From: Solicola gregarius
GTDB taxonomy: Bacteria; Actinomycetota; Actinomycetes; Propionibacteriales; Nocardioidaceae
Direction: 5' to 3'
Assembly (NCBI RefSeq): GCF_025790165.1
Contig: NZ_CP094970.1
Coordinates: 4,402,001 to 4,466,000, forward strand
DNA length: 64,000 nucleotides
This document shows positions 1-64,000 of this stretch, one piece after another. How positions within the stretch are numbered: the stretch's first letter is position 1; every line of letters begins with the position of its first letter. The notes beneath the pieces were generated by a model. That model did not search any database and was not told the origin of the DNA. It was given only the letters and a program-made list of their open reading frames with translations. The position numbers were made by a program, and so were the translations under genes.

Positions 1-1
1 G

Positions 2-607
2 GCGGCCGACATCTACCCGGGCGCCCGGGTCGTCGAGGCGGGCGCCGGCTCGGGCGCGCTCACCTGCCACCTGCTGCGCGCGGTGGGTCCGAACGGCAGC
101 GTCACCTCGTACGAGGTGCGCGACGACTTCGCCGAGATCGCGCGCCGCAACGTCGAGCAGCTGTTCGCCGGCCCACACCCCGCATGGAACCTCGTGGTCG
201 GCAACCTGGCCGAGTCCTCCCACGACGGCGACGTTGACCGGATGATCCTCGATATGGTCGACCCCTGGGAGTACGTCGACCTCGCGGGGCGCGCCTTGGT
301 CTCGGGCGGATTCGTCTGCGCGTACGTCGCAACGACGACCCAGCTGTCGCGGGTCGTCGAGACCTTGCGTGCGCATGGGGAGTTCACGGAGCCGCAGGCC
401 TGGGAGAGTCTGGTACGCGACTGGCACGTCGAGGGCCTCGCGGTACGCCCGGATCACAAGATGCTCGGCCACACGGCGTACCTCGTGACGGCGCGCCGGA
501 TGGCGCACGGCGAGCGGGCGCCCTTGAAGAAGCGTCGCCCCGCACCCGGTGCCTACGGGCCCGACTACACCGGTCCGCGGCCGCCCGGTGTGACACCCGA
601 GACATAG
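2..607 (+). CDS. trmI: tRNA (adenine-58-N1)-methyltransferase TrmI, 3' part
   Basis: This is the C-terminal two thirds of an S-adenosylmethionine-dependent tRNA methyltransferase that makes m1A58 in the T-loop of tRNA. The frame is already open at base 2. The SAM-binding motif I (VVEAGAGSGAL) lies at the window edge and is followed by the acidic motif SYEVRDDF. The sequence ends in a basic Arg/Lys/Pro tail and a TAG stop. The start lies outside the window. Placement directly upstream of the proteasomal ATPase gene is common in actinobacteria. The assignment is by family resemblance and is confident. Other class I methyltransferases are less likely given the position and motif. Confidence 0.9.
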   Translation, partial: AADIYPGARVVEAGAGSGALTCHLLRAVGPNGSVTSYEVRDDFAEIARRNVEQLFAGPHPAWNLVVGNLAESSHDGDVDRMILDMVDPWEYVDLAGRALVSGGFVCAYVATTTQLSRVVETLRAHGEFTEPQAWESLVRDWHVEGLAVRPDHKMLGHTAYLVTARRMAHGERAPLKKRRPAPGAYGPDYTGPRPPGVTPET

Positions 608-691
608 CCCGTACCTACCGCCGTCGCGAGCCGACCGGGTACCAATCTCATAACCACATAAAGTCGTACGACCATTGGGGGTCGTGGCGGG

Positions 692-697
692 TAGGGT
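692..697 (+). promoter_or_regulatory. -10 box of arc/mpa
   Basis: TAGGGT fits the actinobacterial TANNNT -10 consensus. It implies a leader of about 25 bases before the arc ATG at 731, with a GGAGG ribosome site at 720-724. Confidence 0.45.
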
Positions 698-730
698 CGG
701 ATTCGACCGTGGATCGCTTGGAGGTGCCTG

Positions 731-2467
731 ATGACTGACCAGGACAACTCTCATCCGCTCGAGGCGGAGCCCGAGATCGCCTACCTGCGCGCCGAGGTCG
801 AGCACCTTCGCCGCCGCCTGTCGTCCGGCGTACAGGGCGGAGGGAGCGCCGAGGCGCGTCTCGCCGAGACCGAGGCGCGGCTCGCGGCGACGACGGCCCA
901 GAACGAGCGGCTCAGCGAGACCCTGCGCGAGGCGCGCGACCAGATCCTGAGCCTCAAGGAGGAGATCGACCGGCTCGCCCAGCCGCCGACGGGCTTCGGC
1001 ACCTTCCTGCAGTCCAACGACGACGACACCGTCGACGTGTTCACCGGCGGCCGCAAGCTACGGGTCAACGTCAGCCCGACCGTCGAGGTCGAGGACCTGC
1101 AGCGCGGCCAGGAGGTCATCCTCAACGAGGCGCTCAATGTCGTGACGGCGCTCGCGTACGAGACGACCGGCGAGGTCGTCATGCTCAAGGAGATCCTGGC
1201 CGACGGCGAGCGCGTACTCGTGATCGGCAACGCCGACGAGGAGCGGGTCGCCCGGCTCGCCGACTCGCTGAAGGGTACGAAGCTGCGCGCCGGCGACTCC
1301 GTGCTGTTCGACCCGCGCGCGGGGTACGTGTTCGAGCGGGTGCCGAAGACCGAGGTCGAGGAGCTGGTGCTCGAGGAGGTCCCCGATATCGACTACACCA
1401 GCATCGGCGGGCTCGCCGGGCAGATCGAGTCGATCCGTGACGCCGTCGAGCTTCCGTACCTGCATCCGGAGATGTTCATCGAGCACGAGCTGAAGCCGCC
1501 CAAGGGCGTGCTGCTCTATGGTCCGCCCGGATGCGGCAAGACGCTGATCGCGAAGGCCGTCGCCAGCTCGCTGGCCAAGAAGGTCTCCGACAAGACCGGC
1601 GAGGAGGGGCGCAGCTACTTCCTCAACATCAAGGGCCCGGAGCTGCTGAACAAGTACGTCGGCGAGACCGAGCGCCATATCCGGCTGGTGTTCCAGCGGG
1701 CGCGCGAGAAGGCCAGCGAGGGCACGCCGGTGATCGTCTTCTTCGACGAGATGGACTCGCTGTTCCGTACGCGTGGCTCGGGTGTCTCCTCGGATGTCGA
1801 GAACACCATCGTTCCGCAGCTGCTGAGTGAGATCGACGGCGTCGAGGGCCTCGAGAACGTGCTCGTCATCGGCGCCTCCAACCGCGAGGACATGATCGAC
1901 CCCGCCATCTTGCGGCCCGGTCGGCTCGACGTGAAGATCAAGATCGAGCGGCCGGACGCCGAGGGCGCACAAGACATCTTCAGCAAGTACCTCACCGCGA
2001 GGCTGCCGTTGCACGACGACGATCTCGCCGAGTTCGGCGGCGATCGCGACTCCTGCGTCGCCGGCATGATCCAACGCGCGGTCGAGCGGATGTACGCCGA
2101 GTCGGAGGAGAACCGCTTCCTCGAGGTCACGTACGCCAACGGCGACAAGGAGGTCCTGTACTTCAAGGACTTCAACTCCGGCGCGATGATCCAGAACATC
2201 GTCGACCGGGCGAAGAAGATGGCGATCAAGGACCTCCTCGACCACGGCCAGCGCGGCCTGCGGGTGCAGCACATGCTCCAGGCCTGCCTCGACGAGTTCC
2301 AGGAGAACGAGGACCTTCCGAACACCACGAACCCCGACGACTGGGCACGGATCTCCGGCAAGAAGGGCGAGCGGATCGTGTTCATCCGCACGCTGGTCTC
2401 GGGCAAGCAGGGCAGCGAACCCGGCCGCTCGATCGACACGGTCGCCAACACCGGTCAGTACCTGTAG
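731..2467 (+). CDS. arc: Proteasome-associated AAA ATPase Mpa/ARC
   Basis: This hexameric unfoldase recognises pupylated substrates and threads them into the 20S proteasome in the cytosol. The protein has 578 residues. Its N-terminal coiled coil (about residues 12-85) is the known Pup-binding element of the family, and OB-fold domains follow. The AAA module has Walker A GPPGCGKT near residue 264 and Walker [10 protein letters not shown] near 334-342. The C-terminus ends GQYL, carrying the penultimate tyrosine that docks the ring onto the PrcA/PrcB core. The ATG has a good GGAGG site 6 bases upstream. It lies 4-7 kb from the other proteasome genes, separated by an accessory insert. Confidence 0.97.
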
Positions 2468-2476
2468 GAGGGCGGC

Positions 2477-2845
2477 GTGGCCCGCGACGACCGCGATGCG
2501 TTCGGTCGCGACCTGGAGGCCGCGTTGCAGGCCCGCGAGTCGGTCGGCTCTGAGTACGACGACGCCTTCGTGGACGCGATCGTCGAGCGCATCGACACCG
2601 AGGTCGCGCGGCGGGTGGACGCCGAGGTACGCCGGCGGCACTGGACCCGACGCCCACCGCGCGGATACCCGGTGTCGCTCGCGTACGTCTCGATCGCGCT
2701 CGGCATCCCGATCACCGGCATCGCCGGCGCGACCGGCGACGTCGAGGGGATCATCGCCGCCTGGGGCGGCATCGCCGCACTGAACCTCCTCGCCGCGACC
2801 CGCGGTCTCGGCCACGACCGGGACCGAGACCGCCGCGCGCGCTGA
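2477..2845 (+). CDS. Small membrane protein of unknown function downstream of arc
   Basis: This is a 122-residue protein. The first 70 residues are charged and probably helical, rich in Arg, Glu and Asp. They are followed by two hydrophobic stretches (about residues 72-88 and 94-110) that could form a membrane hairpin. The GTG start is 9 bases after the arc stop, behind GGAGGGCGG, so it is probably co-transcribed with arc. I do not recognise a named family. Its role is unknown, although an association with the proteasome ATPase is possible from context alone. The TGA stop sits in one arm of a perfect inverted repeat shared with the convergent gene. Confidence 0.7.
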   Translation: MARDDRDAFGRDLEAALQARESVGSEYDDAFVDAIVERIDTEVARRVDAEVRRRHWTRRPPRGYPVSLAYVSIALGIPITGIAGATGDVEGIIAAWGGIAALNLLAATRGLGHDRDRDRRAR

Positions 2846-2893
2846 GTCGTCGAAGTTGCACCGCCGAGTCGGCAGTACGCGAGCGACGACTCA
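2843..2893. terminator. Inverted repeat between convergent genes, overlapping both stop codons
   Basis: TGAGTCGTCG (2843-2852) and CGACGACTCA (2884-2893) are perfect 10-base arms. The first arm contains the TGA of the small membrane protein and the second the stop of the EamA transporter. There is no U-tract, so it would be a GC-type bidirectional terminator or RNA end-stabilising hairpin. Confidence 0.45.
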
Positions 2894-2920
2894 CCGCTGC
2901 GGGACCGCCGAGTCGGCAGT
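2860..2920. repeat. 17-bp direct repeat (two copies)
   Basis: ACCGCCGAGTCGGCAGT occurs at 2860-2876 and again at 2904-2920. The second copy lies within the 3' end of the EamA coding sequence. Each copy holds the short dyad GCCGAGTCGGC. Confidence 0.7.
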
Positions 2921-3757
2921 TGGGCGGCGCAGGGCCAGGGCGACGCCGACGGCGCACACGGCGAGGCCGCCGATCCCGAGCACGGTGAGCGGGTCGCCGA
3001 ACATCACGTACGCCCACAGCATCGTCGTCGGGGGAGTGAGGTACAGCAGGGTGCTCGCGGTGGTCGCGCCCCGGTGCCGGACGACATACGTGTACGCGCC
3101 GTAGCCCCCGAACGTCGAGAGCGCGACCACCCACACGACCGACCACCAGAAGCCCGCCGTCGCCGGGGGAGCGGCGTGCCCGAGAGCACCGGCGACCGTG
3201 AAGAACGCGACCGCGCTGACGACGGTCTGCACCGCCAGCGACTCGAGCAACGTACGACTCGGGCGCCAGCGACGCTCCAGGATCGTGCCGGCAGACAACG
3301 CGAGCATGCCGCCGAGCACGAGCAGGTACGCGTACGCGGGTGCGTCCCCGTTGCCGAGGTCGTTGGCCACCACCAGGGTCACCCCGGCGATGCCGACGGC
3401 CAACCCGAGCCGCTGCTTCGCGCTGGTGTGCTCGCCGAGCAGCCGACCCGCCACCGAGGCCACGACGAGCGGCTGGAGGCTCGCGATCAGCGCCGACGTG
3501 CCGGGGGCGACGCCCAGTCCGACGCCGGTCACGGTTCCGCCGAGGTACCCGACCTGCGACAGGAGCCCGACGAGCGCCTGGCGCGGCGTACCCGGGCCGC
3601 CGACCCGCGTCCGGGTCAGACGTACGAGTAGCACGACGACCACCGACGCGGCCAGATATCGCCAGGCGAGCAGGGTGTCCGCGCTCGCGTACCGGGTGCC
3701 GAGCTCGGCACCGATGAAGCCCGAGCTCCACATCACCACCAGCAGGATCTGCGCCAT
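2891..3757 (-). CDS. EamA/DMT-family metabolite exporter
   Basis: This is a 288-residue inner-membrane protein with about ten hydrophobic segments in two repeated halves, the layout of the EamA (10-TMS drug/metabolite transporter) family. The N-terminus is MAQILLVVMWSSGFIGAELG, and its WSSGF motif is typical of the family. The ATG at 3757 is chosen because the upstream extension is not hydrophobic and would run through the shared operator. The gene is divergent from a TetR regulator with 69 bases between the two starts, so that regulator probably represses it. The substrate cannot be told from sequence. Confidence 0.85.
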   Translation of the reverse strand: MAQILLVVMWSSGFIGAELGTRYASADTLLAWRYLAASVVVVLLVRLTRTRVGGPGTPRQALVGLLSQVGYLGGTVTGVGLGVAPGTSALIASLQPLVVASVAGRLLGEHTSAKQRLGLAVGIAGVTLVVANDLGNGDAPAYAYLLVLGGMLALSAGTILERRWRPSRTLLESLAVQTVVSAVAFFTVAGALGHAAPPATAGFWWSVVWVVALSTFGGYGAYTYVVRHRGATTASTLLYLTPPTTMLWAYVMFGDPLTVLGIGGLAVCAVGVALALRRPTADSAVPQR

Positions 3758-3765
3758 GCGACCAG

Positions 3766-3787
3766 GTAACCATACCGGTATGTATAC
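3766..3787. promoter_or_regulatory. Palindromic operator between exporter and TetR gene
   Basis: CATACCGGTATG (3771-3782) is a perfect 12-bp palindrome. The outer GTA/TAC bases at 3766-3768 and 3785-3787 extend the symmetry to 22 bp. It lies between the divergent starts, where a TetR-family repressor is expected to bind. Confidence 0.6.
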
Positions 3788-3826
3788 TTTCAGTGTCCTC
3801 GACGGACTCAGGCGAAGGGAGCTGCG

Positions 3827-4405
3827 ATGTCCACGACCACGACCGAGCGACTGACACCGGCCGGCGAGCGGATCCTCGCGTCGGCGAGCAAACTGTTCTA
3901 CGAACACGGCATCAACGCGGTCGGCGTCGACCGCATCGCCGACGAGGCGGGCACGACCAAGAAGACCCTGTACGACAGGTTCGGCTCCAAGGAGGGCCTC
4001 ACGCTGGCGTATCTGCGCCGTCGGTACGACACCTGGCGGGCCTTCCTCGCCGACTATCTCGACGCGCACCCCGACGCCGGGCACGAGCGGGTCCTGGCGG
4101 TCTTCGACGCCATCGAGGCGTGGATGCGGGCGAATACCCGCGGGTGCGGCTTCATCAACGCGTACGCGGAGCTTGCGGGCACCGGTCACAGCGGCCTCGA
4201 CGTCGTACTGGAGGAGAAGGCCGGCATCCGTGCGCTGTACGTCGGCCTCGTCGGTGAGCTGGGCGTCGACGCACCCGACCGGCTCGGGGGACAGCTGGCC
4301 CTGCTGCACGAAGGGGCGATCATCGCGACCACCGCGGGCAACGACCCGGGCGCGATCGCGCTGGCGCGAGAGACCGCGGAGGAGCTCGTACGCAACGCCA
4401 CCTAA
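3827..4405 (+). CDS. TetR/AcrR-family transcriptional regulator
   Basis: This is a 192-residue repressor-type protein. The N-terminal helix-turn-helix is clear: residues 8-60 include GERILASASKLFYEHGINAV and IADEAGTTKKTLYDRFGSKE, the standard TetR recognition-helix region. The remaining helical domain would bind an unknown ligand. It is divergent from the EamA exporter and shares with it a palindromic operator at 3771-3782. This is the usual arrangement for ligand-induced efflux with autoregulation. The ATG start follows GAAGGGAG. The regulated target is inferred from position. Confidence 0.92.
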   Translation: MSTTTTERLTPAGERILASASKLFYEHGINAVGVDRIADEAGTTKKTLYDRFGSKEGLTLAYLRRRYDTWRAFLADYLDAHPDAGHERVLAVFDAIEAWMRANTRGCGFINAYAELAGTGHSGLDVVLEEKAGIRALYVGLVGELGVDAPDRLGGQLALLHEGAIIATTAGNDPGAIALARETAEELVRNAT

Positions 4406-4408
4406 GTG

Positions 4409-4425
4409 GTACCGATTATGGTACC
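4409..4425. promoter_or_regulatory. Repeated GGTACC operator at the vapBC promoter
   Basis: Two GGTACC palindromes (4409-4414 and 4420-4425) are 11 bases apart, one helical turn, and overlap the likely -10 box TATGGT (4417-4422). This fits autoregulation by the ribbon-helix-helix antitoxin encoded next. Confidence 0.5.
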
Positions 4426-4434
4426 GTGAGTGGT

Positions 4435-4716
4435 ATGGCCACGAATCTCAGGCTTCGCGCCGACGCCGAGGAAGCGGTACGCAGTCGTGCCGCCGAGACC
4501 GGGCAGTCCCAGCAGGAGGTCATTCGTGACGCGGTCGACCGCTATCTGGGATTGGGCGGCTCCGACACACCTCGAACCGATTCCGACTCGATGATCGCCG
4601 AGCGCCAGGTTCTGCCCGAGCGTTCAGCTTTCCGAGAGCTGGACCGTGCAGAGCTCCTGCATCTACCGTCCGGCACCGCAGCCCTCGACCTGCTCGACCG
4701 CGACGATCGCCTCTGA
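4435..4716 (+). CDS. Ribbon-helix-helix antitoxin (VapB-like)
   Basis: This is a 93-residue protein. Residues 1-42 (MATNLRLRADAEEAVRSRAA...VIRDAVDRYLG) have the pattern of a ribbon-helix-helix DNA-binding dimer. The second half is hydrophilic and would wrap the toxin. ATG 4435 is preferred, with GTG 4426 as an alternative. There is no Shine-Dalgarno, and the -10-like TATGGT ends 12 bases upstream, so the leader would be very short. The stop is one base from the ATG of the PIN-domain gene, so the two are translationally coupled as in other type II toxin-antitoxin modules. Confidence 0.8.
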   Translation: MATNLRLRADAEEAVRSRAAETGQSQQEVIRDAVDRYLGLGGSDTPRTDSDSMIAERQVLPERSAFRELDRAELLHLPSGTAALDLLDRDDRL

Positions 4717-4717
4717 A

Positions 4718-5125
4718 ATGCGCGTCTACCTCGACTCGAGCGCACTGTTGAAGCGCGTGGTCGCAGAGCAGGAGACGACGGCGCTGCAGCGTACCGTCGG
4801 TGCACATCGCAGCGACGGGGACTCGCTGCTTGCGTCGTCGCTCGCTTGGATCGAGGTCTCACGTGCGATACGCAAGGCACTTCCCGCGGCGCCGGCCGCT
4901 CGGTTGACGGACGCTGCTCTTTCAGGCGTACTCGAGCGACCGATGACCGCGGACGTTGTCGCCCTGGCAAGACGACTCGATCCGCCGTTGCTGCGGAGCC
5001 TCGACGCTATTCACCTCGCGTCCTCAATGCTGCTGGACGCGGACGTGATGGTCACGTACGACGATCGCCTCGCGACGGCGTGCGAGACGCACGGGATCGC
5101 CACCGCGGCGCCATCAGACTCGTAG
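4718..5125 (+). CDS. vapC: VapC-family PIN-domain toxin
   Basis: This is a 135-residue PIN-domain ribonuclease. The first acidic residue is in MRVYLDSSALLK (Asp6), a second is in LAWIEVSRA, and the conserved SLDAIHLASS and VTYDDRLATAC motifs near the C-terminus complete the Mg2+-binding site. VapC toxins cleave tRNA or rRNA, and free toxin would stop translation. The ATG lies one base after the antitoxin stop. The 3' end overlaps the convergent Nudix-kinase gene by 12 bases. The RNA target is unknown. Confidence 0.88.
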   Translation: MRVYLDSSALLKRVVAEQETTALQRTVGAHRSDGDSLLASSLAWIEVSRAIRKALPAAPAARLTDAALSGVLERPMTADVVALARRLDPPLLRSLDAIHLASSMLLDADVMVTYDDRLATACETHGIATAAPSDS

Positions 5126-6385
5126 CCTGCGCACCACACCACGGAGCCCGGACGCGACCAGGTCGTCGCGGCCCGTGTCGAGCCCGTACGTCACCTCGTG
5201 CCACGGCCCGAGTAGATGCCAGTCGTGTGCCCGCCGGCGTACATCGTCTGCAACCACGTACGCCTCGGCGACACCGGCGGCGAACGCCGAGCCGGCACCG
5301 TTCAGTGCCCAGGCGAGATCGATCGCCGGGTCGCCGACGTGCGCATCCGCCCAGTCGATGACACCCGACACCGCATCGTCCGTACGAAGGACGTGCTGAG
5401 GTCCGAGATCGCCGTGCACGATGGTCGTACGCGGCGCGTCGCGGACGCGCGACAGCAGGTCGTCCGCCGCCGGATGTAGATCGGCGGGAAGCCGGGGCCG
5501 CACCTCCGCGGCGAACCGCGTCAGCAGGGCGTGCAGCTCCCGCCCGGAGGCCGCGGCGTCCCGTACGCCGGTGCCGTCCGCGGCCGTGACGGGCGCATCG
5601 TGCAGCGCGCGCAGGAACGCGCCGAGCCGCGCTCCTTCCTCGGCCGTTGAATCCGCGGTCACGGGCTCGCCGGTGACGATGCGATGGCGTACGCACAGCG
5701 GTTCGTCGACGAGGACCCCCGGCACCGGGACCTGCAGCGGCAACAGCGCCTCCAGCCGAGGCATCAGCCGGGTCTCGGCTAGCAGCCACTCGCGCACCTC
5801 CTCACGACGAGGGAAGCGGTCGACCCACCGCCCCTCGACCAGGTCGACCCGGCAGTCCCAGCCGTCGTCGACGGCGACCCGTTCGGCGAGACGCCCGGCG
5901 AGCCACGGACCGATCATCGCGCGCGAGTCGGGTACGAAGGACCACTCGGGATCACGTAGCCGCTCGGACAGCTCCTCCAGCGTCATCCAGGTGCCCCACG
6001 CCACCTCCTCGGGTTGCCACCGGATCGGCCCGTCGTAGGTGACCTCGTACTGGAACGACACGTAGCGCGTCTGCTCGTCGCCGTACTCCGCGACTCCGAT
6101 GCGCCGCAGGGAGGCACCCGTCACGCCGAGCTCCTCGGCAGCCTCGCGCCGGGCCGAGTCGTCGGGCGTCTCGTCGGCCAGGATCACCCCGCCCGCGGCG
6201 AAGTCGTACAGGCCGGGGTAGACGTCCTTGGTGTCGGTACGACGGTGCACGTACACCCGCCCCAGCCGGTCGCGTACGACCACGCCGGTAGCACCGTGGC
6301 GGAGGTTCTCGCGGCGTACGCGCGAGCGGGGTGCCGTACCTGCCGGCCGGTGCTGGTCGTCGTACAGCTGCGCTACCTCGTCCAT
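5114..6385 (-). CDS. Nudix hydrolase fused to aminoglycoside-phosphotransferase-like kinase
   Basis: This is a 423-residue two-domain protein. Residues 1-165 are a Nudix hydrolase of the isopentenyl-diphosphate isomerase-like branch. The complete Nudix box GGVILADE...REAAEELGV is present, and the N-terminus MDEVAQLYDDQHRP resembles this branch. Residues about 190-423 are an APH/choline-kinase-like domain with the catalytic loop HGDLGPQHV and the metal motif VIDWADAHVGDPAIDLAW. The usual Asn of HGDxxxxN is replaced by His, so kinase activity is not certain. The ATG at 6385 begins the first conserved block. The substrate is unknown, and the fusion suggests a nucleotide-linked or phosphorylated small molecule. 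Confidence 0.85.
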   Translation of the reverse strand: MDEVAQLYDDQHRPAGTAPRSRVRRENLRHGATGVVVRDRLGRVYVHRRTDTKDVYPGLYDFAAGGVILADETPDDSARREAAEELGVTGASLRRIGVAEYGDEQTRYVSFQYEVTYDGPIRWQPEEVAWGTWMTLEELSERLRDPEWSFVPDSRAMIGPWLAGRLAERVAVDDGWDCRVDLVEGRWVDRFPRREEVREWLLAETRLMPRLEALLPLQVPVPGVLVDEPLCVRHRIVTGEPVTADSTAEEGARLGAFLRALHDAPVTAADGTGVRDAAASGRELHALLTRFAAEVRPRLPADLHPAADDLLSRVRDAPRTTIVHGDLGPQHVLRTDDAVSGVIDWADAHVGDPAIDLAWALNGAGSAFAAGVAEAYVVADDVRRRAHDWHLLGPWHEVTYGLDTGRDDLVASGLRGVVRRLRV

Positions 6386-6417
6386 GGTCCCCAACCGTAG
6401 GAGACCGCGTGCGCACG

Positions 6418-6423
6418 TATGGT
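6418..6423 (+). promoter_or_regulatory. -10 box of the dop transcript
   Basis: TATGGT is followed by exactly six bases and then ATG at 6430. The same spacing recurs before several genes in this window, so the dop mRNA probably begins leaderless at that ATG. Confidence 0.5.
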
Positions 6424-6429
6424 GGCGAC

Positions 6430-6525
6430 ATGAGCGGTGAGGGCGCAGCGAACGGAGTCGAAACCGCGAGGCACGAGTGGTGTCGGCGAAGCGAGCAAGC
6501 AACGAGCGCGAAGGACTGCAGATGA
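6430..6525 (+). CDS. Possible 31-residue leader peptide upstream of dop
   Basis: The reading frame opens at ATG 6430, six bases after a TATGGT -10 box. It encodes [18 protein letters not shown]..., ends DCR, and its TGA (6523-6525) overlaps the dop ATG (6522) in an ATGA arrangement. If translated, it would couple ribosome flow to dop. The DNA is also rich in short purine motifs (gcgaagcgagcaagc) that look like dispersed intergenic sequence, so the peptide may be incidental. It resembles no family I know. Confidence 0.4.
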
Positions 6526-8027
6526 CCGTGCGTCGAGTGATGGGCACCGAGGTCGAGTACGGCATCTCCGTGCAAGGCCAGCCGACTGCGAACCCGATGC
6601 TGGCGTCGACCCAGATCGTCAACGCGTACGCGAGCGCGAGCCACCTCGCCCGGCGGGCGCGCTGGGACTTCGAGGAGGAGAACCCGCTGCGCGACGCGCG
6701 TGGGTTCGACGTCGGGCGGGACCGGGCCGACCCGTCCCAGCTGACCGACGAGGAGCTCGGCCTCGCGAACGTGATCCTCACCAACGGGGCGCGGCTGTAC
6801 GTCGACCACGCGCACCCGGAGTACTCCACGCCCGAGTGCACGAACCCGCTCGACGTCGTCAAGTGGGACAAGGCCGGCGAGCAGGTGATGCACCGCGCCG
6901 CCGAGCTGGTCGGGCAGATCCCGGGCGCCTCGCCGATCCTGCTGTACAAGAACAACGTCGACAACAAAGGCGCCTCGTACGGCGCGCACGAGAACTACCT
7001 GATGCGCCGCGACGTACCGTTCGGGCAGATCGTCGAGAACCTCACGCCGCTGTTCGTCTCCCGCCAGGTCGTGTGCGGTGCGGGACGGGTGGGTCGCCAG
7101 CAGGACGGCAGCGAGCACGGCTTCCAGATCAGCCAGCGCGCCGACTACTTCGAGGTACGTGTCGGCCTCGAGACGACCCTCAAGCGGCCCATCATCAACA
7201 CCCGAGACGAGCCCCACGCCGATCCGGGCAAGTACCGCCGCCTGCACGTCATCATCGGCGACGCCAACCTGTCGGAGATCTCGACCTACCTCAAGGTCGG
7301 CATGACCTCGCTGGTGATGCAGATGATCGAGGCGGGCTTCGTACGCTCGCCGGCGCTCGCCGACCCCGTACGCGACCTGCACGCGATCTCGCACGATCCG
7401 TCGCTGCAGCACAAGGTCGAGCTCGACGACGGTCGCCGGATGACGGCGGTCGAGCTGCAGTGGGAGTACTTCCAGCAGGCGAGCGCGTTCGTCTCGGCGG
7501 GCGAGACCGAAGCGGACGCGCAGACCGTCGACGTCCTTCGGCGCTGGGAGTCGGTGCTCGACCGGCTGGACCGCGATCCGATGGAGTGCCGCGACGAGCT
7601 CGACTGGGTCGCGAAGCTCTCACTGCTCGAGTCGTACCGCGAGCGCGACGGCCTCGGATGGGAGCATCCGAAGCTGCATCTCGTCGACCTGCAGTACTCC
7701 GATATCCGCCCGGACAAGGGCCTTTACCACCGGCTGGTACGCAACGGGCACATGCAGCGCATCCTCGATGACGATGCGATCGGCACCGCTGTCGAGGAGC
7801 CGCCGACCGACACCCGGGCGTACTTCCGCGGGCGCTGCCTGCAGAAGTACCCGAAGGACGTCGCCGCGGCGTCGTGGGACTCCGTCATCTTCGACCTACC
7901 CGGGCGCGACTCCCTGCAGCGGATCCCCACGATGGAGCCACTGCGCGGCACGCGCGAGCACGTCGGACGCCTGCTGGACGAGTCGGACACCGCGATCGAG
8001 CTGTTCGAGGCGCTCACCGCCCGCTGA
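6522..8027 (+). CDS. dop: Depupylase/deamidase Dop
   Basis: Dop removes Pup from proteins and, where Pup ends in Gln, deamidates it to Glu. It belongs to the carboxylate-amine ligase superfamily with PafA. The 501-residue protein starts [19 protein letters not shown], which holds the acidic TEVEYG strand that binds Mg-ATP, and retains [15 protein letters not shown] and [11 protein letters not shown]. The 'Dop loop' insertion (about residues 37-75) distinguishes it from PafA. ATG 6522 matches the family N-terminus. The Pup encoded 120 bases downstream ends in Gln, so deamidation is needed here. A possible leader peptide overlaps the start. Confidence 0.97.
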
Positions 8028-8084
8028 ACGCGCCGTCGGTACTAAACCGTCGCGCCCCCGCAACCGCTTGTCGGCGATGCGGGC

Positions 8085-8090
8085 TAGTGT
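8085..8090 (+). promoter_or_regulatory. -10 box of pup
   Basis: TAGTGT lies about 58 bases upstream of the pup GTG. A likely start near 8097 would place the dyad at 8098-8118 at the very 5' end of the mRNA. Confidence 0.4.
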
Positions 8091-8097
8091 TCATCAC

Positions 8098-8118
8098 ATC
8101 GGCTCCACGTGGGCCGAT
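8098..8118. promoter_or_regulatory. Dyad in the pup 5' leader
   Basis: ATCGGC (8098-8103) pairs with GCCGAT (8113-8118), and the centre contains the palindrome CCACGTGG (8105-8112). It could be a 5'-terminal RNA hairpin or a DNA operator for the pup-prcBA transcript. Confidence 0.4.
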
Positions 8119-8147
8119 CGATGACCCGCAGGCAAGGGAGTTTCGAC

Positions 8148-8357
8148 GTGGCGCGAGACGGTGGACAGCAGCACAAGCAGCCGCGCAAGAGCAGCGAGGC
8201 CGAGGAAGAGCCGTCGGTCGAGCCGAGCGACGACGTTGCTGAGCGCAAGGAGAAGCTCGACGACGACGTCGACTCGATCCTCGACGAGATCGATGACGTC
8301 CTCGAGGAGAACGCCGAGGAGTTCGTGCGCAGCTTCGTGCAGAAGGGTGGGCAGTGA
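8148..8357 (+). CDS. pup: Prokaryotic ubiquitin-like protein Pup
   Basis: Pup is the disordered modifier that PafA links through its C-terminal Glu to substrate lysines. This form has 69 residues starting [14 protein letters not shown] and ending FVQKGGQ. The C-terminal Gln means Dop must deamidate it before ligation. The helical Mpa-binding stretch [20 protein letters not shown] is conserved. The start is GTG 8148 behind AAGGGAG. Longer in-frame starts upstream would add non-conserved residues. Its TGA overlaps the prcB ATG, so the two are translationally coupled. Confidence 0.97.
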
Positions 8358-9175
8358 TGCTGCCGACGAGCTTCATGGCGCCGGGCATCTCGTCGTTCAG
8401 CGAGTTCCTCTCCGTTGAGGCTCCCCACCTGCTCCCCGGCGCACGCACGGCGACCGGCAACGGCCTCGACGGCCAGGTGCCACACGGCACGACGATCGTC
8501 GCGCTCACGTTCCCGGGCGGCGTCATCATGGGCGGCGACCGCCGGGCGACGATGGGCAGCATGATCGCCCAGCGCGACGTCGACAAGGTGTTCGCCGCCG
8601 ACGAGTACTCCGCGATCGGGTTCGCCGGATCCGCCGGTTTCGGTGTCGAGCTCGTCCGCCTCTTCCAGGTCGAGCTCGAGCACTACGAGAAGATCGAGGG
8701 CGCCATCCTCTCCACCGATGGCAAGGCGAACCGCCTCTCCACCCTGGTCCGAGGCCATCTGGCGATGGCGATGCAGGGGCTGGCGGTCGTACCGCTGTTC
8801 GCGGGCTACGACGCCCCGACCGACTCGGGACGCATCTTCTCGTACGACCCGACGGGCGGGCGCCATGAGGAGAGCGAGTTCGCGGCGATCGGCTCCGGTT
8901 CGGTGTTCGCCCGCGGCTCGATCAAGAAGCTCTACCGCGACGACATGAGCGAGCAGGACGGCGTCACTGCGATCATGCAGGCGCTGTACGACGCGGCCGA
9001 CGACGACTCCGCCACCGGCGGTCCCGACCTCACGCGTCGGATCTTCCCGGTCGTCGCGGTGGTGACGGCCGACGGCTTCCGGCGCTGGAGCGACGACGAC
9101 ACCGCAGCAATCGCCGACCAGGTGATCGGCGGTCGGATGCAGCGGCCCGACGGTCCCACGGCACCCGTCGTCTGA
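8357..9175 (+). CDS. prcB: 20S proteasome beta subunit PrcB
   Basis: This is the catalytic subunit of the 20S core, an N-terminal threonine hydrolase. The 272-residue precursor has a 44-residue propeptide ending VPHG, followed by the mature start TTIVALTF with catalytic Thr45. The family residues Asp (GGDRRAT) and a downstream Lys region follow. Self-cleavage at Gly44-Thr45 activates the assembled particle. The ATG overlaps the pup stop (TGATG). prcA follows after 39 bases. Confidence 0.97.
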
Positions 9176-9214
9176 GCGTACGCACCCCACGAGCACCCGA
9201 ACGAGAGGACAACC

Positions 9215-9913
9215 GTGACCGCCGGTTTCTACGTCTCGCCCGAGCAGTTGATGAAGGACCGGGCCGACTACGCCCGCAAAGGCATCTCCCGCGGGCGCAG
9301 CGTCGTGGTCGTCCAGTACGCCGACGGCATCCTGTTCTGCGCCGAGAACCCCTCCCAGGCGCTGCACAAGGTCAGCGAGATCTACGACCGCATCGGCTTC
9401 GCGGCGGTCGGGCGCTACAACGAGTTCGAGAACCTCCGCATCGCGGGCGTCCGGCTGATGGACATGCGTGGCTACTCCTACGACCGCAGCGACGTGACGG
9501 CGCGCGGGCTCGCGAACGCGTACGCGCAGACGCTGGGGACGATCTTCTCCTCGGGCGCCGAGAAGCCGTACGAGGTCGAGCTGTTCGTCGCCGAGGTGGG
9601 CGACACCGCCGACGGTGACCAGGTCTACCGGCTGACGTACGACGGCTCGGTCGCCGACGTGCAGGCGCACGCGGTCATGGGCGGTCAGCTCGAGCAGGTC
9701 GCCAGCTACCTCGAGGAGCACTACGCCGCCGGTCTCGAGCAGGCCGCGGCCATCCGGCTCGCCGCCGACGCACTCGGCCACGACTCGTCGGAGACCCGCA
9801 CGGTCGAGGCGACCCAGCTCGAGGTCGCCGTGCTCGACCGCACCCGGCCGCAGCCGCGCAAGTTCAAGCGGCTCACCCACGCGACGGTCGCCGCCGCGCT
9901 CGCAGACTCCTGA
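9215..9913 (+). CDS. prcA: 20S proteasome alpha subunit PrcA
   Basis: This 232-residue subunit forms the outer rings of the core and the gate bound by Mpa. The N-terminus [20 protein letters not shown] has the family gate segment, and [13 protein letters not shown] and [20 protein letters not shown] follow. There is no N-terminal Thr nucleophile, as expected for alpha. The GTG start is preceded by GAGAGGA. The C-terminal 40 residues are Lys/Arg/Thr-rich and variable in the family. It belongs to the pup-prcB-prcA operon. Confidence 0.96.
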
Positions 9914-9926
9914 CGTACGACACCGC

Positions 9927-11084
9927 ATGCGAGACGCGTTCGACCTCGACCTGTCGGTCGTCCACCTGAACCACGGCTCGTTCGGCGCCGTCCCGCGTGC
10001 GGTCGCTGTGGCACAGCGGCGAGTACGCGAGCGCGCCGAGGCCAATCCGATGCGCTTCCACCGCGTCGAACTGCCCGGTCTGAAGGAGCAGGCGCGAGGC
10101 GTCGCGGCTGAGTTCCTCGGCGTCGGCGCCGACGATGTTGCGCTGGTCCGCAACGTGACGCAGGCCGCGGCGACCGTGCTCGCGGCACTGGCCGACGACG
10201 GTCGGCTGACCGCCGGCGACGCGATGGTACTCGCCGACCACACGTACGAGTCCGTACGCAACCTCGCCCGGCGAACGTGCCGACGCACCGGTGCCGCGTA
10301 CGAGTCGGTCGAGTGCGCGGCGGATGCCGACCCGGACGCGATCGTCGCCGCATACCGGCGCGGCCTCGAACGCGCCCACTCGCGCGGGCTGCGGCCCAGC
10401 GTGGTCCTGGTCGACCACATCGTGTCGCCGACCGGGGCGGTGATGCCGGTGAGCCGGATCTGTGCGTTGGCCCGCGAGTTCGGCGCGCTCAGCTTCGTCG
10501 ATGCGGCACACGCCCCGGGCCAGGTCGCCGCACGACCGGCCGAGTCCGGCGCCGACCTCTGGGCCAGCACCTGGCACAAGTGGGGATTCGCGCCACGCGG
10601 CACGTCCGCCCTCTGGGCGTCGCCGGCCGTGCGCGAACGGCTCCTCCCGCTCGCCTCCGGAGCACCGGGTGACACGGCTTTCCCGCTGACGTTCGATCGC
10701 ACCGGCACCGACGACTACACGGGCTGGTGCTGCCTCGCGGATGCCGTTGCGTTCTGGCACGACGCGGGCGGTCCCGACATCGCGCATCGCTCGCGCACGC
10801 TGCTCGACACCGGAGCCGCCGTCGTACGCGACGCGCTCGGTGCCGACGACCAGCCGATACCGCCCGACCCGGCGCCGTGCATGCGTCTCGTACCCCTGCC
10901 GGCGGGCACCGCGGCGACCGCCGCGGACGCGGCTCGGCTGTATGAGCGGCTCAGCGAGCGCGGGTTCGAGGTGCAGGTCGTCGCGCACGCCGGCCGCGGC
11001 TACGTCCGGCTGTCCGCCTCGCTGTACAACGCGCCCGACGACTACGAACGGCTCGCGAAGGCAATGCCCGACGCCCTGCCCTGA
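9927..11084 (+). CDS. Class V PLP-dependent aminotransferase, isopenicillin N epimerase-like
   Basis: This is a 385-residue fold-type I PLP enzyme. Residues near 1-20 (LSVVHLNHGSFGAVP) match the start of the isopenicillin N epimerase-like branch. The phosphate and ring-binding region includes SFVDAAHAPGQV, and the PLP lysine lies in STWHKWGFAPRG. Relatives act as epimerases, desulfurases or lyases, and the substrate here cannot be told. It starts 13 bases after prcA, so it is probably read through with the proteasome operon. A link to protein degradation is only positional. Confidence 0.82.
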   Translation: MRDAFDLDLSVVHLNHGSFGAVPRAVAVAQRRVRERAEANPMRFHRVELPGLKEQARGVAAEFLGVGADDVALVRNVTQAAATVLAALADDGRLTAGDAMVLADHTYESVRNLARRTCRRTGAAYESVECAADADPDAIVAAYRRGLERAHSRGLRPSVVLVDHIVSPTGAVMPVSRICALAREFGALSFVDAAHAPGQVAARPAESGADLWASTWHKWGFAPRGTSALWASPAVRERLLPLASGAPGDTAFPLTFDRTGTDDYTGWCCLADAVAFWHDAGGPDIAHRSRTLLDTGAAVVRDALGADDQPIPPDPAPCMRLVPLPAGTAATAADAARLYERLSERGFEVQVVAHAGRGYVRLSASLYNAPDDYERLAKAMPDALP

Positions 11085-11132
11085 TTGCATAACGGACGTG
11101 TCTACGTACGACACAGATCATCGGCGCACCGC

Positions 11133-11138
11133 TAGGGT
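11133..11138 (+). promoter_or_regulatory. -10 box of leaderless pafA
   Basis: TAGGGT is followed by six bases and then the GTG of pafA at 11145, the leaderless spacing seen repeatedly in this window. Confidence 0.55.
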
Positions 11139-11144
11139 GGAGAT

Positions 11145-12506
11145 GTGGACCGACGAATCTTCGGGTTGGAGAACGAGTACGGGGTCACGTGCACGTTTCG
11201 TGGGCAGCGCAGGCTGTCGCCCGACGAGGTGGCGCGGTACCTCTTCCGCCGCGTGGTGTCCTGGGGTCGCAGCAGCAACGTCTTCCTTCGCAACGGCGCC
11301 CGGCTCTACCTCGATGTCGGGAGCCACCCGGAGTACGCGACGCCGGAGTGCGACGACGTCGCCGAGCTGATCACGCACGACAAGGCCGGCGAGCGCATCC
11401 TCGAGGGGCTACTGATCGACGCGCAGGAGCGACTGCGTGACGACGGCATCATCGGCGACATCTACCTGTTCAAGAACAACACCGACTCCGCCGGCAACTC
11501 CTACGGCTGCCACGAGAACTACCTCGTCGGCCGGCAGGGCGAGTTCAACCGGATGGCCGACGTGCTCATCCCGTTCCTGGTCAGCCGGCAGATCATCTGC
11601 GGCGCCGGCAAGGTCCAGCAGACCCCGCGGGGTGCGATCTTCTCGGTCAGCCAGCGCGCGGAGCACATCTGGGAGGGCGTCTCCAGCGCGACGACACGGT
11701 CGCGGCCCATCATCAACACCCGTGACGAGCCGCACGCCGACGCCGAACGCTTCCGCCGGCTGCACGTGATCGTCGGCGACTCGAACATGAGCGAGACCAC
11801 CGCGATGCTCAAGGTCGCGACGACCGACCTGGTGCTGCGGATGATCGAGGCCGGCGTGGTCATGCGCGACATGACGCTCGACAACCCGATCCGCGCGATC
11901 CGCGAGATCGCACACGATATGACCGGCCGCCGCCGGGTGTCGCTGATGAACGGCCGCGAGCTCTCCGCACTGGAGATCCAGACCGAGTACCTCAACAAGG
12001 CCCGCGACTTCGTCGACCGCTACGAGCTGCGAACGCCCACCATCGACCGGGTGCTCGACCTCTGGGAGCGCACCATCAAGGCGGTCGAGTCGACCGACCT
12101 GACGCTCGTCGAGCGCGAGATCGACTGGGTGATCAAGTACACCCTGCTCGAGCGGTACCGCGCGTCGCACGGCCTCACCTGGGGCCACCCGCGCATCGCC
12201 CAGCTCGACCTGTCGTACCACGACATCCACCGAGACCGCGGGCTGTACTACATGCTCGAGCGCAAGGGCGCGGTCGCCCGGGCGACCCAGGATCTGCGCG
12301 TGTTCGAGGCGAAGTCGAGACCGCCGCAGACCACGCGCGCACGACTGCGTGGCGAGTTCATCCGCCGCGCGCAGGAACGCCGCCGCGACTTCACCGTCGA
12401 CTGGGTGCACCTGAAGCTCAACGACCAGGCCCAGCGCACGGTGCTGTGCAAAGACCCGTTCCGGTCGCAGGACGAGCGCGTACGCAAGCTCATCGACGGA
12501 ATGTGA
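11145..12506 (+). CDS. pafA: Pup-protein ligase PafA
   Basis: PafA uses ATP to join the C-terminal Glu of deamidated Pup to substrate lysines. The 453-residue protein begins [16 protein letters not shown], whose LENEYG strand holds Mg-ATP ligands. It also has [17 protein letters not shown] and [15 protein letters not shown]. It is a paralogue of Dop in this locus but lacks the Dop-specific loop. The GTG start follows a TAGGGT box by six bases and has no ribosome site, so the mRNA is probably leaderless and independent of the prcBA transcript. Confidence 0.97.
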
Positions 12507-12552
12507 AGGAGCGACCTGCGCGAGCCGACGGCACGTCGCCGGGCCACACCGC

Positions 12553-12558
12553 TAGTCT
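12553..12558 (+). promoter_or_regulatory. -10 box upstream of FKBP lipoprotein
   Basis: TAGTCT lies 29 bases before the ATG at 12588, leaving a short leader with a TTGGAG ribosome site. Confidence 0.35.
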
Positions 12559-12587
12559 TTCCGACGCACCCGACGAATTGGAGCCCC

Positions 12588-13106
12588 ATGCGCCGCCTCT
12601 GCTTCCTGCTGTCCGTCTGCCTCCTCGTACTGACCGCGTGCGGTGACGACGACGGTGGCTCGGATGGGTCGGGCACGAGCAACTCGGATGAGGTCACCCT
12701 CGAAGGTGATTCCGGCAGCGCAACCGTCGAGGGCGCGTACGGCGACGAGCCGAAGGTTACCGTCGACGGCACGTTCGAGGTCTCGGAGACGAGCGTCGAG
12801 GTGATGACCGAGGGTGACGGCGCGACCGTGAAGGACACCGACACCGTGAAGGTCGACTACCACGGTGTCGGCGGTACGACGGGCAAGGTGTTCGACAGCT
12901 CGTTCCAGAGGGGAGAGCCGATCGAGTTTCCGCTCAATCAGGTCGTACCCGGCTTCTCGAAGGGCATTGCCGGTCAGAAGGTCGGCAGCCGGGTCGCGAT
13001 CTCGGTAGCACCGGAGGACGGCTACCCCGACGGCACGCCCGATGGAGCGATCAAGGCGGGCGAGTCGCTCGTCTTCGTGGTCGACATCATCGACGTCGTC
13101 AAGTAG
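12588..13106 (+). CDS. FKBP-type peptidyl-prolyl isomerase lipoprotein
   Basis: This is a 172-residue exported lipoprotein. The signal peptide ends in the lipobox LTAC, so Cys18 would be lipidated. An Asp/Ser/Gly-rich linker precedes one FKBP domain (about residues 65-172) with VKVDYHGVGG, FDSSFQRGEPIEFPL, VVPGFSKGIAGQKVGSRV and the C-terminal LVFVVDI. It should speed proline isomerisation of proteins folding outside the membrane. An FKBP gene next to pafA is common in actinobacteria, but a functional tie to pupylation is not shown. Confidence 0.9.
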   Translation: MRRLCFLLSVCLLVLTACGDDDGGSDGSGTSNSDEVTLEGDSGSATVEGAYGDEPKVTVDGTFEVSETSVEVMTEGDGATVKDTDTVKVDYHGVGGTTGKVFDSSFQRGEPIEFPLNQVVPGFSKGIAGQKVGSRVAISVAPEDGYPDGTPDGAIKAGESLVFVVDIIDVVK

Positions 13107-13219
13107 CCCTGCGCCGGCGCCGTATCCGGCCGGTCGCCTGCTCATGGCTTTCTCAGGACCGGCGGGTAACCTGGCGCCGGTTGACTTTCAGACATCCCCT
13201 CACGAATGGTTAGGTTCCT

Positions 13220-14578
13220 GTGCGTTCGCTGCCCGTACGCCTGCTGGCGCTGATCCTGGCACCGTTACTCGTTCTCACCGCGTGCGGTGGCGACGACGAT
13301 GACAGCGGGGGCTCCAGCTCGTCCGACGACATCGAGGTGACCGGCGACTTCGGCAAGGCGCCCGAGGTCGACATCCCGGACAAGTACTCCGTCGACGAGT
13401 CCGACACCCGCGTGATCAGCGAGGGCGACGGCGCCGAGGTGAAGGCGGGCGACGACGTGCTCGTCCAGCTGGCGGCGTACAACGGCACGACCGGGGCCGA
13501 CATCTTCAGCATGTTCTCCGGCCAGACGGCCCAGCCGCAGACGATGAAGGTCGACGACAAGGCGAGCCTGATCCCGGGCCTGGCCGACCGCATCGAGGGG
13601 CAGACGGTCGGCAGCCGGCTGCTGGTCTCGATCACTCCCGAGGACGGTTTCGGCGAGCAGGGCAACTCGCAGGCGGGTATCGGCCCCGACGACACCGTTG
13701 TCGCGCTGGTCGACCTGCTCCCGACCGAAGAGGCACCGAAGGCGACCGGCACGATCGACGATGTCAAGGTCACCGGCTCGTACGGCAGCAAGCCGACGAT
13801 CGACTTCAAGACGCCGCTGTTCGTCGACAAGACGCAGTCCAAGGTGATCAGCAAGGGCGACGGCGACACCGTCAAGGCCGGCGACACGGTGAAGGTCGAC
13901 TACCTCGGCGTCAACGGGCGTACCGGCAAGGAGTTCGACACATCGTGGAAGAAGGGCAAGTCCACACCCGTCGACTTCCCCCTCACCGAGGGCCAGCTGA
14001 TCCCCGGCTTCATCCAGGGCCTCGTCGGGCAGAAGCTCGGCAGCCGCGTAGCGATCGCGATCCCGCGCGACGACGCGTACGGCGCGGGCGGCAACGCACA
14101 GGCAGGCATCGAAGGCACCGACACACTGGTGTTCGTGGTCGACCTGCAGAAGCCGCCGGAGCAGCCGAAGGCCACCGGCACCATCAACGACGTCAAGGTC
14201 ACCGGCAAGGCCGGCGCAAAGCCGAAGGTCACCTTCAAGAAGCCGTTCTACGTCGCGAAGACGGAGTCGAAGGTGCTCAGCCAGGGCAGCGGTACGCCGC
14301 TGAAGGCCGGCGACACGGTCAAGGTCAACTACGTCGGCATCAACGGGCGTAGCGGCAAGGAGTTCGACGGCAACTACGGCGGTGACCCGGCGGAGTTCAC
14401 ACTCACGGCGGACAAGCTGATCCCGGGCTTCATCAAGGGCCTCATCGGTCAGAAGCCCGGCAGCCGGGTGCTGATCACGATCCCGCGCGATGACGGCTAC
14501 GGCCCCAACGGCAACACGCAGGCGGGCATCGAAGGCACCGACACGCTCGTGTTCGTCCTCGACATCGCGAAGAAGTAG
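13220..14578 (+). CDS. Lipoprotein with three tandem FKBP domains
   Basis: This is a 452-residue exported lipoprotein with lipobox LTAC (Cys22). Three FKBP-like repeats follow, at about residues 60-172, 190-310 and 330-450. Repeats 2 and 3 keep the DTVKVDYLGVNG/DTVKVNYVGING strand, the FD motif and LIPGFI. Repeat 1 is degenerate, with LVQLAAYNGTTGADIFSMF in place of the usual tyrosine and FD. The second and third repeats are close enough to be a recent internal duplication. The GTG start is 113 bases after the single-domain FKBP. One active and one scaffold-like domain is a reasonable guess. Confidence 0.87.
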   Translation: MRSLPVRLLALILAPLLVLTACGGDDDDSGGSSSSDDIEVTGDFGKAPEVDIPDKYSVDESDTRVISEGDGAEVKAGDDVLVQLAAYNGTTGADIFSMFSGQTAQPQTMKVDDKASLIPGLADRIEGQTVGSRLLVSITPEDGFGEQGNSQAGIGPDDTVVALVDLLPTEEAPKATGTIDDVKVTGSYGSKPTIDFKTPLFVDKTQSKVISKGDGDTVKAGDTVKVDYLGVNGRTGKEFDTSWKKGKSTPVDFPLTEGQLIPGFIQGLVGQKLGSRVAIAIPRDDAYGAGGNAQAGIEGTDTLVFVVDLQKPPEQPKATGTINDVKVTGKAGAKPKVTFKKPFYVAKTESKVLSQGSGTPLKAGDTVKVNYVGINGRSGKEFDGNYGGDPAEFTLTADKLIPGFIKGLIGQKPGSRVLITIPRDDGYGPNGNTQAGIEGTDTLVFVLDIAKK

Positions 14579-14581
14579 GTA

Positions 14582-14615
14582 CGCCCTGCCGGGCGGCCCG
14601 TGGTCTCAGCAGACC
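14582..14615. terminator. Hairpins between convergent FKBP and DUF3866 genes
   Basis: CGCCC-TGCC-GGGCG (14582-14595) and GGTCT-CAGC-AGACC (14602-14615) follow the FKBP stop. The second overlaps the stop of the opposite gene. Neither has a U-tract. Confidence 0.3.
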
Positions 14616-15667
14616 GCGAGCCGCCCCGCCGCGGCTGCCGAGAGGAACGCCGCGGCATCATCGTCGAGGCCGCGGCCCATCGTCGACAGTCGTACGGGCG
14701 ACTCGCGTAGCGCGTCGAGCATCCCGTCACACGGCACGTCGACGAGCGTGTGCCGCCCGGCGAGTACGCCCGCCTGCTCGCGTACCCGCTCACCGAACTC
14801 GCCGCCCAGCTCCGGCACGGGGATCTCAGCGGGTGCGAGCGCTACCCGGCCGTACGCGGTGAGGCTGTGGTGCGAGACGCCGTAATGCCGCTCGCGACGA
14901 TCGCCCTCCGAGACCCGCAGCGATCCGATCGGCCGGCCGCCGAGCGTCGCCGTCGCGTTGACGGCCTCGCCGGCGACGACGCCGGAGAACCCCCATCGCG
15001 TTCCGGTGCCGAGGTTTCCCGGCCCCTGCGCGACGACCACCAGGTCTGCCCCGACGACATGCCGCGCCGCGAGCAGACCCGAGTGCAGCGTGACCGCCTC
15101 GCGGTCGCCGCCGTACGCCTGCCCGACGGTGATGGTCGCCGCCAACCAGCCCGCCTCGCGGAGGCCGTGGACGGTTCGCGAGAACGCGACCGGCAGCGCG
15201 CCGCCGTCGGTCATGACGTACGCGATGCGCGGGTCATCCCGTACGGCACGAGCGCCGGCCAGGATGGCCGGTACCGCCGAGTGCAGGTCTGCGACGACGA
15301 CCGGCATACCGTCGATGCTGTCGGCGTCGCGCAACGCCTCGTGGTCGGGGGAGTCCTGTTCGTCGACGCCGAGCACGGTGGTCTGTGCCGGCGTGTAGCG
15401 CGCCTTGACCAGATGCCCCGGCTGGGGCGGCGGATCCGCCGGCAGCCGATCCGGCACGGCGGTCACGAGCGCGTACCCACCGGTGCCGAGACCCTGCAGC
15501 AGTGCCGTGGCGTTCAGAATCACCCGGTCGCCGGGCTCGGGAGTGCCGACCGTGTCGGTGTACGCAAGGGCGCGTACCTCCTGGCCATCCATCTGCACCA
15601 GCAACTCGCGGGCGCCCGGCCATTCGGCCCGCACCTCGGCTGCCACGCCCTCACGTACCCGGATCAT
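14606..15667 (-). CDS. DUF3866 family protein
   Basis: This is a 353-residue protein that I match to the actinobacterial DUF3866 family by its overall pattern: MIRVREGVAAEVRAEWPGA, GYALVTAVP, ARYTPAQTTVLGVDEQDSP and VVVAQGPGNLGTGTRWGFSG. The family has no established reaction. The Gly-rich motif and the conserved HHSLTAYGR and DVPCDGM segments could form an active site. The ATG at 15667 starts the conserved region. It is commonly found near pafA/pafB in actinobacteria, but a role in protein degradation is unproven. Confidence 0.8.
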   Translation of the reverse strand: MIRVREGVAAEVRAEWPGARELLVQMDGQEVRALAYTDTVGTPEPGDRVILNATALLQGLGTGGYALVTAVPDRLPADPPPQPGHLVKARYTPAQTTVLGVDEQDSPDHEALRDADSIDGMPVVVADLHSAVPAILAGARAVRDDPRIAYVMTDGGALPVAFSRTVHGLREAGWLAATITVGQAYGGDREAVTLHSGLLAARHVVGADLVVVAQGPGNLGTGTRWGFSGVVAGEAVNATATLGGRPIGSLRVSEGDRRERHYGVSHHSLTAYGRVALAPAEIPVPELGGEFGERVREQAGVLAGRHTLVDVPCDGMLDALRESPVRLSTMGRGLDDDAAAFLSAAAAGRLAVC

Positions 15668-15710
15668 GGCTCGAAGCGTAGGCGGATCGGCGCCGTGACG
15701 AGGAGGCGGT

Positions 15711-16142
15711 GTGAAGCGGGCGCTGCTGGACGTCAACGTTCTCCTCGCTCTACTTGACAGCGACCACGTCGAACACCACCGCGCGCGGTCCTGGCTCACC
15801 GCCGAAGTCGACGCCGGATGGGCGTCCTGTGCGATCACGCAGAACGGTTTCGTCCGGATCGTCAGCCATCCGCGATATCCGAAGCCCATCTCACCGCGCG
15901 AGGCTCTCGACCGACTCGCGGCCGCGGCCGCGACGGACCACCACGCCTTCTGGACGTGCTCGACCAGCATTCTCGACCCGGCTGCAGTCGACCGGACCCG
16001 GCTGCACGGCCCTCGACAGGTGACCGACGCCTACCTTCTTGCCGTCGCCACGGCGAATGGTGGGCGCTTCGTCACCTTCGACAGAGCGATTCCAGCCGGC
16101 GCCGTTCCCAACGCAGCCGACGACGCCCTCGTCGTGCTCTGA
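15711..16142 (+). CDS. Lone PIN-domain (VapC-like) protein
   Basis: This is a 143-residue PIN-domain protein. It has the first acidic site in MKRALLDVNVLLALLDSDH (Asp8), a mid-protein ITQNGFVRI, and C-terminal QVTDAYLLAVA and FVTFDRAI, which match the metal-binding set. The GTG start has AGGAGG immediately upstream. No antitoxin-like frame precedes or follows it, so it is either an orphan toxin or a housekeeping RNA nuclease. It sits between the DUF3866 gene and pafB, inside the wider proteasome locus. Confidence 0.85.
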   Translation: MKRALLDVNVLLALLDSDHVEHHRARSWLTAEVDAGWASCAITQNGFVRIVSHPRYPKPISPREALDRLAAAAATDHHAFWTCSTSILDPAAVDRTRLHGPRQVTDAYLLAVATANGGRFVTFDRAIPAGAVPNAADDALVVL

Positions 16143-16251
16143 GGTGGGGGAAGCCGCTTCTGCTCCTGCACCGAGTGCGCGAACGACAGTGCGGCGACGT
16201 GTAACGTCGGACCCGCAGGATTCGGCGCGACGATGGGGAGGAACGGCCACG

Positions 16252-17232
16252 GTGGCAACCACCACACGCAAGAGCGAGCGGTTGATGAACCTCGTGATCG
16301 CGTTGCTCGTATCGCGGGGGTTCCTGCCGAAGGATCGCATCCGCGACGCCGTGACCGGCTACCACGGTCAGAGCGCCGAGGCGTTCGACCGGATGTTCGA
16401 GCGCGACAAGGACGAGCTCCGCGATATCGGCATCGAGATCGAGGTCGGCTCGAACGAGCGGCTGTTCGAGGACGAGATCGGCTACCGGATCCGGCGCGAC
16501 GAGTTCGAGCTGCCCGAGATAACCCTCGAGGCGCACGAGGCGGCCGTCGTCGGTCTCGCGGCGCGGGTCTGGCAGCACGCCCGGCTGGCGACCGAGGCCT
16601 CGTCGGCCGTCGTCAAGCTCAAGGCCGCGGGCGTACCCGTCGACTCCGACCTGCTCAGCCTGGTCGAGCCGCAGCTCGCCGCGTCCGAGCCCGCGTTCGA
16701 ACCGTTGTGGGACGCGCTGCTGAGTCGTACGCCCGTCGAGTTCACCTACGGACGCATCGGCCAGCAGAGCACCTGGCGCGAGGTAGAGCCGTGGGGCGTG
16801 GTCTCGTGGCACGGCCGCTGGTATCTCGCGGGCTTCGACCGCGGACGCGAGGGTCCGCGGCTGTTCAGGCTGTCGCGGATCATCGGCGACGTCGCGGTCG
16901 CCGGCGCACCGGGGGAGTACGACGTACCCGACGACGCCGACGTGCGGGCGATGGCCGGCGCGCTGTTCCCCGCGCCTGCTGACAACGTGGCGCGCGTCCG
17001 TGCCCGCGAGGGCACTGCCCTCGGCATGCGCCGCCGCGCCCTGGACACCGACGTCGCCGCAGACGGGTGGTCGCTGCTGACGGTGCCGTACGCCAGCCTC
17101 AACTCGCTGGCCGAGGAGGTCGCGTCGTACGGTCCCGACGTCGTCGCCGTCGAACCCGCGGAGCTCGTCTCGCTCGTCGTCGACCGGCTTCGCGGGGTCG
17201 AGAAGACCCATGCCGGGGGTGCTGCCCGATGA
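16252..17232 (+). CDS. pafB: PafB, WYL-domain transcriptional regulator
   Basis: PafB and PafC form a heterodimer that activates the LexA/RecA-independent DNA-damage response in mycobacteria. The 326-residue protein has an N-terminal winged helix (KSERLMNLVIALLVSRGFLPKDRIRD) and a WYL domain around residues 165-230 (FTYGRIGQ, WGVVSWHGRWYLAGFDR, FRLSRI). A C-terminal WCX-like segment follows. GTG 16252 is chosen because a GGGGAGGA site precedes it. The longer upstream frame is not conserved. The stop overlaps the pafC start. Confidence 0.93.
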   Translation: MATTTRKSERLMNLVIALLVSRGFLPKDRIRDAVTGYHGQSAEAFDRMFERDKDELRDIGIEIEVGSNERLFEDEIGYRIRRDEFELPEITLEAHEAAVVGLAARVWQHARLATEASSAVVKLKAAGVPVDSDLLSLVEPQLAASEPAFEPLWDALLSRTPVEFTYGRIGQQSTWREVEPWGVVSWHGRWYLAGFDRGREGPRLFRLSRIIGDVAVAGAPGEYDVPDDADVRAMAGALFPAPADNVARVRAREGTALGMRRRALDTDVAADGWSLLTVPYASLNSLAEEVASYGPDVVAVEPAELVSLVVDRLRGVEKTHAGGAAR

Positions 17233-18185
17233 GCGGGGCCAGAGACCAGGTCACGCGCATGCTCGCACTGGTGCCCTACCTCCGCAGCCACGAGGGCATA
17301 CCCGTCGAGCAGGTGGCGTCCGACTTCGGGGTCTCGACCTCGCAGATCGTCAACGACCTGAACGTGCTGTGGTTCTGCGGTCTTCCCGACGCCGTGACGG
17401 GCGAGATGATCGACGTCGACATGGAGGCGCTGGAGTCCGACGGCGTGGTCTACATCGACAACGCGGAGTTCCTGCCGCGGCCGCTGCGGCTCACCAAGTA
17501 CGAGGCGCTCTCCCTGATCGTCGCGCTCCGTACGCTGCGTGCGTCGGCGGGTGAGCACGAGCGCGAGGCGATCGAGTCCGCGCTCGCCAAGCTCGAGTCG
17601 GCCGCGGGCGACGGCGCCGCGGCGGCCAACACCGTCGAGGTGCATGTCGAAGACGTCGCGGACGACGTCAAGGACACGGTCGCCGAGGCCCTCGCCGGGG
17701 GACGCCGGCTGCATCTCGCGTACCTCGTACCGTCCCGCGACGAGCAGACCGAGCGCGACGTCGACCCACTGCGGATGGTGACCGGGGAGGGGCGCCCGTA
17801 CCTCGAGGCGTGGTGCTACCGAGCCGACGACGTCCGGCTCTTCCGCCTCGACCGGATCACCGACGTCACGGTGCTCGACGAGCCGGTCGCGGAGCACGAC
17901 ATCGCCGTACGCGACCTGTCCGCCGGGCTCTTCCAGCCCGATCCCGACTCTCCACGCGCGGTGATCGACCTGCATCCCGCATCGCACTGGATCGCCGAGT
18001 ACTACCCGAACGACTCCATCGAGCAGCGCCCCGACGGCGTGCTCCGCGTCGCGATGCGGGTCGGCGACCTCGCGTGGCTGCGGCGGCTGCTGCTGCGGCA
18101 GGGCGGCGCGGCGACCGTCGTCGAGCCGGAGTCACTCGCGGCCGACGTCGGGACGCAGGCGCGCGAGGCGCTCGCCTCGTACTGA
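17229..18185 (+). CDS. pafC: PafC, WYL-domain transcriptional regulator
   Basis: This is the partner of PafB, with 318 residues. It has an N-terminal winged helix (RMLALVPYLRSHEGIPVEQVA, FGVSTSQIVNDLNVLWFCG) and a WYL domain (LHLAYLVPSRDE, YLEAWCYRADDVRLFRLDRI). The C-terminus resembles the WCX dimerisation region. The ATG overlaps the pafB TGA (ATGA), so the subunits are made in step. In mycobacteria PafBC senses single-stranded DNA and drives recA and repair genes. The same role here is inferred from family. Confidence 0.93.
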   Translation: MSGARDQVTRMLALVPYLRSHEGIPVEQVASDFGVSTSQIVNDLNVLWFCGLPDAVTGEMIDVDMEALESDGVVYIDNAEFLPRPLRLTKYEALSLIVALRTLRASAGEHEREAIESALAKLESAAGDGAAAANTVEVHVEDVADDVKDTVAEALAGGRRLHLAYLVPSRDEQTERDVDPLRMVTGEGRPYLEAWCYRADDVRLFRLDRITDVTVLDEPVAEHDIAVRDLSAGLFQPDPDSPRAVIDLHPASHWIAEYYPNDSIEQRPDGVLRVAMRVGDLAWLRRLLLRQGGAATVVEPESLAADVGTQAREALASY

Positions 18186-18283
18186 GATGGCTCCCGGTCA
18201 GCCTGCATTCATCGTCTGGACAACTCGGCGCGTATGCTGGACGGTGGCAGCAGTAGCCACGCCCACGGAGTAACGAGGAGATC

Positions 18284-18565
18284 ATGTTCAAGCAGATCGG
18301 CCCCACCGAGATCATCTTGATCATCGCGGTGATCGTGTTGCTCTTCGGCGCCAAGAAGCTTCCCGACCTGGCCCGCGGCAGCGGCCGGGCGCTGCGCATC
18401 TTCAAGTCCGAGACCAAGGGCTTGATCGATGATGACGACGACGAGTCGAAGAAGAAGGACGACGACGAGGCGACGCCGGAGATCGAGTCCGCGGAGAGCG
18501 ACCGGGCCACGTACGACATCGATGAGAAGACGGGCAGCGTCGTACCCCGCGATCAGTCCAAGTAG
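18284..18565 (+). CDS. tatA: Sec-independent translocase subunit TatA
   Basis: This is a 93-residue Tat pore component. It has a single N-terminal membrane helix ([15 protein letters not shown]), the hinge FGAKKLP, and an amphipathic helix [17 protein letters not shown] long acidic tail rich in Asp, Glu and Lys follows. The ATG is preceded by AACGAGGAG. It is followed by tatC, as in most actinobacteria. TatB would be encoded elsewhere. Tat substrates in this window include the exported protein at 29703. Confidence 0.95.
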
Positions 18566-18595
18566 CCCGCCGGAGCGCCCCCGGTGGTTCTAGGC

Positions 18596-19480
18596 ATGCG
18601 TCTACCTGGTGGACGCCGAAAGCCCACGCCCGCACCCGACGGCTCGATGCCGCTGCGTGAACATCTGCGCGAGCTGCGCAACCGGCTCGTCAAGGGCGTG
18701 CTGGCGATCCTGGTCGGGTCGATCGTCGCGTTCTTCTTCTACGACCAGCTCTTCGACCTGTTGAAAGACCCCTACACCGACGGTGTCGATCAGCTGATCG
18801 ACGAGGGCCAGGACATCAACGCCGAGCTGACGCTGACCGGTGTGTCCGACGCCTTCACCCTGAACCTGAAGGTGAGCCTGGTCGCCGGCATCGTCGTCTC
18901 CTCGCCGGTCTGGCTGTGGCAGATCTGGGCGTTCATCATGCCCGGCCTGCACGAGAACGAGCGCCGCTGGGGCATGGTCTTCGCGGCCGTCGCGGGTCCG
19001 CTGTTCGCGATCGGCATCGCGACCGGCTACTACGTGCTCCCCAAGGGCATCGAGATCTTGATCGGCTTCACGCCGACCGACGTCTCCAACCTCACCAGCG
19101 TCACCGGCTATCTGAACTTCGTGCTGCGGATGTTGCTGGTGTTCGGTGTCGCGTTCGAGATCCCGCTGTTCGTACTGCTGCTCAACCTCGCCGGAGTGTT
19201 GAAGGGGCGCCAACTGGGGGAGTACCGGCCCTGGATCATCCTCGGCGTCTTCGTCTTCGCCGCCGTCGCGACACCGTCGACCGACCCGATCAGCATGCTG
19301 TTCCTCGCCATCCCGATGGCGATGCTGTTCCTGATCTCCGAGGTACTCGCCCGGCTGATCGACCGTCGCCGCGGCGTCTCACTCGAGGGCGACTACGACA
19401 CCTACGACGACGATGAACGGTCCGATCTCGAGATACCGCACGACCCTGACGACGACCGGCCGAGCCGGCTCGACGACTGA
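18596..19480 (+). CDS. tatC: Sec-independent translocase subunit TatC
   Basis: This is the 294-residue receptor of the twin-arginine translocon with six membrane helices. The conserved N-terminal PLREHLRELRNRLVKG is the cytoplasmic region that binds the RR signal. VWLWQIWAFIMPGLHENERRW follows and the later helices fit the family. ATG 18596 gives MRLPGGRRKP; GTG 18584 would add four residues, and neither has a strong ribosome site. The acidic Asp-rich tail is typical of actinobacteria. It is co-transcribed with tatA. Confidence 0.95.
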   Translation: MRLPGGRRKPTPAPDGSMPLREHLRELRNRLVKGVLAILVGSIVAFFFYDQLFDLLKDPYTDGVDQLIDEGQDINAELTLTGVSDAFTLNLKVSLVAGIVVSSPVWLWQIWAFIMPGLHENERRWGMVFAAVAGPLFAIGIATGYYVLPKGIEILIGFTPTDVSNLTSVTGYLNFVLRMLLVFGVAFEIPLFVLLLNLAGVLKGRQLGEYRPWIILGVFVFAAVATPSTDPISMLFLAIPMAMLFLISEVLARLIDRRRGVSLEGDYDTYDDDERSDLEIPHDPDDDRPSRLDD

Positions 19481-19483
19481 CGC

Positions 19484-20257
19484 GTGCGCACCTTCGTGCC
19501 GGTGCGCGCGGCGTACGTCCGGCGGCTCCGTGGCCAGGTCATGGCCGGGCCGCGTCCGCAGCACGTGGGCCTGATCATGGACGGCAACCGCCGCTGGGCC
19601 CGCCGCGCCGGGCTCGCCAACGTGAGCCTGGGTCACAAGTACGGCGCCGAACGCGCCGAGGAGATGCTCGGCTGGTGTACGCACGTCGGCGTACGGAACG
19701 TCACCGTCTACCTCTGCTCGACCGAGAATCTCGCCCGCCGGGACCGCGCCGAGGTCGACTTCCTGATGAACGTCATCGAGACCGGGCTCGCCCGGCGACT
19801 GGCCACCCATAACGATCGCTGGCGGGTCCACACCGCGGGCATGCTCGACGCCCTGCCGGACTCCACCGGCCGGGCCCTGAAGGAGGCCGTCGAGGCGACG
19901 AGCTCGTACGACACCGGCTTCAACGTCACGCTCGCCGTCGGATACGGCGGTCAGCGCGAGATCGTCGACGCCGCGCGCAGCGTGATGTACGAACGCGCCG
20001 CCGCCGGCGACACACCTCGCGAGCTGGCCGACTCGTTACGGGTCGAGGACATCGAGCGACACCTCTACACCGCCGGCCGACCCGACCCGGATCTGATCAT
20101 CCGCACCAGCGGCGAGCAGCGGCTGTCGAACTTCCTGTCGTGGCAGGGCGCGTACGCACAGCTGTACGTGTGCGAGGCGCCGTGGCCGGCGTTCCGCGAG
20201 ATCGACTTCCTGCGCGCACTCCGCGATTTCGCCGGCCGGCACCGTCGCGCCGTTTGA
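19484..20257 (+). CDS. Cis-isoprenyl diphosphate synthase
   Basis: This is a 257-residue cis-prenyltransferase of the UppS superfamily, which condenses isopentenyl diphosphate onto allylic primers for polyprenyl phosphate carriers. It has the catalytic block LIMDGNRRWARRAGL, GHKYGAERAEEML, LCSTENLARR, and the C-terminal DLIIRTSGEQRLSNFLSWQ. Its length is closer to the short-chain (2Z,6E)-farnesyl diphosphate type than to decaprenyl synthase, but chain length cannot be read with certainty. The GTG start is 4 bases after tatC, so the two may share a transcript. Confidence 0.88.
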   Translation: MRTFVPVRAAYVRRLRGQVMAGPRPQHVGLIMDGNRRWARRAGLANVSLGHKYGAERAEEMLGWCTHVGVRNVTVYLCSTENLARRDRAEVDFLMNVIETGLARRLATHNDRWRVHTAGMLDALPDSTGRALKEAVEATSSYDTGFNVTLAVGYGGQREIVDAARSVMYERAAAGDTPRELADSLRVEDIERHLYTAGRPDPDLIIRTSGEQRLSNFLSWQGAYAQLYVCEAPWPAFREIDFLRALRDFAGRHRRAV

Positions 20258-20280
20258 ACGAACCGTTAGGCTCCCTGCCC

Positions 20281-21171
20281 ATGTCCGTCCATCCGATCCA
20301 GCGCATCGACGTGCTGGTCAACCCGACCTCGGGGCAAGGCAAGGGCGCTCGAGTCGCCGCCGAGGCCGTACCGCTACTGCAACGTTCCGGCCTCATCGTC
20401 CGGGTACGCCAGGGGCGCGACGCCGACGAGGCCGGCGAGCTCGCGCGTACGGCTGCGCACGAGGCGGACGCGCTCGTGGTGGTGGGCGGTGACGGCCTCG
20501 TCCAGCTGGCGGCGGACGCGCTCGCCGGCACCGATACTCCGCTCGGCATCGTCCCCGCAGGCACGGGCAACGACGCGGCGCGTCACCTGTCGATCGACCG
20601 CAAGCGCGTTCGCAGCGCCGTCAACACGATCATCGCCGGGCGTACCCGCCGGATCGACCTGGCGCACGCGTTCGGCCGACACATCACGACGGTCATCGCG
20701 TCCGGGTTCGACTCCGCGGTCAACGAGCGCGCCAACCGGATGCGCTGGCCGCGCGGCCCGATGCGCTACAACGTGGCCACGGTCGCCGAGCTGATGGGGT
20801 TCGAGCCGCTGCGGTTCACCCTCGAGCTCGACGGCGAGGTACGCGAGCTCGAGGCGATGCTGGTGGCGGTCGGCAACGGACCGTCGTTCGGCGGCGGTCT
20901 GCGGATCTGCGAGGGGGCCGAGATCGACGACGGGCTCCTCGACGTCGCGATCATCCACCCGATCGGCAAGGCCGAGCTGGTGCGGTCGTACCCGCGGCTG
21001 TTCACCGGCAGCCTCGTCAACCACCCGCGCTACGAGCGGATGCAGGTCCGCCGGGTCAGCCTCGCGGCCGCGGGCGTGGTCGCGTACGGCGACGGCGAAC
21101 GTCTCGGCGCGCTGCCGATGACCGTCGAGGTACGCCCGGGTGCGCTTCGGGTCTTCGCGCCGGTCTCCTGA
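20281..21171 (+). CDS. Diacylglycerol/lipid kinase family protein
   Basis: This 296-residue protein has the DAGK catalytic fold. The N-terminal VLVNPTSGQGKG binds phosphate. VVVGGDGLVQLAADAL matches the GGDGT motif with Leu in place of Thr, and IVPAGTGNDAARHL completes the nucleotide site. The C-terminal half (FGGGLRICEGAEIDDGLLDV) is the lipid-binding beta sandwich. It likely phosphorylates diacylglycerol or a related lipid at the membrane. ATG 20281 follows a TAGGCT box (20267-20272) by eight bases. The exact lipid is unknown. Confidence 0.9.
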   Translation: MSVHPIQRIDVLVNPTSGQGKGARVAAEAVPLLQRSGLIVRVRQGRDADEAGELARTAAHEADALVVVGGDGLVQLAADALAGTDTPLGIVPAGTGNDAARHLSIDRKRVRSAVNTIIAGRTRRIDLAHAFGRHITTVIASGFDSAVNERANRMRWPRGPMRYNVATVAELMGFEPLRFTLELDGEVRELEAMLVAVGNGPSFGGGLRICEGAEIDDGLLDVAIIHPIGKAELVRSYPRLFTGSLVNHPRYERMQVRRVSLAAAGVVAYGDGERLGALPMTVEVRPGALRVFAPVS

Positions 21172-21182
21172 TCTCCATGGGC

Positions 21183-21188
21183 TATCAT
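21183..21188 (+). promoter_or_regulatory. -10 box of the second vapBC
   Basis: TATCAT is followed by six bases and the ATG at 21195, predicting a leaderless antitoxin mRNA. Confidence 0.5.
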
Positions 21189-21194
21189 GAGCAC

Positions 21195-21434
21195 ATGCGT
21201 ATGCACATAGAGTTGGACGACGACCTGATCGAGAAGGTCGACGACATCGCGGGCCACCGCGGGCGCAGCGCATTCGTCCGCGCCGCGATCGTGCGTGCGG
21301 TCGACCAGGAGCTGCGTTGGTCGAGCCTCGAGTCCGCCGCCGGCGCCCTCAGCGGCACCGAGCACGCTTGGGACGGCGACACCGCGGCCTGGGTACGCGA
21401 GCAGCGGCGCGCCGACGAGCGTCGGGCCGGTTGA
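21195..21434 (+). CDS. vapB: VapB-family antitoxin
   Basis: This is a 79-residue antitoxin. MRMHIELDDDLIEKVDDIAGHRGRSAFVRAAIVRAV is a classic ribbon-helix-helix N-terminus, and the C-terminal half with WDGDTAAWVREQRRADERR would embrace the toxin. ATG 21195 is chosen because a TATCAT box lies six bases upstream. ATG 21177 would put the promoter inside the gene. It is followed after 3 bases by the VapC gene. As in related modules, the antitoxin should autoregulate the pair. Confidence 0.88.
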   Translation: MRMHIELDDDLIEKVDDIAGHRGRSAFVRAAIVRAVDQELRWSSLESAAGALSGTEHAWDGDTAAWVREQRRADERRAG

Positions 21435-21437
21435 CCT

Positions 21438-21827
21438 GTGCTCCACGTGCTCGACTCGACCGTCCTCATCGACTACCTGCGCGGCCGCCCCGCTGTCGAG
21501 CGACTTCGCGGCTTGCGTACGCGCGGCGATGTGCCGGCAACCACCGCGGTCAACGTCGAGGAGATCGTCCGAGGCGTCCGCATGGGCGAGGTCGACGCGA
21601 CCGACCGGCTCTTCGCCGGCCTGATCGTGTTACCGGTCGATCCAATGGCAGGCCGACGGGCGGGGGCCTGGCGGCGGGAGTTTGCGCGCCAAGGGGTGAC
21701 CCTCTGGCAGGCGGACTGCCTGATCGCGGCGACCGCCGCCTTCCACAACGCTCGCCTCGTCACCGGGAACCCGAAAGACTTCCCGATGGCCGGCCTCGCC
21801 GTCGAGCACTGGCCCGTGGGGGAGTGA
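21438..21827 (+). CDS. vapC: VapC-family PIN-domain toxin
   Basis: This is a 129-residue PIN ribonuclease. The acidic residues of the active site are visible in MLHVLDSTVLIDYLRG, TTAVNVEEIVRG, LWQADCLIAATA and LVTGNPKDF. The GTG start is 3 bases from the antitoxin stop. It is only distantly similar to the VapC at 4718, so the two modules were probably acquired separately. The RNA target is unknown. Confidence 0.9.
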   Translation: MLHVLDSTVLIDYLRGRPAVERLRGLRTRGDVPATTAVNVEEIVRGVRMGEVDATDRLFAGLIVLPVDPMAGRRAGAWRREFARQGVTLWQADCLIAATAAFHNARLVTGNPKDFPMAGLAVEHWPVGE

Positions 21828-21882
21828 CGGCGCCGGTCGGGCAACGGCCGATCACCAACCCGCAGGACGTACGCTGGCGGAC

Positions 21883-24654
21883 ATGACCTCCCCGGCCGAA
21901 CGGTACGCACAGTTCCGGGCCGATCAGGCAAGACCCGCACTCACAGACTTCCGCCGGCTCTACGACTTCGACCTCGATGCGTACCAGATCGAGGCGTGCC
22001 AGGCACTCGAAGACGGCCACGGCGTGCTCCTCGCGGCGCCCACCGGATCGGGCAAGACCATCCTCGGCGAGTTCGCCGTGCACCTCGCGCTGGAGCAGGG
22101 TCGAAAGTGCTTCTACACCACCCCGATCAAGGCGCTTTCGAACCAGAAGTACGCGGATCTGGTCGCGCGACACGGCGAGCGCAACGTCGGGCTGCTGACC
22201 GGCGACAACTCCGTCAACGGCGAGGCACCGATCGTCGTCATGACGACCGAGGTGCTGCGGAACATGCTGTACGCCGGCTCGCGAACGCTCGAGGGCCTCG
22301 GCTACGTCGTGATGGACGAGGTGCACTACCTTGCCGACCGGTTCCGCGGCGCGGTGTGGGAAGAGGTCATCATCCACCTGCCCGAGTCCGTTTCGGTGGT
22401 GTCGCTGTCGGCGACGGTCTCGAACGCCGAGGAGTTCGGTGATTGGCTGAGCGAGGTACGCGGCGACACGGTCACGGTCGTCGAGGAGCGACGCCCGGTG
22501 CCGCTCTACCAGCACGTGATGGTCGGGCGACGGATGTTCGACCTGTTCGAGAGCGACGACCAGGCCGACGGCAACGCGACGCGGGTCAACCGCGAGCTCG
22601 AGCGCATCGCCCGCGACGAGTGGCGGGCGCGTACGGTCGGCAAGTCGGCGCGTGGCCGCGGCGCGCGTCCCGGCAAGGGCGGCAGCCGTGGGCGCTCGTA
22701 CGCCGCGAGCCGCCATCGCGGACGGCACTACACACCGAGCCGGGTCGACGTGCTCAACCGGCTCGATGCCGCCGGACTCCTTCCCGCCATCGTGTTCATC
22801 TTCAGCAGGGCCGGCTGCGCGGCGGCCGTCCGGCAATGCCTCGCGAGCGGCCTGCGACTCACGACACCGAGCGAGGAGGCCGAGATCCGGGCGTTCGTGG
22901 CGGAGCACTGCGCGCACATTCCGCGCGACGACCTGCAGGTGCTCGGCTACCACGACTTCGCCGAGGGCCTCTCCCGCGGCATCGCGAGCCACCATGCGGG
23001 GCTGTTGCCGACATTCAAGGAATGCGTCGAGGAGCTGTTCAGCCGTGGGCTCGTCAAGGCGGTGTTCGCCACCGAGACGCTCGCGCTCGGCATCAACATG
23101 CCCGCCCGCTCGGTCGTACTCGAGCGGCTCTCGAAGTGGAACGGCGAGACCCACGCAGATGTGACTCCGGGGGAGTACACCCAGCTGACCGGTCGGGCGG
23201 GTCGTCGTGGCATCGACGTCGAGGGACACGGAGTCGTGCTCTGGCAGCCCGGGCTCGATCCGCGCCAGGTGGCGGGCCTGGCGTCGAAGCGCACGTACCC
23301 GTTGCGGTCGTCCTTCCATCCGTCGTACAACATGGCCGTCAACCTCGTACGCCAGGTCGGCCGGTCCACCACGCGCGAGATGCTGGAGCAGTCGTTCGCG
23401 CAGTTCCAGGCCGACCGGGCGGTGGTCGGGCTCGCCCGCAAGGTGCGCAAGGCGGAGGAGGCACTCGAGGGGTACGCCGAGGCCGCGCAGGGCGACGCCG
23501 GCGACTTCATCGAGTACGCGCGGCTGCGGCGCCGCATCGGCGAGCTCGAGTCGAAGGGCGCGCGTCGTCGCAAGGCGGTCGCCCGTGAGCAGGCGGTCGA
23601 CTCGCTGAACTCGCTCAAGCCTGGTGACGTGATCGACGTTCCCGGCGGCCGCTGGGCCGGCCTTGCCGTCGTCGTCGATCCGGGTACGTACTCGGACCCG
23701 AGCGGTCCGCGGCCGCTCGTGCTCACCCTCGACCGGCACTCGCGCCGGCTGGCGGCCGGTGATTTCCCCACGCCGGTCGAGCCGCTGCTACGGATGCGGA
23801 TCCCCAAGTCGTACAACCCGCGCAACCCCGGCTCGCGCCGTGACCTCGCGTCGGCGTTGCGGGCGAAGACGCAGGACGTCGAGGCGCAGGGGCGTTCGCG
23901 GCGACGTGAGCCCTCCCCGGCCGATCCCGAGCTCGAAGAGCTGCGCGAGCGGCTGCGCGCCCATCCCTGCCACCAGGCGTCCGACCGCGAGGACCGGGTC
24001 CGCTGGGCAGATCGGTATCTCAAGCTCGAGCGGGACACCGCACAGCAGCGCCGCCAGATCGAGACGCGTACGAACACCATTGCGCGGCAGTTCGACCGCG
24101 TCTGCGAGGTGCTCGACGAGCTCGGTTATCTCGACGGCGACGCGGTCACGCCCGACGGCGAACGACTGACCCAGCTGTACTCCGAGCTCGACCTGGTGGC
24201 CAGCGAGTGCATACGACGCGGCACCTGGGACGACCTGTCGCCCGAGGAGCTCTGCGCGGCGTTGTCGGGACTCACCTACGAGGCGCGCAATCCCGACGCC
24301 ATCGCGGGCATCCGTTATCCGACCGCGCAGGTGCGTACGGTCGCATCGCGCATGACCGGTATCGCCGCAGACCTGGAGCGGGTCGAGCGCGACCATCGGC
24401 TCTCGTTCCTGCGCCGTCCCGACTTCGGGTTCGCGTACGCCGCCTGGCAGTGGGCGAGCGGGCGCCCGCTCGACGAGGTGCTCACCGAGGCGGAGCTGGA
24501 GGCCGGCGACTTCGTCCGTGCGGTGAAGCTGGTACTCGATGTCGCCGACCAGGTGGCGAATGCCGCCGGCCCGACCGACCTACGCGACACCGCCCGCGAC
24601 GCCGCGGGCCTCCTTCGCCGCGGCGTCGTCGCCTACACCTCCCTCACCCAATAA
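21883..24654 (+). CDS. helY: DEAD/DEAH-box RNA helicase, HelY/Mtr4-like
   Basis: This is a 923-residue superfamily 2 helicase of the actinobacterial HelY type. It has Walker A APTGSGKT (about residue 52), FYTTPIKALSNQK (motif Ia), MDEVHYL (motif II near 145), SLSATVSN (motif III) and QLTGRAGRRGID (motif VI). A basic stretch near residues 250-285 (RGRGARPGKGGSRGRSYA) may bind RNA. The C-terminal DSHCT domain is preceded by a long beta-barrel insert. Relatives unwind structured RNA for degradation or rRNA processing. Its TAA is 10 bases before the 22-bp repeat array. Confidence 0.93.
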   Translation: MTSPAERYAQFRADQARPALTDFRRLYDFDLDAYQIEACQALEDGHGVLLAAPTGSGKTILGEFAVHLALEQGRKCFYTTPIKALSNQKYADLVARHGERNVGLLTGDNSVNGEAPIVVMTTEVLRNMLYAGSRTLEGLGYVVMDEVHYLADRFRGAVWEEVIIHLPESVSVVSLSATVSNAEEFGDWLSEVRGDTVTVVEERRPVPLYQHVMVGRRMFDLFESDDQADGNATRVNRELERIARDEWRARTVGKSARGRGARPGKGGSRGRSYAASRHRGRHYTPSRVDVLNRLDAAGLLPAIVFIFSRAGCAAAVRQCLASGLRLTTPSEEAEIRAFVAEHCAHIPRDDLQVLGYHDFAEGLSRGIASHHAGLLPTFKECVEELFSRGLVKAVFATETLALGINMPARSVVLERLSKWNGETHADVTPGEYTQLTGRAGRRGIDVEGHGVVLWQPGLDPRQVAGLASKRTYPLRSSFHPSYNMAVNLVRQVGRSTTREMLEQSFAQFQADRAVVGLARKVRKAEEALEGYAEAAQGDAGDFIEYARLRRRIGELESKGARRRKAVAREQAVDSLNSLKPGDVIDVPGGRWAGLAVVVDPGTYSDPSGPRPLVLTLDRHSRRLAAGDFPTPVEPLLRMRIPKSYNPRNPGSRRDLASALRAKTQDVEAQGRSRRREPSPADPELEELRERLRAHPCHQASDREDRVRWADRYLKLERDTAQQRRQIETRTNTIARQFDRVCEVLDELGYLDGDAVTPDGERLTQLYSELDLVASECIRRGTWDDLSPEELCAALSGLTYEARNPDAIAGIRYPTAQVRTVASRMTGIAADLERVERDHRLSFLRRPDFGFAYAAWQWASGRPLDEVLTEAELEAGDFVRAVKLVLDVADQVANAAGPTDLRDTARDAAGLLRRGVVAYTSLTQ

Positions 24655-24664
24655 CAACGGTGAG

Positions 24665-24906
24665 GAGAGGATCCCGGCCCCTCGGGGAGAGGATCCCGGC
24701 CCGCTGAGGAGAGGATCCGGGCCCCTCGGGGAGAGGATCCCGGCCCGCTGAGGAGAGGATCCGGGCCCCTCGGCGAGAGGATCCCGGCCCGCCGAGGAGA
24801 GGATCCGGGCCCCTCGGGGAGAGGATCCCGGCCCGCTGAGGAGAGGATCCGGGCCCCTCGGGGAGAGGATCCCGGCCCGGTGAGGAGGGGATCCTGGCCC
24901 GCGTAT
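24665..24906 (+). repeat. Array of eleven 22-bp tandem repeats
   Basis: GAGAGGATCC recurs exactly every 22 bases from 24665 to 24885 (eleven copies, the last with GAGGGGATCC). Two variants alternate: one continues GGGCCCCTCGGG and the other CGGCCCGCTGAG, giving a 44-bp higher-order unit. The 22-bp period equals two helical turns. There are no spacers, so it is not a CRISPR. It fills nearly the whole 312-base gap between helY and the nuclease-like gene. Confidence 0.95.
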
Positions 24907-24972
24907 CCACAGACCGCTCGCTCGCTGTGGACGACGACGGTCGGCATTCGAGTTATCCGCTATTCAATGGGG

Positions 24973-25893
24973 ATGACCGATCTCATCAACAATGGGCAGC
25001 CATTCCTCAACACTGAGTGCCGTGACGCTGGGCTATCTCGCAAGCAGCTCCGTCAGGCACATGCCGAGCGGCGCCTTCGGACCATGTTCCGCGGTGTCAG
25101 CGTCGATGCGGCCATCCCCGAAACACGAGAGCTCCGAATCGCGGCGATCAGACTTGTCGCGCCACCGTACGCCGTCGTCTGCGACTGTTCGGCATCGTGG
25201 ATCCACGGCGTCGATACCTTCCGCCCGAGCGAACGGTTCGACCTGGTTCCGTCGCTGGTCGTACCGCACAGTCGTACCCGCGTCGTGCGCTCGAACGCTC
25301 GCTGCCGCCAGGCACTCATTCCTACCGCCGACGTCATGGAGATCGACGGCGTTCTCGTCACCGTCCCGGTGCGCACGGCGTCCGATCTCCTGCGGAAGCT
25401 CTGGCCGCCGTACGCGCTCGCGGCAGCGGATGGTCTCGCACACGCCGGACTGATCGACCCGCTCGAGCTCTGGCATTACGTAGCGAGGCTGAAGGGGTAT
25501 CGAGGCATCGTGCAAGCCAGGCGGCTGGCCGATCTCGTCGAACCCGACACCGAGTCGCCGGGAGAGTCCTGGACGCGGTTGCGCCTCGTGGATGCCGGCT
25601 TCCCCCGACCCGAACCGCAGTTCGTCGTCACCGACCGCCATGGCCGCGAGATCTACCGTCTCGACCTGGCGTACCCCGAGCAGCAGGTCGCTGTCGAGTA
25701 CGACGGAATGGAGTTTCACACCGACGATCCCGACTCCGAGCACGATGACGGCCGTCGCCAGGAGCTTCGTGACCGCTGGGGATGGCGTTTCGTGGTCGCC
25801 GACCGGAAGTCCATCTTCGGCGACGATGTCGCGTTCGAGCGCGAGGTCGGCGATCTGTTGGGGCGTACGCCGCTGCTGCCGCGTCAGTGGTAG
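24973..25893 (+). CDS. AbiEi-like HTH plus DUF559/Vsr-like nuclease-domain protein
   Basis: This is a 306-residue protein. The N-terminus (TECRDAGLSRKQLRQAHAER) resembles the winged-helix domain of AbiEi-type antitoxins. The middle (VCDCSASWIHGVD) fits the associated scaffold. The C-terminus carries a DUF559/very-short-patch-repair-like nuclease core: IYRLDLAYPEQQVAVEYDG, then FHTDDPDSEHDD and WGWRFVVADRKSIFGD. The acidic residues are intact. ATG 24973 is preferred with GGGG just upstream, and ATG 24967 is possible. Codon usage is less GC-rich than its neighbours at the 5' end. It is bounded on both sides by inverted copies of the same 22-bp repeat, suggesting a mobile or repeat-maintaining cassette. 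Confidence 0.75.
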   Translation: MTDLINNGQPFLNTECRDAGLSRKQLRQAHAERRLRTMFRGVSVDAAIPETRELRIAAIRLVAPPYAVVCDCSASWIHGVDTFRPSERFDLVPSLVVPHSRTRVVRSNARCRQALIPTADVMEIDGVLVTVPVRTASDLLRKLWPPYALAAADGLAHAGLIDPLELWHYVARLKGYRGIVQARRLADLVEPDTESPGESWTRLRLVDAGFPRPEPQFVVTDRHGREIYRLDLAYPEQQVAVEYDGMEFHTDDPDSEHDDGRRQELRDRWGWRFVVADRKSIFGDDVAFEREVGDLLGRTPLLPRQW

Positions 25894-25897
25894 ACCG

Positions 25898-25955
25898 GGA
25901 TCCTCTCCTCACCGGGCCGGGATCCTCTCCTCAGCGGGCCGGGATCCTCTCCTCA
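25898..25955 (-). repeat. Three inverted copies of the 22-bp repeat
   Basis: GGATCCTCTC starts at 25898, 25920 and 25942, again at 22-base spacing, and is the reverse complement of the repeat on the other side of the nuclease-like gene. The last copy runs into the stop codon of the convergent exonuclease gene (25953-25955). Confidence 0.92.
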
Positions 25956-26891
25956 GCGGTAGTGGGCGAGGGCGTCGAGGATGCGCTGTTCGGCTCCGCC
26001 GAGTCCCCAGCGAACCGCGAACTCGCGGAACCGCTCCGCCTCGCTGTCGGCGATCGGCCCCAGGGACAGCTCGGGGTCGCCGATCGCTGCATCGCTGGCC
26101 ACCCGTACGACCTTCGGCGCCACATCGAGGTAGTCGGCTCCCTCGACGATGTTGCGCCGGGCGCGCGGCTTGATGTCAGACCAGCGATCGCCCGCCGCCT
26201 CGCGGATCGCATCGAGCGTGCCGTACTCCCGCACCAGCGCGGCGGCCGTCTTGTCGCCGATGCCCGCGATGCCCGGCAGCCCGTCGGACGGATCTCCGCG
26301 CAGCACCGCGAAGTCGACGTACTGATGCGGGCGTACGCCGTACTTGCCGACGATCACCTCGTCGGTCACCTGCTCGAGGTTCCCGACGCCTCGCGCGGTG
26401 TAGAGCACCCGATGCTTCAGCGCGTCGTCGACCAGCTGGAACAGGTCGCGGTCGCCGGTGACGATGTCGACCGGCCCGTCCCAGCGATGGGTGAGGGTCC
26501 CGATCACGTCGTCGGCCTCGTTATCCGCCGCTCCGACGACGGCGATACCCAGCAACCCGAGCGCCTCCGCGATCAGCGGTACCTGCGGCGAGAGCAGGTC
26601 GGGTGTCTCCTCGACATCGGGGTCGTCCTCGACGACCTCCTCGACTCGGTGGGCCTTGTACGTCGGCAACAGCTCGACCCGCCAGGCCGGGCGCCAGTCG
26701 TCGTCCCAGCACGCGGCGATGGCGTCCGGACGGTAGTCGGAGACGAGTCGCGCGACGAAGTCCAACAGCCCGCGTAGCGCATTCACCGGCGTACCGTCGG
26801 GAGCGCGGATCGTGTCGGGTATGCCGAAGAACGCGCGAAAGTACAACGACGCGGTGTCGAGCAGCAGCAGACGCTTCGCGGAATCGGCCAT
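25953..26891 (-). CDS. 5'-3' exonuclease (FEN-like, Pol I N-domain type)
   Basis: This is a 312-residue stand-alone homologue of the 5' nuclease domain of DNA polymerase I. The acidic metal sites are present: LLLLDTASLYFRAF, AACWDDDWRP, EADDVIGTL and VTGDRDLFQLV. The helix-hairpin-helix GLPGIAGIGDKTAAALVREYG binds DNA. Such proteins remove RNA primers and flaps in replication and repair. The ATG at 26891 starts the conserved domain. The stop codon is embedded in the last inverted copy of the 22-bp repeat, so the repeat insertion may have trimmed or replaced its original 3' end. Confidence 0.92.
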   Translation of the reverse strand: MADSAKRLLLLDTASLYFRAFFGIPDTIRAPDGTPVNALRGLLDFVARLVSDYRPDAIAACWDDDWRPAWRVELLPTYKAHRVEEVVEDDPDVEETPDLLSPQVPLIAEALGLLGIAVVGAADNEADDVIGTLTHRWDGPVDIVTGDRDLFQLVDDALKHRVLYTARGVGNLEQVTDEVIVGKYGVRPHQYVDFAVLRGDPSDGLPGIAGIGDKTAAALVREYGTLDAIREAAGDRWSDIKPRARRNIVEGADYLDVAPKVVRVASDAAIGDPELSLGPIADSEAERFREFAVRWGLGGAEQRILDALAHYR

Positions 26892-26932
26892 GGCCCGATC
26901 CTGCCACCGTGGAGCCCTCCGGGCCACGGCGG

Positions 26933-26938
26933 TAGGGT
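26933..26938 (+). promoter_or_regulatory. -10 box of leaderless M24 peptidase gene
   Basis: TAGGGT, six bases, then GTG 26945. The arrangement is identical to pafA. Confidence 0.55.
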
Positions 26939-26944
26939 GCGCGT

Positions 26945-28054
26945 GTGACATCAGATCTGCGCGGACGACTGCTGCGAGCGGGCGAGGTCGCGGCCGAACG
27001 GGGCATCGACACGCTGCTCGTCTCACCGGGTTCCGACCTGCGATACCTCACCGGGTACGACGCCAAGCCGCTCGAGCGGCTCACCTGTCTGGTGCTCCCG
27101 ACGGACCGACCACCCGCGCTCGTCGTACCCCTGCTCGAGCGTCACGTTGCGGAAGCTTCCGGCGTCGCCGACCTCGGCATCGAGATCGTCACCTGGGAAG
27201 AGACCGACGATCCGTACGCACTCGTCGCCGCCCACATCGGCTCCCACGCGCCCACCATCGCGTACGACAACCAGATGTGGGCAGAGAAGGTACTGGCGTT
27301 CGCCGACGCGATCCCCGGCGCGAAGCAGACGCTCGCGGGCGAGGTGATCGGTGCGCTGCGGATGCGTAAGAGCGACGCCGAGATCGACCTGCTCCGCGAA
27401 GCCGGCGCCGCGATCGACCGCGTGCACGCGCGGATCGGCGAGTGGCTGCGGCCCGGACGCACCGAGCGCGAGGTCGGCGCCGACATCGCAGCGGCGATCA
27501 TCGACGAGGGACACGCGACCGTCGACTTCGTCATCGTCGGGTCGGGCCCCAACGGCGCGTCGCCGCATCACGAGGTCTCCGATCGGGTCATCGAGGCGAA
27601 CGAGCCGGTCGTCATCGACATCGGGGGCACCACGGCGGCCGGATACTGCTCCGACTCCACGCGTACGTACGTCACGGGTGCGCAGGCACCGCCGGACTTC
27701 CGCGACTACTACGCGGTACTCCTCGAGGCGCAGCGCGCACAGTGCGAGTACGTCCGTCCCGGAGTCACGGCCGCATCGGTCGACAAGGTGGGTCGCGACA
27801 TCATCGCGGCGGCCGGGTACGGCGACGCGTTCATCCACCGCACGGGTCATGGCATCGGCATGGAGACCCACGAAGACCCGTACATCGTCGACGGCAACGG
27901 CCTCGTGCTCGAGGCCGGCATGGCGTTCTCCATCGAACCCGGCATCTACCTCGCCGGCACCCACGGCGCGCGCATCGAAGACATCGTCATCTGTACCCCC
28001 GATGGCTCCGAGCGGCTCAACCGACGGCCGCGCGACGTCGGCTACCTGAGCTGA
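26945..28054 (+). CDS. M24-family Xaa-Pro aminopeptidase-like protein
   Basis: This is a 369-residue metallopeptidase of the pita-bread fold. The creatinase-like N-domain (DTLLVSPGSDLRYLTGYDA) is followed by the catalytic domain. All five metal ligands appear: Asp in VIDIGGTTAAGYCSDSTR (two), His in HRTGHGIGMETHEDP, Glu in FSIEPGIYL and Glu in RIEDIVI. It should cleave Xaa-Pro dipeptides or N-terminal residues in the cytosol. The GTG is leaderless by spacing. The Lrp-type regulator starts 7 bases after its stop, so they form an operon. Confidence 0.92.
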   Translation: MTSDLRGRLLRAGEVAAERGIDTLLVSPGSDLRYLTGYDAKPLERLTCLVLPTDRPPALVVPLLERHVAEASGVADLGIEIVTWEETDDPYALVAAHIGSHAPTIAYDNQMWAEKVLAFADAIPGAKQTLAGEVIGALRMRKSDAEIDLLREAGAAIDRVHARIGEWLRPGRTEREVGADIAAAIIDEGHATVDFVIVGSGPNGASPHHEVSDRVIEANEPVVIDIGGTTAAGYCSDSTRTYVTGAQAPPDFRDYYAVLLEAQRAQCEYVRPGVTAASVDKVGRDIIAAAGYGDAFIHRTGHGIGMETHEDPYIVDGNGLVLEAGMAFSIEPGIYLAGTHGARIEDIVICTPDGSERLNRRPRDVGYLS

Positions 28055-28061
28055 CCCGACC

Positions 28062-28502
28062 GTGGAAGACATCGACCGGCAGATCGTCGAGGCGTTGGCC
28101 ACCGACGGCCGCGCGTCGTTCACCGATCTCGGCAAGCTCACCGGGCTCTCCACGTCGGCCGTACACCAGCGCGTCAAGCGGCTCGAGCAGCGCGGCGTCA
28201 TCACCGGCTACCGCGCGATCGTCGACCTTGCGCAGGTCGGACTCCCGCTGTCGGCGTTCATCTCGATCCGCCCGATCGACCCGAGCCAGCCCGACGACTC
28301 TCCCGAGCGCCTGCGTGACATCAGGGAGATCGAGTCGTGCTACTCGGTCGCGGGCGAGGAGAGCTACATCCTCAAGGTCCGGGTGAACGCACCGAACGAC
28401 CTCGAGGAGCTGCTGGCCCGTATTCGTACGGCCGCGAACGTTTCCACCCGGACCACGATCGTCCTCTCCACGCCGTACGAGAATCGCCCCGTCGACCTCT
28501 GA
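28062..28502 (+). CDS. Lrp/AsnC-family transcriptional regulator
   Basis: This is a 146-residue regulator. The N-terminal helix-turn-helix (IDRQIVEALATDGRASFTDL, STSAVHQRVKRLEQRGVI) is typical, and the C-terminal RAM domain (SYILKVRVNAPNDLEELLARI) forms the octamer and would bind an amino acid. It is co-transcribed with the Xaa-Pro peptidase, so a response to amino acids released from peptides is plausible. The GTG start has no clear ribosome site. The ligand is unknown. Confidence 0.93.
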   Translation: MEDIDRQIVEALATDGRASFTDLGKLTGLSTSAVHQRVKRLEQRGVITGYRAIVDLAQVGLPLSAFISIRPIDPSQPDDSPERLRDIREIESCYSVAGEESYILKVRVNAPNDLEELLARIRTAANVSTRTTIVLSTPYENRPVDL

Positions 28503-28586
28503 CATTCTGCCGATCCGATGCCTGTCCGAGTGGTGGACACCCGCCTCCGGTAGAGTCGTGGGGATCGTCTTGAGGAGAAACGACTA

Positions 28587-29207
28587 GTGACCAGCACCCC
28601 GAAGTACGATGTGTACCGGCTGACTGATCCAACTGACACTCAATTCCTGCAGCTACACGACCTCGTCACCACGATGGTCGAGCAGGGCGCTGCACTCGGG
28701 TGGGTCGAGCCTCCCAGCGAACGTGAGCTGCGCGAGCTGGTGGCAGATCTGATCCAGGCGGGCGAGATGGACAACGCCTGCCTTGTCGTCGCCGAGACCC
28801 TCACGACCGCCGGCGAGCAGCCCCAGGTCGTCGGGTTCGCGTACTGGAACCGGCGCGAGGGCGAGACCGAGGAGCCGCATGCCGACATCGCGAAGGTGGC
28901 GGTGTCCGCCGATGCGCGCGGCGGTGGGCTCGGTCGCCGGATGGTCGAGGAGCTGATCTCGTACGGCCGCAAGGTCGGCGTCGAGATCCTGACGCTCGAC
29001 GTACGCGGCAACAACCACGCCGCGATGCAGCTGTACGAGAGACTCGGCTTCCGCGAGTACGGCCGGATCGAGGATTTCGTCGCGGTCGACAACGAGCGGT
29101 GGGACAACGTCTACTTCTCGCTCGACCTGCGCGAGGCCGACGAGGACGACCTCGTACGCCACGGCGACGCACCCCGCGGTCCGGGTGCCTCCCGCCGCCG
29201 CGGCTGA
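28587..29207 (+). CDS. GNAT-family N-acetyltransferase
   Basis: This is a 206-residue acetyltransferase. The acetyl-CoA site lies in IAKVAVSADARGGGLGRRMVEEL, with the family R/Q-x-x-G-x-G/A-like loop. LTLDVRGNNHAAMQLYERLGF is the usual C-terminal half. The last 25 residues are Asp/Arg-rich and not conserved. The GTG start follows TTGAGGAGAAACGA, with a TAGAGT box about 30 bases upstream. The acceptor is unknown. Confidence 0.9.
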   Translation: MTSTPKYDVYRLTDPTDTQFLQLHDLVTTMVEQGAALGWVEPPSERELRELVADLIQAGEMDNACLVVAETLTTAGEQPQVVGFAYWNRREGETEEPHADIAKVAVSADARGGGLGRRMVEELISYGRKVGVEILTLDVRGNNHAAMQLYERLGFREYGRIEDFVAVDNERWDNVYFSLDLREADEDDLVRHGDAPRGPGASRRRG

Positions 29208-29282
29208 ACGTCGCCCGTTTGCCTCCGCCCGCATCGGGGTAGAAGTCGAAGACACTTCGACCTTCGCTGCAAGGAGGCTCCC

Positions 29283-29693
29283 ATGGCGGGAATCTATGGC
29301 GAGGTCTCGTGGTTCTGCTGTGGAAGCGCGTGGGGCCCTTGTGCCTCTGCCGGCCACGGTGCCTGCGGGACCTGCAACTCAGGCAACTACCAACACGCGT
29401 GGCCGAACACCTCCGACGCGTGTTTCGACATCACTCGGCCGGACAGCTGCGGCGCGAGTCTGTCGCGACGTACGTGCGGCTTCGCACACGCGACGACGAA
29501 CGTCTGCAACGGCTCTCGGGTCGTGACCACGATCGCCGACTGCGGTCCGCAGACCGATCTGTTCTGTGGCGAGCAGGCGTGCTGCGGGGGCGAGTGCGCG
29601 AGCAACCGCCTCCTCGACCTCACGCCGGCCGCGTACAGCGCGATCGGCAGCCTCTCGTCCGGGCTCATCCCCGGTCATATCGACGTCGGGTGA
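29283..29693 (+). CDS. Cysteine-rich double-psi beta-barrel (RlpA/expansin-like) protein
   Basis: This is a 136-residue protein with 14 cysteines, an even number suited to seven disulfides. The C-terminal half (VVTTIADCGP, then NRLLDLTPAAYSAIG and HIDVG) fits the double-psi beta-barrel of RlpA and expansins, including the Asp before the CGP turn that corresponds to the catalytic Asp of that fold. There is no signal peptide, although such cysteines need an oxidising compartment. The ATG follows AAGGAGG. The next gene has a Tat signal and the third a MauE-like membrane protein, suggesting joint export and oxidation. The function is unknown. Confidence 0.72.
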   Translation: MAGIYGEVSWFCCGSAWGPCASAGHGACGTCNSGNYQHAWPNTSDACFDITRPDSCGASLSRRTCGFAHATTNVCNGSRVVTTIADCGPQTDLFCGEQACCGGECASNRLLDLTPAAYSAIGSLSSGLIPGHIDVG

Positions 29694-29702
29694 GGGGTCG
29701 TC

Positions 29703-30305
29703 ATGGCACGCAGGATGGATCGGCGTCGGCTCCTGTCCGGCGCGGTACTCGGCGGGGCCGGCCTGGTCGGCGCGACCGCACTCGGCTCCCTCGCTCCTGA
29801 GGCGGCCGGCGCCGGCCGCTCGCAGAAGGTGGACCCCGGCGCACCCGACCCCAACTTCGTCGACGGCCGCATCACCGGTCGCGACGAGCACGTTCTGCGG
29901 GTGACGAGCGCCGACGGCACCTTGCACCGGATCCGGCTGACCGGTGGTACGAGCGTATGGAAGCTCCGGCCGACGACGCTCGACCGGATCGACGTCGGCG
30001 ACGGCCTCTACGCGCGTGGCGTGCGCATGCCCGCCGGCGAGCTGGCGGCCGACTCGATCTGGGTCAACATCGTCAATCTGACGGTGCACGTCACGGCCAT
30101 CGGAAAACACCAGCTGCGGCTCGACCATCGCGGTAGCAAGGTCGTTGGACATGTCGTCGCGGGCACGAGCGCAGCGGTGTACAACGGCACGCCGGCCGTC
30201 TCCGACCTCTCGATGCTTCGCGTCGGCGGACACGCCCGGGTGATCGGCGCGTGGCGCCCGGACACGAACGAGGTCGACATCGCCACGATCTACGCCGCGG
30301 CCTAG
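29703..30305 (+). CDS. Tat-exported protein with beta-barrel domain, unknown function
   Basis: This is a 200-residue protein. Residues 1-35 are a twin-arginine signal (MDRRRLLSGAVLGGAGLVGA), ending near AAGAG. The mature part is beta-rich with two similar halves (GRITGRDEHVLRVTS..., VTAIGKHQLRLDH...), as in OB-fold or DUF5666-like domains. Tat export implies folding in the cytosol before transport. Being 9 bases from the Cys-rich protein gene and 12 from the MauE-like gene, it may carry the signal-less Cys-rich protein across as a partner. That is inference. Confidence 0.72.
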   Translation: MARRMDRRRLLSGAVLGGAGLVGATALGSLAPEAAGAGRSQKVDPGAPDPNFVDGRITGRDEHVLRVTSADGTLHRIRLTGGTSVWKLRPTTLDRIDVGDGLYARGVRMPAGELAADSIWVNIVNLTVHVTAIGKHQLRLDHRGSKVVGHVVAGTSAAVYNGTPAVSDLSMLRVGGHARVIGAWRPDTNEVDIATIYAAA

Positions 30306-30317
30306 GGGAGCGGCGCA

Positions 30318-31157
30318 ATGGACCTGCTCTCGACGACGGAGCTCGTCGTCGGCCTCGTGCTCGTGTGGGCGGGTGTCGGCAAAATGGCAGACCCCCACAT
30401 GGCAGGCCGGGCCCGACGCTCGGCATTGCCCCGGCTGGTCGGTGAGAGCCGAGCCCCGGCCGCGTACCGAGCAACGGGACTGATCGAGCTGGTCGTCGGC
30501 GCGGCGCTGCTCCTGCCGCCCTTCTGGTGGCTCGAGGGGGTCGCGTCGACCGTGCTCACGATGGCCTTCCTCGGCTATCTGACGTACGCGCGCCGCTCGG
30601 ATCCCGAGTCGTCCTGCGGCTGCCTCGGGTCGGCCGAGGCACCGGTCTCGGCACGATCGATCGCGCGCGGCGTCCTCCTCGTCGCGGCGAGCGTCGCGAC
30701 GGCGCTCGCCGGCGACGGCTGGACGACTCCGATGCGCGAGCGGCCGTGGTCCACCGTCGGACTCGTACTCCTCGGGCTGGCTGTGATCGTGGCGCTCTCG
30801 CCCGAGCTCGACCGGCGGTGGCTGCTGCCACTGCGCCGGATGCGCGTACGCCTGACCCATCCGCTCGCGACCGCGCCGAAGCACGTACCGATCGACTCGA
30901 CCGTGCACCGGGTCATGCGCAGCAGCGCGTACCGCGCCGTCGGGGCGTCCATCCGCTCCGACGTCCTCGAACAGTGGGACGCCGACGGATGGCGGTTCGT
31001 CACGTACGCCGCGGTCCGAGACGACACTTCGGTGACCGCGGTGTTCGCCGTGCCGCTGACGAGTGGGCCCGCGGACTCGGTCCGAGTGGCCCTCGTCGAC
31101 GAGGCGACCGGCGAGACGATCTATCGCGGCGGCGGCGCCGCGCTCGCCGCAACGTGA
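30318..31157 (+). CDS. MauE/DoxX-like redox-associated membrane protein
   Basis: This is a 279-residue membrane protein. The first 165 residues hold about four to five hydrophobic helices (ELVVGLVLVWAGVGKM, GLIELVVGAALLL, TVLTMAFLGYLTYA), as in the MauE/DoxX superfamily. They include the CGCLG motif, a thiol pair facing the outside. MauE is needed for disulfide formation in methylamine dehydrogenase. The C-terminal 110 residues are soluble with no recognised domain. Context suggests it helps oxidise the 14-Cys protein encoded upstream. The GTG/ATG choice is clear at ATG 30318. Confidence 0.8.
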   Translation: MDLLSTTELVVGLVLVWAGVGKMADPHMAGRARRSALPRLVGESRAPAAYRATGLIELVVGAALLLPPFWWLEGVASTVLTMAFLGYLTYARRSDPESSCGCLGSAEAPVSARSIARGVLLVAASVATALAGDGWTTPMRERPWSTVGLVLLGLAVIVALSPELDRRWLLPLRRMRVRLTHPLATAPKHVPIDSTVHRVMRSSAYRAVGASIRSDVLEQWDADGWRFVTYAAVRDDTSVTAVFAVPLTSGPADSVRVALVDEATGETIYRGGGAALAAT

Positions 31158-31159
31158 CG

Positions 31160-31196
31160 TGCGCGGCCCGTACGTCCCCGCTGTACGGACCGCGCA
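31160..31196. terminator. Hairpin between convergent genes
   Basis: TGCGCGGCCCGTAC (31160-31173) pairs with GTACGGACCGCGCA (31183-31196), 14 bp with one G-U pair and a 9-base loop. It lies just after the MauE-like stop and before the stop of the convergent secreted protein gene. Confidence 0.6.
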
Positions 31197-31211
31197 GTCG
31201 CTGGCGGCGTC

Positions 31212-31793
31212 TCAGTTGTTGAGCTCGGCGTGCGCGGTTGCCGAGTACAGACCCCAACTGCTCGCACCGCTCGTGTTCGTGAACTTCACCCGCACGGTGT
31301 GCCTGCCCTTGCCGACCTTGCCGCAGAACTGTGCTGCGCCGGACGTATAGCCGCTCGAGTCCCCCGAGCCCATCCAGTACGCGGGAGTTGCAAGCGTGCC
31401 GGGCTTGAGCGGGTTGCCGTCCACGGTGACGGTGACGGCCCCGAGCTGGTAGGCGCCGTACAGGTAACCGAACCCGGTAACGGCGACCGAAACGGTGTCC
31501 TTGCCCTTCTTCGGGCCTTTGAACGTCATCTTGCCCGGTAGCGACTTGGTTGTACCCGCCGGAATGTCGAAGAAGCCGTCGTAGATGCCGAGGTTGCGGG
31601 ACGCCTTCGTCGATCCGCCGCTGCAGCTGAACCCGGTCAAGGCCTTCTGAGCGCTCGCCGTTCGTTCGAGGCCCGGTGGTGGTGCGCCGTCGCCGTCGGC
31701 GCTGGCGCTGAGGGTGGGTGTGACGAGCGCGGCGGCCATCAGGCCGCCGGCCGCGATCGCGACGCCCGTCGCGAGGGTAGGTGTCTTTCGCAT
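31212..31793 (-). CDS. Secreted protein of unknown function
   Basis: This is a 193-residue exported protein. The signal peptide (MRKTPTLATGVAIAAGGLMAAALV) ends near LSASADG. The mature part is predicted beta-rich (TVSVAVTGFGYLYGAYQLGA, VTVTVDGNPL, HTVRVKFTNTSGASSWGLYS) with two cysteines (FSCSGG and QFCGKV) likely to pair. This suggests an extracellular beta-sandwich, perhaps carbohydrate or surface binding. The ATG has GGGAGC upstream. It is divergent from the sigma-factor gene across a 174-base region rich in dyads, so it might be a target of that sigma factor. That is only positional. Confidence 0.65.
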   Translation of the reverse strand: MRKTPTLATGVAIAAGGLMAAALVTPTLSASADGDGAPPPGLERTASAQKALTGFSCSGGSTKASRNLGIYDGFFDIPAGTTKSLPGKMTFKGPKKGKDTVSVAVTGFGYLYGAYQLGAVTVTVDGNPLKPGTLATPAYWMGSGDSSGYTSGAAQFCGKVGKGRHTVRVKFTNTSGASSWGLYSATAHAELNN

Positions 31794-31865
31794 CTTCTTG
31801 CTCCCTGTGTGTAGCCACCCGAGTTGGTTGGATTCGTCTACGGGCAGGAGCGATCTCTGCCATTC

Positions 31866-31904
31866 TTGATACATCGCGATGTCCGGCGAATCCGGACGTA
31901 TCAA
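31866..31904. promoter_or_regulatory. Compound inverted repeat upstream of the sigma-protease operon
   Basis: TTGATAC (31866-31872) pairs with GTATCAA (31898-31904), and inside it GTCCGG (31881-31886) pairs with CCGGAC (31892-31897). The left arm carries an extra palindrome ATCGCGAT. It is a candidate operator or RNA structure for the divergent promoters. Confidence 0.55.
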
Positions 31905-31913
31905 ACGAGGCTG

Positions 31914-31934
31914 CACGCCCTCCTACGGGGCGTG
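31914..31934. promoter_or_regulatory. Second hairpin in the sigma-gene leader
   Basis: CACGCCC (31914-31920) and GGGCGTG (31928-31934) flank a 7-base loop, 33 bases before the sigma-factor ATG. Confidence 0.4.
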
Positions 31935-31967
31935 GAAGCAATGGTGTGCAGTCGCCTGGGAGAGCCC

Positions 31968-32552
31968 ATGGCCGCGCCGTCGTCACAGACCTCGGAGGCA
32001 CGCTGGCAGATCGTTGCCGGCCTGTTCACCCGCTGGTGCGATGGCGACCGTGCGGCCCTCGATGAGCTGGTGCGGACGAGTACGCCCGCGTTGTGGCATC
32101 TGGTGCGCGCGTACGGACTCGACAGGCACTCGGCCGAGGACGTCGTGCAGACGACGTGGATGGCGCTCGTACGCAACCGCGACCGGATCGAGGACGCGCA
32201 GGCGGTCACGGCGTGGCTCGCGACGACCGCGCGGCGCGAGGCGTGGCGGGTCGCGAAGGATGCGTCGCGCCAGACCGTCACCGATGAGGAGACGGTCGCC
32301 GATGCCCTGCCCGCAGGTGTCCCGGTGGACGAACAGGTCCAGGTCGCCGACGAGTCCCGGCGGCTCTGGAACACCGTGCGGCGTCTCTCGCACCGTTGCC
32401 AGCGGCTGCTGCGGGTGATCGCGTTCGAGGACCGACCCGACTACCGACGGCTCGCCTCCGAGCTGGAGATGCCGGTCGGCAGTATCGGCCCGACCCGAGG
32501 GCGATGCCTCGACAAGCTGCGTGTCCTGCTCGACGAGGAGGCCGGCGTATGA
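31968..32552 (+). CDS. ECF-type RNA polymerase sigma factor
   Basis: This is a 194-residue extracytoplasmic-function sigma factor. Region 2 (LWHLVRAYGLDRHSAEDVVQTTWMALVRN) and region 4 (LSHRCQRLLRVIAFEDRPDYRRLASEL...IGPTRGRCLDKLRVLL) are clear. ATG 31968 is preferred with GGGAGAG upstream. ATG 31941 in frame would add nine residues. The stop overlaps the next ATG by four bases. No membrane-bound zinc anti-sigma factor follows; instead there is a soluble protein and two proteases, so activity may be set by proteolysis. Its regulon is unknown. Confidence 0.92.
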   Translation: MAAPSSQTSEARWQIVAGLFTRWCDGDRAALDELVRTSTPALWHLVRAYGLDRHSAEDVVQTTWMALVRNRDRIEDAQAVTAWLATTARREAWRVAKDASRQTVTDEETVADALPAGVPVDEQVQVADESRRLWNTVRRLSHRCQRLLRVIAFEDRPDYRRLASELEMPVGSIGPTRGRCLDKLRVLLDEEAGV

Positions 32553-33020
32553 ACACCGACGACACGGACCTCTGGGCACGCCTGCGCTTGATGTGGGAGA
32601 CCGCAGACCCGCTCCCTCCAGGCTTGTCCGATCGGGTGATCGCGGGTATCGCGACGGCCGACCTCGACGCCGAGTACGAGCTGCTACGGCTCGTCGAGCG
32701 CTCACGTGGACTCGTCGGTGCGCGCGACGAGTCCACGGCCGACGTGATCAGCCTCCGATCGGGACGGCTCAGTGTCGTCTTGCACGTGAGCCCGGTCGGG
32801 AGCACCCACTGCAACCTCGTCGGCTGGGTCGACCCCCCCTCAGCCCGTATCCGTCCAGGTGCTCCAGCGCGACCTGCAGGAGACGGTCGACTCCGACCCG
32901 GCCGGCCGGTTCGAGCTGCGCACGCTCGAGGCCGGGCCGACCCGTCTGGTCGTCGTCATCGAGAGCTCCGACGCCGACGGAAGACCACCGTGGTTCGCCA
33001 CCAACACCTTGGAGCTGTGA
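32549..33020 (+). pseudogene. Small soluble protein after the sigma gene, frameshifted (possible anti-sigma-like)
   Basis: The gene starts at ATG 32549 (MNTDDTDLWARLRLMWETAD), overlapping the sigma stop. It stays open for about 97 codons until a run of seven C (32833-32839), where the reading frame breaks. Removing one C gives VDPPQPVSVQVLQRDLQ, then FELRTLEAGPTRLVVVIESS and a stop at 33018-33020, five bases ahead of the protease ATG. The C-terminal part is beta-rich and soluble. With no membrane helix or zinc motif it is not a standard anti-sigma factor, but gene order suggests a control role. The break may be a homopolymer read error. Confidence 0.7.
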
Positions 33021-33022
33021 GC

Positions 33023-34585
33023 ATGCCCGCCAATCGCCCGAACAAACCCGACCTCCGCTTCGAGTCCCCGCTGCGACGCGTACGAGTACTTGACCCGGCG
33101 ACCGCGACGCTGGTCGCGGGTAGTCCAATGCCACGCGGCACCGCGTACATCGGCGATCACCTGCTGGTGAACCGGACGTCGAACGACGGCGACCTCCTGC
33201 CGCGCTTGGAGTCGATCGCAGCGGCGTACGACTGGCGCCTCGCGGAGCCGAAAGATGCGCGACGGCCCGTGGTACGCCGACTCGCCGACGACGAGCCGCC
33301 GATCGGCGCGCGGGTTCTCGAGCTGTCGCCCGTTCCGGGACGCGCGGTACGTCCACCCGATGCGTGGGATCTCCTCCAGGCGGCGCGCGCCGAGCTCGGG
33401 CGCGAAGCGGTGCGGTCGGTGGGGCTCGACCATGTGCTGTCGCTCGCGGCCGTCGGAAGCGATCCGTTCCACTCCGGCGACCCGTTCCACAGTGGCGATC
33501 CGTTCCACTCCGGCGACCCCTTCCACAGTGGCGACCCGTTCCACAGCGGCGACGCGAGTGCGCTCTCCTCGTACCTCTGGGCCGGCCACGGTGGCCGTCA
33601 GCCGGTCGCCCTGACGGCACCGCCGCCCGCAGCGCGGACGGGAACGTCCTATCGGCCGGTGGTCGCGGTTCTCGACACCGGCTGCGGCAGTCACCCGTGG
33701 CTCGACCCGGTGGTCAATGGTTCCGTGACGCTCGGCACCCACCCGATCGGCTACACCGACTCGGCGACGGCGCCCGAGGAGCATCCCGACATCGTCGGGC
33801 CGCTTGACGGTTCCCTCGACCCGTTGACGGGTCACGGCACGTTCATCGCAGGCCTGATCCACCAGGCATGCCCGCAGGCAGAGATCCTGAGCTGGCGGAT
33901 CGTGCAGGCGGACGGGATGATCGTAGAGTCCGAGCTCGTCGACTGTCTCACCGATATCGCCGAGCTCGTCCGCCGCAACGCGGTCGGCGAGCCCGATGGT
34001 CGGCGAATAGACGTACTGAACCTCTCGATGGGCTACTACCACGAGACGGCCGCCGATGCGCTGTTCGACACCACGCTGTACGCGCTCCTGGAGCTGATGG
34101 GGGAGTGCGGCACCGTCGTCACCACCTCCGCCGGGAACGACGCGACGACCCGGCTCCGGTTCCCGGCGGCGTTCGCGCCGTGGACCGACGGCGGAGGCAC
34201 CCCGCTGCGAACGGACTGTCTACCGGTGCTTTCGGTCGGAGCGCTCAACCCCGACGACACGGACGCCCTGTTCACGAACACCGGCGCCTGGGTATCGGCT
34301 ATGCGACCCGGTGCCGGGATCGTGAGTACGTTCCCCAAGCTCGACGCAGGGGGCCAGGCCGCCGCGCACACGGTCGTCGACGGGCGGGTTCGCGAGTCGA
34401 TCGATCTCGACGACTTCGCCAGCGGGTTCGCGGTATGGAGCGGCACCTCCTTCGCCGCCCCGGTGCTCGCCGGGCAGATCGCCGCGCGCATCGCAGAGCT
34501 CGCGACCGGCCCCACCTCGACGGTGGACGACTCCATCGCACGTGCGTGGAAGGCCATCACCGACACGACCGCGATCGGACCGTAG
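33023..34585 (+). CDS. S8 (subtilisin-family) serine peptidase
   Basis: This is a 520-residue cytosolic-looking subtilase without a signal peptide. The triad is Asp218 (VAVLDTGCG), His271 (GHGTFIAG) and Ser476 (SGTSFAAP), with the oxyanion Asn in TTSAGNDATT. The N-terminal 145 residues are a separate domain, joined by five tandem copies of DPFHSG (residues 147-176). ATG 33023 follows the small protein stop by two bases. It lies between the sigma pair and the CHAT protease, so it may process one of them. The absence of a secretion signal is unusual for the family. Confidence 0.92.
   Translation: MPANRPNKPDLRFESPLRRVRVLDPATATLVAGSPMPRGTAYIGDHLLVNRTSNDGDLLPRLESIAAAYDWRLAEPKDARRPVVRRLADDEPPIGARVLELSPVPGRAVRPPDAWDLLQAARAELGREAVRSVGLDHVLSLAAVGSDPFHSGDPFHSGDPFHSGDPFHSGDPFHSGDASALSSYLWAGHGGRQPVALTAPPPAARTGTSYRPVVAVLDTGCGSHPWLDPVVNGSVTLGTHPIGYTDSATAPEEHPDIVGPLDGSLDPLTGHGTFIAGLIHQACPQAEILSWRIVQADGMIVESELVDCLTDIAELVRRNAVGEPDGRRIDVLNLSMGYYHETAADALFDTTLYALLELMGECGTVVTTSAGNDATTRLRFPAAFAPWTDGGGTPLRTDCLPVLSVGALNPDDTDALFTNTGAWVSAMRPGAGIVSTFPKLDAGGQAAAHTVVDGRVRESIDLDDFASGFAVWSGTSFAAPVLAGQIAARIAELATGPTSTVDDSIARAWKAITDTTAIGP
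33461..33550 (+). repeat. Five 18-bp in-frame repeats in the S8 peptidase
   Basis: Each unit encodes Asp-Pro-Phe-His-Ser-Gly. Ser codons alternate TCC and AGT in the first four copies, so a 36-bp unit has been duplicated. It forms a His-bearing linker between the N-terminal and protease domains. Confidence 0.9.
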
Positions 34586-37041
34586 CCCTGGCCGCGCTTA
34601 CGGCATCGCAGCTGTACGGCCGAGCTCGCGACGACGAGACCGCGGGGCGGCTTACGCGTGCTGCCTCGCTGTGCCAGGAGGCCCTGCGACGCTCGCCCGA
34701 TGACGACCTACGTACGCGCATCATCGTCACTCTTGCGTACCTCGACGCCGAGCGTGGTGACACCGACGGCGGCATCGCCCGGTGTGAGGGAGTGCTGGCC
34801 CAACCCGACCACCGCGGCGTCGAGCGCGGGCGCACGCTCGCCCAGCTCGGGCTCCTCCTGATGCGGCGCGGAGACGCCGGTCGCGCGCTGGATGCGTTCC
34901 GCACGGCAGTTCCGCTGCTGACGGGCGAGGATGCGTACCTCACCCGGCTGTACCTGAACCGCGGCAACGTATACCTCCAGCGGCTCGACCTCGCGGCCGC
35001 AGAAGCCGATTTCGACCGTGCGCGCGACCATGCCCGCAGCGCCGGCGCCCCGCCGATCGCCGCCAAGGCGTTGCACAATCGCGGCTACGCGCGCCTGCTG
35101 CGTGGCGAGCTCGTCGGGGCGCTCGACGATATGGGCCGGGCGCGGGAGACCCTGGCGCCGTTGTCGGCGGAGAACCTCGCGGTCTGCGACCAGGACCGAG
35201 CCGAGGTACTGCTCGCCGCCGGGTTGATCGACGAGGCCGGCGAGGCGCTGCGCAGCTCGGCCGGAGTGTTCGGGCGCCGCCGGATGCGCCAGCAGCAAGC
35301 CGAGTGCGAGCTCATTCTCGCTCGCCTGCAGCTTCTCGTCGGGGACAGGAACGGCGCCGAACGTAGCGCTCGATCCGCCATGCGCAGGTTCGGCGCGCAT
35401 GGCAGCCACACCTGGGCCCTGCGCGCCGAGGTCACGGTTCATGCCGCCGCGGTCGCCAGCGGTCACGCTGCCCCAGGAACGTCGTCGAGGTGCGAGGAGA
35501 TCGCCGTCGCGCTCGCCGCCGAAGGCTTCCTCGAGCCCGCGACCCGTGCCCGCCTGGTCGCTGCCCTCGCGGAGTGTCGAGCAGGCTCCATCGACGAGAC
35601 GACGGCGCTGCTTGCACACGTACGCCTCACCGCGGCGACGTCGATGTCCAACCGGATGCTCTCGGCGCGTGCTCACGCCGAGCTGTCGCTCGCCCGTGGA
35701 CGCCGATCGAGGGCGCTGGCCCATCTGCGAGGGGCATTGGATCGCCTCGCGGTATGGCAGGCGACGTTCGGCAGTCTCGACCTGCAGGCCGCGTCGGTGA
35801 TCCACGGCCGCGCGTGCGCGCTGCTCGGGCTCCAGTGCGCGGTCGAGGACGGGTCGCTCGCTACCGTGCTGGAGTGGACCGAGCGGGCACGCTCGCTGGC
35901 CGGTCGGGTGCCGGTCGTACGCCCGCCGAGTGACCCCACGGCGGCAGAGCAGCTCGCAGAGCTCCGCGCGCTGCGTACGTCGGCGCATCGCGACAGCGCC
36001 CGCGTCGCGTCGCTCGAGACGGCCGTCCGCGAACGGCTGTGGTCGGCCGGTGCGCCAGAGCCCGCGGAGCCGGTGCGCGTAGACGAGCTACGCGAACGAC
36101 TCCATCGCGACGACGGTACGTACCTCACGTACTTCCATGCGGGCAAGCGCCTCTACGGCCTCGGCGTGACGCCCGGCAGCGAGCGGCTCGTCGACCTCGG
36201 ACCATTGCCATCGACCAGCGAGCTGCTCGACGGGTTGCCCGCCGACCTGGCAATGGTCGCCACCCGCACGTCGGCGTCGATGCATGCAGTCCTCGTCAGC
36301 TCGATCCGGATGCGCCTGGCCCGGATCTCCGAGCGGCTCGTCGGGCCGTTCGCCGACCTCGCCGGCAACGGTCCGGTCGTCCTGTCGGCGACGGGTGAGC
36401 TCGCCGACGTACCGTGGTCCATGCTGCCGGGGCTGGCCGGTCGGCCGCTCACGATCGCCCGCTCGGCGACGTCGTGGGTGCGGGCGCCGCGCGAGGTTCG
36501 CGTACGCCGCCCGGGCTTCGTCGCGGGCCCGAACGTCGAGCGGGCCACCCACGAGGTACGCCGGGCCAGCAGCTGTTGGAGCGGCCACGAAGAGCTCACC
36601 GGCGACGACGCGACCGCCGACGGAGTGCGTGCGCTCGCCGCTCGCGTCGATCTGCTGCACATCGCGGCTCACGGGCGGCACAACGCCCAGAACCCGTTGT
36701 TCTCCGCCCTCGAGCTCGCTGACGGGCCGTGGTTCGGGTACGACATCGACCATCTCGCCCGGATCCCCTCGACGATCGTGCTGTCGGCGTGCGAACTCGG
36801 ACGCTCCGGTGTCAGCGGCGGCAGGGAGACGATCGGGATGACCGTCGCCTGGCTGCACGCCGGCTCGACCTGCGTCATCGCGTCGCCCGCGCCCGTCAAC
36901 GACGATCTGGCGTGCGAGGTGCTCGCCCGAACACACGCCCGGCTCGCCCGCGGTGCCGCGCCCTCGGCGGCGCTCTCGGCGGCCGTCGCCGAGTTTCCCG
37001 ACGAGCCGATTCCGCTGCTGTGTTTCGGCGCGGGCTGGTGA
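34546..37041 (+). CDS. TPR-CHAT caspase-like protease
   Basis: This is an 831-residue protein. Residues 30-430 are tandem TPR-like helical repeats (RAASLCQEALRRSPDD, GRTLAQLGLLLMRRGDAGRALDAF). The C-terminal CHAT domain carries the caspase-like dyad His709 (LHIAAHGRHN) and Cys749 (VLSACELGRSG). The start is uncertain: GTG 34546 overlaps the S8 gene by 40 bases and is the best in-frame candidate. CHAT proteases are often held inactive by their TPR part until a partner triggers them. With an ECF sigma factor, a soluble small protein and an S8 protease in one operon, a proteolytic switch on transcription is likely. The stimulus is unknown. Confidence 0.9.
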   Translation: MEGHHRHDRDRTVALAALTASQLYGRARDDETAGRLTRAASLCQEALRRSPDDDLRTRIIVTLAYLDAERGDTDGGIARCEGVLAQPDHRGVERGRTLAQLGLLLMRRGDAGRALDAFRTAVPLLTGEDAYLTRLYLNRGNVYLQRLDLAAAEADFDRARDHARSAGAPPIAAKALHNRGYARLLRGELVGALDDMGRARETLAPLSAENLAVCDQDRAEVLLAAGLIDEAGEALRSSAGVFGRRRMRQQQAECELILARLQLLVGDRNGAERSARSAMRRFGAHGSHTWALRAEVTVHAAAVASGHAAPGTSSRCEEIAVALAAEGFLEPATRARLVAALAECRAGSIDETTALLAHVRLTAATSMSNRMLSARAHAELSLARGRRSRALAHLRGALDRLAVWQATFGSLDLQAASVIHGRACALLGLQCAVEDGSLATVLEWTERARSLAGRVPVVRPPSDPTAAEQLAELRALRTSAHRDSARVASLETAVRERLWSAGAPEPAEPVRVDELRERLHRDDGTYLTYFHAGKRLYGLGVTPGSERLVDLGPLPSTSELLDGLPADLAMVATRTSASMHAVLVSSIRMRLARISERLVGPFADLAGNGPVVLSATGELADVPWSMLPGLAGRPLTIARSATSWVRAPREVRVRRPGFVAGPNVERATHEVRRASSCWSGHEELTGDDATADGVRALAARVDLLHIAAHGRHNAQNPLFSALELADGPWFGYDIDHLARIPSTIVLSACELGRSGVSGGRETIGMTVAWLHAGSTCVIASPAPVNDDLACEVLARTHARLARGAAPSAALSAAVAEFPDEPIPLLCFGAGW

Positions 37042-37079
37042 GCCGCCTCAAACTGCAACAGGTAATCCGCTTTGCCAGG

Positions 37080-37108
37080 TTGACATCTGCGGTGTGTGTC
37101 GGCAGTCT
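37080..37108 (+). promoter_or_regulatory. Sigma-70-type promoter upstream of lnt
   Basis: TTGACA (37080-37085), 17-base spacer, CAGTCT (37103-37108). The -35 is a perfect consensus and the -10 matches TANNNT except at the first base. Confidence 0.45.
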
Positions 37109-37358
37109 CTGGGAGGAGAGTCCACCAAGCTGAACGGGGTCTCGGGAAGACGGGGACTTCGGGCGCGAGCCGCTTGCTCCTTACCAGAGCGTGTGTGCTC
37201 CGGCCGTGTCGCCGGTTCCGTACTACCGGAGGTGGCGCACGTCAGGAGCCCTGACGCCCAGTAGACAACGGGTGTCGTATCGCATCCAGCGGTTCGGTGT
37301 CCGGTCCGAAGGACGCAGGGCTCTTGGCATGCCACGACGACGCCGTGATCGGCTCCCG

Positions 37359-37364
37359 TACCCT
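37359..37364 (+). promoter_or_regulatory. -10 box of leaderless lnt
   Basis: TACCCT is followed by seven bases and GTG 37372. Confidence 0.4.
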
Positions 37365-37371
37365 TAGTGCC

Positions 37372-38961
37372 GTGGTGGACAGCACGGAGCAGGGCAGCCC
37401 CGCGCCCGGGCGTACCCGGCCCAGGATCCGACTCGCGATGGCCGTCGTCGCCGGCCTGCTCGTCGCATGCGGGTTCAAGCCGGTCGGCTCGCTGATCCTG
37501 TTGCTCATCGGCCTGGTGCTACTGATCGTCGCGCTGCGCGGTGCCACCATCCGACTCGGCGCGTTGCTCGGCCTGGTCTTCGGTCTGGCGCAGTCGGCCC
37601 TGCTCTTCTCCTGGGTGCACGTACTCGGCGTGCACGTATGGATCATCCTCACGATCGTCGAGGCGCTGTACTTCCCGATCTTCGCGGTCGGCTTCGTCCT
37701 TGTCGCGCGGCTGCGTGCCTGGCCGCTATGGGGGGCATGCGTGTGGGTCGCGGTCGAGTACGCGCGTGGGACCTTCCCGCTCGGCGGGTTCCCGTGGGGC
37801 CGCCTCGGCGACGCGACGATCGACACCCCGCTCGAGTCGTACGCCCGCCTGGTCGGCGTTCCCACACTGAGCGGCATCGTCTTCGCGATCGCGGCACTCG
37901 CCGTCTACGCGTGGACGCGGCGGTCGAGCCGGGTCGCCGTCGGCGCAGTGGTGGCCGGACTCGCGGCGACCATCGTCGTCGGGTTCGCCCTTCCGGTCGG
38001 CACGGCCGACCCGGACAAGAACATCCGGGTCGCGCTGATCCAAGGTGACGTACCCGGCCGCGGCGCCGATGGCGAGACGGAGCAGCGGCAGGTCGTCGAC
38101 AACCATGTCGACGCGACCCTCGACCTGGCAGCCGACATCCGCTCGGGGGACGAGGAGCAGGTCGACGTCGTGCTGTGGCCCGAGAACGGGTCCGATCTCG
38201 ACCCGTTCACCGATCCGTCCGTCGGCGCGCAGATCGAACGCGCGGTACGAGCGGTGGGCGTTCCGGTTCTGGTCGGCGCCATCCTCGACGGACCCACCGC
38301 CGACACCCGTAAGAACGTCGGAATCGCCTGGGACCCGCAGACCGGCCCCGGTGACACGTACCAGAAGCGACATCTCGTCCCGTACGGCGAGTACGTGCCC
38401 CTGCGCTCGTTCGCCCGCAAGATCGACGACCGCGTCGACACCGAGATCCCACGCGACATGCTCCCCGGCGACGACTCCGGCGCGCTCCGCCTCGGCCCCG
38501 TCGTCGTGGGCGACATGCTCTGCTTCGACGTCGCGTACCACGACGTGCTGCGTCAGAACATCGACGACGGCGCACAGATGCTCGTGGTGCAGACCAACAA
38601 CTCGGCGTACATCGAGACCGCACAACCCGACCAGCAGTGGGACATCGCGCGGATGCGAGCCATCGAGTCGGGCCGATACATCGCCGTGCCGTCGATCAAC
38701 GGAGTCAGCGGCATCGCCGACGCCGACGGCGATGTGCTGGTGCAGGGCGACAAGGACGTCACGCAGATACTCACCGGCAATGTGGAGACCGCAACGGGCA
38801 TCACACCGGCCATCCGCTTCGGCGGTTGGCTCGAGCTCGTCGCCGGTCTGCTCGGGATCGGCGCCGCAGTCGTGGCCGCCGCCGGACAGCTCCGCGCGCG
38901 CCGTCGTACGCCCGGTGAGGGACCAACGACGACGACGGCCGAGCTGGAGGTGCGGCAGTGA
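37372..38961 (+). CDS. lnt: Apolipoprotein N-acyltransferase Lnt
   Basis: This is a 529-residue membrane enzyme that adds a third acyl chain to lipoproteins. Several hydrophobic helices fill the first 210 residues. The nitrilase-like domain has catalytic Glu in [10 protein letters not shown], Lys in [15 protein letters not shown] and Cys in [16 protein letters not shown] 37372 follows a TACCCT box by seven bases. It would act on the two FKBP lipoproteins in this window. Its TGA overlaps the start of the mannosyltransferase gene; in mycobacteria the two activities can be one protein (Ppm1). Confidence 0.93.
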
Positions 38962-39717
38962 GCGAGCGTGAGCGGGCCGCACTCGTCATCGTCCCGACCT
39001 ACAACGAGGCCGACAACCTCGGCGAGATCGTGCGACGCGTGCGATCGGCCGAGCCGGCCGCCGACATCCTCGTCGTCGACGACGACTCACCGGACGGCAC
39101 CGGAAAGCTCGCCGACGCGATGGCCGTCGATGACCCGGCCGTCCAGGTGCTTCACCGTGTCGGCAAGCAGGGGCTGGGCGCCGCGTACCTCGCCGGGTTC
39201 GGCTGGGGCCTCGAACGCGGCTACCCCTTCCTCGTCGAGATGGACGCCGACGGTTCGCATCCGCCCGAGCGCCTTCCGACCATGCTCGCCACCGCACGCG
39301 ACGGCGCCGGCCTCGTCATCGGCTCACGGTGGGTACGCGGGGGAGCGGTCCGCAACTGGCCGCTGCACCGGCTGCTGCTGTCGCGCGGGGCGAACACGTA
39401 CGCCCGGTTCGCCCTGGGGATCCCGGTACGCGACGCGACCGCCGGCTACCGGGTGTTCCGACGCGAGACCCTGCTCGCGATCGACCTCGACTCGGTGTCC
39501 TCCCGCGGCTACTGCTTCCAGATCGACCTGACCCTTCGCACCGACGACGCCGGCGTCACCACCCGCGAGGTGCCGATCACCTTCGTCGAGCGCGAACGCG
39601 GCGAGTCGAAGATGAGCGGTTCGATCGTCGTGGAGGCGCTGGTACGCGTCACCCTTGGTGGGGATCTCGCGTCGCCTGCGGGCCGCGTACTCGATACTCA
39701 CCCGACGCGCCACGTAG
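38958..39717 (+). CDS. ppm1: Polyprenol-phosphate mannosyltransferase, 3' end frameshifted
   Basis: This GT2-family enzyme transfers mannose from GDP-mannose to polyprenyl phosphate for mannolipids and protein mannosylation. It has the nucleotide-binding [10 protein letters not shown], the DAD motif in [20 protein letters not shown] and [21 protein letters not shown]. The frame then enters unusual low-GC3 codons. One base fewer near 39655 restores [21 protein letters not shown] and a TAG at 39715-39717, which fits the family. As given, the frame runs on into fxsA, a fusion I do not believe is real. The start GTG overlaps the lnt stop. Confidence 0.82.
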
Positions 39718-39749
39718 GCTGGGAGACAACGCCCGATCCGGGAGAGACC

Positions 39750-40232
39750 ATGAAGAACGTGCGCATCCGGTGGGTACCGGCGGTCCTACTGCTGACACCC
39801 GTCGTCGAGATCGTCGTGATCGTCCTGGTCGCGAACTGGATCGGCTGGGCCGCGACGATCGCCGCGCTTGCGGCGCTGTCCGTGGTCGGCGTCATCCTGA
39901 TGCGCCGCTCGGGACGCCAGGCGTGGGCAGAGCTGTCCCGTGACCGTTCGGTCGGCACGGAACCACCGAGCGGTGTCGTCGATCGTGCACTGACGTTCCT
40001 CGGCGGACTGATCCTCGTGCCACCGGGCTTCGTCAAGGACCTCGTCGCATTGGTGCTGCTGCTGCCGTTCACCCGCCCGCTGGTCCGAAACCGGATCCAG
40101 TCCTGGGCGGTGCGCAAGGGCACGATGTACGTCTCGGCGCCGGGCGACCCGACGATGTCCGCGAGCCGACATGGGCCGACGACCCCGCACGGGCCCGATG
40201 TCGTGCGCGGAGAGGTCATCGACGACGACTGA
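39750..40232 (+). CDS. fxsA: FxsA-family membrane protein
   Basis: This is a 160-residue protein. Two or three hydrophobic helices ([51 protein letters not shown]) match the FxsA family, with the conserved LVPPGFVKD loop. FxsA of E. coli is linked to phage F exclusion when overproduced; the actinobacterial role is unknown. ATG 39750 has GGGAGAG upstream. In the given sequence the upstream mannosyltransferase frame is open into it because of a probable one-base error. Confidence 0.88.
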
Positions 40233-40254
40233 GCGGCCAGCGGCATCGCGGGCA

Positions 40255-40302
40255 CAAAAAGGCCCGGGCCGCGCCGTCGGGGGGGAACGACGCGACCCGG
40301 GG
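40255..40302 (-). terminator. Rho-independent terminator of rbpA
   Basis: On the minus strand a GC-rich stem (CCCGGGTCGCGTCG with CGACGGCGCGGCCCGGG) is followed by TTTTT at 40260-40256. It sits between the convergent fxsA and rbpA genes. Confidence 0.7.
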
Positions 40303-40320
40303 GTCTGTGGGGCCTGGCGA

Positions 40321-40704
40321 TCAGGCCGTGCGCTTGCGGCCCTTCGTACGCCGGTGCAGGTGAGCGGGCCCGATCTCGCCACCGCGAAGCAGCTCGAGGC
40401 GCTCGGAGAGAATGTCTTCGAGCTCCTTGATCGAACGACGCTCCAAGAGCATGTCCCAGTGCGTACGTGCGGGCTTTTCCTTTTTCGGCTCCGGCTCAGT
40501 GCCGTCGCTCAGCCGCCCGATCTGCCCGGTGCGGGGGTCTTCCCACTCGAGCGGAATCTCAGCGTCGTCGGCCATGGTCACGGTGAACCGTGTGCCGTCG
40601 GCACGAACGTACTCGACTTCCTGTCGAGGCGCCATCTCGACCCCACGCTCGTCTTCGAAGCTTTGGGTACCGAGTCGCGCTCCACGGAGTGCGCGTTCAG
40701 CCAT
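40321..40704 (-). CDS. rbpA: RNA polymerase-binding protein RbpA
   Basis: This is a 127-residue actinobacterial transcription factor that stabilises housekeeping sigma on RNA polymerase and promoter DNA. The N-terminus MAERALRGARLGTQSFEDERG, the core PRQEVEYVRADG, and the sigma-interaction domain KPARTHWDMLLERRSIKELEDIL are highly characteristic. The C-terminal basic tail GRKRTA may touch DNA. It is convergent with fxsA and has its own terminator. Its presence confirms an actinobacterial source. Confidence 0.97.
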   Translation of the reverse strand: MAERALRGARLGTQSFEDERGVEMAPRQEVEYVRADGTRFTVTMADDAEIPLEWEDPRTGQIGRLSDGTEPEPKKEKPARTHWDMLLERRSIKELEDILSERLELLRGGEIGPAHLHRRTKGRKRTA

Positions 40705-40805
40705 GTGACCCTCCTACGACGGTCCGAATCGTCCTGCCTGCTCTTACCTCATCCAACGTACGGGACTGAAGTGAGATTCCCCTGAGAGGTCCCGAGATGA
40801 GTGAG

Positions 40806-42140
40806 TCAGACCACCTTGGGCTCAAGGTTACCCGCTTCCCGGATCGCGCGTCGAACGTTCAACGGACCCAGGATCGCAAGGCCGATCACGAAGAAGGCGA
40901 TCAGCGCGAAGATCGCGGGACGGTACGAGTCCGTGAGCTGGTGTACGACGCCGAACAGCAAGGTGCCGAGCCAGCTAGTACCGCGCTCGCATGCCTGGTA
41001 GAGCGCGAAGTACTCCGCCTCCCGGCCGCGCGGGATGAGCTGCGAGAACAGCGATCGCGAGAGGGCCTGCGTACCGCCGAGGACGATGCCGATGCCGAGC
41101 GCGAGCACCAGGAACAGCGGCGCGTTCCCCGCGGGCAGGAAGTAGCCGATCGAGACGATCGCCATCCAGCCGACCAGCCCGGCCACGATCATGTTCTTGG
41201 TTCCCGTTCGTCCGGCCAGGCGGCCGAACAGCAGCGCGCCGCCGAACGCAACGAACTGCACCATCAGGATCGCGCCGATCAGGAAACCGGTCTCGAACCC
41301 GAGCGCCTTCTCGCCGTACACCGAGGCCGACGCGATCACGGTCTGGATGCCGTCGTTGAAGAACAGGAAGGCGGCCAGGAACAGCAACGTGCGGGGGTAC
41401 GCGCGCGCCTCGCGTAGCGTCGTGTACAGCCGCCCGAAGCTGCGCCACATCAGGTCGCGCCGGGCATCGGTCACCCGGGGTGGCCGGTCGCGGAGGCCGC
41501 GGAACGGGATGATCGTGAACGCGGCCCACCAAACACCCGCCGACAGCAGGCTGATGCGGACCGCACCCTGGGTGTCCAAGCCGACAGCGTCGTGGGCCGT
41601 CACCAGAACGAGGTTCAGGGCAAGCAGCGTGCCGCCGCCGAGGTACCCGAACGCCCACCCGCGCGACGAGACGACGTCGCGCTCGTCCGGTCCGGCGATG
41701 TCGACCAGGATCGAGTGGTAGATGCTCAGAGACGCCGCACCCGCGACGCTCGAGATCACCAGCAGCACGGCGCCGAGGTGCCAGTTCGAGCCCGCGATGA
41801 AGACCATCGCCGCCGTCGACGCGCTGCCCACCCAGGCGTACGCGCACATCATCCGACGCTTCGACGGGCTGCCGTCGGCGAACGCGCCGACGAGAGGAAC
41901 GAGAACGGCCGAGAGCAACGTACTGAGCGTGATGATGTAGAACACCAGCGAACCGGGCGAGACCGAGACGCCGGCAACGAGGAGGTCGGTATTGCATGGG
42001 TCGTCGGTCGTACCCGGCTCGCCGCAGGCCGCGGTCTCGGCGACGCTCGTGAGGTACGGGGCGAAGAGCACCGCCGTCACGGTCGTGAAGTACGCGGAGT
42101 TGGCCCAGTCGTAGAAGTACCACGACCGCCGCTCGTTCAC
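40806..42140 (-). CDS. MFS transporter, Atg22/UMF1-like
   Basis: This is a 444-residue membrane protein with about twelve hydrophobic segments. The N-terminal RRSWYFYDWANSAYFTTV is the hallmark of the UMF1/Atg22-like branch of the major facilitator superfamily, members of which export amino acids or other small solutes. GTG 42140 is chosen because it overlaps the stop of the upstream GDPD gene as GTGA. GTG 42152 is possible. The substrate is unknown. The order with GDPD suggests a shared transcript. Confidence 0.87.
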   Translation of the reverse strand: MNERRSWYFYDWANSAYFTTVTAVLFAPYLTSVAETAACGEPGTTDDPCNTDLLVAGVSVSPGSLVFYIITLSTLLSAVLVPLVGAFADGSPSKRRMMCAYAWVGSASTAAMVFIAGSNWHLGAVLLVISSVAGAASLSIYHSILVDIAGPDERDVVSSRGWAFGYLGGGTLLALNLVLVTAHDAVGLDTQGAVRISLLSAGVWWAAFTIIPFRGLRDRPPRVTDARRDLMWRSFGRLYTTLREARAYPRTLLFLAAFLFFNDGIQTVIASASVYGEKALGFETGFLIGAILMVQFVAFGGALLFGRLAGRTGTKNMIVAGLVGWMAIVSIGYFLPAGNAPLFLVLALGIGIVLGGTQALSRSLFSQLIPRGREAEYFALYQACERGTSWLGTLLFGVVHQLTDSYRPAIFALIAFFVIGLAILGPLNVRRAIREAGNLEPKVV

Positions 42141-42922
42141 GCCGACACCCACTCGCCACGGCGCACGAGTACGTCGCGCAGCGTGTCGGGACGGTCGGTG
42201 ACGATGCCGTCGACACCGAGATCGAGCAGCGCCGTCATGGTCGCTGCGTCATCGACGGTCCAGACATGCACGTGGAGTCCCCGGGCGTGGGCGCGTCGTA
42301 CGAACGACGGCGTCACGATCGTCAGTCTGCCCCGACGACGAGGCACCTGGACGCAGATCGCCCGCTGCAGGCCGCGGCGCCGGAACGGATATCCGAGGCG
42401 CAGCGCCGCGACATCCTTCGGGCCGATCGATGTCGCCACCCGCGGCTCGAGCCGCCGGATCCGGGCAAGGCGCGCATCGGAGAACGACGCGAGACACACC
42501 CGGTCGAACGCCGCGTGCTCGCGTACGACGTCGAGCGTCGGTACGACCGCGGAGTCGGCCTTGACGTCGATGTTGAACCTCGCGGCAGGGAACTCCGCCA
42601 GCAGCGCGGTCAGCTCCGGGATCGGCTCACGGCCGGCGATCCGCGCGTCGCGCACAACCGCCGCCGAGAGCGCGGCGACCGCCCCCGTGCCGTCGGTGAC
42701 CCGGTCGAGATCGGTGTCGTGGAACGCGAACACCACCCCGTCGCGCGAGGCATGCACGTCCGTCTCCAGGTAGCGATAGCCCAGGTGGACCGCGTTGCGG
42801 AACGCCAGCAGGGAGTTCTCCAGACCGAGATTCGGCTGGAGTTTCGCCCCACCGCGGTGTGCGATCGCCTGCGGTCCCGGCCAGTCGAGGTACGGGTGCG
42901 TCGACCGCTCGAACCGGGGCAC
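42137..42922 (-). CDS. Glycerophosphodiester phosphodiesterase
   Basis: This is a 261-residue TIM-barrel enzyme that splits glycerophosphodiesters to glycerol-3-phosphate and an alcohol. The active-site motifs are AIAHRGGAK, LENSLLAFRNAV, LETDVHASRDGVVFAFHD (metal ligands) and FNIDVKAD. There is no signal peptide, so it acts in the cytosol. GTG 42922 (VPRFERSTHP) is the best start, since upstream residues are not conserved. It overlaps the MFS gene start. Its substrate would come from membrane phospholipid turnover. Confidence 0.88.
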   Translation of the reverse strand: MPRFERSTHPYLDWPGPQAIAHRGGAKLQPNLGLENSLLAFRNAVHLGYRYLETDVHASRDGVVFAFHDTDLDRVTDGTGAVAALSAAVVRDARIAGREPIPELTALLAEFPAARFNIDVKADSAVVPTLDVVREHAAFDRVCLASFSDARLARIRRLEPRVATSIGPKDVAALRLGYPFRRRGLQRAICVQVPRRRGRLTIVTPSFVRRAHARGLHVHVWTVDDAATMTALLDLGVDGIVTDRPDTLRDVLVRRGEWVSA

Positions 42923-43002
42923 CGCCTCAGTATGCCGCGTGAGCGTGCTCACTATCGGCGTCGGGTCGGGTGTTTCGCCCGACCCGCAGCGCATCGCTGG
43001 GC

Positions 43003-43008
43003 TACCGT
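43003..43008 (+). promoter_or_regulatory. -10 box of leaderless zinc-ribbon gene
   Basis: TACCGT, six bases, then ATG 43015. Confidence 0.5.
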
Positions 43009-43014
43009 GGACCA

Positions 43015-43284
43015 ATGGCGAGCATGACGTGCCCCAAGTGCCAGGGGCAGATGAGTGAGTACCACCGCGCGGGCGCCCAGATCGCCCAGTGCGAGGGGTG
43101 CGAGGGCGTGTTCCTCGACCGCGCCGACCTCGGTCTGCTGATCGAGGAGGAGAACGCCTGGCACGAGGCGAAGTCCGGGTACCACACCCAGCCGCTGCCC
43201 AAGATCACGCCGACGATGACGGCGCCGCCCAAGTCGACCAAGGCCAAGAGCCGCGCCTTCATCGACACGCTGTTCGGCGCCTGA
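43015..43284 (+). CDS. TFIIB-type zinc-ribbon protein
   Basis: This is an 89-residue protein with a CPKC...CEGC zinc ribbon (MTCPKCQGQM and IAQCEGCEGVFLDRADL) of the zf-TFIIB class. The C-terminal half is hydrophilic with no domain. Similar proteins are frequent in actinobacteria and their role is unknown; nucleic-acid or protein binding is a guess. ATG 43015 lies six bases after a TACCGT box. It is convergent to the XRE-MurA gene, with hairpin and tandem repeats between them. Confidence 0.85.
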   Translation: MASMTCPKCQGQMSEYHRAGAQIAQCEGCEGVFLDRADLGLLIEEENAWHEAKSGYHTQPLPKITPTMTAPPKSTKAKSRAFIDTLFGA

Positions 43285-43320
43285 GCGCGTCCGGGCGGCC
43301 GGGCGGCCGGGCCGCGCCGG

Positions 43321-43370
43321 AGACAAATAGACATTTGTTATGCCTGGGCCTAACAAATGTCTATTTGTCT
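43321..43370. repeat. Perfect 20-bp AT-rich inverted repeat
   Basis: Arm 43321-43340 (AGACAAATAGACATTTGTTA) and arm 43351-43370 are exact reverse complements around TGCCTGGGCC. It is far richer in A/T than its surroundings. It lies between convergent genes and could terminate both transcripts, but its base composition suggests an imported element. Confidence 0.9.
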
Positions 43371-43378
43371 CGCGCGGT

Positions 43379-43517
43379 GGCTCGCAAGCTCGCTCCTCAG
43401 ATGTCGCGGCCTTGGATCGCGACATCTTGCGGGGCTCGCAAGCTCGCTCCTCAGATGTCGCGGCCTTGGATCGCGACATCTTGCGGGGCTCGCAAGCTCG
43501 CTCCTCAGATGTCGCGG
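43379..43517. repeat. 54-bp tandem repeat running into the murA-like stop
   Basis: GGCTCGCAAGCTCGCTCC begins at 43379, 43433 and 43487, an exact 54-base period with two full copies and a third partial copy. Each full copy holds AGATGTCGCG and CGCGACATCT, a 10-bp stem with loop GCCTTGGAT. The third copy contains the stop codon and last codons of the XRE-MurA gene. Confidence 0.92.
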
Positions 43518-45034
43518 AACGTCTCGATCTCTGCACCCAGCGCGTTCAGCCGGTCGGCGAGATCCTCGTAGCCGCGGTTGATCACGTACACGTTGCGCAG
43601 CACCGACGTGCCCTTCGCGGCGAGCATCGCGAGCAGCACGACCACGGCCGGGCGTAGCGCCGGCGGGCAGATCAGCTCCGCGCCACGCCACCGCGTCGGC
43701 CCTTCGATGAGCACCCGGTGCGGGTCGAGCAGCTGAACCTTGGCCCCGAGCTTGTTCAACTCGGTCAGGTAGATCGCGCGGTTCTCGTACACCCAGTCGT
43801 GCAGCATCGTCGAACCCGTCGCCGTCGCCGCGATCACGGCGAAGAACGGCAGGTTGTCGATGTTCAGGCCCGGGAACGGCATCGGGTGGATCTTGTCGAT
43901 CGGCGAGTGCAGCGTCGACGGATGCGTCGTGATGTCGACGAGTCGGGTGTGACCGTTGTCGGCGAGGTACTCCTCGCTGCGGTCGTAGTTGAGGCCCATC
44001 TCCTCGAGCAGCGCGAGCTCGATCTCCATGAACTCGATCGGGACCCGGCGTACGGTGATCGTCGACTCGGTGACGATCGCCGCCGCGACCAAGCTCATCG
44101 CCTCGATGGGATCCTCGCTCGGCGCGTACTCGACATCGCGGTCGATATGCGGGGAGCCGTGCACCCGCAGCGTGGTGGTGCCGATGCCCTCGACGCGTAC
44201 GCCGAGCTCCTCCAGGAAGAAGCAGAGATCCTGGACCATGTAGTTGGGGCTCGCGTTACGGATCGTGGTGACGCCGTCGAACCGTGCGGCCGCGAGCAGA
44301 GCGTTCTCCGTCACCGTGTCGCCGCGCTCGGTCAGCACGATCGGGCGCTCGGGGCGGGCGTCGACGTTGACGCTCGCGTGGTAGCTGCCCTCGGTGGCCT
44401 TCACCTCGAGGCCGAACGGCCGCAGCGCCGTCATGTGCGGCTCGACCGTGCGCGTACCGAGGTCGCAGCCGCCGGCGTACGGCAGCTCGAACGTCTGCTC
44501 GCGGTGCATGAGCGGGCCGAGGAACATGATGATGCTGCGCGTACGGCGCGCCGCATCGGCGTCGATCGCCTCGATGTCGAGCTTCGCGGGCGGGATGATC
44601 TCGAGATCGTTGGTCTCGTCGATCCAGCGGGTCTTCACGCCGATCGACTGCAGCACCTCGAGGAGCCGGTTGACCTCCTCGATACGCGCGACCTTGCGGA
44701 GCACGGTACGGCCTTCGTTGAGCAACGAACCGGCGAGCAGCGCGACGCCGGCGTTCTTGCTCGACTTGACGTCGATCGACCCGGACAGCCGGGTGCCACC
44801 GGCGACCCGCAGATGCATCGGCCCGGACGTACCCAGCGACACGATCTCGGAGTCGAGGGCTTCGCCGACTCGCGCGAGCATCTCGAGGCTCATGTTCTGT
44901 TGCCCCCGTTCGATCCGGTTGACGGCGCTCTGACTGGTGTTCAGCTCGTGAGCGAGTTCGGCCTGGGTCCAGCCGCGATGCTTGCGTGCATCACGGATCA
45001 ACTTGCCGATTCGGATCAAGTAGTCATCACTCAT
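43505..45034 (-). CDS. XRE helix-turn-helix fused to MurA-like enolpyruvyltransferase
   Basis: This is a 509-residue fusion. Residues 8-62 are an XRE/Cro helix-turn-helix (IRDARKHRGWTQAELAHELNTSQSAVNRIERGQ). Residues about 74-509 are an EPSP-synthase fold like UDP-N-acetylglucosamine 1-carboxyvinyltransferase, with SKNAGVALLAGSLL near the start and the catalytic loop AGGCDLGTRTVEPH, whose Cys corresponds to the PEP-binding Cys of MurA. It could make UDP-GlcNAc-enolpyruvate or sense a precursor and regulate transcription. A palindrome TATCTCA-TATC-TGAGATA sits 12 bases upstream of its start, fitting autoregulation. The C-terminus ends in the 54-bp repeat. Confidence 0.87.
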   Translation of the reverse strand: MSDDYLIRIGKLIRDARKHRGWTQAELAHELNTSQSAVNRIERGQQNMSLEMLARVGEALDSEIVSLGTSGPMHLRVAGGTRLSGSIDVKSSKNAGVALLAGSLLNEGRTVLRKVARIEEVNRLLEVLQSIGVKTRWIDETNDLEIIPPAKLDIEAIDADAARRTRSIIMFLGPLMHREQTFELPYAGGCDLGTRTVEPHMTALRPFGLEVKATEGSYHASVNVDARPERPIVLTERGDTVTENALLAAARFDGVTTIRNASPNYMVQDLCFFLEELGVRVEGIGTTTLRVHGSPHIDRDVEYAPSEDPIEAMSLVAAAIVTESTITVRRVPIEFMEIELALLEEMGLNYDRSEEYLADNGHTRLVDITTHPSTLHSPIDKIHPMPFPGLNIDNLPFFAVIAATATGSTMLHDWVYENRAIYLTELNKLGAKVQLLDPHRVLIEGPTRWRGAELICPPALRPAVVVLLAMLAAKGTSVLRNVYVINRGYEDLADRLNALGAEIETFRDI

Positions 45035-45041
45035 GCGCGAG

Positions 45042-45047
45042 ACTCTA
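45042..45047 (-). promoter_or_regulatory. -10 box of the XRE-MurA gene
   Basis: TAGAGT on the minus strand, seven bases before the ATG at 45034, so the mRNA is probably leaderless. It overlaps the palindromic operator. Confidence 0.45.
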
Positions 45048-45063
45048 TCTCATATCTGAGATA
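45046..45063. promoter_or_regulatory. Palindromic operator of the XRE-MurA gene
   Basis: TATCTCA (45046-45052), TATC, TGAGATA (45057-45063) is a perfect 7-bp dyad overlapping the promoter. It fits binding by the XRE domain encoded by the gene. Confidence 0.6.
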
Positions 45064-45168
45064 ATCCACGAACTCGCTCCGGTGTTTCGCATCACGTCTC
45101 ACGTCCACAGACGCACCATCCTCGATACAGGTTGCCTTGCCGCAGGGTCGAATTGCGAAGATGGCGAG

Positions 45169-46209
45169 GTGACCCCAACGACACCCGCCCCCAACACCGA
45201 CTTCGTTGCCGCTATTCCGAAGGCCGAGCTCCACGTACACCTGGTGGGCTCGGCGCCCGTCGAGACCGTGCTCGAGCTCGCCCGCCGCCACCCGGACCAA
45301 GGCGTACCGACCGACGAGGCCGCGCTGCGCGCGTTCTACGAGTTCCGCGACTTCGCGCACTTCATCGACGTCTACATCGCCGTGAACTCGCTCGTGCGCA
45401 CCGCCCTGGACGTCGAGCTGCTGATCGTCGGGGTCGCCGGAGACCTCGCGGCGCAGAACGTCCGGTACGCCGAGCTCACCGTCACGCCCGACAGCCACCT
45501 GCAGATGGGCATCGGTCCCGACGATGTCGCGACCGCCCTCGACAACGCCCGGCGTACGGCCGCCGCGGAGCACGGGGTCGCGCTGCAGTGGATCTTCGAC
45601 ATTCCCGGCGAGCTCGGCCTCCCGTCCGGGGAGCGGACCATCGACTGGGTCGAGCGGTACGCACCGACCGACACCATCGGGTTCGGCCTCGGCGGACCCG
45701 AGCAGGGCGTCGACCGACCACAGTTCGCGGACGTGTTCGCCCGCGCCCGCGCCGCTGGACTGCACAGCGTCCCGCACGCGGGGGAGACGACCGGACCGCA
45801 GACCGTCTGGGACGCGCTGGAGACGCTGCACGCCGAGCGCATCGGGCATGGGATCTCCGCGGCGCAGGATGCGACGCTCGTCGAGCATCTCGCCGCCAAC
45901 GGCATCCCGCTCGAGGTATGCCCGACGTCCAACCTGCGTACGCGCGCCGTCCCCGATCTGGCCGAGCACCCGTTCATGGCCCTGCGCGACGCCGGCGTCG
46001 TCGTGACACTGAACAGCGACGACCCGGGCATGTTCTCGACAACGCTCAACGGTGAGTACACCGTCGCCCGCGACGTCTTCGGCCTCGACAACGCGGCGCT
46101 GGCCGACGTCGCGCGTACAGCGGCGCGCGTCTCGTACGCTCCCACGGACGTGCGAACCGCCCTGCTCGCGGAGATCGATTCCGTCGTCGAGGGGTTCGAG
46201 CAGGCCTGA
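45169..46209 (+). CDS. Adenosine deaminase-family amidohydrolase
   Basis: This is a 346-residue TIM-barrel deaminase. Metal and catalytic motifs are present: IPKAELHVHLVGS (HxH), HSVPHAGETTG, AERIGHGISA, and TLNSDDPGMFSTTLNGEY. It likely converts adenosine to inosine or acts on a related nucleoside. GTG 45169 is chosen at the edge of similarity, because longer frames run into the murA promoter. The Val in the HVHLVGS loop (usually Asp or Glu nearby) may shift substrate preference, so another 6-aminopurine is possible. Confidence 0.85.
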   Translation: MTPTTPAPNTDFVAAIPKAELHVHLVGSAPVETVLELARRHPDQGVPTDEAALRAFYEFRDFAHFIDVYIAVNSLVRTALDVELLIVGVAGDLAAQNVRYAELTVTPDSHLQMGIGPDDVATALDNARRTAAAEHGVALQWIFDIPGELGLPSGERTIDWVERYAPTDTIGFGLGGPEQGVDRPQFADVFARARAAGLHSVPHAGETTGPQTVWDALETLHAERIGHGISAAQDATLVEHLAANGIPLEVCPTSNLRTRAVPDLAEHPFMALRDAGVVVTLNSDDPGMFSTTLNGEYTVARDVFGLDNAALADVARTAARVSYAPTDVRTALLAEIDSVVEGFEQA

Positions 46210-46249
46210 TCGGGGTATGTCTTTTCGCGAGCCAGCGAGGAGAGTACCC

Positions 46250-47035
46250 ATGAGACGACGTACCTTCGCCCGGGTTGCCGCGGCAGCCATGTTGACGGCG
46301 ACCATCGCGACGGGGCCTCCCTCGACGGCCGCGCCGGCCGACGAGCTGGTCGCGCTCGGCGACTCGTACTCCTCGGGCACCGGCACCCGCGAGTACTACG
46401 ACGAGGGGTGCCAGCGCTCGCACTTCGCGTACGCCGAGCAGATCGCACAGCGGCTCGGAGCGACCCTCGATATGCAGGCGTGCTCCGGCGCGACGGTCGC
46501 GACCGTGTCCGCCAACCAGCTCGGCACGCTCGACGCCGAGACCGACTACGTCACGTTGACCGTCGGCGGCAACGACGCGGGATTCGTCGACGTACTCCTG
46601 GAGTGCGCACAGCCGGGTTGGGCGTCGGACTGCGACGGCGCGGTCGACGGCGCGCAGGCGTACATCCGTGACTCGCTGCCCGGCAGCCTCGATGGCCTGT
46701 ACGCCCAGATCGCGTCCCTGGCACCGAACGCGACGGTCGTGGTCGGCTCCTACCCGCGGCTGTTCATGGGCGAGGACTGCAACGCGGGTACCTGGTTCAG
46801 TCCGGCCGAGCAGGAGCGGTTGAACGCGACCGCCGACCAGCTGGCCGACACGATCGCCGCCCAGGCGTCGGCGCATGGGTTCGGCCTGGCCGACGTACGC
46901 CCGGCGTTCGTCGGCCATGCGGTCTGTGACTCGCCGGAGTGGGTCAACGGACTGTCGAACCCGGTGGGGGAGTCGTTCCACCCGAACCGCGACGGCCAGG
47001 TCGGATACGCCGACGTGTTCGACGGCGTGCTCTAG
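46250..47035 (+). CDS. Secreted SGNH/GDSL hydrolase
   Basis: This is a 261-residue exported esterase/lipase. The signal peptide (MRRRTFARVAAAAMLTATIATG) ends near STAAPAD. SGNH motifs are GDSYSSG (Ser), the block I Gly in ACSGATV, GGNDAGF (Asn), and the terminal SFHPNRDGQVGYA (His). Six or seven cysteines suggest disulfides. Actinobacterial relatives hydrolyse acyl esters outside the cell. ATG 46250 has GCGAGGAGAG upstream. The longer upstream frame belongs to the overlapping deaminase gene region. Confidence 0.9.
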   Translation: MRRRTFARVAAAAMLTATIATGPPSTAAPADELVALGDSYSSGTGTREYYDEGCQRSHFAYAEQIAQRLGATLDMQACSGATVATVSANQLGTLDAETDYVTLTVGGNDAGFVDVLLECAQPGWASDCDGAVDGAQAYIRDSLPGSLDGLYAQIASLAPNATVVVGSYPRLFMGEDCNAGTWFSPAEQERLNATADQLADTIAAQASAHGFGLADVRPAFVGHAVCDSPEWVNGLSNPVGESFHPNRDGQVGYADVFDGVL

Positions 47036-47039
47036 CGCG

Positions 47040-48317
47040 TCACCAGTTCTCGATCGAGTCGGTGAGGATCGCCGCGAGGTCGTCGTCGCGTACGGTGCGC
47101 GGCGCGACGGCGAGCAGTCGCTGCTGCTGCATCGCGCCGTCGACGAGCGCGGGGACGTCGCCCTCGGCAAAGCCGACCGCCCCGATGCCGTTGGGGATGC
47201 CGATGTCACGCATCAGCCGCGACAGCGCCTGCGGCAGCCGCTCGGCCGGATCGCGCGGCTCCGCGGCGTGCGCGTCGAGCACCTGTGCCGCTCGGAGGTG
47301 CTTCCCCGGATCGGTCGCGTACGTGAAGCGGAACGCCGCCGGCGCCGTGAGCGACACGGACTCGCCGTGCGGTACGAGCGCCTCGTCGGCCGGGTAGTTG
47401 CGCGGGCGATAGTCGCGTACGCGTCCGGCGATCGGATACGCGCAGGCGTGCGGGATGTGTACCCCCGCATTGCCGAATCCCATGCCGGCGAACGTCGCCG
47501 CGAGCATCATGTCCGTGCGTGCCGCCACGTCGCCGCCGTTGAGCACGGCCGTCCGAAGCGACCTGGAGAGCAGGGCGAGCGCCTTCTCGGTCCACGCATC
47601 CGAGATCGGGTTAGACCCGCAGTATGCGACGCGGGTCTCGGGGGTGTGCCGGGCGAAGCTGTCGAACGGTTTTGCGGTGTACGACTCCAGCGCATGACAC
47701 AACACGTCCATGCCGCTGGCGGCGGTCACCTCGGGCGGCATGCTCAGCGTGAGCAGGGGATCGATGACGGCCATCGACGGCCGCAACCGCGGATGGCTGA
47801 TGCCCGACTTCACCTCGAGGTCGAGGAAGTCCATGATGCAGACCGGCGTCGTCTCCGAGCCCGTACCGGCGGTCGTCGGCACGGCGATGAGCGGCTTGAG
47901 CGGCCCGGGCGGCGCCTTGCCCTCGCCGATCGGCTTGTTGACGTACGCGTACAGGTCGGCCGGATACGTCGTCAGCAGGTTGATCGCCTTCGCGGTATCG
48001 ATCGTCGATCCGCCGCCGACGGCGATGAAGGCGTCCCACGTCGACTCGCGGGCGTACTCGACCGCGGTCTTGATGCTGGCGTCGGTGGGTTCCACGTGGA
48101 CCTGGTCGTAGATCTCGACACTCAGGCCGGCGGCCTCGGCGGCATCCGCGACCCGCTGGGGCAGACCGGCGGCGGCGATCGCCGGGTCGGTGACGAGGAG
48201 AACGCGCTCCGCACCGAGTTGGGCGAGGTCCCAGCCGAGCTCATCGGCCGCACCCGCACCGAACTTGAGGGGCGTGGCACCCCACGTGAAGACGGTCTCG
48301 TTGAGGTACTCGGCCAC
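47040..48317 (-). CDS. Iron-containing alcohol dehydrogenase (HOT-like)
   Basis: This is a 425-residue group III dehydrogenase. It has the NAD-binding GGGSTIDTAKAIN and the metal region VIDPLLTLSMPPEVTAASGMDVLCHALES and GMGFGNAGVHIPHACAYPIAGR. The HIPHACAYPIAG block and DYRPRNYP insert resemble hydroxyacid-oxoacid transhydrogenase (ADHFE1), which uses tightly bound NAD to move hydride between 4-hydroxybutyrate and 2-oxoglutarate. GTG 48317 starts VAEYLNETVFTWGATPLKFG. It is convergent with the esterase gene, with only four bases between them. The true substrate needs assay, but the family is clear. Confidence 0.88.
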   Translation of the reverse strand: MAEYLNETVFTWGATPLKFGAGAADELGWDLAQLGAERVLLVTDPAIAAAGLPQRVADAAEAAGLSVEIYDQVHVEPTDASIKTAVEYARESTWDAFIAVGGGSTIDTAKAINLLTTYPADLYAYVNKPIGEGKAPPGPLKPLIAVPTTAGTGSETTPVCIMDFLDLEVKSGISHPRLRPSMAVIDPLLTLSMPPEVTAASGMDVLCHALESYTAKPFDSFARHTPETRVAYCGSNPISDAWTEKALALLSRSLRTAVLNGGDVAARTDMMLAATFAGMGFGNAGVHIPHACAYPIAGRVRDYRPRNYPADEALVPHGESVSLTAPAAFRFTYATDPGKHLRAAQVLDAHAAEPRDPAERLPQALSRLMRDIGIPNGIGAVGFAEGDVPALVDGAMQQQRLLAVAPRTVRDDDLAAILTDSIENW

Positions 48318-48341
48318 TCTCGCCTCGCCTTCTCGCCGCGA

Positions 48342-48347
48342 TATCGT
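48342..48347 (+). promoter_or_regulatory. -10 box of leaderless Nudix gene
   Basis: TATCGT, six bases, then ATG 48354. Confidence 0.5.
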
Positions 48348-48353
48348 GCGGCA

Positions 48354-48752
48354 ATGGTACGTACGCTGGCGGCCGGCGCCGTCGTGCAAGACGATCGCGG
48401 CCGAGTCCTGCTGGTGCTGCGCGCCCGCGAACCCGAGGCGGGTAGGTGGACCATACCGGGCGGCCATCTCGAGAGCGGCGAGACGCTCGAGGAGTGTGCC
48501 CGCCGCGAGGTCTTCGAGGAGACCGGCCTCGAGATCGCCGTGGGCCGCGAGCTCGGTGTCGTGGACATTCCCAACGGCGACGAGGTCATCGAGGCACACG
48601 ACTTCGCGGCCGAGGCCGTCGGCGGTTCGCTCGTCGCGGGCGACGACGCAGCGGACGCGGGATGGTTCACGATCGAGCAGATGGCAGATCTGCCCCTGAC
48701 GGTCGACCTGCTCCAGGAGTTCGAGTCGTACGGCGTGATCGCCAGCAGCTAG
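48354..48752 (+). CDS. Nudix hydrolase
   Basis: This is a 132-residue nucleoside diphosphate-X hydrolase. The Nudix box GGHLESGETLEECARREVFEETGLEI is intact. The N-terminal TLAAGAVVQDDRGRVLLVLRA is like MutT and 8-oxo-dGTPase relatives. The ATG is placed by the TATCGT box six bases upstream. The in-frame extension to the left is antisense to the dehydrogenase gene and not real. It overlaps the convergent DUF1918 gene by four bases. The substrate is unknown. Confidence 0.92.
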   Translation: MVRTLAAGAVVQDDRGRVLLVLRAREPEAGRWTIPGGHLESGETLEECARREVFEETGLEIAVGRELGVVDIPNGDEVIEAHDFAAEAVGGSLVAGDDAADAGWFTIEQMADLPLTVDLLQEFESYGVIASS

Positions 48753-48937
48753 CTGTCGGAGGCGGTGACCTCACAGTCGGGCCCGGGGAAGATCAGGCGC
48801 TCGTGACCTCCCTCGAACTTCACGAGGTACGGCGGGCCACCTTCCTGGCCGTGCACCTCGATGATCTCGCCTTCCTCGTCCGGCGCGCCGACGGTCTTAC
48901 CGTGGATCCGCAGCCGCTGTCCTGTGCGTGCCTCCAT
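48749..48937 (-). CDS. DUF1918 family protein
   Basis: This is a 62-residue single-domain protein of the DUF1918 family, with GQRLRIHGKTVGAPDEEGEI and PYLVKFEGGHERLIFPGPDCEV. Small SH3-like beta-barrel structure is likely. The family is common in actinobacteria and has no known function. The ATG at 48937 is preceded by GAGGTGATGATGC, a reasonable ribosome site. Confidence 0.9.
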   Translation of the reverse strand: MEARTGQRLRIHGKTVGAPDEEGEIIEVHGQEGGPPYLVKFEGGHERLIFPGPDCEVTASDS

Positions 48938-48994
48938 GCATCATCACCTCTGCCTCCTCCAGCCTAAGACGTCGACCGGTACTGCGACAGGGCC

Positions 48995-51799
48995 TCAGAC
49001 GGTCGAGGGCTCCGGATCGTGCGGCAACCCCTCGATCAGTTCGTTCAGCTCGGCAAGGGTGACCCTCGACGTACCTTGTGACCCGACGTCTGTCAGGATC
49101 GCCGCCGCCCGCAACCAACACGGTCGCGCAGCTGCCGGCCGTCCCTGGTCGCGATGCATGACCCCCAGCTTGCGTAGCGCGTTGGCCTCATTGCTGCGCA
49201 GGTGAGCGGCCCGGTATCGCTCGATGGCCTCACCCAGCTGTCGCACAGCGTCGTCGGGGCGCCCGGAGTCGGCCAGCACGTCGGCGAGGTTGTCGAGGGC
49301 GACCGCAAGTCGATTGGGGTCGTCGATGGCCCGCAACACATCGACCGACTCGCGGGCGGCGCGTACGGACTCACCCAGTCGGCCGACCTGGCGGTAGAGA
49401 TCGGACAGGTTGAGCAACCCGGTGCCGAGCTGCAGCCGGTTGTCCGCGTCCCGCGCACGTTCGACGGCGTCCTGCAGCTCCTCGAGCGCGGCGTCACTAC
49501 GGCCGAGGCTTTGCAGCACGATCGCCACGTTGCCCTGGGCACACAGCTCGCCGCCGAGCTGTCCGGCAGCGGCGTGGAGCTCGCGGGACCGACGGACGCT
49601 GTCGAGTGCGGAGATGTTGTCGCCCGCCTCGTACTGGGCCTGCGCGAGACTGTTGGCGCAGTTCGCCTGTCCGGCCCGATCACCCAGCCGTCGTGCGCTC
49701 GCCTCGGCGCGCTCGAACAGCGCCGGTCCGTCGCGTCCGATGACCCCTTCGCTCGCGAGGAACGTGCTGAGAAGGGGCGCGAGATGGTGGCCGATCGGGT
49801 CGCCGTCGTCAATGCACGCGTGCACGATGGCTTGGAGGTATGCGATGTGGAGGTCGAACCACTCGTACGCCTCGGCTACGGAAGCGAAACTCCGTGGGAT
49901 CACACCGTCCTCGACCGGCGGCAGCTCGAGATCGAACGGATACGGTCGCCACGCGGCTCGAGCGTTGGCGGCGGAGTGCAGGAACCAGTTGCGTAGCCGA
50001 TGCTCGGCGGCTGAGCGCGCCTCGGCCGACTCTGTCGTGCGCACGATCTCCGAAGCCAGCTCGCGAATCAGGTCGTGGGTCTCGTAACGGTCGCCGCCGA
50101 CGTCGGTGAGCAGATGATGGTTCGCGAGGCGATCGAGCATCCGCGTGGCGTCGGACCGCTCGGCGCCGGCCAGCGCACTCGCCGCAGCGACCGGGATTCG
50201 CGGTGCCTCCCACAGGCCGAGGAGCCGGAACAGGCGAGCCGTCGGTTCATCGAGAGCCTCGTACGACCAGGCCAGTACCGCGCGTACGTTCGTGGCGGGG
50301 TCGTCGTCGTCGGTCGACAACGCGTCCATTACGCCGCGACCTCGGTCGATCTGCCCTCGGAGCTCGGCGATGGTGCTGAGGCTCGAACGGTCTACGCGCT
50401 CGGCCGCGACCGCGAGTGCGACCGGCAGGTGCCCACATAGGTCCGCGAGCTCCGCGAGCTCGTCCTCCGAGAGCCGGCCCGTGATCCGGCGGCGTAACAA
50501 CGCCGTGGACTCCGCGGCGGACATCCGCTCGACTGCCAACCGATGAACGCCGTCGCGAGCGGCCAAGGCACGCACCTGGCTCCGGCTCGTCACGAGCACT
50601 GTGCTCTGCCCACCGGGAAGGAGCGGACGCACGGACGCGGCGTCACGAGCGTTGTCGAGTACGACGAGCATCCGCCGGGAGGAGAGCTCCGTGCGCCAGA
50701 CCGCGGCGCGGTCGTCGACGTCGTACGGAACGTCACTGCCATGCACCCCGATGCCTCGCAGCAGCCTGTCGAGGGCCCATGTCGGGTCGATCGGAGCACC
50801 CGGCCCGTAACCCTGGAGGTTGAGGAACAGCTGCCCGTCGGGGAAGTCGCCCTTCACCCGGTGCGCCCAGCGGACCGCGAGCGTGGTCTTGCCGGAGCCC
50901 GGCGGACCATGGAGCGCGATCACGCATGGGTCCGCCGCCGCATCGCTGGAGGCGCGCTGCGCGTCAAGGTCGGCGAACAACTCGTCGCGGCCGACGAAGC
51001 CGGGCACATCCAGCGGCAGTTGCCGCGGGCACGGACCGGTCGTCGGCGGCTGCGAGGAAGCGACGGCGAGCGGCTCGTCGGTGCGGTTGAGCAGGTCCGC
51101 GTACACGGCCCGTAGCTCGGGGGAGGGATCGACGCCGAGCTCCTCGGCCAGCCGTTGACGCAACGACTCGTAGCGCGCCAACGCCTCGGCAGTCCGCCCC
51201 GATCGGTCGAGCGCGACCAGAAGCCGCAGCCACAAGGTCTCCCGCAACGGGAAATGCTGAACATGTCGGTTCAGCTCGATGAGTACATCACCCTCGTCGC
51301 CCGCCGCCAGGTCGAGGTCCACGCGGCGCTCGACCACCTGCAGGTACCGCTCGGTCCACACCGACACCTCATGGCGCTCGATCCACTCTGACGGGGGCTC
51401 GCCGAACGGCTCGCCGTGCCATCGACCGATCGCCTCGGCGAGGGCCGCACGCTCCGCCTCGTCGTCGTCGAGATCGGCTGCCGCCGCGACCGAGTCCGCG
51501 AACGCCATCAGGTCCACGGCCCCGCGCGGTACGTCCAGCCTGTATCCGAACGCATCGGTCGATATCGCCTCCTCGCCGACCACCCGCCGCAGCCGACCGA
51601 CGTATGTCTGCAGGCTGCCGCGTACGCGCTCGGGCGGCTCGTCGTCCCAGATGCCGTTGGCCAACGACTCCACGGACACCGTCTTGCCGGGTGTCAGTGC
51701 CAGTAGCGCGAGCAATGCGCGTACCCGGCGACCGGGAATCTCGACCGGCTCGCCGTCGCGTATCGCCTCAACCGCACCGATCAGCCGAACCTCGATCAT
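48995..51799 (-). CDS. AfsR/SARP-type regulator with NB-ARC and TPR domains (1)
   Basis: This is a 934-residue regulator. Residues 1-95 are an OmpR-type winged helix (VRLIGAVEAIRDGEPVEI..., GIWDDEPPERVRGSLQTYVGRLRR) and 96-240 the bacterial transcriptional activation domain. An NB-ARC/STAND ATPase with Walker A HGPPGSGKTTLA near residue 298 and VVLDNARD near the Walker B follows. TPR repeats fill residues about 690-900. AfsR-type proteins bind heptameric direct repeats and activate secondary metabolism or stress genes. It starts 6 bases after the stop of a second, similar regulator, which suggests a tandem duplication. Confidence 0.9.
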   Translation of the reverse strand: MIEVRLIGAVEAIRDGEPVEIPGRRVRALLALLALTPGKTVSVESLANGIWDDEPPERVRGSLQTYVGRLRRVVGEEAISTDAFGYRLDVPRGAVDLMAFADSVAAAADLDDDEAERAALAEAIGRWHGEPFGEPPSEWIERHEVSVWTERYLQVVERRVDLDLAAGDEGDVLIELNRHVQHFPLRETLWLRLLVALDRSGRTAEALARYESLRQRLAEELGVDPSPELRAVYADLLNRTDEPLAVASSQPPTTGPCPRQLPLDVPGFVGRDELFADLDAQRASSDAAADPCVIALHGPPGSGKTTLAVRWAHRVKGDFPDGQLFLNLQGYGPGAPIDPTWALDRLLRGIGVHGSDVPYDVDDRAAVWRTELSSRRMLVVLDNARDAASVRPLLPGGQSTVLVTSRSQVRALAARDGVHRLAVERMSAAESTALLRRRITGRLSEDELAELADLCGHLPVALAVAAERVDRSSLSTIAELRGQIDRGRGVMDALSTDDDDPATNVRAVLAWSYEALDEPTARLFRLLGLWEAPRIPVAAASALAGAERSDATRMLDRLANHHLLTDVGGDRYETHDLIRELASEIVRTTESAEARSAAEHRLRNWFLHSAANARAAWRPYPFDLELPPVEDGVIPRSFASVAEAYEWFDLHIAYLQAIVHACIDDGDPIGHHLAPLLSTFLASEGVIGRDGPALFERAEASARRLGDRAGQANCANSLAQAQYEAGDNISALDSVRRSRELHAAAGQLGGELCAQGNVAIVLQSLGRSDAALEELQDAVERARDADNRLQLGTGLLNLSDLYRQVGRLGESVRAARESVDVLRAIDDPNRLAVALDNLADVLADSGRPDDAVRQLGEAIERYRAAHLRSNEANALRKLGVMHRDQGRPAAARPCWLRAAAILTDVGSQGTSRVTLAELNELIEGLPHDPEPSTV

Positions 51800-51805
51800 C
51801 TCGGG

Positions 51806-54562
51806 TCAACCCATCGGCAGCGAGGTGAGCAGCTCCTGCAGTTCGCTGCGGCTCACGTCGAATGTGTCGTCGACACCGGCGTCCTCGAGGAGCCGGAGAG
51901 CGCGGTTCCAGCTGGCGCGCGCGTCATCGCGGCGGCCCGCGTCACGGTAGAGACCACCGAGTGTCCGCAACGTAGGGGCCTCGAAGGTGGCCGCGCCAAG
52001 ACGCCGCACCGCGTGCGCCGACTCCTCGTACGTCAGGATCGCCTCCTTGCCCCTTCCGTCGGCCGCTTGAGCCCCACCGAGGCGATCCAGGGCCGCCGCA
52101 AGCGCGCGGACGTTGCCCGACTCCCGCAGCTTCGCGACCGCGGCGGCCGCCGCGTGCCGGGCATCGTCGGTGCGTCCGAGCGCCAGATACACATCGGCTA
52201 CGTCGGCCAGACCCATCGCGTACGTCAGCGTCAAGCCCTGCTCGCGGGCGTCGTCGATCACCTGCTCATAGGCCGCCACCGCCTCGTCGAGCCGGTCGAG
52301 CCTGAACAGCGTGAGCGCGATGTTCGTTTCGGCCTTGAGCACGCCGCTCGGCTCTCCGGCTTGCACGTAGAGGTCGCGCGTCCTGCGGGCACAGGTGAGC
52401 GCGTCGTCGTACTCGCGGCGCTCGGAGTGCACCGCACCGCGACAGCTCGCGCATTCGGCCTCGCCCAGCAGGTCACCGGCGGCACGGGCGTTGGCCTCCG
52501 CCTGTTCGTACAACCCGCCCGCCGACGCCAGGCCGCTCTGGATGTTCAGGTAGAGGAAGAACTCGATCGCGAGCAGATAGCCGGTGGGATCCCCGGCCGC
52601 GTTGGCGTCGCCGATCACGGTCCGCAGGTAGCACGCGTGTCGCGAGAGCCACTCCGAAGCGTCGAGCTCGGACCGGAACTCCTGCGGCCTCACGCCTTCG
52701 AGGAGGTCGAGGTGGATCGGCTCCGATCGTGGCGGGCTGATCAGGTACGACGCGTTCCGCGTCGAATGCAGGCACCAGTTCCACAGGCGCTCCATCGCTT
52801 CCGCGTTGACCCTCTCCGGCATCGTCGACACGCCCAGCTCGACCGCCAGGTCGCGGAGCAGGTCGTGGCACTCGTACCAGCCCGATCCGAGTGACATCAG
52901 CAGGTTCTGGCCGACGAGCCGGTCGAGCCGGCGCTCGGCCTCCCGTAGGTCGATGCCCGCGAGCGCCGCGACAGCGGCCGCCGTGACCTGCGGGTCCTCG
53001 TACATGCCGACCGCCCGGAACGCCTGCGCGGTCGGCTCGTCGAGCGCGCGGTACGACGACTCGAGCACGGTGCGCACGTTCGTGAGCGGGTCGTCGTCGC
53101 TCGTGCTCAGCGCCGGAAGTCGCTGCTGCCGGTCGCGGAGCTGCGCATTGAGGTCGTCGATTCGGCCGTTACCACTGCGCTCGACCCGTTCGGCGGCCAC
53201 CGCGAGCGCGATCGGCAGGTGACCGCAGTGCTCGGCGAGCTCCGTGAGATCCGCGCGTGACGGTCCGGGCCCGAGCCGCTCCTCGAGCAACCGGACCGAC
53301 TCGTCGGGCGACATCCGGCCGACAGCGATCCGCGTGGCGCCGTCGCGGATGACCAGGCTGCGAAGCTGACTACGGGTGGTCACCAGCGTCGTCGTGGCAC
53401 CGCCTGCGAGCAGCGGGCGTACCTGGGCATCGTCACGGGCATTGTCGAGAACCACGAGAACCCGCCGGTCGGCGAGCGTGGAACGGAGCAGTGCGCTACG
53501 TTCGTCGACGTCGGGAGGGATCTCGGTTGCCGCCGCGCCGACGCTGCGCAGCAGCATGTCGAGCGCCCCGCTCGATGTCACGGGCTCGCCCGGGCCGTAC
53601 CCGCGCAGATTGAGAAACAGCTGCCCGTCGGGGAATCGGTCGAGTCGGTCCTGCGCCCAGCTGGTCGCGACACTGGTCTTTCCCGAACCCGCCGGGCCGT
53701 GCAGCGCGATCACACCACCCGTACCCGCGGAACCGGCCGCCACCTGGTCCAGCTCCTGCAGCACGGCGTCCCTGCCGACGAATCCGCGGGGCCCGCCCGG
53801 TAGCTGGTGCGGGCGCACGGTGCGCGGCGCGGTCGGCGACGAGTCGCCGGCCTTGGTGAGCAGCGAGGCATGGACCGAGCGCAGCTCGGGTGACGGATCG
53901 ACGCCCAGATCCTCCGCGAGCTTCTTGCGCACCGACTCGTACCGGTCGAGCGCCTCGGCCGTCCGTCCTGCCGCGTCGAGCGCCGTGAGCAGGCGTACCC
54001 AGAGCGTCTCGCGCAGCGGATGGCGCTCCACATTGCGGTTCAGCTCGACGATGCAACTCGCGTAGTCACCTGACCGCAGATCCAGGTCGACCTTGCGCTC
54101 GACGGCCTGGAGGTAGCGCTCGGTCCAGGCGGGTACCTCGTGCCGCGCGATCCACTCCGACGGTGGTTCGCCGAACGGAGGGCTCGACCACTGCTCGAGG
54201 ATCTCGCCGAGTGCCGCGCGCTCCGCCTCGGGCTCGACCTCGGCGGCGGCATCGACGGCATCAACGAACGCGAGCAGGTCGACGGACGCACGGGGTACCT
54301 GGAGCACGTACCCGGGGCGCTGGGTCTCGATCAGGCTCTCACCGAGCACCCGGCGCAGCCGGCCGACGTACGTCTGCAGGCTGCCGCGTACGCGCTCGGG
54401 AGGTTCGTCGTCCCAGATGCCGCGGGCGAGCGTGTCGACGGCGACTGCCCGACCCGCCGACAGTGCGAGCAGCACCAGCAGGGCACGGACGCGCTTGCCC
54501 GGCAATGCGAGCGCCTCGCCGTCACGTACGGCCTCGACTGCGCCGACCAGGCGTATGTGCAC
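51806..54562 (-). CDS. AfsR/SARP-type regulator with NB-ARC and TPR domains (2)
   Basis: This is a 918-residue paralogue of the next gene in the same order of domains: winged helix (VHIRLVGAVEAVRDGEALAL), BTAD, NB-ARC with HGPAGSGKTSVA near residue 290 and LVVLDNARDDAQVRPLL, then TPR repeats. GTG 54562 is chosen by alignment with its paralogue and a strong GAAGGGGTGG site. GTG 54586 would add eight residues. It is divergent from an OtrA-like ribosomal protection gene, so a role in antibiotic response is plausible. The two copies may form a mixed complex. Confidence 0.9.
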   Translation of the reverse strand: MHIRLVGAVEAVRDGEALALPGKRVRALLVLLALSAGRAVAVDTLARGIWDDEPPERVRGSLQTYVGRLRRVLGESLIETQRPGYVLQVPRASVDLLAFVDAVDAAAEVEPEAERAALGEILEQWSSPPFGEPPSEWIARHEVPAWTERYLQAVERKVDLDLRSGDYASCIVELNRNVERHPLRETLWVRLLTALDAAGRTAEALDRYESVRKKLAEDLGVDPSPELRSVHASLLTKAGDSSPTAPRTVRPHQLPGGPRGFVGRDAVLQELDQVAAGSAGTGGVIALHGPAGSGKTSVATSWAQDRLDRFPDGQLFLNLRGYGPGEPVTSSGALDMLLRSVGAAATEIPPDVDERSALLRSTLADRRVLVVLDNARDDAQVRPLLAGGATTTLVTTRSQLRSLVIRDGATRIAVGRMSPDESVRLLEERLGPGPSRADLTELAEHCGHLPIALAVAAERVERSGNGRIDDLNAQLRDRQQRLPALSTSDDDPLTNVRTVLESSYRALDEPTAQAFRAVGMYEDPQVTAAAVAALAGIDLREAERRLDRLVGQNLLMSLGSGWYECHDLLRDLAVELGVSTMPERVNAEAMERLWNWCLHSTRNASYLISPPRSEPIHLDLLEGVRPQEFRSELDASEWLSRHACYLRTVIGDANAAGDPTGYLLAIEFFLYLNIQSGLASAGGLYEQAEANARAAGDLLGEAECASCRGAVHSERREYDDALTCARRTRDLYVQAGEPSGVLKAETNIALTLFRLDRLDEAVAAYEQVIDDAREQGLTLTYAMGLADVADVYLALGRTDDARHAAAAAVAKLRESGNVRALAAALDRLGGAQAADGRGKEAILTYEESAHAVRRLGAATFEAPTLRTLGGLYRDAGRRDDARASWNRALRLLEDAGVDDTFDVSRSELQELLTSLPMG

Positions 54563-54587
54563 CACAAGACCCACCCCTTCGGCCACA

Positions 54588-54593
54588 CGATAG
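54588..54593 (-). promoter_or_regulatory. -10 box of the tandem SARP operon
   Basis: TATCGT on the minus strand, about 25 bases before GTG 54562. Confidence 0.35.
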
Positions 54594-54615
54594 AAGCGAT
54601 TGGGACAGATGAACA

Positions 54616-54634
54616 GGAAGTATCACCGGAAGTA
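54616..54634. promoter_or_regulatory. Direct repeat GGAAGTA at the SARP promoter
   Basis: GGAAGTA occurs at 54616-54622 and 54628-54634, 12 bases apart, near the -35 position of the minus-strand promoter. SARP regulators bind heptamer direct repeats, usually 11 apart, so this is only suggestive. Confidence 0.3.
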
Positions 54635-54672
54635 AACGTCTAGACGGCGAAGATCCGGCCGAACTCGTGCGC

Positions 54673-54687
54673 ACAAATCGGTTGCTC
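54673..54687 (+). promoter_or_regulatory. WhiB7-like AT-rich element and -35 upstream of the otrA-like gene
   Basis: ACAAATCGGTTGCTC places an A/T-rich patch just before a TTG -35, the layout of WhiB7-dependent resistance promoters. The -10 expected after 17 bases is TGGGCT, which lacks the conserved A. Confidence 0.3.
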
Positions 54688-54744
54688 GCCGCGACGCGAC
54701 CTGCTGGGCTGTACCCGAGAACCACAGATCGACAGGAGATCCGG

Positions 54745-54855
54745 ATGCGCCCTCGCTTCATGTTCACCCAGCAGGTAATACCCGCCTATGCAGAGGACAT
54801 GAAGCGTTGTGGCAGCACTGAACCTTGGGATCGTGGCGCATGTCGACGCCGGTAA
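54745..54855 (+). CDS. Possible 36-residue leader peptide before the otrA-like gene
   Basis: ATG 54745 follows CAGGAGATCCGG and opens MRPRFMFTQQVIPAYAEDM..., ending at TAA 54853-54855. It overlaps the first 47 bases of the GTPase gene in another frame. Ribosomal protection and macrolide resistance genes often use such leader peptides for drug-induced attenuation. An incidental frame cannot be excluded. Confidence 0.4.
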   Translation: MRPRFMFTQQVIPAYAEDMKRCGSTEPWDRGACRRR

Positions 54856-56791
54856 GACCAGCCTGACCGAGCGGCTGCTGTACGCCGCCGGAGTCATCGA
54901 TCGCGTTGGGCGGGTCGACGACGGCACCACGCATACCGACACCCTCGCGCTCGAGAAGCAGCGCGGCATCACGATCAGGTCGGCCGTCGTCTCGTTCGAG
55001 ATCGATGGCCTGACGACCAACCTGATCGACACACCCGGTCACTCCGACTTCGTCGCCGAGGTCGAGCGAGTACTCGGCGTACTCGACGCGGCGGTGCTGG
55101 TCGTGTCCGCGGTCGAGGGCGTGCAGGCGCAGACCCGCGTGTTGATGCGGGTGCTCCGGCGACTGCGCATCCCGACCGTGATCTTCGTGAACAAGATCGA
55201 CCGCACAGGCGCCGCACCATCGAGGGTGCTCGCCGAGATCGCCGATCGGCTGACCCCCGACGTCGTGCCGATGGGCGTGGTGCGCGACGAGGGGACGCCG
55301 GGCGCATCGTTTCGTGCCTACGCCACGGACGACGGAGCCGGCGTGGCCGCCCTACTCGACAGCGTGACCCGCTTCGACGACGCGCTACTCGCGGAAGTCG
55401 TCGAGGACCCCGACGCGGTGACGGGCGAGCGGATTCGTACCGCGATCGCCATGCAGACGGCCCGATTAGGTGTCTGCCCCGTGTACTTCGGCTCGGCGGT
55501 GACCGGTGCCGGGACCGAAGCGCTGCATGCCGGGCTCGCGTCGCTGCACCCGACCGGCGACGACGACGCGGATGCCGATCTGTCGGCGACGGTGTTCAAG
55601 ATCGAACGCGGACCGGGGGGAGAGAAGCTCGTGTACGTACGCATCCGGGCAGGGACACTCCGCGTACGTGATCGCCTCACCCTGCCGGACGGCACGGAGC
55701 AGAAGATCACGGCGATCGACGTGTTCGGTAACGGCACCGCCGAGCGGGCGGGCGCAGCGGGCCAAGGACGCATCGCGCGGGTCACCGGCCTGACCGCTGC
55801 ACGCGTGGGTCACACCCTCGGTGCAGCATCGGCCGCTTCGCGACACCAGGCGTACTTCTCGCCGCCGTCGCTCGAGACGATCGTCGACCCCTGCCGGGCG
55901 GCGGACGCGGGAGCCCTGCACTCGGCACTCACCCAGCTCGCCGAACAGGACCCGCTGATCAACCTGCGCCGCGACGACCGCCGGCGGGAGACGTCGGTAT
56001 CCCTTTATGGCGAGGTCCAGAAGGAGGTCATCGCCGCGACGCTCGCCGCCGACTACGGCATCGACGTCACGTTTCGAGAGACCACGACGATCTGTGTCGA
56101 GCGCCCCAACGGATCGGGTGCCGCCGTCGAGTTCATCGATACCGAACCGAACCCGTTCCTGGCGACCGTCGGCCTGCGCGTCGACCCGGCGCCCGCCGGC
56201 ACGGGAGTGGAGTTCCGGCTGGGCGTCGAGCTCGGTTCCATGCCGCGCGCCTTCTTCACGGCCGTCGAGCGGTCGGTACGCGAGACGCTCGGGCAAGGGC
56301 TGTGCGGCTGGGAGGTCGTCGACTGCGTTGTGACGATGACGTATTCGGGCTACTGGGCGAGGCAGAGCCACGCGCATGGAACGTTCGACGCGAGCATGTC
56401 GAGTACTGCAGGTGACTTCCGCCTGCTCACGCCCCTGGTGCTGATCGATGCGCTGAAGATCGCCGGCACCCGCGTAGAGGAGCCGATCCATCGCTTCGAG
56501 CTCGAGGTGCCGCGCGACAACCTCGGCGGAGTTCTCGCGACCCTGCCACCGCTCGGCGGGGTCCCGCTCGAGACTCGCCCCGCGGGTTCCTCGTACCTGT
56601 TGGTCGGCGACGTGCCGGCCGCGCAGGTGCACCGGCTGCAGCTTCTCGTGCCGACGCTGACCAACGGCGAGGGGATGCTCGACACGGAGTTCGACCACTA
56701 CCGGCCGGTACGCGGCGATCCGCCGACTCGGCGACGTACGGACGACAACCCGCTCGACCGTCGGGAGTATCTCGCCCGCACCGGACGGTGA
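54809..56791 (+). CDS. OtrA/TetM-like ribosomal protection GTPase
   Basis: This is a 660-residue translational GTPase related to EF-G. G1 is IVAHVDAGKTSLTERL, G3 is LIDTPGHSDF and G4 is VNKID. The domain order, TTHTDTLALEKQRGITIRSA and the C-terminal YSGYWARQSHAHGTF are like OtrA and Tet(M), which dislodge tetracyclines from the ribosome. GTG 54809 gives MAALNLGIVAHVDAG. A chromosomal copy beside SARP regulators could give intrinsic tolerance or protect against a self-made antibiotic. The drug is not proven. Confidence 0.88.
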   Translation: MAALNLGIVAHVDAGKTSLTERLLYAAGVIDRVGRVDDGTTHTDTLALEKQRGITIRSAVVSFEIDGLTTNLIDTPGHSDFVAEVERVLGVLDAAVLVVSAVEGVQAQTRVLMRVLRRLRIPTVIFVNKIDRTGAAPSRVLAEIADRLTPDVVPMGVVRDEGTPGASFRAYATDDGAGVAALLDSVTRFDDALLAEVVEDPDAVTGERIRTAIAMQTARLGVCPVYFGSAVTGAGTEALHAGLASLHPTGDDDADADLSATVFKIERGPGGEKLVYVRIRAGTLRVRDRLTLPDGTEQKITAIDVFGNGTAERAGAAGQGRIARVTGLTAARVGHTLGAASAASRHQAYFSPPSLETIVDPCRAADAGALHSALTQLAEQDPLINLRRDDRRRETSVSLYGEVQKEVIAATLAADYGIDVTFRETTTICVERPNGSGAAVEFIDTEPNPFLATVGLRVDPAPAGTGVEFRLGVELGSMPRAFFTAVERSVRETLGQGLCGWEVVDCVVTMTYSGYWARQSHAHGTFDASMSSTAGDFRLLTPLVLIDALKIAGTRVEEPIHRFELEVPRDNLGGVLATLPPLGGVPLETRPAGSSYLLVGDVPAAQVHRLQLLVPTLTNGEGMLDTEFDHYRPVRGDPPTRRRTDDNPLDRREYLARTGR

Positions 56792-56815
56792 CGGGGCCGT
56801 GTCAGCCGCGCACGC

Positions 56816-56821
56816 TAGCGT
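56816..56821 (+). promoter_or_regulatory. -10 box of the DinB-like gene
   Basis: TAGCGT, seven bases, then ATG 56829. Confidence 0.45.
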
Positions 56822-56828
56822 CCCGCCC

Positions 56829-57404
56829 ATGGGACATGACGCGATCTCTACCGACCTGCAGCACTACCTGAGACAGTCGCGCGAGGGCCTCCTGCGGGCG
56901 CTCGACGGACTCGGTGAGTACGACGTACGAAAGCCGATGACCCCGAGTGGCACGAACCTGCTCGGCCTGGTCAAACACCTGACCGATGTCGAGGCGAGCT
57001 ACCTCGGCGCCTGCATCGGCCGCCCCGCTCCCGTGACGCTGCCGTGGGTCGAAGACGGCTCGATCTGGGACGGGGCAGACATGTGGGCGCGGTCCGACGA
57101 GTCGCGCGACTACCTGGTCGGGCTCTATCGAGCCGCAGCAGCACATTCCGACGCCTCGATCGAGGAGGTGGATCTCGGCGCTCCCGCGTACGTCGACTGG
57201 TGGCGGGAGGGACGGCGCGAGACGACCTTCGGCCACCTGCTCGTACGCGTGGTCGCCGAGACCGCCCAACATGCGGGGCACGCGGACATCCTGCGGGAGA
57301 GCATCGACGGGCGCGGCGGCCGCGACCATGACGACGTCGGAGACGACGCGTACTGGGTCGCTTATCTCGCCAAGATCCAGTCGGCCGCCGACGCGTTCCG
57401 GTAG
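56829..57404 (+). CDS. DinB-family (DUF664) protein
   Basis: This is a 191-residue helical protein. LQHYLRQSREGLLRALDGLGEYDVRKPMTPSGTNLLGLVKHLTDVEASYLGACIGR and the C-terminal TAQHAGHADILRESIDGR match the DUF664 branch of the DinB/YfiT four-helix bundle. Metal-binding histidines are in VKHLTDVE and QHAGHADI. Such enzymes often use mycothiol as cofactor for S-transfer or detoxification in actinobacteria. ATG 56829 follows a TAGCGT box. The substrate is unknown. Confidence 0.88.
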   Translation: MGHDAISTDLQHYLRQSREGLLRALDGLGEYDVRKPMTPSGTNLLGLVKHLTDVEASYLGACIGRPAPVTLPWVEDGSIWDGADMWARSDESRDYLVGLYRAAAAHSDASIEEVDLGAPAYVDWWREGRRETTFGHLLVRVVAETAQHAGHADILRESIDGRGGRDHDDVGDDAYWVAYLAKIQSAADAFR

Positions 57405-57441
57405 GTCCGCTCGCTCATCGGGCGTCGGCGGGGAGCCGGGC

Positions 57442-58374
57442 CTACCTACGTCCCGGCAGGCCGCCGTCGAGCAGCACGCGAATCCGTCCTGCTGCCTGGT
57501 CGGCGACGGAATGGCCGATGGGCCGGGTCACCAGCGACGTCAGCGCGAACATGTCGAGAACGATGCCGACGAACTCCCAGCGAGCTGCGTCCTCGGGTGC
57601 CATGCCCTCGGCGTACTCGGCGCGAAACCCTTCGACGTACGCGGGCGGGTACTCGTCGGCGAAGCGCAACATGTTGGCGGCGTCGGCGTAGGGACATCCG
57701 GCGTACGCGAACTCCCAGTCGAGCACCGACGCGACCCGCCAGCCGTCAGCGGCGGGCGCCACGAGGATGTTCTTGGGGTTGAAGTCCGAGTGCACCAGTT
57801 GGGCATCCGAGTCGACCTCGGTGAGCGCGGGAGCGTGGGCCGCACAGAGCTTCGCCCAGGCGCGACGATGCTCACGGTTCAGCCGTTCGTCAGGCGTCGC
57901 GGCCATACACTCGGCGGCGAACTCCGCGAGCTGCTCCGACCACGGTCGCTCCGCGCGTACGTGGAGCGCAGGGTCGGCGAAGAACCCCGGCCGCGAGGCG
58001 ATCGTCAACGACCCGATCCGCCGAGCGACGCGTGCGACGTCTGAGCCGAGCGTCCGAAGGCCGTCGGCATCGGGGTCGGCCAGCAGATCGTCGAGCATCC
58101 GCCCGTCGATGTAGTCGATGACCATGAACGGACGCACGTCGCCGACCGCGGACTCCTGCACGACACGCACCGGCGGAACCGGCGCCAGTTCGGTCCCGCG
58201 CTCCATCACGGCCGCCTCGACCCCGGGAGCACCACCACCCAGGCGTACGACCGCCCGGCCGCTCTCGAGAACGAGCGCCCAGGTCTCATGGGAGAAGCCG
58301 CCGGCCAGTTTGCGCGAGTCGACGATCGGCTCTCCGAGCGCGGCTTCGACTGCCTCGGTCTCTTCGGGGGTCAT
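57442..58374 (-). CDS. APH-family phosphotransferase
   Basis: This is a 310-residue kinase of the aminoglycoside/choline kinase fold. The catalytic loop is LVHSDFNPKNILV (Asp and Asn conserved) and VLDWEFAYAGCPYADAANML is the metal-binding DxD-like motif. The N-terminal lobe (GGFSHETWALVLESGRAVVRL) is of the usual type. It is related to macrolide or homoserine kinases, but the substrate is unknown. ATG 58374 starts MTPEETEAVEAALGE. It is divergent from the SRPBCC-ArsR operon, and two ArsR-type dyads lie between the starts. Confidence 0.85.
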   Translation of the reverse strand: MTPEETEAVEAALGEPIVDSRKLAGGFSHETWALVLESGRAVVRLGGGAPGVEAAVMERGTELAPVPPVRVVQESAVGDVRPFMVIDYIDGRMLDDLLADPDADGLRTLGSDVARVARRIGSLTIASRPGFFADPALHVRAERPWSEQLAEFAAECMAATPDERLNREHRRAWAKLCAAHAPALTEVDSDAQLVHSDFNPKNILVAPAADGWRVASVLDWEFAYAGCPYADAANMLRFADEYPPAYVEGFRAEYAEGMAPEDAARWEFVGIVLDMFALTSLVTRPIGHSVADQAAGRIRVLLDGGLPGRR

Positions 58375-58400
58375 GACGCACAGTCTTGCGGACCACGAAT

Positions 58401-58420
58401 GTGCAATCTGAGGGTTGCGC
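58401..58420. promoter_or_regulatory. Dyad operator 1 of the ArsR operon
   Basis: GTGCAATCTGAGGGTTGCGC, a near-copy of the dyad at 58435. It is a probable binding site of the ArsR-type repressor encoded in the operon. Confidence 0.55.
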
Positions 58421-58434
58421 GTTGATCGTCCCAC

Positions 58435-58454
58435 GTGCAACCCTGGAGTTGCAC
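58435..58454. promoter_or_regulatory. Dyad operator 2 of the ArsR operon
   Basis: GTGCAACCCTGGAGTTGCAC is a 7-bp perfect inverted repeat (GTGCAAC/GTTGCAC). It lies 34 bases from the first copy and just upstream of the SRPBCC gene. Confidence 0.65.
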
Positions 58455-58477
58455 ATAGTCGAACTGAGGAGAAGAAC

Positions 58478-58924
58478 ATGACGGACGACCGAATCGAACG
58501 CGACACGCTCATCGCGGCGCCCCTCGAGCGCGTGTGGGACCTCGTGGCCCGGCCGGGCTGGTGGGCGGCCGACGGGGAACACGAGACCGGCACCATGGCC
58601 GTGCCGGGGGAGTCGACGGTCGCCAGGCATTCCGAGTACGGCGACTTCCCGATCCGGGTGGAGAGCGTCGAACCTCAGACGTACGTCGCCTACCGCTGGG
58701 CGAGCGCGTTTCCAGGGGAGGAGGTGCGTGCGGAGAACAGCACGCTCGTGGAGTTCACCTTGACCGCCGAGGGCGACCAGACCCGCCTACGCGTGGTCGA
58801 GAGTGGCTTCGGCTCGCTGCCGACAACCGAGGAGAACCGCCAGCGGGCGGTCAGTGACAACACCGGCGGCTGGGGGGAATGCCTCGAGTTCGCGCGCAAG
58901 CGCACGGAGCACGCGCTCAAATGA
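58478..58924 (+). CDS. SRPBCC (START-like, AHSA1) domain protein
   Basis: This is a 148-residue protein. ERDTLIAAPLERVWDLVARPGWW and LVEFTLTAEGDQTRLRVVESGF with a C-terminal GGWGECLEFARKR match the AHSA1-type SRPBCC fold, a hydrophobic cavity for small ligands. These proteins often pair with ArsR regulators. ATG 58478 has GAGGAG upstream. The ArsR ATG overlaps its TGA, so they are one operon. Its ligand is unknown. Confidence 0.9.
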   Translation: MTDDRIERDTLIAAPLERVWDLVARPGWWAADGEHETGTMAVPGESTVARHSEYGDFPIRVESVEPQTYVAYRWASAFPGEEVRAENSTLVEFTLTAEGDQTRLRVVESGFGSLPTTEENRQRAVSDNTGGWGECLEFARKRTEHALK

Positions 58925-59280
58925 TGACCACGGGTCGCGACACCGTGGACGACGTCCTCACGGCGCTTGCCGACCCCACCCGCCGACGGCTCCTCGACCT
59001 GCTCGCCGAAGCTGGGGAGGCGACTTCGACGACCCTCGCCGCGGGCATGCCCATCTCCAGACAGGCGGTGGTCAAGCACCTCGGGGTGCTGGACGCCGCC
59101 GGACTGGTGACCGGCGAGCGGGTCGGGCGCGAGGTGCGGTACACAGTGCGACCGGCCGCGCTCGATGCGACGGCCCGGTGGATGGCGTCCCGCGCGGCCG
59201 CCTGGGATCGACGCCTCGCGCGCATCAAGGGGATCGCCGAAGCGGCAGAGGTCGGGTCACGCGAGCAACGGAGAGACTAG
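58921..59280 (+). CDS. ArsR-family transcriptional regulator
   Basis: This is a 119-residue winged-helix repressor (DPTRRRLLDLLAEAGEATSTTLAAGMPISRQAVVKHLGVLDAAGLVTGERVGREVRYTV). No metal-binding cysteines are visible, so it belongs to the group that senses ligands indirectly or is constitutive. It overlaps the SRPBCC stop. The dyads at 58401 and 58435 are its likely targets and would also control the divergent kinase gene. Confidence 0.92.
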   Translation: MMTTGRDTVDDVLTALADPTRRRLLDLLAEAGEATSTTLAAGMPISRQAVVKHLGVLDAAGLVTGERVGREVRYTVRPAALDATARWMASRAAAWDRRLARIKGIAEAAEVGSREQRRD

Positions 59281-59293
59281 AAGGGAAGCAATC

Positions 59294-59776
59294 ATGGACA
59301 CAACAGCGCTACGCGCGGCGTACGGGCCGCTGCTCGAGGTCGCGGCCGAACCGGACCTCGGCGAGGCGGCGGATGGGGGATGGAACGCCGACCAGGTGCT
59401 CGCACACGTGCTCAGTGTCGACGCCGCGGTCACGGCAACGGCCCTCGCGGTCGTATCGGGTAGTCGCCCGACCTTCGACAACCGGACGAGCCTCGACCGG
59501 GCGAACCTCAACCGCATCATCGACTCCTACGGCAACCGCGCCCGCCTGGCCGAGCACGTGCGCGCACAGTCGGTCGTCATGTGTGACGTCGCCGACCGGT
59601 TGGCAGACGACGACGCGGCCGTCATGGTGCCGGCATTCCTGGTCTCGAACGACGCGGTCGCCGTCGACCAACCGATCACGCTGCGCGCGCTGATCGACGG
59701 TCTCGCGGACAGTCACGTACCCGGACACACCCAACAACTGCGCGACCTGCGGCCTCGGGCGTCGGCAGCGGTCTGA
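59294..59776 (+). CDS. DinB-like helical protein, unknown function
   Basis: This is a 160-residue protein, mostly helical (ALRAAYGPLLEVAAEP, GGWNADQVLAHVLSVDAAVT), ending with HVPGHTQQLRDLRP. The spacing of histidines (AHVLSVD, DSHVPGHTQQL) resembles the DinB/YfiT bundle, but similarity is weak. It starts 13 bases after the ArsR stop behind AGGGAAGC, so it is probably the third gene of that operon. No specific activity can be named. Confidence 0.65.
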   Translation: MDTTALRAAYGPLLEVAAEPDLGEAADGGWNADQVLAHVLSVDAAVTATALAVVSGSRPTFDNRTSLDRANLNRIIDSYGNRARLAEHVRAQSVVMCDVADRLADDDAAVMVPAFLVSNDAVAVDQPITLRALIDGLADSHVPGHTQQLRDLRPRASAAV

Positions 59777-59797
59777 GAGGCCCCAGGACTGTCGGGT

Positions 59798-60265
59798 TCA
59801 GCGTTGCCCGGCGGTTGCCTGGGCACGTTCGTAACGCTTGCGTTCTCGACGGCGCAGCGTTGCGGGCAGCGTCAGCAACAGCGCGATCGCAATCCCGATG
59901 AGGGCGCCGCCGGTATTGGCGATCAGGTCACGACCATCGGAGACGCGACCCGGGATCTGGTTCTGCGCGGTCTCGATGAACGCCGTCATCGCGAACGAGC
60001 CGATGGCGGCCAGCCACCACCCACCCGCACCGAACAGCAGCAGCAGGAACATGCCGACGGGAACGAACAGCGCGATGTTCGCCAGGAACTCCAGCCGGTC
60101 GTAGTTGATCGACTCCGCGTACCCGCGCCGATGCAACGCGTCGAGTACGCGCTGGATGAACTGCTGGTCGTCCGGCCCGATGGGTTGCGGTGTCAGCGTC
60201 AGCCAGGCAACGAAGACGAGGTACCCGCCGGTGATCAGGCTGAGGAACGGATGGCGATGGAGCAT
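59798..60265 (-). CDS. VanZ-family membrane protein
   Basis: This is a 155-residue protein with four hydrophobic segments (LITGGYLVFVAWLTLTP, FLANIALFVPVGMFLLLLFG, WLAAIGSFAMTAFIETAQ, GGALIGIAIALLLTL). The conserved ANIALFVPVG and ETAQNQIPGRVSDGRDLIANTGGALIG blocks define VanZ. VanZ gives low-level teicoplanin resistance in enterococci; most homologues have no known role. ATG 60265 begins MLHRHPFLS. Confidence 0.9.
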   Translation of the reverse strand: MLHRHPFLSLITGGYLVFVAWLTLTPQPIGPDDQQFIQRVLDALHRRGYAESINYDRLEFLANIALFVPVGMFLLLLFGAGGWWLAAIGSFAMTAFIETAQNQIPGRVSDGRDLIANTGGALIGIAIALLLTLPATLRRRERKRYERAQATAGQR

Positions 60266-60340
60266 TCGTCCAGTGTGCCGGGTCGGCGCGAACTCCCGCG
60301 GTGACGGTCGACACATCGAGCCCACGCGTCACGAACGAAC

Positions 60341-60898
60341 CTACGTCAGCTCGCGCAGCTCGGCCGCGGCATCGGCGATGCAGTCCGCGACGTCGACGGG
60401 TTCCGCCGCGGAACGCCACCGCTCGACCCCGACGCCGAAGATCGTCACGGCGGTGTGGGCGGCCAGCGTCGCGGCCGGCTCCGTGACCCCGCGCTCGCGC
60501 AGCGCGGCCGTCGTGTTCTCGCGTACCGCGGCGAGCTTCAGCAGCTCCCGCTCCCGCAGGGAGGCGTTCGCCGCGATCACATCTGCGCGGCGAACGGCGT
60601 GCTCGCGCCGGTCGGCGAGCACTTCACCCGCCGCGACCATGCCGACGATGGCCGTGTCGAGCGGCGACAGGCCGGCCGCCGCGCCGACGATCGCGTCGTG
60701 CACGGTGTCCTGCATCGACTCCGAGCCATCGAAGAGGACCTCCCGTTTGTCGCTGAAGTAGCGAAAGAACGTGCGCTCGGTGACGCCGGCCCGCTCGGCG
60801 ATCGCGGCGGCCGTCGTCTGCTCGAAGCCGCGCTCGGTGAACAGCTCGATCGCGGCCCGGATCATCCGCCCGCGCGCGTCCGGCTCCCAGCGTCCCAT
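60341..60898 (-). CDS. TetR-family transcriptional regulator
   Basis: This is a 185-residue regulator. The N-terminal helix-turn-helix (RMIRAAIELFTERGFEQTTAAAIAERAGVTERTFFRYFSDKREVLFDG) is textbook TetR. It is divergent from the NAD-dependent epimerase-like gene, with a perfect 17-bp palindrome between the starts. ATG 60898 (MGRWEPDARGRM) is preferred to the longer frame. The ligand is unknown. Confidence 0.93.
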   Translation of the reverse strand: MGRWEPDARGRMIRAAIELFTERGFEQTTAAAIAERAGVTERTFFRYFSDKREVLFDGSESMQDTVHDAIVGAAAGLSPLDTAIVGMVAAGEVLADRREHAVRRADVIAANASLRERELLKLAAVRENTTAALRERGVTEPAATLAAHTAVTIFGVGVERWRSAAEPVDVADCIADAAAELRELT

Positions 60899-60946
60899 GC
60901 TCAGCAGTCTAGTGATGACAGTCCCTGACGTCACGTGCTACCGTCC

Positions 60947-60963
60947 ATGTCAGTAACTGACAT
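60947..60963. promoter_or_regulatory. Perfect 17-bp palindrome between TetR and SDR genes
   Basis: ATGTCAGTAACTGACAT is symmetrical about the central A. A related imperfect copy (TGACAGTCCCTGACGTCA) lies near 60916-60933. Both lie between divergent genes and fit TetR binding. Confidence 0.7.
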
Positions 60964-60980
60964 CATCGAAGGGATACACC

Positions 60981-61895
60981 ATGCGTTTGTTCGTCACCGG
61001 CGCCACCGGATGGATCGGATCGGCCGTGACCGACGAGCTCCTCGCCAACGGACACCAGGTCGTCGGCCTGGCGCGGACGCCAGGGGCCGCCACCGCCCTC
61101 GAGGCCAAGGGCGCGACAGCCCAGCAGGGCGACCTCGACGATCCCGCGGGACTTGCGACTGCGGCAACCGCGGCCGACGGCGTCATCCATCTCGCGTACA
61201 AGCACGACTTCTCGAACTATGCCGCGGCCGGACGCAGCGAGTATGCGGCGGTCGAGTCGATGCTCGACTCGCTCGCGGGCAGTGGCCGGCCGTTCCTCAT
61301 CGCCTCCGGCCTCGCAACGGGCACCACCGGCCGTGCGGCGACCGAGGACGACCCGTCGCCGTTCCACGGTCCCGACTCGATGCGCGGCGGGAGCGAGAAC
61401 CTCGCGCTCGAGTATGCCGACCGCGGCGTACGGTCGGTGAGCCTGCGGTTCGCGGCTTCGGTGCACGGCGCGGGCGACCACGGGTTCATTGCGATGCTTA
61501 CCGACACGGCGCGGGAGCGCGGCGTCGTCGGCTATGTCGGCGACGGCTCGAATCGGTGGCCGGCGGTGCATCGCTCCGACGCCGCCCTCATGGTGCGCCT
61601 CGCCCTCGAGAAGGCTCCGGCCGGCGGGCGCGTGCACGCCGTTGCCGAGGAAGGGCTTTCCATGCGCGACATCTCGGAGGCAATCGGCACCGAGCTGGGT
61701 CTGCCGACCACCTCGGTCGATCCGGGTGAGGTCGACGCCCACTTCGGAGGGATGGCGCGCTTCGTGGGCCTCGACATTCCGGCGACGAGTCACCAGACCC
61801 GAGCGCTCCTCGGCTGGAGGCCCACCGGCCCGACGCTGTTCGAGGACATCGCCGCCGGCGCGTACGCAAGGGATGCTGCGAGCGAGGTGGCGTAG
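60981..61895 (+). CDS. NAD(P)-dependent epimerase/dehydratase-like SDR
   Basis: This is a 304-residue extended short-chain dehydrogenase. The nucleotide-binding MRLFVTGATGWIGSAV is the TGxxGxxG motif. The catalytic Tyr-x-x-x-Lys is not clear, so it may be a reductase-like or atypical member. C-terminal GVVGYVGDGSNRWPAVHRSDAALMVRLALEK resembles the NAD-epimerase family. The ATG follows GAAGGGA. The divergent TetR gene probably controls it. The substrate is unknown. Confidence 0.87.
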   Translation: MRLFVTGATGWIGSAVTDELLANGHQVVGLARTPGAATALEAKGATAQQGDLDDPAGLATAATAADGVIHLAYKHDFSNYAAAGRSEYAAVESMLDSLAGSGRPFLIASGLATGTTGRAATEDDPSPFHGPDSMRGGSENLALEYADRGVRSVSLRFAASVHGAGDHGFIAMLTDTARERGVVGYVGDGSNRWPAVHRSDAALMVRLALEKAPAGGRVHAVAEEGLSMRDISEAIGTELGLPTTSVDPGEVDAHFGGMARFVGLDIPATSHQTRALLGWRPTGPTLFEDIAAGAYARDAASEVA

Positions 61896-61939
61896 CCCGC
61901 GCTGAGGAGCTGCCGGTCCGGCATGGCACGATCTCGGTT

Positions 61940-62383
61940 GTGACCAGTAGACCCACCGCCGACCAGCGCTTGCAGGACCTCGCGCGGCTGCGACGGGTCC
62001 GCGACCGGATCGATCGCGAGTACGCGCAGCCGCTCGACGTCGAGGCGCTCGCCCGTGGTGCGCACATGTCGGCCGGGCACCTCAGCCGCGAGTTCCGGCG
62101 CGCCTACGGCGAGTCGCCGTACAGCTACCTGATGACGCGGCGGATCGAACGCGCGATGACGTTGCTGCGTCGCGGTGACCTCAGCGTCACCGAGATCTGC
62201 TTCACCGTCGGGTGCTCGTCGCTGGGTACCTTCAGCACCCGTTTCACCGAGCTCGTCGGCGTACCTCCGAGCGTCTACCGACAAGAAGGTGCGCGCGCCA
62301 CCGTGGGTATGCCGCCGTGCATCGCGAAGCAGGTGACCAGACCGGTCAGGAATCGAGAAGCACCGGCGGCCCGCCACACATAG
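61940..62383 (+). CDS. AraC-family transcriptional regulator (DNA-binding domain only)
   Basis: This is a 147-residue regulator that consists of the AraC double helix-turn-helix (LDVEALARGAHMSAGHLSREFRRAYGESPYSYLMTRRIERAM, VTEICFTVGCSSLGTFSTRFTELVGVPPSVYRQ) without a sensor domain. The GTG start lies in a region without a strong ribosome site. The two VOC genes that follow share a 16-bp sequence near their promoters, a likely target of this protein. The ligand or signal is unknown. Confidence 0.9.
   Translation: MTSRPTADQRLQDLARLRRVRDRIDREYAQPLDVEALARGAHMSAGHLSREFRRAYGESPYSYLMTRRIERAMTLLRRGDLSVTEICFTVGCSSLGTFSTRFTELVGVPPSVYRQEGARATVGMPPCIAKQVTRPVRNREAPAARHT
62350..62365 (+). promoter_or_regulatory. 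Shared 16-bp box upstream of the first VOC gene
   Basis: GAATCGAGAAGCACCG, 15 bases before the -10 TAGCGT (62381). The near-identical GAATCGAGAAGCGCCG precedes the second VOC gene at 63055. Confidence 0.55.
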
Positions 62384-62386
62384 CGT
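62381..62386 (+). promoter_or_regulatory. -10 box of leaderless VOC gene 1
   Basis: TAGCGT, six bases, then ATG 62393. The box overlaps the AraC stop codon. Confidence 0.5.
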
Positions 62387-62392
62387 GATCGC

Positions 62393-63046
62393 ATGACTTC
62401 CATCGAATGCGTCACCCTCGAGGTGACAGATCCAGCAGCGGCCAAGGACTTCTACTCAACCGCCTTCGGGTTGGCGGACCAGGTGCGCCTGCGGCACTCC
62501 GACACCCCGACGTCGGGGTTCCGCGGCTTCACGATGTCGCTCGTGGTCTCGCAGCCGTCTACGGCCAACTCCCTCGTCAACTCCGCCCTCGACGCCGGTG
62601 CCTCGTCGCTCAAGCCGGCGGCGAAGTCGATGTGGGGATACGGCGGGGCAGTCCAGGCGCCGGACGGGACGATCTGGACGATCGCGAGCTCGGCGAAGAA
62701 GGACACCGGTCCGCCGACCCGGCAGATCGACGAGATCGTCCTGCTGCTCGGAGTCGACGACGTGAAGGCGACCAAGCGGTACTACGTCGAGCAGGGACTG
62801 GTGGTGGGGCGCAGCTTCGGCAGCAAGTACGTCGAGTTCAAGGGGTCCTCGAACACGATCCAGCTGGCCCTCTACGGCCGCCGCGCACTTGCCAAGCACG
62901 CCGGCGTCGCCGCCGACGGCTCGGGATCACACCGGCTCGCGATCGGCACCGACGCAGCCTCCTTCACCGACCCGGACGGGTTCGCGTGGGAGACGCTGAC
63001 GATGGGGGGCGACGAATGTGCCCCATCGGATGGCAGCGCGCGCTAG
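62393..63046 (+). CDS. Two-domain VOC (glyoxalase-like) protein
   Basis: This is a 217-residue protein with two beta-alpha-beta-beta-beta modules ([21 protein letters not shown] and [22 protein letters not shown]), the fold of glyoxalase I, bleomycin resistance and dioxygenase proteins. Metal ligands are only partly conserved. ATG 62393 follows TAGCGT by six bases. The neighbour AraC protein and the shared promoter box suggest coordinate control with the second VOC gene. The substrate is unknown. Confidence 0.87.
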
Positions 63047-63054
63047 CCGATCAC

Positions 63055-63070
63055 GAATCGAGAAGCGCCG
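63055..63070 (+). promoter_or_regulatory. Shared 16-bp box upstream of the second VOC gene
   Basis: GAATCGAGAAGCGCCG, 16 bases before the -10 TAGCGT (63087). It differs from the copy at 62350 by one base. Confidence 0.55.
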
Positions 63071-63086
63071 ATATGCGCAGCACGGC

Positions 63087-63092
63087 TAGCGT
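63087..63092 (+). promoter_or_regulatory. -10 box of leaderless VOC gene 2
   Basis: TAGCGT, seven bases, then ATG 63100. Confidence 0.5.
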
Positions 63093-63099
63093 GTGCCGC

Positions 63100-63510
63100 A
63101 TGACTCTCACGATCAACGCCAGCTTCCTGCCGCACGACGACCCGGACGCCTCCGTGGCCTTCTATCGCGACTCGCTCGGCTTCGAGGTCCGCAGCGACGT
63201 CGGGGCTGGAACGATGCGCTGGATCACCGTCGGGCCGGTCGACCAACCCGACACGTCGATCCTCCTTGCGCCGCCCGCCGCCGACCCGGGCATCACCGAC
63301 GACGAGCGGCGCGCCATCGCCGAGATGATGGCCAAGGGGACATACGGCTGGATCCTCCTCTCCACCGACGACGTCGATGGCACCTTCGAGCAGCTGGTGG
63401 CGGCGGGCGCCGAGGTCGTACAGGAGCCGACCGACCAGCCGTACGGCGTTCGAGACTGCGCCGTCCGCGATCCTGCGGGAAACCACGTACGCATCAACCA
63501 GGCACTCTGA
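63100..63510 (+). CDS. VOC-family (glyoxalase/bleomycin-resistance-like) protein
   Basis: This is a 136-residue single VOC protein ([72 protein letters not shown]). The C-terminal [10 protein letters not shown] is typical. Metal residues are partly present, so a thiol-dependent detoxification or antibiotic-binding role is possible. ATG 63100 is placed by the TAGCGT box; the longer upstream frame overlaps VOC gene 1. It precedes a UvrA-like gene by 21 bases. Confidence 0.9.
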
Positions 63511-63531
63511 CGAGACGGAGACCAGACGAGC

Positions 63532-64000
63532 ATGCCCACGAAGGCCGAGACGAAGTCGGTAGCGCGCACCGCCGCAGACAGCCACGACCTGATTCGGGTC
63601 TACGGCGCGCGCGAGAACAACCTGCGGGACGTCAGCATCGAGATCCCGAAGCGGCGGCTGACCGTGTTCACCGGGGTGTCCGGCTCCGGTAAGAGCTCGC
63701 TGGTGTTCAGCACCATCGCGGCCGAGTCGCAGCGGATGATCAACGAGACGTACAGCGCGTTCATCCAAGGCTTCATGGCGACGATGGCCCGGCCGGACGT
63801 CGACGTACTCGAAGGGCTGACGACGGCGATCATCGTCGATCAGGAGCGGATGGGTTCGAACCCGCGCTCGACCGTCGGCACTGCCACCGACGCCAACGCG
63901 ATGCTCCGCATCCTGTTCAGCCGGCTCGGTGACCCGCACATCGGATCGCCGCAGGCGTACTCCTTCAACGTCGCCTCGATCAGCGGGGCTGGAGCGGTCA
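63532..64000 (+). CDS. UvrA-like ABC ATPase, 5' part
   Basis: These are the first 156 residues of an excinuclease UvrA-like protein, cut by the window end. [48 protein letters not shown] contains the Walker A of the UvrA branch (VSGSGKSSL) and [11 protein letters not shown] follows. The zinc-binding insertion expected in true UvrA is beyond or absent here, and shortened UvrA-like proteins (drug-resistance type) have a similar start. It lies directly after VOC genes, which favours the accessory resistance type over the repair enzyme. The ATG at 63532 follows GACGAG. Confidence 0.85.

Follow-up and report, generated by a model that had tools for sequence, protein, structure and literature searches.

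A nuclease gene bracketed by inverted arrays of its own repeat: a putative REP/RAYT-like element of unrelated parts in actinobacteria-like genomes

In genome G000 (4.92 Mb, single contig), a gene for a predicted nuclease lies between two arrays of a 22-bp repeat that point towards each other, in the junction between a helicase gene and an exonuclease gene. Do this gene and its repeats form a single genetic element and, if so, what kind of element could it be? We examined the locus within a window of 64,000 nucleotides, corresponding to positions 4402001-4466000 of G000 (Table 1), and followed both the repeat and the gene into other genomes.

Table 1. Features of the nuclease locus, in window coordinates
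Feature	Position	Strand	Description
helY-type DEAD/DSHCT helicase gene	21883..24654	+	left neighbour
Left arm	24662..24900	+	11 direct 22-bp repeat units, inward-pointing from helY stop
TCCACA + TGTGGA (DnaA-box-like)	24906..24931	.	between gene and left arm
Nuclease gene, 306 aa	24973..25893	+	N-terminal half AbiEi-like, C-terminal part Vsr/MTES_1575/DUF559-like
Right arm	25895..25960	-	3 inverted 22-bp units, inward-pointing from exonuclease stop
5'-3' exonuclease gene	25953..26891 (start approximate)	-	right neighbour

The helY stop (24654) is followed after 7 nt by the left array, which amounts to 10.9 copies by TRF. Two 22-mers alternate within it, giving a match of 95% at period 44 and 81% at period 22; 10 of the 11 left units and all three right units contain the 10-mer GAGAGGATCC without a mismatch. 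At the other end, the TGA of the last right unit doubles as the exonuclease TGA (25953-25955). The nuclease gene itself likely extends from the ATG at 24973 to a TAG stop at 25893, and a TGTGGA lies 47 nt upstream of this ATG. The original prediction for the locus, that 11 direct and three inverted copies surround the gene, that the arrays sit hard against the helY and exonuclease stops, and that the protein joins an AbiEi-like N-terminus to a DUF559/Vsr-type nuclease domain, held on each of these points, the last through PADLOC, Pfam and profile matches. Its description of the 22-bp repeat as exact held only in part, since it applies to the core GAGAGGATCC and not to the whole unit, with its two alternating 22-mers. 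Elsewhere in the window lie a small gene pair upstream of helY (21177-21827, MLHVLDSTVLIDYLRG start), which we take to be VapBC toxin-antitoxin-like, and a 54-bp unit present in 2.6 copies with a 98% match (43374-43517).

The AbiEi-like half of the window protein spans approximately residues 14-185, and the Vsr/MTES_1575/DUF559-like part approximately residues 219-274. The N-terminal half gave a best match of 3.3e-9 to the PADLOC AbiEi models, and the C-terminal part matched Pfam MTES_1575, a domain described as a Vsr-family REase (PMC3710099), at 1.8e-4, which is weaker than the curated Pfam cut-off. We aligned 46 of 99 homologues; L071, with its truncated frame, had been excluded from the proteins considered. 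The 46 matched PADLOC AbiEi models in 44 cases, MTES_1575 in 33, AbiEi_4 in 19, AbiEi_1 in 16 and DUF559 in 14. E198 and E242 are invariant across the alignment, and at least 90% of the sequences share D231, D244, D258, R261 and Q216; such conservation is expected of a working Vsr-like nuclease. The acidic catalytic-type residues of a Vsr-like or PD-(D/E)XK-type nuclease are present; nuclease activity is inferred from sequence alone. By profile, the closest solved structure was 3hrl (1.5e-4), and weaker, individually non-significant matches were obtained to PvuRts1I (0.02), the mobile intron protein 3r3p (0.024) and Vsr (0.23). A single-sequence structure prediction was of poor confidence (mean pLDDT 34.6). 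No match to the Y1 transposase (Pfam, E 0.1) was found in the window protein or among the families matched by the 46 homologues, and a search of viral contigs returned no relative of the window protein.

The start region of the gene carries a further recurrent feature. A TGTGGA or TCCACA element lies within -160 to +30 of the start in 91 of the 99 homologues; among control genes the count is 42 of 709. Its distance upstream of the start is often about 48 or 58 nt, positions that differ by one helical turn. A strict DnaA box occurs in the same region in 29 homologues versus 3 control genes. It is possible that this DnaA-box-like element means replication-linked control of the gene.

Is the repeat confined to this locus? 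Exact copies of GAGGAGAGGATCC number 60 in G000, with none of the reversed control pattern, and GAGGAGAGNNNNNNGGCC occurs 155 times, with 2 occurrences of its reversed control; across 57 relatives, GAGGAGAGNNNNNNGGCC was found 0-8 times per genome, a number near the reversed-control level and attributable to chance. A contig search with GAGGAGAGNNTTCTGGCC returned 119 stretches, at least 80 of them with a single match each. The genome-wide copies, designated GAGGAGAG units, rule out a repeat limited to the window locus. They form 43 clusters of two or more units, equivalent to at least 42 loci because the gene locus yields two clusters; 42 is a lower bound because only the first 100 of the 155 GAGGAGAGNNNNNNGGCC places entered the count. 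In all 39 clusters with both orientations, every + unit precedes every - unit, so that they point inward. The usual order at a locus is a stop codon, units, a few bases, inverted units, and the stop codon of the next gene. At the 23 array sites for which genes were called (with a simple codon-usage script), 12 arrays lie between converging genes and 19 have one end -2 to 8 nt from a gene stop; four array elements beside stop codons are predicted to form very strong hairpins, with z of -11.6 to -19.0. All clusters other than the window locus span at most 251 bp, and therefore only the window locus has a gene-filled loop. Clusters are unevenly placed: no multi-unit cluster was found between about 1.34 and 2.65 Mb of G000, and 3.1-4.4 Mb is dense.

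The original prediction was to be refuted if the repeat occurred only here, which is not the case, or equally often without the gene, which is literally the case, as 41 of the at least 42 loci lack it. This gene-less majority does not refute the reading, because REPs and RAYTs behave likewise, with one enzyme gene and many gene-less copies.

If the gene and the repeats belong together, homologues elsewhere are expected to be bracketed as well, perhaps by other sequences. As a bracketing score we took, within the 400 nt upstream of a gene, the number of nucleotides lying in 11-mers whose inverted copy also occurs within the 400 nt downstream, using 97 of the 99 homologue loci (L258 and L260 were excluded for short flanks). 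An inverted repeat was shared at 20 nt or more by 68 of the 97 loci, at 30 or more by 54 and at 40 or more by 42; in 1455 mismatched pairs, the same cut-offs were reached by 57, 22 and 13. As controls we scored 194 genes of 600-1500 nt from array-rich stretches. The only four to reach 30 nt were the four DUF559-like genes among them; of the other 190, 4 reached 20 nt and none 30 nt. By batch, 23 of the first 36 loci reached 20 nt vs 3 of 26 exonuclease control loci, as did 21 of 24 in a later class-wide batch vs 40 of 552 mismatched pairs, the cut-off for these 24 having been fixed in the script before the scores were known. The bracketing repeat differs in sequence from homologue to homologue. 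Across genomes, inverted repeats bracket the gene, and the repeat changes with the gene. These bracketed homologues in other genomes rule out that a DUF559 gene simply entered an array of this species in a one-off insertion.

Bracketing was not universal, and the loci are not all independent. Among the 29 of 97 loci scoring below 20 nt, some have arrays of diverged units and others, several of them in f7 and f20 genomes, have none. Locus counts are not counts of independent events, because some loci have a common ancestry: of the first 36, 8 occupy a junction that we take, from the translations, to be DUF349-relA, and 3, perhaps 4, one that we likewise take to be rbpA-pgl. Repeats found at the shared junction are nonetheless not the same. 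A separate observation concerns L295-L309, from f7 g36 genomes (which we take to be Mycobacterium-like, as we take f1 to be Nocardioidaceae-like). Each genome here has several homologues, some of them beside single long palindromes such as GCGAGCGTGCGTGTCTGCACACGACACGCC rather than tandem arrays, and these single-palindrome loci may possibly represent another form of the system.

Like the gene-less arrays of G000, the homologues favour convergent junctions. Converging neighbours surround the gene at 33 of the first 36 loci and at 18 of the 22 second-batch loci with both neighbours known; the baseline is 82 of 355 genes in sampled stretches. In the last batch, mostly f7 genomes, 9 of 19 loci were convergent; start calls there were poor, and several flanks had single long palindromes in lieu of tandem arrays. 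Empty helY-exonuclease sites, which the original prediction had proposed to seek, do exist: at 11 of 27 relatives' loci (L075, L076, L078-L083, L089, L093, L094), helY and the exonuclease gene converge at close range with no DUF559-type gene between them and with 6-390 nt between aligned ends (the L075 interval includes a run of N). At the remaining relatives' loci helY was more distant, turned or not seen. In G004, the space between the two genes is taken up by a gene-less hairpin built from the repeat of G004's own gene, with 40 nt shared. Occupancy of the helY-exonuclease junction thus varies between genomes, from gene-bearing through gene-less hairpin to nearly empty.

The congeners G000 and G001 differ at other junctions. 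Three G000 array junctions (L016, L034, L036) match G001 junctions (L247, L242, L243) that carry an array of another unit in the same place. This match is suggestive and is not a rate, because the G001 loci were chosen by their repeat and the comparison covered only 23 G000 sites. Overwriting of one array by another is a possible explanation, and independent arrival fits as well. At G000 3.727-3.728 Mb (L036:3897-5583), two genes, which we take to be hydrolase-like and MarR-like, lie between two complete arrays, and the corresponding G001 locus L243 has one array and no gene; conceivably, arrays may serve as entry points for new genes.

Are the repeats of other homologues dispersed too? The G032 unit is present in 108 exact copies in G032 and in none of 14 other genomes, including the congener G011; a few other G032 genes also lie between or beside arrays. 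The G001 unit has 13 copies in G001, including 4 at its gene; none of 14 other genomes has more than 2. Among 394 class genomes, eight carry 24 or more copies of GTGATCATGCA (413, 328, 106, 90, 45, 35, 28 and 24; the next has 19). The GTGATCATGCA core is found at exactly five of the 99 gene loci (L251, L252, L253, L265, L267), and the five genomes concerned (G086, G211, G308, G147, G084) are all among the eight. A prediction made beforehand, that G194 would carry exact GTGATCATGCA at its gene, failed; the near variant CGTGATCTTGCA is found there. G113 and G128, with 24 and 35 GTGATCATGCA copies, gave no gene match at 1e-20; both genomes are 84% complete. In G352, sampled over 200 kb, the repeat of the L259 gene supplies the commonest dispersed intergenic 12-mers. 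Beyond G352, an underpowered de novo comparison of 200-kb samples did not clearly separate genomes that have the gene from those that lack it; the L287 core was not found in its 200-kb sample, and the L262, L281 and L282 cores were not above background. Even L069 and L009, whose repeats are dispersed by exact search, barely stood out, because the G+C-rich background swamped the 200-kb core counts. The L013 and L015 palindromes were found only at their own genes within about 0.3 Mb of G000. Dispersal is therefore shown for several gene-associated repeats, not for every one.

The arrays share a geometry that follows the protein. A tandem period could be measured at 60 of the 99 loci (lags 15-48): 34 arrays have a period of 21-22 bp, 14 of 30-33 and 8 of 42-44, and the other four have periods of 17, 19, 26 and 38. 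Periods of two, three or four helical turns thus account for 56 of 60 arrays. In a quickly made tree of the 99 proteins, with many weak forks, the two/four-turn versus three-turn state changes 7 times, compared with a minimum of 9 in 300 shuffles. More similar proteins also have more similar downstream arrays, a weak but consistent trend (Mantel rho 0.19, 0 of 500 permutations, 54 loci). No common repeat unites the paralogues of one genome. Only 4 of 26 same-genome pairs (3 of 26 with other start points) share 24 nt or more, as do 80 of 754 different-genome pairs, and no shared repeat was seen in paralogue pairs as close as 61% identity. Some of the compared paralogues (e.g. L060, L282, L291) have no measurable bracket of their own. 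Because same-genome paralogues share no more than unrelated pairs, the repeats belong to individual genes rather than to genomes. In G000 itself, the DUF559-type paralogues L010, L012, L013 and L015 have their own repeats or palindromes nearby.

Taken together, the association of gene and repeat is strong; binding, cutting and copying of the repeat by the protein are inferred. Our preferred reading, towards which the balance tips without being decisive, is a REP/RAYT-like element made of unrelated parts, in which an AbiEi-type reader of the 22-bp unit is joined to a Vsr-type nuclease that would spread or renew the repeat. The nuclease gene and its flanking arrays would together make up a single genetic element, with the gene-less arrays as non-autonomous copies of it. 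Recognition of the private 22-bp unit would fall to the AbiEi-like half, and the whole-turn spacing of tandem units would align several monomers along the same face of the DNA; readers of about 22 bp arranged in this way fit the periods seen, an inference from sequence alone. The inverted arms would bring two rows of monomers together, and the Vsr-like nuclease would nick or cut at such sites. Repair templated by another array may then insert, enlarge or overwrite gene-end arrays, chiefly at convergent junctions, and the gene, which occupies the loop formed by the arms, would now and then be copied along to a new junction. A bolder reading is that AbiEi-Vsr proteins act as 'repeat drivers' across Actinomycetes, each writing a private repeat into gene ends chromosome-wide, with arrays overwritten in concert when specificity drifts, such that sister species come to differ at one junction. 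We offer this extension tentatively, and would sooner expect it to fail than to hold.

The closest parallel is the REPtron, in which one enzyme gene is bracketed by short repeats for which the enzyme is specific, enzyme and repeat co-evolve, and gene-less inverted pairs (REPINs) form hairpins that number in the tens to hundreds and mostly lie downstream of genes (PMC3733652, PMC3116915, PMC3686654, PMC8266576). The present system is alike in that the nuclease gene is bracketed by its repeats and gene-less inverted groups are dispersed at gene ends (G000, G032). Unlike a RAYT, the protein is AbiEi-like plus Vsr-like instead of an HUH (Y1) tyrosine transposase; unlike REPs, the units stand in tandem arrays at two to four helical turns, and array-type hairpins arise from the inverted arrays rather than from a palindrome within each unit. 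No GTAG or CGTC tag was apparent in the G000 units in a reading by eye only. By analogy, then, the system may work like a REPtron, with cutting and spreading inferred, but it fails REPtron membership for want of an HUH transposase. The original proposal of a REP/RAYT-like plan, in which a nuclease replaces the transposase, is supported by the bracketed homologues, the dispersed repeats and the unshared repeats of paralogues. The further suggestion of a repeat-amplifying or homing cassette is supported as to plan; amplification or homing itself is not shown.

Other known systems resemble the element in part. AbiEi binds two 23-bp inverted repeats cooperatively, bends the DNA and autoregulates through these repeats, and Rv2827c binds four 23-bp inverted repeats, neither protein binding its counterpart's sites (PMC7319586). 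The N-terminal half of our protein matches AbiEi models, a likeness to the AbiEi antitoxin/Rv2827c family, but unlike AbiEi it is fused to a nuclease and has repeats on both sides and genome-wide; no AbiE nucleotidyltransferase-like toxin gene lies beside the window gene, whose neighbours are helY and the exonuclease gene. Its nuclease domain is related by profile to Vsr and the EDxHD homing endonucleases and to the DUF559 and MTES_1575 nucleases. Unlike homing endonucleases, it is not in an intron or intein, and it is tied to its own arrays at gene ends. CGTC REPs, a dispersed family whose mobilising enzyme is unknown (PMC3733652), are alike in dispersal and differ in sequence and hosts. We recognised no report linking DUF559, MTES_1575 or AbiEi-nuclease genes to dispersed repeats in the open-licence literature searched.

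The most serious rival, which we consider unlikely, is a domesticated regulatory or structural system. Here the protein would bind 3'-end arrays as operators, terminator helpers or chromosome-organising sites, the arrays would change by ordinary slippage and recombination, the nuclease would have a minor or repair role, and the bracketing would reflect AbiEi-like autoregulation. In its favour are the AbiEi-type N-terminus, with the published autoregulation through 23-bp repeats (PMC7319586), the four very strong hairpins next to stop codons, and the three junctions that retain an array in both sister genomes despite the change of sequence. Against it, arrays flank the gene on both sides and occupy tens of sites by other genes, the nuclease-type residues are among the most conserved, and the helY-exonuclease junction differs in occupancy from genome to genome.

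A passive association, in which terminator-like arrays would spread unaided by the protein and the gene would simply come to rest in convergent junctions, could draw on the majority of array loci that lack the gene, on the shared preference of arrays and genes for convergent junctions, and on the few other genes between or beside arrays in G032. We reject it as very unlikely: same-genome paralogues are not set in one common genomic repeat, none of the 190 other genes reached 30 nt, and the period tracks the protein tree. The possibility that a true RAYT (HUH tyrosine transposase) elsewhere in G000 mobilises the repeats is suggested by the REPIN-like layout of inverted units forming hairpins at gene ends. 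It is all but excluded, as homologues in many genomes are bracketed likewise and the bracketed gene has no Y1 match at the threshold given above, a search that did not cover the rest of G000.

If the REP/RAYT-like reading is correct, antitoxin-type DNA readers and Vsr-type nucleases would together provide a second, unrelated solution to the task performed by REPs and RAYTs, and the element would represent an unrecognised kind of self-spreading repeat system in actinobacteria-like genomes. Its spread, itself inferred, could be selfish, useful or both. The reading offers a testable function for an abundant gene family of unknown role, and would identify a common source for many of the species-specific dispersed repeats in these genomes. 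The dozens of natural protein-repeat pairs provide material for learning how such proteins choose their DNA.
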